The position numbers were made by a program, and so were the translations under genes. A model generated the notes under the pieces. It was not told the origin of the DNA, searched no databases, and saw nothing but the letters and a program-made list of their open reading frames with translations. Below, in pieces: positions 1 through 25,329 of a stretch of 25,329 nucleotides of DNA. The stretch's first letter is position 1. Each line of letters opens with the position of its first letter. Source of the DNA: a virus; the IMG/VR virus record IMGVR_UViG_3300009378_000059, positions 1 to 25,329 of that record. The stretch is one strand, 5' to 3'.

Positions 1-1
1 T

Positions 2-202
2 GTATTATTGGCTCCATTAACAGGCCAAGTAACAAATGTACCAATTGAAGTAACAGAAGGATTTAAGTTTCTCTTTTTGGATTTCACGAATACGGTAACT
101 AAGTACGTACAATTAGAAGGCTACGTTACACCAGAGTGGCTGCCCGTAGCCATCATGAATATTATAGGTTTCTACTTTGGATCTGCGGCGATGAGACGTT
201 AA
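2..202 (+). CDS. Holin-like small membrane protein, left end outside window
   Basis: The reading frame is open through the left edge, so this is probably the C-terminal part of a longer protein; a TTG at position 8 is the only start-like codon near the edge. The visible 64 residues contain an aromatic stretch (FKFLFLDF) and a C-terminal hydrophobic segment ending in GFYFGSAAMRR. A terminal membrane helix followed by FYFGS and a short basic tail is typical of phage three-helix holins, which open the inner membrane for lysis. Its TAA at 200-202 abuts the ligase stop at 203 with no gap and no visible terminator, so the two transcription units converge. A rightward lysis gene here would fit a circular map in which tail genes run round to meet the early block. 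That placement is inference; the holin call rests on the C-terminal pattern only. Confidence 0.5.
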   Translation, partial: VLLAPLTGQVTNVPIEVTEGFKFLFLDFTNTVTKYVQLEGYVTPEWLPVAIMNIIGFYFGSAAMRR

Positions 203-1252
203 TCATAGGTCTTCTCTCCATCTAATAGCTACGCAGTGAAATGGTATACCGTCATCTGTCAAGTCTGCATATTCACAAGTCACATGTTTACCAATATACT
301 TTTCTTTTTGGCGAAGAGTTTTTATCTTTTGGTAAACAGGGCCTGGAGCTAAAGTCTTAAATGTACGGTCATTAGTTTCTAATACAAGAACTCCCCAACC
401 TTCTCTAGAAGGAATAACATCTAAGCATTTATACTCAGCATCATGACGTTGTTTAACTTTAATCAAATCCTTAGAGCGCTTACCGATTCCGTATAACCCT
501 TTATCATGGCGCAATATAGCGCCTTCATAACCTCTTTCTCTTTCTCTAACCCAATGGCCAAGAGTACCCCAACTTTCTTCATATCCAATGGTCTCTACAA
601 GTTTTACTCTTGGTCCAAAGTTAAGAGCTAATAAATCAAGTAATGCTTTACGCGCACCATATTCCATCTTTGGATCGTGATGAGGAATCAAATCATATAC
701 ATGGAACTCTAATAGATCCGTATTCACTTGGTAACGCTTAGCCCAAGAAGAAATAGTCTGTAATGAAGTTCCATGATGATAGAGCTCTCCATCAAGAGTA
801 AAGTTATTACCATCAAGGATTTTATTGAGACTGTCAACAATTCCTGGAATAGTATCAATTGGTTTACCACGTCGGGAATAAGCTCCATTGTTACCAATGA
901 GACAACGATGACCATCTAATTTTGGTTGAACCCACATTAAATCATAATCTGGATTGCGCACATTCTTAAGAGGAGTAGCCAACATAGGACTCGCAAGACC
1001 CAATTGATTAGTGATTCCTCTCTTGGCCTCCTCAATACTGCGCTTAAAGCCTTGATCTAATTTACCTCTAACCCGCGCGTCGACTCTCAGTTTTACTTGT
1101 TCATCGATACTTCTTCCGGATTGATTGGTCTCTACATCTTCATAAAATACTTGTCCATTGGCTTGAATATGAATGGTTGATCCTTCTGAATGAATGCTCC
1201 AATGGTTAATACCATGGGCTCCTTGCATATATAACTTATGTTCGTTTGGCAT
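203..1252 (-). CDS. ATP-dependent DNA ligase with WGR-like N-terminal domain
   Basis: This 349-residue protein seals nicks using a covalent lysyl-AMP intermediate. The nucleotidyltransferase motifs are clear: motif I KLDGHR at residues 111-116 (Lys111 nucleophile), LDGELY at 153-158, GYEGAILR at 241-248 and LIKVK at 263-267. An OB-fold-like region follows (about 272-345). Residues about 16-78 precede the catalytic domain and resemble a WGR-type module (W18, a GRSIDEQ segment, then KLDQGF); such modules occur in front of some phage ligases. The gene is last in the leftward block and overlaps the VRR-NUC gene by 17 bases, which suggests translational coupling. It most likely joins Okazaki fragments and recombination intermediates for the phage. 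The ligase call is firm; the N-terminal domain assignment is by eye. Confidence 0.95.
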   Translation of the reverse strand: MPNEHKLYMQGAHGINHWSIHSEGSTIHIQANGQVFYEDVETNQSGRSIDEQVKLRVDARVRGKLDQGFKRSIEEAKRGITNQLGLASPMLATPLKNVRNPDYDLMWVQPKLDGHRCLIGNNGAYSRRGKPIDTIPGIVDSLNKILDGNNFTLDGELYHHGTSLQTISSWAKRYQVNTDLLEFHVYDLIPHHDPKMEYGARKALLDLLALNFGPRVKLVETIGYEESWGTLGHWVRERERGYEGAILRHDKGLYGIGKRSKDLIKVKQRHDAEYKCLDVIPSREGWGVLVLETNDRTFKTLAPGPVYQKIKTLRQKEKYIGKHVTCEYADLTDDGIPFHCVAIRWREDL

Positions 1253-1529
1253 GCATAATCTCCTTTACTAATTTTAACGGTCCTTTCACATCAGTCGCTA
1301 CCATTACATCGAACCTCTTTATTTGAAGTTCTTTAATGAAAGCTCTCTGCTGAGAAGACAATTTACCAAGAGGAACCTTAAACTCGACAAATAGTATCTT
1401 GCCTTCTGGCATGAGTACCATCCTATCAGGTGCTCCTCTCTTCCCAGGTACTTCGAATTTATAAGCATCAACTCCTAAGCGCTTACACTCTTCTACAAAT
1501 TTCTTTTCAATTTTCTCTTCTGGTCTCAT
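1236..1529 (-). CDS. VRR-NUC domain nuclease
   Basis: This is a 97-residue stand-alone VRR-NUC protein of the PD-(D/E)XK superfamily. The core GAPDRMVL (residues 32-39, Asp35), FVEFK (47-51, Glu49 and Lys51) and Gln60 in KLSSQQ give the family catalytic set. Family members are structure-selective nucleases; the eukaryotic FAN1 nuclease carries the same domain, and single-domain phage versions commonly sit beside DNA polymerase and SNF2 helicase genes, as here. The start ATG overlaps the GIY-YIG stop as ATGA (1526-1529), and the 3' end overlaps the ligase start. A role in resolving replication or recombination branches is inferred from the family. The length is normal for phage versions. Confidence 0.92.
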   Translation of the reverse strand: MRPEEKIEKKFVEECKRLGVDAYKFEVPGKRGAPDRMVLMPEGKILFVEFKVPLGKLSSQQRAFIKELQIKRFDVMVATDVKGPLKLVKEIMHAKRT

Positions 1530-1831
1530 TTCTTACAATACGCTCCACCTATATTAGAGTTCCATAGCCGCTTTAATCCTATACGTTTAATCCATTCTTT
1601 TTCTAAAGCGACTATCTCATCTCTTAATTCTGATTCAGCTATGATGCGCATATCAAAAGTACACGCACCATAGCGTTTGACAGCTTTACCACACTTAGTA
1701 AGTTCTTTCCACTTCTTATTTTCAGTATTCATGTGAGTACGGAATCTACGAACTGGATCATTAGTTATACCAACATATTGTTTTTGGCATTCAGTACTTT
1801 TAAGCGCATAAAGATAGAACATTATTTCCAC
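1526..1831 (-). CDS. Stand-alone GIY-YIG nuclease
   Basis: This 101-residue protein has the GIY-YIG core: FYLYALKS (5-12) replaces the GIY half and YVGITNDPVRRFRTH (19-33) the YIG half, with Arg28/Arg29 and His33. The acidic metal-binding residue is probably Glu77 in ALEKEW, and NSNIGG (91-96) matches the usual closing strand. No additional DNA-binding domain is present, so it resembles small single-domain enzymes rather than intron-homing nucleases with long C-terminal domains. It overlaps DUF2800 by 10 bases upstream and VRR-NUC by 4 bases downstream, so it is an integrated operon member, not an obvious inserted homing element. The substrate is unknown; branched DNA or host DNA are both possible. 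Confidence 0.88.
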   Translation of the reverse strand: MEIMFYLYALKSTECQKQYVGITNDPVRRFRTHMNTENKKWKELTKCGKAVKRYGACTFDMRIIAESELRDEIVALEKEWIKRIGLKRLWNSNIGGAYCKK

Positions 1832-3045
1832 TCATTAATTGCATCTGAATGAGGATCAACAGCTTTACGGCCGTCAGTTTCTGGAGCCAAAGTAATTTTT
1901 CCAGTTGGTTTGAACACTTGCTCTTTAATCATTTCCCATTCATGAGATTCAAGTGTTTTCTCCATTTGAGCTGGTGATTTGAATTTCATAGTGTAAAGAT
2001 CTTCAGCTCCAACACCATGAGTTTCAAGAATGCCTTGAACTACTTCTTGGTCTTCCCAAGCTCTAATACTCCTACCATAAACAAGTTTATAATGAGGAAC
2101 TCGTTTACCACGCTTCATTTCTTCAATTGCATATTCAGTAATAGACTTAACCCATTGCTCAAGAGCTTTAGCATGTTTCATGATATTAGAAAGTTGCTCA
2201 TTAGTTAATGAGTTTATTTCTAAAAGAGACTTACTGAATCCATTTTTTGTTTGAGCGAAGTCTGCAAACTCAAGTTGTGCAATTTGCAAGTTGAACTCTG
2301 CATATGACTTGCAAAATGGAGAAGCTTCACACCATCTGCAGTTTTCTTCTGTAGGTCCAAAAGGCGGATGCTCTCCCTCAGCGGCGTTAATTGAACTTTT
2401 AACTTCATTTGCAAACCCTAATAATCCAGCTACTGTTATATTCCATGATCTGATTGGTCCTTCTATGTGTGGTGCTCGTGGTTGAACAATTGTTAATGTA
2501 AGCTCTGCATCTGGTTCGAATTCTACTCCTTCACGTTTAAGCCAATAGAGAATTCCTAATGCGTATACCATAAGTTGAGTATTATTCTCAGCTTCGACTA
2601 ATACTCCTTTACCGTATTTTAAGTCAATAATCTCAAATGAATCTTTATGGAGTACAACAGCATCTGCAGTACCAAACATAGAATCATGTAGCTCAAACAT
2701 AGGTACTCTAGTCTCAACGAATATAGTACTATCCCAAGTAATTTGGCCATTGACGTATTCCGTATATTTAGCTACTTCTCTGGCCATATACTTATCGACA
2801 TCAAATTTGTTATATGTTTGGCCTATTTGAGTTTTAGGATCTAATTCATCTTCTAAACATTTAGCCGCAAACTCATGAGCTGCAGTACCTTCTTCGGCAT
2901 AGAATGAAGAACCTTCTCCTTCTTTCTTTGGCATTTCACGTAGCATCTGAATTGAGGCTGGACAATTGATCCAGCGCTTGCTACCACTAGGCGAAAACTC
3001 GCTATGTGGCGCATCAATAGGTACTACGGGTGGTTTAATATCCAT
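1822..3045 (-). CDS. DUF2800 family Cas4-like PD-(D/E)XK exonuclease
   Basis: This 407-residue protein has the RecB/Cas4-type nuclease layout. After an N-terminal SGSKRWINCPAS (20-31, Cys28) come GTAAHEFA (53-60, His57), FGTADAVVL (124-132, Asp128), IIDLKYGKG (139-147, Asp141 and Lys143) and NTQLMVYALG (155-164, Gln157). Cys236, Cys239 and Cys245 in CRWCEASPFC, with Cys28, are placed as in Fe-S-containing Cas4/AddB-like nucleases. DUF2800 is habitually next to DUF2815 and a family A polymerase in phage replication modules, as seen here. It probably resects DNA ends for recombination or replication. The start is supported by AGGAG five bases upstream of the ATG. The C-terminal third has no motif I recognise. 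Confidence 0.9.
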   Translation of the reverse strand: MDIKPPVVPIDAPHSEFSPSGSKRWINCPASIQMLREMPKKEGEGSSFYAEEGTAAHEFAAKCLEDELDPKTQIGQTYNKFDVDKYMAREVAKYTEYVNGQITWDSTIFVETRVPMFELHDSMFGTADAVVLHKDSFEIIDLKYGKGVLVEAENNTQLMVYALGILYWLKREGVEFEPDAELTLTIVQPRAPHIEGPIRSWNITVAGLLGFANEVKSSINAAEGEHPPFGPTEENCRWCEASPFCKSYAEFNLQIAQLEFADFAQTKNGFSKSLLEINSLTNEQLSNIMKHAKALEQWVKSITEYAIEEMKRGKRVPHYKLVYGRSIRAWEDQEVVQGILETHGVGAEDLYTMKFKSPAQMEKTLESHEWEMIKEQVFKPTGKITLAPETDGRKAVDPHSDAINEWK

Positions 3046-3053
3046 ACTTTCTC

Positions 3054-5018
3054 CTATAGTTTCTGATAGTTAGTTAATATCTTGCCTTCAGCTTCCAAAG
3101 GAATACCAGCTCCCCATTCAGGCAATTCACAAATTAAAGATTCAAACTGAGATATATCAGCCTTATCTTTTGGTATTTCAGCAATGATCTCGTCATACAC
3201 ACTGAAGAGAACATCATAACCTGAGCTCTTAGCTTGTTGAGCTCCATAATACATTAAATCTCTAGCAATAGCTTGAATGGCGTTCTCTGTAAGCTTTCCA
3301 CCGTAAGTGGTTTCACGTAGCCATTTGCCATTTATTTGTTTCTTATACGATACTGCTCTACGCTTTGATCCCCATGGTGTAGTTGCTTTAATGATCTTCA
3401 CATCTGGATAAGACATGAATCTTCCAGATGGTAACTTCATTAAAAGAAAAGTTATTCCACTTTTAGTTTTCATAGTCTTAAAAGCAATTCTTCCTTTGGC
3501 TGCGTATGTAATTTGACCAGTAATACAGGATTGCATTGACTTGCGGTCAAGGTCATCCCATAGAGCTACAACTTCTGGATAATCACTACGATAAGATTCA
3601 ATTGATTGTTGAGCTAAATCTTCAGGTACTTCAACTCCAAATCTTTCGCAAGATCCAATAAAGCCTTTCCAACCTAAGCCAAAGCCAGCACCAAGAATAA
3701 CTTGTTTTCCTGTCCATCTTTGTTTATCTGTTACTTGGCTATATGGAGTACTGTAAATGGTTGAAGCCATATCTTTATATAAATCAATTCCATCATGATA
3801 CTTACGTAAGCCATCCATTGAATGAGCTAACCAAAAGACTAATCGTGCTTCAATTGAAGCATAATCTGCGACAGCTAATACATGATTATTAGGCGCACGT
3901 ATTATTCCTCTAATGGCAGTCGAGGCAGTCTTCAAATATGAAGAGTACTTATCATTAATGCAATCAACATTACAGACTTGAAGATCTTTAATGAGCTCAT
4001 CCATTGATTTATAATTTACACTTGGCTTTGGAAGATTATTCAAGTTAAGTAGCTTAGAAATTGTACGACCAGTATGAGCACCAAAGGATATTATCATTCC
4101 ATAAATCTTATCATCAATTGATGAGTTAATGTAACGGTAGTATTTACCGGTAGAAGATTTTCCTGAGTGTTGGCGCATCAAAAGCAATTCTTCAGTTACT
4201 TCATCAAGCTCTCCATAAACTCCATCGAGCATTTCTTGTATAGTATCGGCTGCACAATTAGGTATATCTTGACTTACACATTCATGTACCCACTTTTTAA
4301 GCCTTTGTACTTGAGTCATTTTAGTAATGATACCACCAGTAATTTCTTCAGCACGTTCAGCAAATGTAGCCTGAATATCAAGTACATTATTATATATGCG
4401 TTGAGCCAAAGCAGTATCAATAGTTACTCCATGTAAATTACTTTCTAAGTCTAACTGAATATCGAGCAGTTCATTAGGTTTGAAGTCAGGAAGGTTCTCC
4501 CATATTGCTCTACTTACACGAGTATCTTGTTTACAATACTCCATGAATCTTTCTTTTTCTCTTGGTCTATCATTCATTAAAGTAAATGGTGGACAAGAAA
4601 AAAGCTTGATTAGGTTTTTACCTTCATCAAGCTTTTCAGTTATATTAAGTGTTGAAGCGCAAGCACTAAGACTAAGTGGTAATCCTGCTCTTCCAGCCAT
4701 ATGCATAGTATCTAACCATTGAGATACATGTGGCATTGGCCAATGATATTTGGGAACCATAACATATTTGAATATTGCTATTTCAAATAAGCAGTTATGA
4801 GCTATGATTTTGTATCCATTACGAATACACTTATGTAATAAACCTATTTGTGGTGAAAAGGGATTGTCAACACAAATAGGTTCGCCATCTTCTACTATAT
4901 ACGAGACCAATAAGAAGTCTGTAGAAGGGTCTGCAGCATATGCAAATGATCCATCCTCAATACTCCTCTCTGACTTGGTCTCGAAATCAATAAATACACA
5001 TTTTTCGAGATTTGCCAT
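3054..5018 (-). CDS. Family A DNA polymerase with 3'-5' exonuclease
   Basis: This is the 654-residue replicative polymerase of the phage. The N-terminal proofreading domain shows FIDFETK (9-15, Asp11 and Glu13), IIAHN (71-75), WLDTM with Asp103, and YCKQD (161-165, Asp165). The polymerase domain shows HTGRTIS (315-321), motif A ADYASIEAR (384-392, Asp385), motif B from Lys438 (KQVILGAGFGLGWKGF), the ENAIQAIARDLM helix (578-589) and motif C VYDE (607-610, Asp609). All catalytic residues are present, with Tyr in place of the usual His in the VHDE motif. It lacks a 5' nuclease domain, as is usual for phage enzymes. An intrinsic terminator lies just upstream (5035-5068), so its message must come from read-through of the DUF2815 promoter or from an unseen promoter. 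Confidence 0.96.
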   Translation of the reverse strand: MANLEKCVFIDFETKSERSIEDGSFAYAADPSTDFLLVSYIVEDGEPICVDNPFSPQIGLLHKCIRNGYKIIAHNCLFEIAIFKYVMVPKYHWPMPHVSQWLDTMHMAGRAGLPLSLSACASTLNITEKLDEGKNLIKLFSCPPFTLMNDRPREKERFMEYCKQDTRVSRAIWENLPDFKPNELLDIQLDLESNLHGVTIDTALAQRIYNNVLDIQATFAERAEEITGGIITKMTQVQRLKKWVHECVSQDIPNCAADTIQEMLDGVYGELDEVTEELLLMRQHSGKSSTGKYYRYINSSIDDKIYGMIISFGAHTGRTISKLLNLNNLPKPSVNYKSMDELIKDLQVCNVDCINDKYSSYLKTASTAIRGIIRAPNNHVLAVADYASIEARLVFWLAHSMDGLRKYHDGIDLYKDMASTIYSTPYSQVTDKQRWTGKQVILGAGFGLGWKGFIGSCERFGVEVPEDLAQQSIESYRSDYPEVVALWDDLDRKSMQSCITGQITYAAKGRIAFKTMKTKSGITFLLMKLPSGRFMSYPDVKIIKATTPWGSKRRAVSYKKQINGKWLRETTYGGKLTENAIQAIARDLMYYGAQQAKSSGYDVLFSVYDEIIAEIPKDKADISQFESLICELPEWGAGIPLEAEGKILTNYQKL

Positions 5019-5034
5019 ACCATATCCTTATATT

Positions 5035-5068
5035 AAAAAACCCACGTACCGATTTCTCAGTACGTGGG
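5035..5068 (-). terminator. Intrinsic terminator after the DUF2815 gene
   Basis: On the minus strand a perfect 9-bp stem CCCACGTAC / GTACGTGGG (5041-5068, 10-base loop) is followed directly by six T residues (5040-5035). It lies between the stop of the DUF2815 gene (5084) and the start of the polymerase (5018). It should end most transcripts from the promoter at 5735-5763 and reduce polymerase expression relative to the ssDNA-binding protein. Confidence 0.9.
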
Positions 5069-5083
5069 AAGAGGAGGAATCCT

Positions 5084-5677
5084 TTAGAACTCGTCGTTAG
5101 TTACTTTAGCATCTGCGAATTCCTTAAAATCATCTTCAGCATTAACAGTTCCATCAAGACGGTCTGCATCAGCCCACTTGAGAAGGTTGTTAAGACCAGT
5201 TCCTACACCTTTATTACCTGAAGTATCATAACCATAGAAGTTAAGAGAGGCTCGAGCTTCACAACCAGAATAGAACTCATCACGATCCATGATAGGATTG
5301 AGATTACGGTCAACAAGTCCTGGTTGGTTTTTAGAGCCAGCATTAATGAAGAAAGAATTCTCCCATTCGACTCCATCACGCTCTTCATCTCCATCTCCCA
5401 TAGGACACTTAAGATTCTTTGGCCATTTGTGCCAATCAGCTCCAAATTTCTTAGCTGCTGCGTTAGCAATAGCTTGTGCTACTGGCTTAAGTTCAGCAAG
5501 ATTATCTTTATTGAAGATCATACCAATCGAATATTTGAGGTCTCCATTTGGAGTTTCTCTTGGCTCAAATACAAAAGCAAAGGTAGAGCGGAATACTGGG
5601 GTTTTAACCCGATTAGAACCATTGGCCTCCGGTGTAACTTTGAAGGTTTCAATCATACGTTTCATACTAATAGACAT
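5084..5677 (-). CDS. DUF2815 single-stranded DNA-binding protein
   Basis: This 197-residue protein matches the DUF2815 family, annotated as ssDNA-binding proteins that accompany DUF2800 and a family A polymerase. Visible features are an OB-like beta-rich body (for example STFAFVFEPRETP and SLNFYGYD) and a very acidic C-terminus ending in Asp-Glu-Phe. A terminal acidic tail closing with Phe is the same device used by T7 gp2.5 and bacterial SSB to recruit replication partners. The gene has its own promoter, a hairpin at the predicted mRNA 5' end and its own terminator, which suits a protein needed in stoichiometric amounts. The ATG at 5677 has AAGGA six bases upstream. The ssDNA-binding role is family knowledge plus the tail seen here. 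Confidence 0.88.
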   Translation of the reverse strand: MSISMKRMIETFKVTPEANGSNRVKTPVFRSTFAFVFEPRETPNGDLKYSIGMIFNKDNLAELKPVAQAIANAAAKKFGADWHKWPKNLKCPMGDGDEERDGVEWENSFFINAGSKNQPGLVDRNLNPIMDRDEFYSGCEARASLNFYGYDTSGNKGVGTGLNNLLKWADADRLDGTVNAEDDFKEFADAKVTNDEF

Positions 5678-5705
5678 ATTATTTCCTTAATAACAAGTTG
5701 ACATA

Positions 5706-5729
5706 AATGAGTTAATTTTTTAACTCATT
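5706..5729 (-). other. Predicted 5'-terminal mRNA hairpin of the DUF2815 transcript
   Basis: A perfect 10-bp inverted repeat AATGAGTTAA / TTAACTCATT with a 4-base loop starts 6 bases after the -10 box of the promoter at 5735-5763. The transcript should therefore begin with, or within a base or two of, this stem. It is AT-rich and lacks a T-tract on the minus strand, so it is not a good terminator. A 5' stem protecting the message is one explanation, an operator is another. Confidence 0.55.
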
Positions 5730-5734
5730 GGTAT

Positions 5735-5763
5735 ATTATAACACAAGTATATACTCGTGTAAA
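5735..5763 (-). promoter_or_regulatory. Sigma-70 promoter for DUF2815, palindromic spacer
   Basis: On the minus strand the -35 is TTTACA (5763-5758), the spacer is 17 bases and the -10 is TATAAT (5740-5735). The spacer region contains ACACGAGTATATACTTGTGT (5760-5741), a 20-bp palindrome broken at only one symmetric pair, which would suit a dimeric regulator covering the promoter core. It overlaps the noncoding gap between the dCMP deaminase stop and the DUF2815 start. Confidence 0.85.
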
Positions 5764-5771
5764 CCACTAAA

Positions 5772-6221
5772 TTAAATTAACCGATAGAATCTACCTCCTT
5801 TTTCCCAAAGCTCAAGTGACTCGGCATGAGCGTATTGCCTATTAAAAAAGAGCCATTCACACGGAGTTGCTAATAAAGCTTTTATGCAATGGACACAAGG
5901 AGAAACCGTTACATAAGCTGCGTAAATCTGACTAGGATTTAGGCAATGTGCAATAGCATTTATCTCCGCGTGAATGGACTCACACTTATCAAGTTCAGTA
6001 CCGGATTTTGCATTAGCTCCGGCACAAGGCTTATCAATACAATGGACTGTTCCACTTGGTACACCGTTATATCCAGTCGATATTACGTGATTATCTTTGT
6101 CAACCAAGACACAACCGACTTTACGTCTAGCACACGTACTTCTTTCAGAAACTAAACACGCCATTTTAAGATAGTAGTTTTCGATGCTAATTCTTTTAGA
6201 TACAATCTCTAAGTGCGGCAT
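5772..6221 (-). CDS. dCMP deaminase
   Basis: This enzyme converts dCMP to dUMP, feeding dTMP synthesis. With the start at 6221 it has 149 residues and begins MPHLEIVSKR. Zinc-site motifs are HAE (84-86, His84 and catalytic Glu86) and PCVHC (108-112, Cys109 and Cys112); CARRKVGCVLV and TGYNGVPSG are also family hallmarks. The longer open frame reaches 6308, but GAGAG lies seven bases before the 6221 ATG, and the N-terminal extension has no family similarity. It overlaps the glucosyltransferase 3' end by 26 bases. In T4 the equivalent gene (cd) works beside dCMP hydroxymethylase on the same dCMP pool, so its place as the last gene of this operon fits nucleotide balancing. Confidence 0.92.
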   Translation of the reverse strand: MPHLEIVSKRISIENYYLKMACLVSERSTCARRKVGCVLVDKDNHVISTGYNGVPSGTVHCIDKPCAGANAKSGTELDKCESIHAEINAIAHCLNPSQIYAAYVTVSPCVHCIKALLATPCEWLFFNRQYAHAESLELWEKGGRFYRLI

Positions 6222-7272
6222 GTAATTTCTCTCGTTCGGTGCATTCATTATAGTTGGTGAGTATGAAGTTGGTAGACTCCTTCGCCAATGTTTCTGCATG
6301 AGAATCAAACTCCATTATTTGACTTGGTTTATCGATATAAAGTTCTGGATATTTTGATTGATAGAAATTCATATAAGTATCCAAATCTCTATCAATATAA
6401 GTAAGACAGCCAGCAATAATAGATTCATACATCCTAAGAGTAAAGTAGTTGTTTTCATAATGTTTGTCTCCAATGATTATTGTTCCTCTTGCTTTCTTCA
6501 TTGTGGGAATAAAGTTTTGATAGCTGACAGCCTTATGTTTAGTTACATGCGGATAATCAAGTATGCCACGTAAGTTCCCGAAAAGTAGATTGCAAAACAT
6601 AGGATCAGTAAAATACTTTTCAATTTTCTTTCGCTTATGCGCATTACGTGTGGCTCCTCCAAAAGCTAAATCATATGGGCGTTCATCAAATCCTTTATAA
6701 CCTTCATATTTGGCGAGCGTAATACCCGCTAAAATAGTCTGAGCCCAAGGATAATGTAACATTCCTCTTGGTTTTATATTGTCTTCTTTCTTTTCGATTT
6801 CTTTATGGACTTTAAGAAGATTTTGACCTTGAGTAAGATATACAACTTTAGCAGGGTCAATGAAGAATTCTGATTCAGAATAGGATTGTGCCCACTCGCG
6901 GTTTTGTATAGAAGGCCATAGTTGTTTAAAAGGAAGTTGACCATCCGTCTGCGCATAAATAATACTCGTGTTAGTTTTAGAAAGTTTGCGATAGAGGGTT
7001 AAAAGATTAGGATCTTCAGCTCCACCAAAGAAATTGATACTAAAGTTGAAAAGCAATACAATATCAAAAGCGTCAAAGTCTACGTCATTAATGTCAACAA
7101 AGCTAAGGACGTCTGGAATATAAGTATTGCGTGTCTTCTTAGTAACAATAGTAACATCAATAGCTTTAGGATCAATTTGCCTTAATGCATAAAGAATATC
7201 TGCATTAGCTGCTGATCTATTGCTCTTTGAAAATGTAATATTAGTTCCGCCTTTACAAATCGCTATTCTCAT
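6196..7272 (-). CDS. T4-like DNA beta-glucosyltransferase (hydroxymethylcytosine DNA)
   Basis: This 358-residue protein should transfer glucose from UDP-glucose to 5-hydroxymethylcytosine in duplex DNA. Compared from memory with T4 beta-glucosyltransferase (351 residues), it matches along its length: MRIAI at the N-terminus, FSINFFGG (77-84), TDGQLPF (109-115), WPSIQNREWA (119-128), GGATRNAHKR (205-214), IIGDKHYENN (266-275) and LRMYES (279-284). T4 catalytic Asp100 corresponds to Asp110. T4 Arg191, Arg269 and Glu272 correspond to Arg209, Arg280 and Glu283; T4 Arg195 falls on Lys213. The start at 7272 overlaps the preceding stop as ATGA and has GGAGGA seven bases upstream; a five-residue upstream extension is less likely. 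The adjacent dCMP hydroxymethylase would supply the substrate. UDP-glucose is inferred from the T4 enzyme. Confidence 0.9.
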   Translation of the reverse strand: MRIAICKGGTNITFSKSNRSAANADILYALRQIDPKAIDVTIVTKKTRNTYIPDVLSFVDINDVDFDAFDIVLLFNFSINFFGGAEDPNLLTLYRKLSKTNTSIIYAQTDGQLPFKQLWPSIQNREWAQSYSESEFFIDPAKVVYLTQGQNLLKVHKEIEKKEDNIKPRGMLHYPWAQTILAGITLAKYEGYKGFDERPYDLAFGGATRNAHKRKKIEKYFTDPMFCNLLFGNLRGILDYPHVTKHKAVSYQNFIPTMKKARGTIIIGDKHYENNYFTLRMYESIIAGCLTYIDRDLDTYMNFYQSKYPELYIDKPSQIMEFDSHAETLAKESTNFILTNYNECTEREKLHAALRDCI

Positions 7273-8075
7273 GGGCGGATCCTCCAATGGTGATCTTCTT
7301 CAGTTTTATCGCGGCAAGCCAAGAGAGAATCCGTTATATACTTCCAATCTGTTAAGCACTTATCAGGAATTCTAATGTGATCTGGTTGTTTCATTAAAGT
7401 GAGTATTTGGTCAGCCAATTCGTAATGTGTTTCATAGAGATGAGCTGATATTGCATGAAGAGTCTGAATTCCAAGATCTACAATTGGTCGGCGCTCTTCA
7501 TCGAGCTTTTGATTAAGTCGGGTGAGAACTCTAAGCGTCATGACTGTGAAATTAAACATGTCATATGGGCGGCCAAGTATAAGGTCATTTGATCGCATTG
7601 TAACTGTCGTATTGAGCTTTCCATCTCTAATGTTAAAGATCAAGCTCACTGTACAGCGGTAGTCTTTAGAGTGAATCGGGTTGGGAACCCAAATAGTCAT
7701 TACTGCTTGACGTGTATGTGGATCATCGAATAATTGTTTAACGACATATTCGACTTGGCTTATAAACATAGGTCCATAAGCTCCATTGAAGATGTATCCG
7801 TCATCTGAGAACTGAGCAATGTGCTTGTTATATGGAGCAATTTCTTCAGTGAGCATAGATCCAGAAGTAATCCAATAAGCTTCAGCAGCCATAAAAATAT
7901 AGCTTAGTTTACGTCGAGAATGTTGACACACTGGATAATTCATATCGAACGATATTGTCTGATTCATTATCTCTTTGGTTTTCATACCTCTAACGGTAAC
8001 GTCATTACCTCTTTGGTATGTGACGGCTAATGAAGATAACCAAGCAGCATTAGCACTTTCATAAGGGTAAATCAC
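7269..8075 (-). CDS. dCMP hydroxymethylase (thymidylate synthase family)
   Basis: A thymidylate-synthase-fold enzyme of 268 residues. The catalytic Cys is Cys141 in YRCTVS, followed by MRSND (160-164) and LGRPYD (167-172). In thymidylate synthases the last position is Asn (E. coli Asn177) and contacts dUMP; in T4 gp42 it is Asp179, which selects dCMP. Here it is Asp172, and MRSND also matches gp42 rather than the RSxD of synthases. His212 and Tyr214 in AHLYETH are the usual nucleotide contacts. I therefore predict 5-hydroxymethyl-dCMP formation from dCMP and methylene-tetrahydrofolate. The start is the GTG at 8075, six bases after a perfect AGGAGG; an ATG at 8099 lies upstream of that site and lacks support. 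The gene overlaps the kinase by 17 bases and the glucosyltransferase by 4. Confidence 0.87.
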   Translation of the reverse strand: MIYPYESANAAWLSSLAVTYQRGNDVTVRGMKTKEIMNQTISFDMNYPVCQHSRRKLSYIFMAAEAYWITSGSMLTEEIAPYNKHIAQFSDDGYIFNGAYGPMFISQVEYVVKQLFDDPHTRQAVMTIWVPNPIHSKDYRCTVSLIFNIRDGKLNTTVTMRSNDLILGRPYDMFNFTVMTLRVLTRLNQKLDEERRPIVDLGIQTLHAISAHLYETHYELADQILTLMKQPDHIRIPDKCLTDWKYITDSLLACRDKTEEDHHWRIRP

Positions 8076-8562
8076 GGGGTCCCTCCTGAGTGTAGTCATA
8101 AGTAATATAAGGAAGTGAAGTCACAGAATCAAAGTCATAAGCATAAAAGTCATAAACTTGTTCCATTAAATCCTGATCTTTTACATATTCGCTATTAACG
8201 CGATTAGCCCAACCATTAATACATGTTTCTTTTGGTGGCAAGCATCTAATGACCTGAGCATTTAAAGCTTTGAATCTTTCTTCGATTGCGATATACTCAT
8301 GGTCAAGTATGTGTTCATTGCGAATTATTTGTCCATAAATCCAAGAAGAAATATGACAGCGATTAAAGACGAAAGTTACATCTGAAAATGTATGCTGAAG
8401 TATGTCCTCTACTTGGCGCAATTGGCCTCTGTAAGCTCGCATTGCATGAGCCTGAGATGGATAAGTGCTATTGTGAAAATAAATGACATCTTTCTTTGGC
8501 GTCATTCTTTGGATAAGAGTGTCTTTTCCTGAATGGTCAGGTCCTTCAAAGAGGTATATCAT
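8059..8562 (-). CDS. Deoxynucleoside monophosphate kinase, thymidylate-kinase-like
   Basis: A 167-residue P-loop kinase opening with MIYLFEGPDHSGKDT; the Walker A segment is residues 7-15 with Lys13. NRCHISSWIYGQ (68-79) sits where thymidylate kinases have a DRxxxSxxVYG-type segment, and Arg81 follows. The C-terminal region is divergent. Lying directly before the hydroxymethylase, it may phosphorylate hydroxymethyl-dCMP and possibly dTMP, the job done in T4 by the unrelated-looking gp1. Two adjacent ATGs (8565 and 8562) follow GGAGGG; the second has the better five-base spacing. It overlaps the MazG-like gene by 17 bases. The kinase fold is secure; the substrate is inferred from context. Confidence 0.82.
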   Translation of the reverse strand: MIYLFEGPDHSGKDTLIQRMTPKKDVIYFHNSTYPSQAHAMRAYRGQLRQVEDILQHTFSDVTFVFNRCHISSWIYGQIIRNEHILDHEYIAIEERFKALNAQVIRCLPPKETCINGWANRVNSEYVKDQDLMEQVYDFYAYDFDSVTSLPYITYDYTQEGPRDLPL

Positions 8563-8947
8563 CATAACCCTCCAAAATGCTTATATGATCTGGTCCTACC
8601 CAACCTTCTGGTTTGATAACATCCAAAGAAGAACCTCTTTTAGATTGTGAAGCATGTTTTGCTCGTTCTTTAGACATGTTAGCTCTTTGAATCTCATTCC
8701 AATGTCTTTGACTATTAACTCCCATTATATCAAGAGTACCAACGGCGATATAAACCAAATCTAAAAGCGCATCGATTTGCTCTGGAAGGTCATCTCGGGC
8801 GATCGCTTCATCGTATTCATCAAGTTCTTCTTGGAGAAATTTACGTCGAAAATCTTGAATTTCAAAATCAAGAGTTGTTGGGTTTGGTGTATATCGTGGA
8901 ACTCCATATTTTATATGGAAATCGGCTAAGTCCTTAAATACAGACAT
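8546..8947 (-). CDS. MazG-like nucleotide pyrophosphohydrolase
   Basis: This 133-residue all-alpha protein has the MazG/phosphoribosyl-ATP-pyrophosphohydrolase-like signature: Glu40, Glu41 and Glu44 in LQEELDEYDEA, then Asp60 and Asp63 in DALLDLVY. RANMSK (88-93) and KPEGWVGPD (112-120) are recurrent in phage members of the family. Such enzymes cut nucleoside triphosphates to monophosphates plus pyrophosphate. As first gene of the modification operon it could destroy dCTP and produce dCMP for the hydroxymethylase, the part T4 gives to gp56. That substrate is inference; a general house-cleaning role is the alternative. AAGGAG lies five bases before the ATG at 8947. It probably shares the promoter at 9423-9451 through read-through of the hairpin at 8987-9013. 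Confidence 0.82.
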   Translation of the reverse strand: MSVFKDLADFHIKYGVPRYTPNPTTLDFEIQDFRRKFLQEELDEYDEAIARDDLPEQIDALLDLVYIAVGTLDIMGVNSQRHWNEIQRANMSKERAKHASQSKRGSSLDVIKPEGWVGPDHISILEGYDDIPL

Positions 8948-8986
8948 GTTGTCTCCTTGTGTTTGATAATTTTGAAGCCCTTTGAA

Positions 8987-9013
8987 GGGCCATCGGCGTT
9001 ACCCGGATGGCCC
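8987..9013 (-). terminator. GC-rich intergenic hairpin, possible leaky terminator
   Basis: GGGCCATC / GATGGCCC form an 8-bp stem with an 11-base loop between the acidic-tailed gene and the MazG-like gene. A competing small stem (GCCCTTTGAAGGGC, 8977-8990) overlaps its foot. No T-tract follows on the minus strand, so full termination is doubtful. It could attenuate transcription or mark an RNA processing site separating the abundant upstream message from the modification operon. Confidence 0.5.
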
Positions 9014-9027
9014 TATACAGGGATTAC

Positions 9028-9354
9028 TTAGAAAGTCTCTTCAGTAGCTTCGGTTGCTTCAACTTCAGAGTCATCCTTAGAAGCGCGCTTCTTAGGCTCA
9101 TACTCTTCGACTGAAGCTCCATCAACTTCGATAGTGCCATGAATGAAGTCATAGTTAATATCGCCCATAGTCAAGCCATTGTCAAGAGCTTCTTGAACAT
9201 TAGCTGGAGCTGGATTAGTGAGGTAACCCTGGAAGCGGTCATAAGACGCAGAACCTTCACGCTTAGGATTCTCAGTTACATTAACGACAATAGCAGCTTC
9301 CTTAGTGATACCAACTGCCTTCTTCTTCATTACTAGTGCGGACTCATCAGACAT
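9028..9354 (-). CDS. Unknown protein with acidic C-terminal tail ending in Phe
   Basis: I do not recognise this 108-residue protein. It has a basic N-terminal region (VMKKKAVGI), a central segment with YDRFQGYLTNPAP (38-50) and a highly acidic C-terminal third ending in Glu-Glu-Thr-Phe. The tail resembles those of SSB-type proteins and of the DUF2815 protein in this window. Its gene has a consensus promoter, a predicted 5'-terminal hairpin, AAGGAG six bases before the ATG and a hairpin downstream, so high expression is likely. A helicase- or DNA-associated role, possibly an accessory replication protein competing for or bridging SSB partners, is a guess from the tail and position; a small structural protein cannot be excluded. 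Confidence 0.75.
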   Translation of the reverse strand: MSDESALVMKKKAVGITKEAAIVVNVTENPKREGSASYDRFQGYLTNPAPANVQEALDNGLTMGDINYDFIHGTIEVDGASVEEYEPKKRASKDDSEVEATEATEETF

Positions 9355-9393
9355 AATAGTCTCCTTTCTTAAAAGTTAAATTGAAAATAAACA

Positions 9394-9417
9394 CATACAT
9401 AAGTTTATTTATGTATG
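9394..9417 (-). other. Predicted 5'-terminal mRNA hairpin of the 9028-9354 transcript
   Basis: A perfect 9-bp inverted repeat CATACATAA / TTATGTATG with a 6-base loop begins 6 bases after the -10 box at 9423-9428. This is the same distance as at the DUF2815 promoter, although the stem sequences are unrelated. The shared placement with different sequence suggests selection for a structured mRNA 5' end. Confidence 0.55.
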
Positions 9418-9422
9418 GGTCT

Positions 9423-9451
9423 ATTATATAATAAATGGTTTCCGTTGTAAA
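9423..9451 (-). promoter_or_regulatory. Sigma-70 promoter upstream of the acidic-tailed protein
   Basis: On the minus strand TTTACA (9451-9446) and TATAAT (9428-9423) are separated by 17 bases. The -35 lies just past the stop codon of the SNF2 helicase gene. It should drive the 9028-9354 gene and, by read-through, the nucleotide-modification operon. Unlike the other leftward promoters its spacer shows no obvious palindrome. Confidence 0.85.
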
Positions 9452-9458
9452 CCACTTT

Positions 9459-10823
9459 TTATCGGCTATTTTTATATGATAGCAGATTCTGTAAAAACTC
9501 TGAAGACATTTGTCCTTTTGACTCTAGAGTTTTGATAATAGCTTCGTGTATTGTATTCCTAACTACCAAACGGAAGACTACTACACTTGAATGTTCGGAT
9601 CCTTGTCTCTCAAATCTTCTTATGAGTTGGTCATAAGTGTCATAATTATAAGTGAGAGAATAAAACATGATAGTTCTACCTGGTCCATATTGAAGATTGA
9701 CTCCATGTGAGATTCTATGAATCTGTGTTATGAGAATTTCGATCTTTCCAGCATTCCAATCTTTTTCGATTTGCTGCATTTGGCTACTATCTTCAACGAA
9801 TGTAGCTTTAGGAAATGCTTCTTTAAGTCTGCGTTCATCTTCATTAAAGTGATATGCTACTAGAATTGGTTGCCCTTGTAATTCTTCTACTTTTTCTTTA
9901 GTGATTTCAACAAGTTCATTATGAAGATTATGTGTTGTACGGTTGTCTTCTTCATCATAATTATATATGAATCCATTAGCAATTTGCCAACATTTCATAA
10001 GCGCAGAAGTCCGGTTCTGAGCCAAGACACTATCTTCTGTTTCTTGGTCAAGAATAGTAAAGAGTTCATCTTCCATTTCTTTATATATTTTCTTGACTTT
10101 AAGTGGAAGGTGAAGATCTATATCGACCACCATCCTATCAGGTAAATCCAAAGTAGAATCGACATCAACAAAGGAAACCAAATTACAAATTCTCTGAATA
10201 ATTTCATCTTTTGCTCCAGGTTTAAGTTCCCAATTAAATCTTTTATAGTCAGTTGGATAAAAGAATTCATTGCGAAAGTTATAAAAAGAAGTTCCAAGAC
10301 TTAGACCTAAATCTAATATCTGTATTTGAGCCCATAGATCCTCAAAGCGATTAGGTATTGGATTGCCACAGAGTATATACCTATTTTCAAAAGTCCTAAG
10401 AATCTTTTTCAATTCTTTAAAGCGCTTTGCTTTTGGATTTTTGAACTTGACTGACTCATCTACTATGAGCATTTTGAATGGGAATCTCTTTGTGGACTTT
10501 ATTTTCTCGACAAGCCAAGGAATACCTTCAGGATTTATGAGATATACTTGAGCGTCTTTATGGAAATTAGCATTTTTATCTTTACCATGAAGAAGAGAAG
10601 TTTTAAGGTCTTTAGAGAAATCCCACTTTTCATGCTCACTGCACCAAGTAGCATATAGAATACTAAGTGGTGCAATGATTAACGTTCTTTTGCGGTGATG
10701 GAAGATGGCATCAAGAGCCATGACTGTCTTTCCAGAGCCAGGAAAAGCAAAGAGTCCAAAGTTCTCTTGCTCTTTAAGGCTTTGTATCAGTGACTTTTGA
10801 TACTCATGAGGAGTGAATTTCAA
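9459..10823 (-). CDS. SNF2-family superfamily 2 helicase
   Basis: A 454-residue DNA translocase. Motif I is FPGSGKT (residues 28-34), motif II is DESV in LIVDESVKF in place of DEAH, motif III lies in ILCGNPIPN, and the C-terminal lobe carries SHGVNLQ and QLIRRFERQG with the arginine finger region. Compact SNF2-like helicases like this occur in phage replication modules together with VRR-NUC, DUF2800 and a VapE-like primase. The start is a TTG at 10823 that overlaps the preceding small gene's stop (TTGA) and has AGGAGG seven bases upstream; that ribosome binding site is encoded inside the Glu-Glu-Asp codons of the small gene. A fork-remodelling or branch-migration role is inferred. Confidence 0.9.
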   Translation of the reverse strand: MKFTPHEYQKSLIQSLKEQENFGLFAFPGSGKTVMALDAIFHHRKRTLIIAPLSILYATWCSEHEKWDFSKDLKTSLLHGKDKNANFHKDAQVYLINPEGIPWLVEKIKSTKRFPFKMLIVDESVKFKNPKAKRFKELKKILRTFENRYILCGNPIPNRFEDLWAQIQILDLGLSLGTSFYNFRNEFFYPTDYKRFNWELKPGAKDEIIQRICNLVSFVDVDSTLDLPDRMVVDIDLHLPLKVKKIYKEMEDELFTILDQETEDSVLAQNRTSALMKCWQIANGFIYNYDEEDNRTTHNLHNELVEITKEKVEELQGQPILVAYHFNEDERRLKEAFPKATFVEDSSQMQQIEKDWNAGKIEILITQIHRISHGVNLQYGPGRTIMFYSLTYNYDTYDQLIRRFERQGSEHSSVVVFRLVVRNTIHEAIIKTLESKGQMSSEFLQNLLSYKNSR

Positions 10824-10945
10824 TCTTCATCCTCCTCATCTTCATCCTCCTCAAAGCATTCTGGACAAATTAAATATTGATAATCCAATTCAGCTTCTGG
10901 ATCATAGAAGAATGGATCTACTTCATCTCTTTCTTTGAATCGCAT
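10820..10945 (-). CDS. Small acidic protein with CxxC, 41 residues
   Basis: The ATG at 10945 has AGGAG seven bases upstream and the frame runs 41 codons to a TGA that overlaps the helicase TTG start. The protein begins MRFKERDEVDPFFYD, contains a single CPEC pair and ends in an almost purely Glu/Asp tail. The single CxxC could be half of a zinc site formed by dimerisation. The gene overlaps the 58-residue gene upstream by 23 bases. I do not recognise the family. Good start signals and tight coupling make it likely to be translated; its Glu/Asp codons also provide the helicase ribosome binding site. Confidence 0.7.
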   Translation of the reverse strand: MRFKERDEVDPFFYDPEAELDYQYLICPECFEEDEDEEDED

Positions 10946-11099
10946 CTTGACACTCCTTACAAGGTACTTTATCTTTATCAGGTAAATCAACTGCATAATT
11001 ATTTCCTAATAAAGGCATTCCACAAAGAGTTTCTGGAGCTCCAAGAGAAACCCAATGTTGTTGACCTAAACGTTTTGTCCATTCTGAGTAATTATCCAT
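10923..11099 (-). CDS. Small putative zinc-binding protein, 58 residues
   Basis: The ATG at 11099 follows AGGAG by seven bases. The protein carries His15, Cys26 (TLCG), Cys47 and Cys50 (CKEC), spaced as in small phage zinc-finger-like proteins, where a His or Cys pair and a CxxC coordinate one zinc. HWVSLGAPETLCGMPLL is the most distinctive stretch. It overlaps the upstream 68-residue gene by 8 bases and the downstream acidic protein by 23. A host-takeover or DNA-binding role would be typical of such small early phage proteins, but nothing in the sequence proves it. Confidence 0.72.
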   Translation of the reverse strand: MDNYSEWTKRLGQQHWVSLGAPETLCGMPLLGNNYAVDLPDKDKVPCKECQDAIQRKR

Positions 11100-11298
11100 T
11101 TACTTTCTCCTCTTGAAGTTCTTCAATAATCTCTTGGCGTCGAGCTATAACGGTTTTATCAAATTCATCTATGAGATCATATAGAATAAGAGTATCAACC
11201 AAATCATAAAGAACTCGATGAACCTCGTAAATTTCAAATTGCTCACATTTATGATGAGTGAGTCGTGCAATCTTTGCAAATTTAGTTTCAACTCTCAT
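11092..11298 (-). CDS. Small unknown helical protein, 68 residues
   Basis: This 68-residue protein is rich in charged and aliphatic residues in a pattern that suggests two or three alpha helices, with acidic residues clustered at the C-terminal half (EIIEELQEEK). There is no signal peptide, membrane segment or known motif. Its start overlaps the stop of the preceding membrane protein as ATGA, and its stop overlaps the next gene by 8 bases, so it belongs to the tightly coupled tiny-gene cluster at 10820-11656. Function unknown. Confidence 0.7.
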   Translation of the reverse strand: MRVETKFAKIARLTHHKCEQFEIYEVHRVLYDLVDTLILYDLIDEFDKTVIARRQEIIEELQEEKVNG

Positions 11299-11468
11299 AA
11301 CAGCACCAATGCAACGCTGCCAATGGTTAGCCCAACAGCAACTACGATAGCACCATCAACCATTGATTCGTAACGGTTAGGTACTGATTTATATAGATCA
11401 AACGGTAATTTCATATCTCTCTCCCTTTTTGATTTTGAATAGTCAGCATAGTAGGTCTCAGCTCTCAT
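11295..11468 (-). CDS. Small single-helix membrane protein
   Basis: From the ATG at 11468 the frame gives 57 residues: a charged, Tyr-rich N-terminus, then a hydrophobic segment of about 18 residues reaching the C-terminus (GAIVVAVGLTIGSVALVLL). The 11468 ATG overlaps the previous stop as ATGA, but GGAGG is about 12 bases away. An in-frame ATG at 11414 (39 residues, beginning MKLPFDLYKS) has a closer GGGAGAGAG ribosome binding site, so the shorter form may be the main product. The last codon precedes a TGA that overlaps the next ATG. A membrane role such as exclusion or host-takeover is possible but unproven. Confidence 0.62.
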   Translation of the reverse strand: MRAETYYADYSKSKRERDMKLPFDLYKSVPNRYESMVDGAIVVAVGLTIGSVALVLL

Positions 11469-11656
11469 ATAAATTTAATTCCTCCATTAGTTACTTTAGT
11501 TGCTATCTCTTTAAGGTTTTCATAATCTCCACTCATCATTCTAGTTTGAGTTTCTTCCCATTGATGGCTTAAGTTCATTTCTCTAAGAGCTTTTCTAACA
11601 ATGGCCATAATGGCAAATGCATTACCAGATGGGCTGGCTGTGTCGATGATAATCAT
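11465..11656 (-). CDS. Conserved-looking small phage protein, 63 residues
   Basis: This protein begins MIIIDTASPSGNAFAIM and has SGDYENLKEIA near its C-terminus. I recall small proteins of this pattern (an SGNAF segment near the start, a helix, then GDY) in many unrelated phages, always without a known role. It is the first gene after the promoter at 11689-11717; AGGAG lies seven bases before the ATG. It leads a run of five overlapping tiny genes that ends with the SNF2 helicase. Function unknown. Confidence 0.78.
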   Translation of the reverse strand: MIIIDTASPSGNAFAIMAIVRKALREMNLSHQWEETQTRMMSGDYENLKEIATKVTNGGIKFI

Positions 11657-11688
11657 AGTAGGTCTCCTTTTGTGATTTACCTAGGTAT

Positions 11689-11717
11689 ATTATATTACAC
11701 TTTGTTCCCAATGTAAA
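11689..11717 (-). promoter_or_regulatory. Sigma-70 promoter for the tiny-gene/helicase operon
   Basis: Minus-strand TTTACA (11717-11712) and TATAAT (11694-11689) with a 17-base spacer. The interval 11697-11714 on the plus strand reads ACACTTTGTTCCCAATGT and matches the promoter at 14760-14788 at 14 of 18 positions. Just downstream, TACCTAGGTA (11678-11687) is a perfect 10-bp palindrome near the transcription start, a possible operator. Confidence 0.85.
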
Positions 11718-11725
11718 CAATTATT

Positions 11726-14467
11726 TTACCAATCATTATCCTCTTCAGACTCAATTTGAAGATAATTATACAAGCGTATCGCGCCGGGAGTTTCCTCTGG
11801 GTATTTATCCTCTAAGAAAGTATGTATCTCTTTAGTTGTAGGCTCTGGGTTATCAATTAAGAATTTTACATGATCCTCTAATCCATACACAGCAATATAT
11901 TCTTTCATAGCTTTTAGAGTACGATATACAGAAGGATATACCATAGTAAATGTAGTAGCTTCATTGCTTAAAAGCTTGCTTTTGGTTCGTTTATTAGGAT
12001 CCATAGCAAGTGAAACGAAAGTAGAACTGAGATTATGCTTATTAAGCCAAGCGCCAAGGCGAAGATTACGCAATTGATTATGAGTGAGATTGTCAATTTT
12101 ATCAGAATGTTCAATTGGATTAGCATAGACATAGCGGAATGCAAGTGCATGATCATATCTATTCGTGATAAATGCTTGTGGATTCTGCTGAGCTTCGAGT
12201 TCTTCTTTCTTGGTAAGTGGGTATCTTTCATCAGTATTTGGTAAGATTCCGAGGTTAGCAACATAATTCATTATACTCTGTAGTTGTTTGTTATCAGCAT
12301 TGAGCTCCATACAAATTTCTTTTTGGAAATGAGTTTTATAATTCCAACTCGTACGGTTAACTTTTCTACGAACGAGATCCGTATATAGGATACGCAAACC
12401 TCTAAGCTCAGCACCTGGATAGCCAAACAGAAACTTCACAATACGTCTAATAGCATTTTCGATTTCAGCTCCTAATCTAGGATTTGGAGAATAAAGGAGA
12501 GTAAGGCGGCGATCCTCAAGCATCATAAGTGAATCTGGTAAATGATTCGTAGTTGTAAATATGTTGATTGATCTTGCAATCTTAGTTGATTGTACAAATT
12601 TCTTATTGATATGTTGCATTTCTGAAGTAGAAATTGCTTTTATCTTATCCCATATCTTTTGATTTTGTGGGCTATCAGTAAGGTGAACCTCTTCGATTAA
12701 AGTCATTTCCTTCATTTCTTCATGAGGTGCCATAAACGAATCAAAGTCTGGATAAATACCAACGACATCAAGATTAAAGAGTGATGATATGAAGCTAAAG
12801 AAAGCCGTCTTGCCAATTCCTTGTTTTCCATAAAAGGTTACTACATTATCGATATTTATATTTGGATGCTGAAGCGGCATAGCGATACGATCCAAGAGAA
12901 AATCATATTCTTGTGGTCGGCTCTCATCTGTCAAAGCTTTGCGGAATACTTGGTGAAAGAAGTCTAGTTCTTGCTGTTCATTTTCAGTAATAGTTTCTGG
13001 ATCAATAGCAATATCCTTTATTGTACCTACATTAGCAGTGCCATGTTCTAATACGTATTTAGCTCGTGCGCTATTAGGATCAGTATGAAGGATATTAACG
13101 CTATTAGCGAAGTTTGAAAATTCAGGAGTGTTATAAACTTTACGGTTGTTCTTCAATCCTTCTGGAATATACGAATAACTGTTATTAAACTCTGCATATG
13201 TTAGCTGTTTCCAATAAAGTGAGCATTTATAAAGAGTGTCAAAGAGAACTGAAAATCGTGGGTTTGTTCCTGCTTTGAATTGATTATACTCATGAGCAAA
13301 TGCGCGTTCAAAAGTTTTATTAGACACTTTAATTGGAACATAGATACTATCACTCGTAGTTACAAGGGTCTCACAGAAGGCTCTACGGTTAGTATTATTT
13401 GAAAGCATAAAGTTTTTACGCATGCCAGTGAGATGCTCAACTCTTGCTTCATATAATTTTCTAGGTACTTGTATAAATCCATAGTCATCTTTTGGAAATT
13501 CTTCCATAACATGATCAAATGAATTGTCAAATTCTCTTTTGGCTCCACGAATTCTTTCAAAAGCAGATTTAACAGTACTTTCAAATTCTTCATCTTCGAG
13601 TGGACTATAAAATACACTGTTCTGTAAGATCTTAAGAACTTCAGTTCCGCGATTATATGACAAGTTATAAGTGAATATATCCATTGCCATACGATACAGA
13701 AAATCATTGCGGTGCTCTGTAAGCTTCTGAATACCAAATAGGTATGGATTGACCTCTTTAATCAGATAATGCTGAGCTGCCTCTATATTACTAATCGAAT
13801 CTTCGTTAATATCTGCAGTCTTTGAGCGCATTTCTAATTTATGGACAATACGCTGATGCTCAACTTGACTGAGCTTCTTAAGATAGTCGACTAATTTATG
13901 AGATAATTGCTGTGGTGAGATTTCCTGGGTTATTTTATAATATGAGTTATTTTTCTTTCGCCATGTTCCTGGTCCTTCCAATGTGACATTATACTCTGGC
14001 ATACAAGTCTTGATTTCAATAGGAAGGGTACGGTCTGGAAGCTCTATTTCCCTAAAGGCATTCTTCCCAATTTGGTTAACGAGTATGTTAGTTGGGATCA
14101 TATACCATTCTTGAAAACCATTACCACTTGGAGTTTCCATAGTAAACGTCGGTACTAAATCGAAATAATTATGCACTTGTTCTTGTAGCTTTTTGGTATC
14201 TGTTGGGGAGTCGCTGCTATCATGATCGTCATAATCCAAAACGATATACGTATTGTCATCTGGCGCTGATTTAGGATCTATTTTGTAATTAGACCAGTCT
14301 ATACTATTTTCGATCTTTAATGCACATTGCTTAGCGTTATAAAGGTTCTGCTTGTTATGTACGCGATGATTGTCGGTCCTTGAGCTACGATATTGAACGG
14401 TGGGACCAAGTAGAGAATGGGTTTTCTTAAGCTGATTGAGTGTAAATTCCTTGTTATGTTCTGACAT
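11726..14467 (-). CDS. Prim-pol / SF3 helicase-primase (VapE/DUF5906-like)
   Basis: A 913-residue protein with two modules. Residues about 20-180 look like an archaeo-eukaryotic primase/prim-pol domain: VLDYDD (76-81, Asp78 and Asp80), TPSGNGFQEWY (112-122) and LPIEIKT (148-154, Glu151). The His expected after SGxG is Gln119 here. The C-terminal half is an SF3-type helicase of the virulence-associated E/DUF5906 group: Walker A GKQGIGKT near residue 545, Walker B around LIEEVHL, and a motif-C-like IFTTTNH near 635 followed by EDRRLTLLY. It should prime and unwind DNA at the phage origin. The ATG at 14467 has GAGGAG eleven bases upstream, at the end of the small membrane protein gene. A divergent primase centre is discussed as a finding. 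Confidence 0.88.
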   Translation of the reverse strand: MSEHNKEFTLNQLKKTHSLLGPTVQYRSSRTDNHRVHNKQNLYNAKQCALKIENSIDWSNYKIDPKSAPDDNTYIVLDYDDHDSSDSPTDTKKLQEQVHNYFDLVPTFTMETPSGNGFQEWYMIPTNILVNQIGKNAFREIELPDRTLPIEIKTCMPEYNVTLEGPGTWRKKNNSYYKITQEISPQQLSHKLVDYLKKLSQVEHQRIVHKLEMRSKTADINEDSISNIEAAQHYLIKEVNPYLFGIQKLTEHRNDFLYRMAMDIFTYNLSYNRGTEVLKILQNSVFYSPLEDEEFESTVKSAFERIRGAKREFDNSFDHVMEEFPKDDYGFIQVPRKLYEARVEHLTGMRKNFMLSNNTNRRAFCETLVTTSDSIYVPIKVSNKTFERAFAHEYNQFKAGTNPRFSVLFDTLYKCSLYWKQLTYAEFNNSYSYIPEGLKNNRKVYNTPEFSNFANSVNILHTDPNSARAKYVLEHGTANVGTIKDIAIDPETITENEQQELDFFHQVFRKALTDESRPQEYDFLLDRIAMPLQHPNINIDNVVTFYGKQGIGKTAFFSFISSLFNLDVVGIYPDFDSFMAPHEEMKEMTLIEEVHLTDSPQNQKIWDKIKAISTSEMQHINKKFVQSTKIARSINIFTTTNHLPDSLMMLEDRRLTLLYSPNPRLGAEIENAIRRIVKFLFGYPGAELRGLRILYTDLVRRKVNRTSWNYKTHFQKEICMELNADNKQLQSIMNYVANLGILPNTDERYPLTKKEELEAQQNPQAFITNRYDHALAFRYVYANPIEHSDKIDNLTHNQLRNLRLGAWLNKHNLSSTFVSLAMDPNKRTKSKLLSNEATTFTMVYPSVYRTLKAMKEYIAVYGLEDHVKFLIDNPEPTTKEIHTFLEDKYPEETPGAIRLYNYLQIESEEDNDW

Positions 14468-14638
14468 TTAAGTCACTGCTCCTCGTGCGGTGTAATATAT
14501 GGCCAAGAGAGTACTGCCTCCGGCGGTGATGCTGATCGTGATAAAAGCGGTCGTCCATAAAGCTCTGTTGATAAAGCGCAGAGCCTTTCCTGTTAAGCTG
14601 ATTTGCTCGTTTTTGCTCTCATTTTGACTTGTCGACAT
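14468..14638 (-). CDS. Small membrane protein upstream of the primase, 56 residues
   Basis: A frame of 56 residues starts at the ATG at 14638, ends directly against the primase ATG and encodes a polar N-terminus (MSTSQNESKNEQ), a basic stretch and one hydrophobic helix at about residues 28-49 (LWTTAFITISITAGGSTLLAIYY). The expected topology is a cytoplasmic N-terminus. The ribosome binding site is weak. It is the first gene after the two leftward promoters of the divergent control region, the place where host-takeover genes are usual. Function unknown; no family recognised. Confidence 0.62.
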   Translation of the reverse strand: MSTSQNESKNEQISLTGKALRFINRALWTTAFITISITAGGSTLLAIYYTARGAVT

Positions 14639-14691
14639 GATTGGGATTAGATAGTCCTCTTCTTCTGGTTAGATTTTCACTGTAATATATA

Positions 14692-14720
14692 ATTATATCA
14701 CAAATTTGGTGTGGTGTAAA
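14692..14720 (-). promoter_or_regulatory. Leftward sigma-70 promoter, proximal
   Basis: TTTACA (14720-14715) and TATAAT (14697-14692) on the minus strand with a 17-base spacer. It contains a near-palindrome CACAAATTTGGTG (plus strand, 14699-14711). It should drive the small membrane protein and the primase-helicase. Confidence 0.82.
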
Positions 14721-14733
14721 CTAAACAAGGCCA

Positions 14734-14747
14734 TTAACCGAGGTTAA
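14734..14747. repeat. Inverted repeat between the tandem leftward promoters
   Basis: TTAACC-GA-GGTTAA is a perfect inverted repeat with 6-bp arms. It lies just downstream of the expected start site of the distal promoter and upstream of the proximal -35. The position suits an operator. Its left half, TTAACCGA, recurs near the DUF2815 promoter at 5777-5784. Confidence 0.5.
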
Positions 14748-14759
14748 ATACACTATATA

Positions 14760-14788
14760 ATTATATTACACTTGTTATCCAATGTATA
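14760..14788 (-). promoter_or_regulatory. Leftward sigma-70 promoter, distal
   Basis: TATACA (14788-14783) and TATAAT (14765-14760) on the minus strand, 17-base spacer. The interval 14768-14785 (ACACTTGTTATCCAATGT on the plus strand) is a partial palindrome shared with the promoter at 11689-11717, which suggests coordinated control of the two operons. Confidence 0.8.
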
Positions 14789-14818
14789 CAACCGATTAAA
14801 TTTAGCCGATAGAAGGGG

Positions 14819-14847
14819 TGTACTTCTGTAGGCGGTTATTATATAAT
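14819..14847 (+). promoter_or_regulatory. Rightward promoter for the 14897 gene
   Basis: TGTACT (14819-14824) and TATAAT (14842-14847) with a 17-base spacer inside TATTATATAATATA. The same arrangement, GTGTACTT then 17 bases to TATAAT, precedes the large terminase at 16924-16952. The -35 is weak for plain sigma-70, so an activator or a different factor may be needed, which would suit late expression. An ATG at 14852 starts a 9-codon frame only five bases after the -10 box. Confidence 0.68.
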
Positions 14848-14896
14848 ATATATGAGTAGATCTCAGTCTACCGCTCATTAGATTAGGAGAGTTTTT

Positions 14897-15433
14897 GTGT
14901 ATAAACAGTCAGAAATCCCCATCGAAGATAAAGGCGCAGGACATTTGAAACTTTTATCTGAAGGCAAAGAAGCTGGAGGAGAGGAGCATTTCAAAAGTTC
15001 AGAGTTTAAAAGTATGATTTCATTCGAAAAAATGCTATTGAGCTCAGAAGAGGTTCCAGACATTTTAGCCGTAGTTTGGTTAGACCACTTTCCGATTGAT
15101 GTCTATACTTCGAGACGTATTAGTGGCTTAGCAGCACGAATGCCAAAGGAACACATATTGTCTATTGTGTTTCCGTTATATGATTTGAGCTCGGCAGAAG
15201 AAGAGTTCTTTGACTTACTTGTGTCTTTTGGCGCTGGAATAGGACTTGATTTGGTCACTGCCGAATTGTTTGATGGAGCTCGCAGTGGAGACCCGCGCGC
15301 CGTCAAGATGTATTTGGAAATGCAGAGTTATATTAGCGGTCTTGGCGTTGAGGTTGAGGATAGTGGACCAAGAGGAGGATTGCGTGTGGCGTTTGATGTG
15401 ACTGGGAAGTTACCGGATAAGCTTGATGGATAA
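14897..15433 (+). CDS. Unknown rightward protein, candidate small terminase subunit
   Basis: A 178-residue protein started by GTG at 14897, six bases after AGGAGA. No catalytic motif is visible. The N-terminal 40 residues are polar; the middle is helical and hydrophobic (PDILAVVWLDHF, HILSIVFPLYDL). Residues about 124-145 (LFDGARSGDPRAVKMYLEMQSY) resemble the A-x-x-GDxxAxxxYL segment common near the C-terminus of small terminase subunits. Being the first rightward gene before the large terminase supports that idea, but the GC-rich cassette now separates the two. Alternative: an unrelated DNA-binding or host-takeover protein. Translation is well supported; function is not. Confidence 0.7.
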   Translation: MYKQSEIPIEDKGAGHLKLLSEGKEAGGEEHFKSSEFKSMISFEKMLLSSEEVPDILAVVWLDHFPIDVYTSRRISGLAARMPKEHILSIVFPLYDLSSAEEEFFDLLVSFGAGIGLDLVTAELFDGARSGDPRAVKMYLEMQSYISGLGVEVEDSGPRGGLRVAFDVTGKLPDKLDG

Positions 15434-15616
15434 TTAGATTAGATTGCCTTTGCGGCTATATAATATAGACACTGAAAAAAAAACTTTTATTTTATATATA
15501 TAATCTACTATCTAACCAGAAAAGATCTAATAAGCTATAGAAGTAAATAAGATTAGGCGATCAGAGGCATATTTTGCGGAGAGTTTCTGTCTTGGGGAGG
15601 CGCGGGCGCAGAAATG

Positions 15617-15649
15617 AAAAAAGCCCGACACCTTTCGGCATCGAGCTTT
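15617..15649 (-). terminator. Intrinsic terminator of the GC-rich leftward cassette
   Basis: On the minus strand a 13-pair stem (with G-U pairs) capped by a GAAA tetraloop ends in GGGC and runs into six T residues at 15622-15617. The loop-closing pairs are CC/GG around GAAA, and the outer stem is AAAGC / GCTTT. This is a textbook Rho-independent terminator placed after the last small leftward gene and before the AT-rich phage backbone. It stops cassette transcription from running antisense into the 14897 gene. Confidence 0.9.
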
Positions 15650-15681
15650 CTCTCTTTGGTCGGCCGCGACGAATCGGGCAG

Positions 15682-15900
15682 TCAGTCGATCGGAATATCA
15701 GCTGAGCCGTCGAATGGTATGTCCGTCTCAACTTCAGCGGTCATATACCACTCGTTCCTTTCCATCGAATATTGCAGAGTGATATCCATTTGGCCGACAA
15801 ATACTTCCGTCTTCTCGCTTGGTGAAAGCCTCTCCATAATGGCACCCGCGAGTGCGTCTGCGAGCTCGGGCTCGGGTAGGTGTAGTCTGCGCTTGGGCAT
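15682..15900 (-). CDS. Cassette protein 3, unknown, 72 residues
   Basis: Started at the ATG at 15900, six bases after a perfect GGAGGT, the protein has 72 residues beginning MPKRRLHLPEPELADAL. It has a basic start, one predicted helix (ELADALAGAIMERLS) and a beta-rich, acidic second half ending in DIPID. An in-frame ATG at 15960 would overlap the previous stop as ATGA and add 20 residues, but it lacks a ribosome binding site and would place the hairpin at 15922-15941 inside the gene. The codons are far more GC-rich than in the neighbouring phage genes, which indicates a foreign origin. I recognise no family. It is the last gene before the terminator at 15617-15649. Confidence 0.68.
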   Translation of the reverse strand: MPKRRLHLPEPELADALAGAIMERLSPSEKTEVFVGQMDITLQYSMERNEWYMTAEVETDIPFDGSADIPID

Positions 15901-15921
15901 AGGTGTACCTCCGTACGTGTA

Positions 15922-15941
15922 AGCCCACACTGAGGTGGGCT
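15922..15941 (-). other. Hairpin between cassette genes 2 and 3
   Basis: AGCCCAC / GTGGGCT, a 7-bp perfect stem with a 6-base loop, lies between the cassette 2 stop and the strong ribosome binding site of cassette 3. No T-tract follows. It may process or stabilise the message or tune translation. Confidence 0.5.
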
Positions 15942-15956
15942 GTTGATCATCAGATG

Positions 15957-16109
15957 TCATATCTCAGGGATGTCATCTCTCAGGCAAGTCATGTCATGCT
16001 CTGGGCTGTAAACCCACACACCACTGGTGGGGTGCGTGGTAAACCACACACGGATTGTGCGTGGCCCAAACAGACCACGCTCAAGACCATATTGCTGTAA
16101 TGTTTTCAT
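15957..16109 (-). CDS. Cassette protein 2, unknown, 50 residues
   Basis: The chosen ATG at 16109 has GGAG six bases upstream (the frame is open to 16139 but without start signals). The 50-residue product begins MKTLQQYGLERGLF and is rich in Trp, Tyr and Thr (TIRVWFTTHPTSGVWVYSPEHDM), suggesting a small beta-sheet protein with one Cys. No signal peptide or membrane helix is evident. It is GC-rich like its two cassette partners. Size and autonomous expression resemble phage-encoded inhibitors or accessory modulators, but no function can be assigned. Confidence 0.65.
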   Translation of the reverse strand: MKTLQQYGLERGLFGPRTIRVWFTTHPTSGVWVYSPEHDMTCLRDDIPEI

Positions 16110-16140
16110 GTTATACTCCATTTTGAGATTGTTGGGCAAG

Positions 16141-16168
16141 CCCCACCTACCTGTGAGGGTAGGTGGGG
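16141..16168 (-). other. Strong hairpin between cassette genes 1 and 2
   Basis: CCCCACCTACC / GGTAGGTGGGG is a perfect 11-bp stem with a 6-base loop in the gap between cassette gene 1 (stop at 16174) and gene 2 (start at 16109). There is no T-tract, so partial attenuation or RNA processing is more likely than full termination. Confidence 0.6.
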
Positions 16169-16173
16169 GTGGG

Positions 16174-16437
16174 TTACGCTTCCGTGTCGTCAGACTCAGG
16201 TGCGTTCATGGGCTCGCCGTCCTCGTCGATGAGGGTGAGCAGTCCCTTCTCCGTGTCATACCGCAGGTCTGCTCGAGCATACTTCTTCTCAGCGAGTTCG
16301 AAGTACTCCTCCAACGTCGTAGCCTGGGAGTAGGTCTCGTATCGAGCCCAGGCCTTCCCGGTAGGTCGCTTGGGATTGGAGGCATACTCGAGGGTTGTGG
16401 TGTCATTCACCTTGTACGTGTTGATTAACATTTCCAT
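16174..16437 (-). CDS. Cassette protein 1, unknown, 87 residues
   Basis: The ATG at 16437 follows AAGGAG by six bases. The protein has an N-terminal beta-like stretch (MLINTYKVNDTTTLEYA), a NPKRPTGKAWARYETY segment (21-36), a helix (TTLEEYFELAEKK), ADLRYDTEKGLLTLI (56-70) and an acidic C-terminus. I loosely recall small phage proteins with an NPKRP...ADLRYD pattern, all uncharacterised; this is memory, not a search. Codon use is GC-rich and unlike the flanking genes. As the first gene of the cassette it lies behind a candidate promoter (16499-16528) and a 5' hairpin. Confidence 0.72.
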   Translation of the reverse strand: MEMLINTYKVNDTTTLEYASNPKRPTGKAWARYETYSQATTLEEYFELAEKKYARADLRYDTEKGLLTLIDEDGEPMNAPESDDTEA

Positions 16438-16468
16438 GACATTCTCCTTGTGTGTGAGTCATGTGGAT

Positions 16469-16491
16469 GGTCTCACCGGATTGGTTTGACC
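16469..16491 (-). other. Predicted 5' hairpin of the cassette transcript
   Basis: On the minus strand GGTC-AA-ACC and GGT-GA-GACC can pair around a 5-base loop with an internal A-A/G-A mismatch. The stem begins about 8 bases after the -10 box of the candidate cassette promoter, so the transcript would start at or close to it, as predicted for the transcripts at 5706-5729 and 9394-9417. Confidence 0.4.
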
Positions 16492-16498
16492 TGGTAAC

Positions 16499-16528
16499 AT
16501 TGTAGTTCACATGATCTCAATTGTACAA
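16499..16528 (-). promoter_or_regulatory. Candidate promoter of the GC-rich cassette
   Basis: TTGTAC (16528-16523) and TACAAT (16504-16499) on the minus strand with an 18-base spacer. Each box differs from the sigma-70 consensus at one or two positions. It differs from the TTTACA family used by the phage backbone. It is the best promoter I see upstream of cassette gene 1. Confidence 0.6.
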
Positions 16529-16923
16529 TTCAAAGTTTTTATACACGAATAAAATTTGTGAATACCGAGCTTCGCTCCGCCCGCGACGCGCGTAAGGGTG
16601 GAGGCCTCTGACGCGCCACCCCCGGCCCCGTAACCGAAGTCGCGCGGGCGCCCACGTGCGACGACGCGACGCGCTATACCTCTCCGGCCGGCGAAGCCCC
16701 ACCTCGCGCGTGCGCAATCGATTGCACGTGCACGTCCCGCGGGATCGATTGCACACGTGCACGTGGACTTCTCAGCCGCGTATACTGTTGATATATGTAC
16801 CGCTCGCAATTTTCCGGCCCGGGGCACTGACACATGTAAACTTAAATGCCCCTCTAAAATTTTCGGGGGTTAAAAACCACTATACAACTTTTCGGCTAAA
16901 TTAAAATATATTCCCAGAAACTG
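16529..16923. other. Gene-free stretch: GC-rich, palindrome-dense, then AT-rich
   Basis: No gene is supported here. By hand count, 16561-16740 is 130/180 G+C (72%), whereas 16921-16980 is 18/60 (30%). The GC-rich part is dense in CG dinucleotides (CGACGACGCGACGCGC and similar) and has long open frames on both strands, none with start signals. From about 16835 it returns to phage-like AT-rich sequence, with CCCC and GGGG arms around AAAATTTT (16852-16868) and a TCGGCTAAA box (16892-16900) shared with other promoters. It may carry a replication, recombination or binding site, or an RNA gene that I cannot recognise. Confidence 0.7.
16714..16765. repeat. Palindrome-rich tandem repeat, iteron-like
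   Basis: ATCGATTGCAC followed by GTGCACGT occurs twice, at about 16717-16735 and 16744-16764, the second copy with a two-base AC insertion. Within it lie perfect palindromes GCAATCGATTGC (16714-16725), ACGTGCACGT (16726-16735), TCCCGCGGGA (16735-16744) and CACGTGCACGTG (16754-16765). The density of abutting palindromes is well beyond that of the flanking sequence. Confidence 0.75.
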
Positions 16924-16952
16924 TGTACTTTTGCGCTCATCTATTATATAAT
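16924..16952 (+). promoter_or_regulatory. Rightward promoter of the head-tail operon
   Basis: TGTACT (16924-16929) and TATAAT (16947-16952), 17-base spacer, within TATTATATAATATA. It matches the rightward promoter at 14819-14847 in both boxes and in GTGTACTT around the -35. The -10 ends seven bases before the terminase ATG, so transcription should start at or beside the start codon. Confidence 0.72.
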
Positions 16953-16958
16953 ATAGTC

Positions 16959-18383
16959 ATGGAAAGTATAGATTACATTGCATCACCTACAGCAGGTGAA
17001 TTCCATCGCGATGATAATTTTGTACGTGGTCTTATTGGTCCTATCGGATCGGGTAAGTCCGTTTCCTGTTGTATTGAAATCTTTAAGCGAGCTTGCGAAC
17101 AGCGAGCGCATACTGACGGAGTCCGCTATTCTCGTTGGGTTATCGTGCGTAACACTTATCGTGAGCTTGTTGATACAACTATGCAAACTTGGTTTGATTG
17201 GTTCCCCAAGACTCTAGGCCATTGGCGCGCAGCCGATATGAAACAGACTATTGAGTTCACTTTAACTGATGAAACGGTAGTCCATCTTGAAGTACTGTTC
17301 CGCGCACTTGACCGACCGGATGATGTGAAGAAACTTCTTTCTTTGGAACTCACCGGTGGCTGGATCAATGAGGCAAGAGAAATACCAAAGCCAATCCTTG
17401 ATATGCTCATTGGTCGTGTCGGTCGCTATCCCTCCAAAAGATATGGTGGTGCTAGTTGGTATGGCGTAATCAATGATACTAACCCACCAGACACTGATCA
17501 TTGGTGGTATAGAATGTTTGAGGAGCAGCAGCCAGAGGGATGGAAGGATTTTCACCAACCATCTGGTGTTTCTCCTGAGGCGGAGAATATAGACAACTTA
17601 CCTGATGAATATTATAAGCGCCTCAGTTCGGGTAAGGATCAAGAATGGATAAATGTGTACGTACACGGTAAATACGGATTCGTACAAGATGGTAAGATCA
17701 TTTATCCAGAATACAATGATAATCTCCACTGTGTACATGATCTTGGTCTCCATGAAAAGACTGAGAAGGTTATTATAGGTGTTGACTTTGGTCTTACGCC
17801 CGCTGCTGTAATCGCACAGATATCTCGGTCAGACGGCCAAGTACAGATCATCGATGAGATCGTAACTGAAGATATGGGAGCTGTTCGCTTTGGTAAGCGC
17901 ATTAAGGAGTTAGTTATAAGCAATTATGACAATCTGCCTATGGAAGGTTATGGCGACCCAGCAGGGGAGCAAAGAAGCCAAGTTGATGAGCGGACTCCTT
18001 TCTTTGTATTAGAGGCACAGGGTGTATTTCTTCGCCCTGGACCAACCAATGATTTCACGATTCGCAGGGAATCAGTGGCTAAATTGTTGACGACTCTTAC
18101 TCTGCTTGGTCGCCCCCAATTAGTAATCTCACCTAAGTGCAGAATGCTCAGAAAGGCTATGGCTGGTGGTTATAAGTATCGCCGCATTAATGTATCTGGC
18201 ACAGACAAATATGCTGAAAAGCCAGATAAGAATATGTACTCGCACGTAGCTGAAGCTCTGCAGTATTTGTGTACGGGACTAGGACATGGTTATGAACTCC
18301 TTAAAAGAGCTGAAGATGAAGTTCCTCGAGATTATTCTGCGCAGGGCCTCGATTACGATCCACTCGGAAGGGCAGCGGCGTGA
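16959..18383 (+). CDS. terL: Terminase large subunit
   Basis: A 474-residue DNA-packaging motor. The ATPase has Walker A GPIGSGKS (27-34, Lys33) and Walker B-like GGWINEAREI (133-142, Glu138). The C-terminal nuclease has IIGVDFG (272-278, Asp276), YGDPAG (331-336, Asp333) and SHVAEALQYL (428-437), where the third acidic position is Glu432. The ATG at 16959 is preferred: the upstream extension to 16923 is inside the promoter, and MESIDYIASP is a reasonable terminase start. There is no ribosome binding site and the predicted transcript begins at the ATG, so the message may be leaderless. It starts the rightward head-tail operon and overlaps the acetyltransferase by four bases. Confidence 0.95.
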   Translation: MESIDYIASPTAGEFHRDDNFVRGLIGPIGSGKSVSCCIEIFKRACEQRAHTDGVRYSRWVIVRNTYRELVDTTMQTWFDWFPKTLGHWRAADMKQTIEFTLTDETVVHLEVLFRALDRPDDVKKLLSLELTGGWINEAREIPKPILDMLIGRVGRYPSKRYGGASWYGVINDTNPPDTDHWWYRMFEEQQPEGWKDFHQPSGVSPEAENIDNLPDEYYKRLSSGKDQEWINVYVHGKYGFVQDGKIIYPEYNDNLHCVHDLGLHEKTEKVIIGVDFGLTPAAVIAQISRSDGQVQIIDEIVTEDMGAVRFGKRIKELVISNYDNLPMEGYGDPAGEQRSQVDERTPFFVLEAQGVFLRPGPTNDFTIRRESVAKLLTTLTLLGRPQLVISPKCRMLRKAMAGGYKYRRINVSGTDKYAEKPDKNMYSHVAEALQYLCTGLGHGYELLKRAEDEVPRDYSAQGLDYDPLGRAAA

Positions 18384-18835
18384 TTCAGTATTCGCAGATG
18401 GACTACGCTGATATTCCAGAAGTAATATCACTTGGTGCACAGATGCATAAAGAATCTCGCTATGCTAAGTATCCTTATGATGAGGACTATTGCTTGGACA
18501 TGGCAGGCCAAGTGATTAAAGATGATATGTTCTATAGTGGACTTGCAAAAGAGAATGAAGAATTGATCGGAATGATCTTTGGATTCTTAAATAAGGTTCC
18601 CTTTTGTAAGGCCATTAGTGCTGGTGATCTCTTATTTTATGTTCACCCAGAAAAGCGTAATGGTAAAGTAGCTTTACGTTTGGTTCGTGATTTTGAAAAG
18701 TGGGCTCGCTATCACAATGTAGAAGAGATTCAGATGGGCATCTCTGCGGATATTAACCCAGACAGAGTAGCTAAATTTTATAACCGACTGGGATATGATT
18801 ATCACGGTCATTTTATGATTAAAGGAAAAGACTAA
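18380..18835 (+). CDS. GNAT family N-acetyltransferase
   Basis: A 151-residue GNAT-fold protein. The acetyl-CoA-binding region is YVHPEKRNGKVALRLVRDFE (residues 87-106), an R/K-x-x-G-x-x-A variant of motif A, followed by the C-terminal NPDRVAKFYNRLGYDYHG typical of motif B. The start is GTG at 18380, overlapping the terminase stop as GTGA, with GGAAGGG seven bases upstream; an ATG at 18398 is possible. It is locked between terminase and portal in the late operon, a position where small acetyltransferases recur in podoviruses. The substrate is unknown: a virion protein, host protein or small molecule are all possible. Confidence 0.88.
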   Translation: MIQYSQMDYADIPEVISLGAQMHKESRYAKYPYDEDYCLDMAGQVIKDDMFYSGLAKENEELIGMIFGFLNKVPFCKAISAGDLLFYVHPEKRNGKVALRLVRDFEKWARYHNVEEIQMGISADINPDRVAKFYNRLGYDYHGHFMIKGKD

Positions 18836-19044
18836 TGGGCGGATTATTTGGTAGCTCTAAGCCAGCACCCCTTCCTCCACCTCCACCTCCACCTAAGCGG
18901 GAGGATCCATCTGTTAAAGCGGCGGCAGAGAAAGAGAGGAAACGTATGCTCGCTAAGAAAGGCCGCAAGAGTACGATGCTGACTGGTGGGCTTGGTGTGA
19001 CTGAAGATGCTCCTGTTGCTAAGAAGAGTCTACTCGGACAATAA
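18835..19044 (+). CDS. Proline-rich small protein next to portal
   Basis: A 69-residue protein with an N-terminal MGGLFGSS, a run of seven prolines (PPPPPPP, residues 14-20), a charged helix (KAAAEKERKRMLAKKGRKS) and a C-terminal TEDAPVAKKSLLG. Similar MGGLFG-polyproline-ending-LLG proteins are frequent before portal genes in podoviruses, probably as minor virion or assembly factors, but their role is not established. Its ATG overlaps the acetyltransferase TAA by one base (TAATG), and the portal follows three bases later. Confidence 0.82.
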   Translation: MGGLFGSSKPAPLPPPPPPPKREDPSVKAAAEKERKRMLAKKGRKSTMLTGGLGVTEDAPVAKKSLLGQ

Positions 19045-19047
19045 AAG

Positions 19048-20643
19048 ATGAGTGTTTCCAAATATGTAATTCGGCGGTTCGGTGATCTCTCAGGTTCTAG
19101 AGGAGCTTGGGAGAGTCACTGGCAAGAAGCTGCTGAGTTGACCTTTCCCAATCATCCCACCTTCACTGGTGAAGAATCTCCAGGCTTGAAGAAAGGGTTA
19201 AAAGTATACGATTCAACGGCAATTCACGCCGCAGAGATCTTAGCTGCCGGGTTACATGGAACACTCACCAATCCAGCTTCAGAGTGGTTCGCTCTGCGCT
19301 TTGAAAATGAAGAGCTAAATGACTCACGTGAATCTTCTCTTTGGTTAAAGAACGCAGAGCAAATCATGCGTAACGAGATTCAGAATTCTAAATCTGCATT
19401 CTCAACTCATATTCATGAAATGTACCTAGAATTTGCTTCATTTGGTACAGGAGTACTTTTCACTGGGGAGCGGAGCGATAAAGATGGGATCTTATTTAAG
19501 TCAATCCCTCTCTCAGAGGCGTATATTGCGGAGAATAAAGATGGAAAAATCGACACGCTGTACCGTACCATTAATATGTCCGTTCGTCAAATCATTCAAA
19601 AATTTGGTGAAAATGCTTCAGACAAAACTAAAAAGCTTTTTGCAGAAGGTAAAGTCGACCAACTAATTCAGGTAGTTCACGCTGTTGAACCAAGAACTAA
19701 GCCATTCAAAAAGAATGAGACTTTACCATTTGTATCTGTTTATGTAGAAAAATCTACAAAACATATTCTTCAAGAGGGAGGATTCTCTCAATTCCCTTAT
19801 TCAGTCCCTAGATTCTATAAAGCATCTGGTGAAGTATATGGTAGAGGACCAGCAATTACTGCTCTACCAGATATTAAGATGCTGAATGAGATGACGAAGA
19901 CGACGATTAAAGCAGCGCAGAAAATCGTTGATCCTCCATTACAGGCTCCAGATGATGGTTTCTTAGGCCCAATCCGTACAGTACCAGGTGGAATAAATTA
20001 TTTCCGTCGAGGTAATACTGATCGCATTGAACCATTAATAACCAATGCGAACATTCCTATCTCACTTGAGATGATGGAAGAATTGCGTAACCGTATTCGT
20101 GCAATATTTTTTATTGATCAGCTTCAGCTAATGCGTGGTCCTGAAATGACAGCTACTGAAGTTATGCAGCGTACTGAAGAGAGAATGAGACTTATGGGTC
20201 CTGTTCTCGGTCGTATGCAAGAAGAAGCACTTGATACGGTTATCAATCGAGTATTTGAGATCTTAAACTCTCAAGGTAAATTTCCACCAGCTCCTGATCT
20301 AATTGCAAATGCAGACTATAAAGTAGAATATGTTAGTCCAATTGCACGAGCTCAGAAGCAGCTTGAAGCTAATAGCTTACAGCGAGTTATGGAAATCATG
20401 ACTCCATTTGTTTCAATGACTCCTGATCTTATTCACCGCTTTGATGCTGATGAGATTCTTAAGGGAGTATCTGAGATGTTCGGTCTTCGCCCATCATTCC
20501 TTAAATCTGATGGTGATGTAGATCAGGCTAGACAGGCTGAGAATGAACAGGCTCAGATGGCACAAAACGTAGAGACACTACGCACTGGCTCTGAAGCTGG
20601 CGTAAATCTCGCAAGAATTCAGGAGATGCGCAGTGGATCATAA
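19048..20643 (+). CDS. Portal (head-tail connector) protein
   Basis: A 531-residue protein of the T7/BPP-1-type head-tail connector family. The opening features (RRFGDLSGSRGAWESHWQEA, then VYDSTAIHAAEILAAGLHGTLTNP at about 52-75) and the later GRGPAITALPDIKMLNEM and MRGPEMTATEVMQRTEERMR segments are characteristic. Twelve copies form the ring through which DNA is packaged and ejected. The length is normal for the family (about 500-550). It overlaps the next gene by 11 bases. No anomalies seen. Confidence 0.94.
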   Translation: MSVSKYVIRRFGDLSGSRGAWESHWQEAAELTFPNHPTFTGEESPGLKKGLKVYDSTAIHAAEILAAGLHGTLTNPASEWFALRFENEELNDSRESSLWLKNAEQIMRNEIQNSKSAFSTHIHEMYLEFASFGTGVLFTGERSDKDGILFKSIPLSEAYIAENKDGKIDTLYRTINMSVRQIIQKFGENASDKTKKLFAEGKVDQLIQVVHAVEPRTKPFKKNETLPFVSVYVEKSTKHILQEGGFSQFPYSVPRFYKASGEVYGRGPAITALPDIKMLNEMTKTTIKAAQKIVDPPLQAPDDGFLGPIRTVPGGINYFRRGNTDRIEPLITNANIPISLEMMEELRNRIRAIFFIDQLQLMRGPEMTATEVMQRTEERMRLMGPVLGRMQEEALDTVINRVFEILNSQGKFPPAPDLIANADYKVEYVSPIARAQKQLEANSLQRVMEIMTPFVSMTPDLIHRFDADEILKGVSEMFGLRPSFLKSDGDVDQARQAENEQAQMAQNVETLRTGSEAGVNLARIQEMRSGS

Positions 20644-20896
20644 AGCTGCAAGTCAATTGAAGATGGATTTGAATATGACATTCAATTCCGAACACGGACG
20701 TAGAGTCTTAAATTCCCTTATGGAATTCGGTCATTTGCTAGAGCCCCCTGCGATTAGCTCTGACCCCATTGAAATGGCATTTAAGTCTGGACGCCGTGAT
20801 GTCCTTATGTTTATTTTATATCATATGGACATTAGAGCTGAGAATTTCCCAGCTATAATTTCACAATCGCTCATCAACGAAGATATGGCACATTAG
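20633..20896 (+). CDS. Bbp19-like conserved phage protein
   Basis: An 87-residue protein started by GTG at 20633, seven bases after AGGAG inside the portal gene. It has the pattern FNSEHGRRVLNSLMEFGH (17-34) followed by EMAFKSGRRDVLMFIL (47-62), which matches small proteins between portal and scaffold in BPP-1-like podoviruses (Bbp19). These are of uncertain function, probably in head assembly. A tight overlap with portal and a 9-base gap to the scaffold gene support co-expression. Confidence 0.8.
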   Translation: MDHKAASQLKMDLNMTFNSEHGRRVLNSLMEFGHLLEPPAISSDPIEMAFKSGRRDVLMFILYHMDIRAENFPAIISQSLINEDMAH

Positions 20897-20905
20897 GAGT
20901 AAATT

Positions 20906-21664
20906 ATGGAAACACCAGAGTGGATGCAATCATTGCCTGAAGAGATGCAAAGTAACGAATCTCTGGCAAAGTTCTCAGACGTAGAAGCCTTAGCAGGCTC
21001 CTATGTTAATGCTGAGAAAATGATTGGAAAAGATACTATTGTAAAACCTACTACTGAAGACGAGTGGGAAAGTGCTTACAATCAACTTGGACGGCCAGAA
21101 GAGGCTAATAATTACGAGTTAAAAACTCCAGAAGATTTGCCAGAAGGAATTGATTTCGATGATGAAATGATGACTTCTTTTAAGGAACAAGCTCATAAAG
21201 CTGGTCTTAATCAAAGTCAGATTGAAGCTCTTAATTCATGGTATTGGGATCATACAACCAAAGCTTATAATACTTTAAGTGACGGAGTTGAAGATACTCA
21301 ATCAAAATCAGTCGAAAATCTTAAGAAAGATTGGGGAGAACGCTATGACGTTAACCTCACTATGGCTAAACGAGCTGTAGAACAATTCGGTGATGAAAAT
21401 TTTACTGAATATCTTGAACAAACAGGTTTAGGTGATAACCCTCAGATGGTGCGTTTTATGCACGCAGTTGCTAAAGCAAACCTTGAAGAAGGAGATATCG
21501 AAGGTCAAGGTAACGACAATAGTCGTACTATGGAGCCTTCACAGATTCGTGAGCAGATTAATGATATTATGTCACAAGCTGCTTATACAAATAAGCAGGA
21601 TCCTAATCATGGGATTCTGGTTACTAAAGTGCAGAAGCTATTTGAGCGGCTGCATGCAGCATAA
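20906..21664 (+). CDS. Capsid scaffolding protein
   Basis: A 252-residue acidic, helix-rich protein. LGRPEEANNYEL (61-72), FKEQAHKAGLNQSQIEALNSWY (91-112) and a charged coiled region are typical of podovirus scaffolding proteins that guide procapsid assembly and then leave. The C-terminus has the helical, basic-ended segment (VTKVQKLFERLH) usually needed for capsid binding. It lies between the Bbp19-like gene and the major capsid gene, as expected. Confidence 0.88.
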   Translation: METPEWMQSLPEEMQSNESLAKFSDVEALAGSYVNAEKMIGKDTIVKPTTEDEWESAYNQLGRPEEANNYELKTPEDLPEGIDFDDEMMTSFKEQAHKAGLNQSQIEALNSWYWDHTTKAYNTLSDGVEDTQSKSVENLKKDWGERYDVNLTMAKRAVEQFGDENFTEYLEQTGLGDNPQMVRFMHAVAKANLEEGDIEGQGNDNSRTMEPSQIREQINDIMSQAAYTNKQDPNHGILVTKVQKLFERLHAA

Positions 21665-21679
21665 GGGATTAGGATAACT

Positions 21680-21769
21680 ATGAAAATGGCCCTAAAAACT
21701 TATAAGAGTCCGTATCAAGCGGGTAACTCTTTTGCTATTTACTTTAATAACACTTTAATGGAGAATTAA
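21680..21769 (+). CDS. Possible 29-residue peptide between scaffold and capsid
   Basis: An ATG at 21680, five bases after AGGA, opens 29 codons (MKMALKTYKSPYQAGNSFAI...) ending two bases before the capsid ATG. The frame also contains a potential stem AAGAGT / ACTCTT with an inner CCG / CGG followed by TTTT, so the sequence may instead be a structured leader for capsid translation or a weak attenuator. The capsid ribosome binding site, GGAG, overlaps its last codons. Translation is plausible but unproven. Confidence 0.35.
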   Translation: MKMALKTYKSPYQAGNSFAIYFNNTLMEN

Positions 21770-21771
21770 AA

Positions 21772-22632
21772 ATGAGTGTTGAGATTACTACGGCTTTTGT
21801 CGAACAGTATTCTGCCAATATCCAGCTGCTATCACAGCAGAAAGGATCCCGCTTGAGTGGTGCGATTCGTAATGAATCCGTAACTGGTAAGAATGCATTC
21901 TTTGAACAGATCGGTACAGTCGCCGCTCGTGTACGGTCTAGCCGTCACGCAGATACTCCTCGTATGGATACACCACATTCTAGACGTCGTGTTTCTTTGG
22001 TCGATTATGATTGGGCTGATCTCATTGATAATGAGGATAAGGTTCGCATGCTGATTGATCCTACTTCATCTTATGCAGCTTCTGCAGCTTACGCTATGGG
22101 ACGTGCAAAGGATGATGCTATTATCACAGCTGCAACTGGAACTGCTTATACTGGAGTATCTGGTGGAACAGCTACTACGTTGCCTTCTGCACAGAAGGTA
22201 GCCGTTGCCGCTTCTGGTCTTACTTTAGCAAAGCTACTCTCTGCTAAAGAGATTCTTGATGCTGGTGAAGTAGATCCAGATATTCCTCGCTATATTGCTT
22301 TGACTGCTGGTCAAGTTACTGATCTTCTGAATACCACTGAGATTAAGTCTTCTGACTATAATACTGTTAAAGCTCTTGCACAGGGACAGATTGATACCTA
22401 TATGGGATTCAAGTTTCTTCAAACTGAGCGTCTCGGAACTGATGCCAGCGGTGACCGTCAGGTTATCTGTTGGGCACAGGATGGTCTTCTTTTGGCTACC
22501 GGTAAGGATGCATCTGCTAAGATCTCCGAACGTGATGACAAGAACTATGCAACTCAGGTTTTCTATTCTCAGACCATTGGAGCTACTCGAATGGAAGAGG
22601 CGAAAGTCGTTGAAATTGCATGTGCTGAATAA
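21772..22632 (+). CDS. Major capsid protein
   Basis: A 286-residue protein directly after the scaffold, of the type found in BPP-1-like podoviruses (Bbp17-like). It starts MSVEITTAFVEQYSANIQLLSQQKGSRL, carries HADTPRMDTPHSRRRVSLVDYDWADLID (a T-P-H-S-R-R segment shared by these capsids), and shows alanine-rich helical and beta segments expected of the HK97 fold. The length is modest but normal for the group. GGAG lies eight bases upstream of the ATG. Codon use is noticeably regular, with frequent GCT/GGT codons, as in highly expressed genes. Confidence 0.88.
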   Translation: MSVEITTAFVEQYSANIQLLSQQKGSRLSGAIRNESVTGKNAFFEQIGTVAARVRSSRHADTPRMDTPHSRRRVSLVDYDWADLIDNEDKVRMLIDPTSSYAASAAYAMGRAKDDAIITAATGTAYTGVSGGTATTLPSAQKVAVAASGLTLAKLLSAKEILDAGEVDPDIPRYIALTAGQVTDLLNTTEIKSSDYNTVKALAQGQIDTYMGFKFLQTERLGTDASGDRQVICWAQDGLLLATGKDASAKISERDDKNYATQVFYSQTIGATRMEEAKVVEIACAE

Positions 22633-22649
22633 ATAAGGAGTAAGGAAAA

Positions 22650-23129
22650 ATGGCTGTTACTACTCAGAAAAGTACACAAGTAACTAATACTGATGCCACT
22701 CCTCCAGTAATGGAAGAGACATCAGATCTTCATGGTCGTATGCGTATCGCGTATTTCGATCACACTCAGTCAGGAGCTGGTGATGCAACCTCTTCAGTGG
22801 AGATTGTCCGCCTTCCTCCTGGCACTGTACGTCTACTCGGTGCGCTAAGTCGTGTTGAACATGCATGGACTACTGCTAGTGCAACTATGGATGTCGGTTG
22901 GGATGCTTATATAGATCTTGACGGTGATGCTGTAGCCGCTGACGCAGATGGTATTGATAATGGTATCGATGTTGATACCGCCGGAGCTACTGCTATCGGT
23001 TCTGCTTTGACTGCTGATACTAAGGTATTTACTTCTCGTGAAGGAGTATCTATCCGGTTGACAAGTCAGGATACCGCTATTGCAGATACGAATACTGCAT
23101 CAGGCTATCTGGTTTACGTTGTAGACTAA
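22650..23129 (+). CDS. Head decoration or minor capsid protein (Bbp16-like)
   Basis: A 159-residue, beta-rich protein immediately after the capsid gene. It contains RMRIAYFDHTQ (30-40), VEIVRLPPGTVRLLG (50-64), a low-complexity Asp/Ala-rich segment (LDGDAVAADADGIDNGIDVD, about 89-108) and SGYLVYVVD at the end. Proteins of this kind follow the capsid in BPP-1-like phages (Bbp16) and are thought to be virion components, possibly capsid cement. The Asp-rich loop could bind divalent ions, which is inference. AAGGAGTAAGG precedes the ATG. Confidence 0.75.
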   Translation: MAVTTQKSTQVTNTDATPPVMEETSDLHGRMRIAYFDHTQSGAGDATSSVEIVRLPPGTVRLLGALSRVEHAWTTASATMDVGWDAYIDLDGDAVAADADGIDNGIDVDTAGATAIGSALTADTKVFTSREGVSIRLTSQDTAIADTNTASGYLVYVVD

Positions 23130-23135
23130 ACTAGT

Positions 23136-23167
23136 AGAGCTGAGCAGCTTAATCGCTGCTCAGCTCT
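23136..23167 (+). other. Strong 13-bp hairpin between capsid and tail genes
   Basis: AGAGCTGAGCAGC / GCTGCTCAGCTCT is a perfect 13-bp stem with a 6-base loop (TTAATC), starting just after the stop of the decoration gene. No T-tract follows (GTTAACG), so it is not a canonical terminator on this strand. It may stabilise the capsid message 3' end, be cut by RNase III, or partly attenuate downstream tail genes. Confidence 0.8.
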
Positions 23168-23184
23168 GTTAACGGAATTAGATA

Positions 23185-23748
23185 ATGGCAAGTGAAGTTC
23201 AAATTTGTAATGTAGCTCTTTCAAGACTTGGAGAAGATCCAATTATCTCCTTGACCGAGGATTCTAAAGCTGGGCGAGCTTGCAATCTAGTTTTTACTGA
23301 TATTCGTGATAGTCTTTTACGCGCACATCCATGGAATTTTGCGGTTGCTCGTGCCTCTTTGGCTCAGTTAACTACAACTCCAGTTTACGGATTTAACTAT
23401 GAATATCAGCTTCCAACTGACTGTCTTAAGGTTTTGAAGACGGATCCTGAAGGAGATGATATTGATTTTAAGATTGAAGGTAGAAAGCTATTAACTGACG
23501 AAGCTACTATCAATATTCTTTATATTTCAAGAGTTACAGATCCAGTTCAATATGATCCAATATTTATGGAAGTATTTTCTGCTAAGCTTGCTGCTGAATT
23601 AGCAGTCTCCTTAACAGATAGTATTACATTGGCTGATTTTCTTCATCAGAAATACGAGAAAGTTCTTTCTGAAGCTAGAGGTATGGATGCTCAAGAAGGA
23701 ACACCAGACAATATTATTGCAGATGCTTGGATTGAATCTAGACTCTAA
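23185..23748 (+). CDS. Tail tubular protein A (T7 gp11-like adaptor)
   Basis: A 187-residue protein beginning MASEVQICNVALSRLGEDPI and containing SKAGRACNLVFTDIRDSLLRAHPWNFA (27-53), the hallmark stretch of podovirus tail tubular protein A. LPTDCLKVL follows at about 76-84. Twelve copies form the ring between portal and nozzle. The length is typical. Its TAA shares a base with the next ATG (TAATG). Confidence 0.92.
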   Translation: MASEVQICNVALSRLGEDPIISLTEDSKAGRACNLVFTDIRDSLLRAHPWNFAVARASLAQLTTTPVYGFNYEYQLPTDCLKVLKTDPEGDDIDFKIEGRKLLTDEATINILYISRVTDPVQYDPIFMEVFSAKLAAELAVSLTDSITLADFLHQKYEKVLSEARGMDAQEGTPDNIIADAWIESRL

Positions 23749-25329
23749 TGCCTATTCAAACGCCAATTGTTAATAACTTTACCGCTGGAGAGCTGACTCC
23801 TCTTCTTGATGGACGAGTCGATTTCGCTAAATATTCGAATGGTTGTTCACAACTTGAGAATTTCAAAGTTTTACCTCAAGGAGGAATTTCTCGGCGCGGT
23901 GGAACTTTATACATTAATGAGGTTAAGGATCATACGAAAGTTACTCGTATAATTCCATTTGAATTTAGCACAACTCAAACTTATATTCTTGAGTTTGGTC
24001 ATAACTATATTAGATTCTTTAAGGATTTAGGACGTATTGAATCTGGTGGTTCTCCAGTTGAGGTAGCTACTACCTATACAGAATCTGAAATTTTTGATCT
24101 TCAATTTGCTCAGTCTGCTGATACTTTTTATATAGTACATAAAGATCACGCTCCTGCAAAGCTTACTCGAACTAGCCACATTAATTGGACTTTAGCAGAC
24201 ATTACTTTTACTCAAGAAGGTACTGGATTAACTAAAGACCCAATCGAAATTGAAGTTGGAAGTGCAGACGTATTAGTCCATCATATTGGTCATGGCGTTG
24301 AAACTGGAGATTCAGTAACTCTTAGTGGATTAAAATGCGACGGGTTAGTAGATTCTGAAGTTAATGATACACACACTATCACAAAAATTGATTCTAACAT
24401 CTATGAAATAACCGTAACAACCAACGCCACTGATCCAAGTAACACCCACTATACATATACTAGTGGAGATAAAACAGGCGGAACGAATGGAAGAGCTGTC
24501 TATCCTTTCTCTTGGACTACAAATAACTATCCTCGATCAATAACCTTTTTTGAACAACGACTTTGGTTTGCAAGTACTCCAAATGATCCTCAAACTCTAT
24601 GGGCTTCTAAGTCTGGAGATTATGAGAATCTTAGCCAAGGACCTTTAGCCGATGATTCGTTAGAATATACAATTGCAACAGAGCAAGTTAATGTAATTCA
24701 ATGGCTTTCTCCTGGAAAGACTCTTGTAGTTGGTACTGCCGGTGGTGAGTTTATTGTTTCAGCTTCAAGTCAAGAAGAAGCAATCACTCCTTCTAATGTA
24801 AGGATTGTTAGACAATCTACTTATGGAAGTGCCGCTGTACTTCCAATTAGATTAGCTGATGTAGTATTGTATACTCAAAGATCTAAACGCAAAATACGCC
24901 AATTTGTTTATAATTTTGAATCAGATAGTTTTGTTTCACCTGACCTAAATTTGTTAGCTGAACATATTACGATCGGTGGAATTAAAGAAATTGCTCTTCA
25001 ACAAGAGCCATCTCCAACAGTCTGGGGAATTTTAGATACTGGCGAATTAGTAGGAATGTCCTATCTTAGAGATCAAGAGGTTATTGCTTGGTCTAAACAC
25101 TACATCGGTGGAACTGATGTAGAAGTTAAATCAGTAGCTATACTTCCACCTCCAAGTAACTGCTCTTGTGATGAAATTTGGTTAGTAGTAGAAAGAACAA
25201 TCAATGGTTCAACTAAACAGTATCTTGAAGTTATTAGGCCAGGGCTTAGAGAAACTGAAGATATAACAGATGCTTTCTTTCTTGATAGTGCGTTATCATA
25301 TGATGGAAGTCCTGTATCTTCAGTCAGTG
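23748..25329 (+). CDS. Tail tubular protein B (T7 gp12-like nozzle), cut by window end
   Basis: The frame opens at the ATG at 23748 and is open for 527 codons to the window edge. The protein begins MPIQTPIVNNFTAGELTPLL, then has GRVDFAKYSNGCSQLENF, GGISRRGGTLYI, YILEFGHNYIRFF and FAQSADTFYIVHKDH, the standard order at the N-terminus of the podovirus tail nozzle protein. The ADTFYIVH...KL.R pattern and the later LWASKSGDYENL repeat-type beta-propeller segment are family features. The nozzle is the distal tail tube and carries the fibres or spikes. The C-terminus is not visible. Confidence 0.93.
   Translation, partial: MPIQTPIVNNFTAGELTPLLDGRVDFAKYSNGCSQLENFKVLPQGGISRRGGTLYINEVKDHTKVTRIIPFEFSTTQTYILEFGHNYIRFFKDLGRIESGGSPVEVATTYTESEIFDLQFAQSADTFYIVHKDHAPAKLTRTSHINWTLADITFTQEGTGLTKDPIEIEVGSADVLVHHIGHGVETGDSVTLSGLKCDGLVDSEVNDTHTITKIDSNIYEITVTTNATDPSNTHYTYTSGDKTGGTNGRAVYPFSWTTNNYPRSITFFEQRLWFASTPNDPQTLWASKSGDYENLSQGPLADDSLEYTIATEQVNVIQWLSPGKTLVVGTAGGEFIVSASSQEEAITPSNVRIVRQSTYGSAAVLPIRLADVVLYTQRSKRKIRQFVYNFESDSFVSPDLNLLAEHITIGGIKEIALQQEPSPTVWGILDTGELVGMSYLRDQEVIAWSKHYIGGTDVEVKSVAILPPPSNCSCDEIWLVVERTINGSTKQYLEVIRPGLRETEDITDAFFLDSALSYDGSPVSSVS

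Follow-up and report, generated by a model that had tools for sequence, protein, structure and literature searches.

Gene content and setting of the cassette

The window, by which we mean the whole stretch of 25,329 nt analysed, carries five tightly packed genes on its minus strand, in the order MazG-like pyrophosphohydrolase, P-loop kinase, dCMP-type hydroxymethylase, T4-type beta-glucosyltransferase (BGT) and dCMP deaminase. These genes and the features just upstream of them are as follows:

5772..8947, minus strand, transcribed from 8947 to 5772: five-gene cassette, about 3.2 kb
8546..8947, minus strand: MazG-like all-alpha NTP pyrophosphohydrolase, 133 aa, proposed for the dCTP to dCMP step
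8059..8562, minus strand: P-loop kinase of (d)NMP type, 167 aa, thymidylate-kinase fold, proposed to act on hm-dCMP
7269..8075, minus strand: predicted dCMP 5-hydroxymethylase (thymidylate synthase superfamily), 268 aa, probable start GTG 8075
6196..7272, minus strand: T4-type DNA beta-glucosyltransferase, 358 aa, from ATG 7272
5772..6221, minus strand: dCMP deaminase, 149 aa, start ATG 6221
9028..9354, minus strand: conserved small protein, 108 aa, immediately upstream of the cassette
9423..9451, minus strand: sigma70-like promoter, TTTACA-17-TATAAT, 11 of 12 consensus matches, preceding ORF 9028-9354 and the cassette

The preliminary description had placed five overlapping genes here in this order, and the ORF coordinates on the minus strand bear this out, including genuine overlaps between neighbouring genes. 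The naive ORF starts of some of the genes lie too far upstream, and those of the BGT, the deaminase and the hydroxymethylase were corrected. The BGT start codon forms an ATGA overlap with the stop of the hydroxymethylase, which itself probably starts at its GTG, behind AGGAGG. All five reading frames are intact. The related contigs L021/L022 have all five genes in the same order, with proteins that are 64-72% identical and pN/pS values of 0.31-0.43 in this comparison (purifying selection), and the cassette is therefore no chance assembly. The MazG-like enzyme, hydroxymethylase and BGT are kept by all four related phage clusters found in IMG/VR, and the kinase and the deaminase are each missing from one relative. 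When IMG/VR was searched with one PolA sequence and with four, no contigs came up beyond the five already known and some remote ones, which marks the lineage as rare in that collection.

The window contains four sigma70-like sites, all on the minus strand (mean of 1.02 and maximum of 5 in 100 simulated sequences). The 108-aa protein is 84-85% identical in L021 and occupies the same position in L044 and L045; Pfam and PHROG searches gave no family match for it. The window is a genome fragment, wholly contained in IMGVR_UViG_3300013119_000212 (35,304 bp) with 9 base differences. Its earlier assignment to a podovirus is well founded, since it encodes a T7-type connector, tail tubular proteins and internal virion proteins, and its major capsid protein is 66% identical to that of the Pelagibacter podovirus Baldr. 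This is a small short-tailed marine phage for which metagenomes are the sole source; its BGT clade was absent from the bacterial genomes searched, which thus pointed to no host.

Identity of the five proteins

The gene identities proposed earlier are upheld by Pfam and PDB matches for the MazG-like enzyme, hydroxymethylase, BGT and deaminase, and by PHROG and predicted fold for the kinase. The hydroxymethylase matches the Pfam thymidylate synthase (TS) superfamily (E 2.5e-16), and its best PDB match is a CMP hydroxymethylase (E 6e-17), with T4 dCMP hydroxymethylase at E 1e-6. Its catalytic Cys141, Asp172 (at the position of E. coli TS Asn177) and Thr142 (at that of TS His147) are the residues of T4 gp42. 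Across the alignment, position 177 is Asp in 88 of 88 sequences and position 147 is Thr in 85 of 88; in MetaGPA, no other two TS positions distinguish modified from unmodified contigs as well (PMC8670742). Because position 177 holds Asp rather than the dUMP-selecting Asn, we rejected a thymidylate synthase.

The same Cys, Thr and Asp also occur in the RB69 5-hydroxy-dCMP (5-hodCMP) synthase (PMC13390438), and thus do not separate that enzyme from hydroxymethylases. The motif MRSND...G is kept by the window enzyme, T4 gp42 and other hydroxymethylases and is absent from the RB69 synthase (MRSNDLILGRPYD in the window, MRSNDVVFGFRND in T4, MRSQNCAVVMQLD in RB69); it is a separating criterion that we propose here rather than an established test. 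On this motif, a 5-hydroxy-dCMP synthase was weighed and set aside. These residues strongly support the prediction that the window enzyme converts dCMP to 5-hydroxymethyl-dCMP (5-hm-dCMP).

The BGT matches Pfam T4-Gluco-transf (PF09198, GT63) at E 5e-24 (85.3 bits against a cut-off of 27), the PHROG beta-glucosyltransferase family at E 3e-34 and PDB 1bgt at E 7e-31. Its AlphaFold model (pLDDT 91) has T4 BGT as all six of its best PDB matches (E 6e-23 to 4e-18, TM about 0.8), and the next family appears only at E 4e-7. Four residues, D110, R209, R280 and E283, are invariant across 18 BGTs and equal D100, R191, R269 and E272 of T4, which we take to be catalytic and UDP-binding residues; T4 Glu22 is replaced by Asp25 in the podovirus clade. 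The BGT and the hydroxymethylase are only 24-30% identical to their T4 counterparts, the BGT at about 25-30%. Family, invariant residues and model together strongly support a predicted transfer of glucose from UDP-glucose to 5-hydroxymethylcytosine (hmC) in duplex DNA. A tree suggests that this BGT joined the environmental cassette separately from the T4 and Enterococcus phages.

The deaminase matches Pfam dCMP_cyt_deam (E 2e-18), PHROG 174 (E 6e-36) and a dCMP deaminase in the PDB (E 8e-18), and has the zinc motifs HAE and PCxxC. The MazG-like protein, which is conserved across all lineage relatives, has PRA-PH (PF01503, E 1e-12) as its only Pfam match, together with PHROG 671 (E 3e-24) and visible EExxE and ExxD motifs. 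Its nearest solved homologue, the MazG-like protein DR2231 (E 3e-8 against the PDB), presumably prefers dUTP.

The kinase scores 13.1 bits against Pfam thymidylate kinase PF02223, below the cut-off of 27; its PHROG match is to thymidylate kinase (E 1e-11), and its P-loop reads GPDHSGKDT. A phmmer search against the PDB gave no match, and the fold was predicted in its place: the AlphaFold model (pLDDT 91) is closest in the PDB to YorR (3kb2, E 6e-7, TM 0.69), followed by thymidylate kinases, a similarity that exists only at the level of the fold (TM 0.6-0.7). Its homologues sit in the cassettes of AXL3, PW916 and S28C10. The substrate of the kinase is the least certain step of the pathway, because the Asp of the DR motif is Asn in the window clade and one relative (L044/G002) has a DUF6378 protein at the kinase position.

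Comparison with known systems

The reactions proposed for the cassette are those of the T4 pathway (gp56, gp42, gp1, beta-GT and Cd), and the hydroxymethylase, BGT and dCMP deaminase are homologous to their T4 counterparts. Unlike T4, the window has a single 3.2-kb operon in a podovirus-type genome, and an alpha-glucosyltransferase was not seen in it. The roles of gp1 and gp56 had been ascribed to different protein families. This stands for the kinase, which is thymidylate-kinase-like and has no match to PF21448 (DNMK; 358 bits for T4 gp1). For gp56 it stands at the level of the family only: T4 gp56 matches PF08761 (dUTPase_2), which the window protein does not match, and PF01503 weakly, below the cut-off. 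According to Moroz 2005, as cited in PMC7162842, dimeric dUTPases and MazG form one all-alpha NTP pyrophosphohydrolase superfamily; by their domain matches, the window MazG and gp56 are thus members of one superfamily but of different families.

The Enterococcus siphophages nattely, VPE25 and VFW (L003) have a compact non-T4 cluster of hydroxymethylase and BGT, consisting of a P-loop protein, the TS-type hydroxymethylase directly downstream of it, a dUTPase-family protein and the BGT. It differs from the window in that the dUTPase-family protein (PF00692) replaces MazG, and no dCMP deaminase adjoins the cluster. The phage type is also different, and the Enterococcus BGTs are 28-30% identical to that of the window; the literature searched contained no published chemistry of the Enterococcus phage DNA.

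A version of the cassette that lacks BGT is widespread. AXL3, PW916 and Votkovvirus S28C10 (L005, L004 and L012) have MazG, kinase, TS-type Asp enzyme and deaminase in the same order as the window, but their loci as read have no BGT; in place of it, AXL3, PW916 and a Manatee Spring phage have a SAM methyltransferase, located upstream of MazG. Of 37 enzymes tried on AXL3 DNA, only 2 cut it, and their sites consist of A/T alone (PMC7504290). In MetaGPA, modified-cytosine contigs carry TS, PRA-PH and dCMP deaminase domains together, and the cassette described there resembles that of the window in combining a TS Asp177 enzyme, PRA-PH and deaminase with a hydroxyl-decorating transferase (PMC8670742). 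The MetaGPA decorator is a 5-hmC carbamoyltransferase, a domain absent from the window proteins scanned against Pfam, whereas that of the window is the BGT. The relatives of the lineage and the published data on AXL3 and MetaGPA strengthen the case for the glucosyl-hmC pathway put forward in the preliminary description. Our literature search on podovirus, hmC and BGT found no paper.

Proposed pathway and alternatives

We consider it quite probable that the five genes act as a single operon for the production of 5-(beta-glucosyl)hydroxymethylcytosine in the DNA of the phage itself. Conversion of dCTP to dCMP by the MazG-like enzyme would keep plain cytosine out of new DNA and feed the next step, in which the hydroxymethylase would use methylene-tetrahydrofolate to make 5-hm-dCMP. 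The kinase, helped by host kinases, may raise hm-dCMP towards hm-dCTP, which the PolA-type polymerase of the phage would incorporate, and the BGT would then add glucose from host UDP-glucose. The deaminase would turn surplus dCMP into dUMP for dTMP, a step that we regard as accessory; one relative lacks the enzyme. Both the product chemistry and the protection of the phage DNA are inferred. Glucose-bearing cytosine DNA usually resists restriction enzymes, and the phage would be expected, from T4 and AXL3, to resist many of them. Protection from CRISPR should be stated with care, since the published T4 results conflict (the introduction of PMC13216743 against the title of PMC4041780).

The system may be partial or weak, with hmC and glucose at a fraction of the cytosines, MazG acting in house-cleaning and the kinase unspecific. 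MazG specificity, including a preference for dCTP, is not predictable from sequence, the kinase motif is altered, the kinase and the deaminase are each absent from one relative, and the cassette genes evolve faster than the replication genes. The intact frames, the purifying selection and the retention of MazG, hydroxymethylase and BGT by each lineage member found argue against it, and we regard it as rather unlikely. Slightly less likely again is a different modified cytosine, be it the 5-hydroxy-dCMP reported from RB69/NP, 5-methyl-dCMP or a product to which the transferase adds another sugar. The RB69 synthase is a homologue with the same three diagnostic residues, 5mdCMP is made by an Asn177Asp thymidylate synthase (PMC8670742), and the sugar donor of a BGT is not readable from its sequence. 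The window nevertheless has MRSND...G as in gp42, its transferase belongs to the beta-GT family that acts on 5-hmC, a 5-methyl product would leave that enzyme no hydroxyl to glycosylate, and the window ORFs that were scanned include no arabinose-pathway genes.

Ordinary dTTP metabolism, in which deaminase, thymidylate synthase and thymidylate kinase work together and the glycosyltransferase acts elsewhere, is how the AXL3 paper reads its own genes (PMC7504290). Relatives are named thymidylate synthase or thymidylate kinase in databases, and the gene order would fit the series dCMP, dUMP, dTMP, dTDP. We nonetheless consider it highly improbable: the dUMP-selecting Asn is replaced by Asp in every aligned sequence, AXL3 encodes a ThyX-type enzyme separately and its DNA resists enzymes with G/C sites, and the hydroxymethylase adjoins the BGT at nearly all loci (24 of 25 rows of the BGT survey, in which some contigs are listed twice).

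Significance

Classically, DNA with glucosyl-hmC belongs to large T4-like phages. Here, as we read it, a small podovirus genome accommodates the whole pathway within 3.2 kb, and the capsid genes of its lineage are near those of SAR11 phages. On a broader reading, to which we give about even chances, a beta-glucosyl-hmC genome was built independently of T4: a podovirus lineage with a genome of about 40 kb would have taken an environmental cassette of MazG, kinase, hydroxymethylase and deaminase, with a kinase of a different family, and added a deeply divergent BGT, reaching near-complete cytosine replacement. More generally, the cassette would be a common hmC chassis with varying decorators (BGT here, carbamoyltransferase or perhaps methyltransferase in other phages). 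The results could also account for the restriction resistance reported for AXL3, and phage genes annotated as thymidylate synthase in such cassettes are probably, in many cases, dCMP hydroxymethylases. The compact five-gene set could be transferred to a laboratory host to learn which steps suffice for glucosyl-hmC.

Composition and layout of the cassette

The preliminary description placed five overlapping ORFs at 5772-8947, and these were confirmed, all on the minus strand. On a reading of the sequence, the overlaps are genuine and accompanied by ribosome-binding sites, the starts of the T4-type DNA beta-glucosyltransferase (BGT) and deaminase genes move to ATG 7272 and ATG 6221, respectively, and the hydroxymethylase probably starts at GTG 8075. 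Two features precede the cassette:

9451-9423, minus strand: strong sigma70-like site (TTTACA-17-TATAAT), ahead of ORF 9028-9354 and the cassette
9028-9354, minus strand: 108-aa protein, immediately upstream of the cassette

The same hexamers recur at 14720, 11717 and 5763, which makes four sites in the window, where 100 simulated sequences averaged 1.02 (maximum 5). All four lie on the minus (early-gene) strand, suggesting host-type early promoters. The 108-aa protein had no family match and is conserved at 84-85%, above the cassette itself. Between its ORF and MazG lies an inverted repeat (GGGCCATC...GATGGCCC, 8985-9020), possibly a processing or attenuation site.

Pfam cut-offs were passed by MazG/PRA-PH, the thymidylate synthase (TS) superfamily, T4-Gluco-transf and dCMP deaminase. 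The kinase fell below its cut-off and was placed via PHROGs and an AlphaFold model (pLDDT 91), whose top PDB matches were YorR and thymidylate kinases. Its residue 67 (8362-8364), the position of the DR-motif Asp, is Asn in the window and in the related contig L021; nearly all other cassette kinases keep the Asp. The BGT model (pLDDT 91) matched six T4 BGT entries (TM about 0.8, E 6e-23 to 4e-18), with no other PDB match better than 4e-7, and all 18 BGTs compared share D110, R209, R280 and E283, the equivalents of T4 D100, R191, R269 and E272.

Substrate and product of the hydroxymethylase

Asp occupies the E. coli TS Asn177 position in 88 of 88 aligned sequences, and Thr the His147 position in 85 of 88, both as in T4 gp42. 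In MetaGPA, these two positions were the best markers of modified-cytosine contigs, and Asp at 177 is described as conferring dCMP preference (PMC8670742). The residues are insufficient to settle the product, because the RB69 5-hodCMP synthase, a homologue making a different product (PMC13390438), likewise carries Cys, Thr and Asp at the diagnostic positions. A sequence-based argument for setting the window enzyme apart from it is the MRSND...G stretch, which is common to the window enzyme and T4 gp42 and absent from the RB69 synthase.

The dCMP-type Asp was also found at L005:5983-6792, L004:3280-4098, L006:5938-6786, L017:3989-4807 and L012:6479-7237 of the fetched loci. These are genes of AXL3, PW916, the Pelagibacter phages HTVC119P/HTVC200P and S28C10; given this residue, their annotations (thymidylate synthase or dUMP hydroxymethyltransferase) are probably wrong.

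Cassettes without BGT

Among the fetched loci, 33 carry MazG, the kinase, the hydroxymethylase and the deaminase together but have no BGT; in AXL3, PW916 and Votkovvirus S28C10 the four genes stand in the window order. AXL3 DNA was cut by 2 of 37 enzymes, TasI and Tru1I, which are described as having A/T-only sites, the sites of the remaining 35 containing G/C; its authors read the cassette genes as thymidylate synthesis (PMC7504290). Against this reading, the Asp of the AXL3 TS-type enzyme argues for dCMP as its substrate. In MetaGPA, modified contigs carry the same domains together, along with a carbamoyltransferase (PMC8670742). Both sets of experiments concern relatives rather than the window phage.

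Most BGT-less cassettes have a conserved gene for a SAM-dependent methyltransferase upstream of MazG, as at L005:3650-4474, L004:934-1758 and L007:3847-4596 and in 57 of the 80 loci L041-L120. All five BGT loci lack it (Fisher p 0.0014, although these five belong to one lineage and so are not independent). In BGT-less cassettes the methyltransferase may act as the decorator, for example by placing an O-methyl on 5-hydroxymethylcytosine.

Relatives with BGT and their origin

BGT and hydroxymethylase profiles gave four clusters of the window lineage in IMG/VR (window/G001, G004/G005, G002 and G003), which have in common PolA, SSB, an SNF2-type helicase, MazG, hydroxymethylase and BGT. G002 (L121 and L122; 40,471 bp, 127-base terminal repeat) has a DUF6378 protein at the kinase position. 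It retains the terminase and the genes for replication and modification, but its portal, capsid and tail genes are unrelated, a case of module exchange; G003 is without the deaminase. Between the window and G004, protein identity is 64-72% for the cassette (pN/pS 0.31-0.43) and 83-85% for ORF 108, SSB and PolA (pN/pS 0.13-0.17), the ratios being rough because synonymous sites are near saturation. By these sequence comparisons, the cassette is under selection yet changing faster than the other three genes.

In the BGT tree, a long branch leads to a single clade (100/100) of the four podovirus sequences, and in the hydroxymethylase tree the window lineage groups with BGT-less cassettes (94/92), apart from the T4 and Enterococcus hydroxymethylases. 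Together, these placements suggest, tentatively because of the long branches, that the pairing of BGT with hydroxymethylase arose on more than one occasion.

T4-type BGT matches occur in 119 GenBank phage records; the best 60 of these are from T4-like or Enterococcus phages or are Acinetobacter phage pieces, and the window BGT is at most 30.3% identical to each of the 60. Podoviruses go unmentioned in the main text of a 2026 study that surveyed 753 phages for homologues of T-even glucosyltransferases (PMC13216743). Compactness alone is not new, since a compact hydroxymethylase-BGT cluster is already present in Enterococcus phages; what is new is the podovirus lineage, the version with MazG and a TMK-like kinase, and the tie to the environmental cassette. 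A pattern search covering 84,980 bacterial and archaeal species, with a single genome per species, found no BGT relatives.

Possible protection and the phage

T4 glucosylation guards against several restriction systems as well as certain types of CRISPR, and attracts GmrSD-type enzymes (PMC13216743); Cas9-mediated resistance is reported as unimpeded by T4 modifications (title of PMC4041780). By analogy, similar effects may apply to the window phage.

IMGVR_UViG_3300013119_000212 (35,304 bp) spans the whole window, with 9 base differences between the two. The podovirus label given earlier is borne out by the connector, the tail tubular proteins and the internal virion proteins that the window encodes, and by a capsid protein 66% identical to that of Pelagibacter phage Baldr. 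A 178-aa ORF at the early/late gene switch (14897-15433, plus strand) had no family match and is about 77% conserved in the related contigs L021/L022. Directly after the large terminase lies a GNAT acetyltransferase (18380-18835, plus strand), and Baldr also has one near its terminase.
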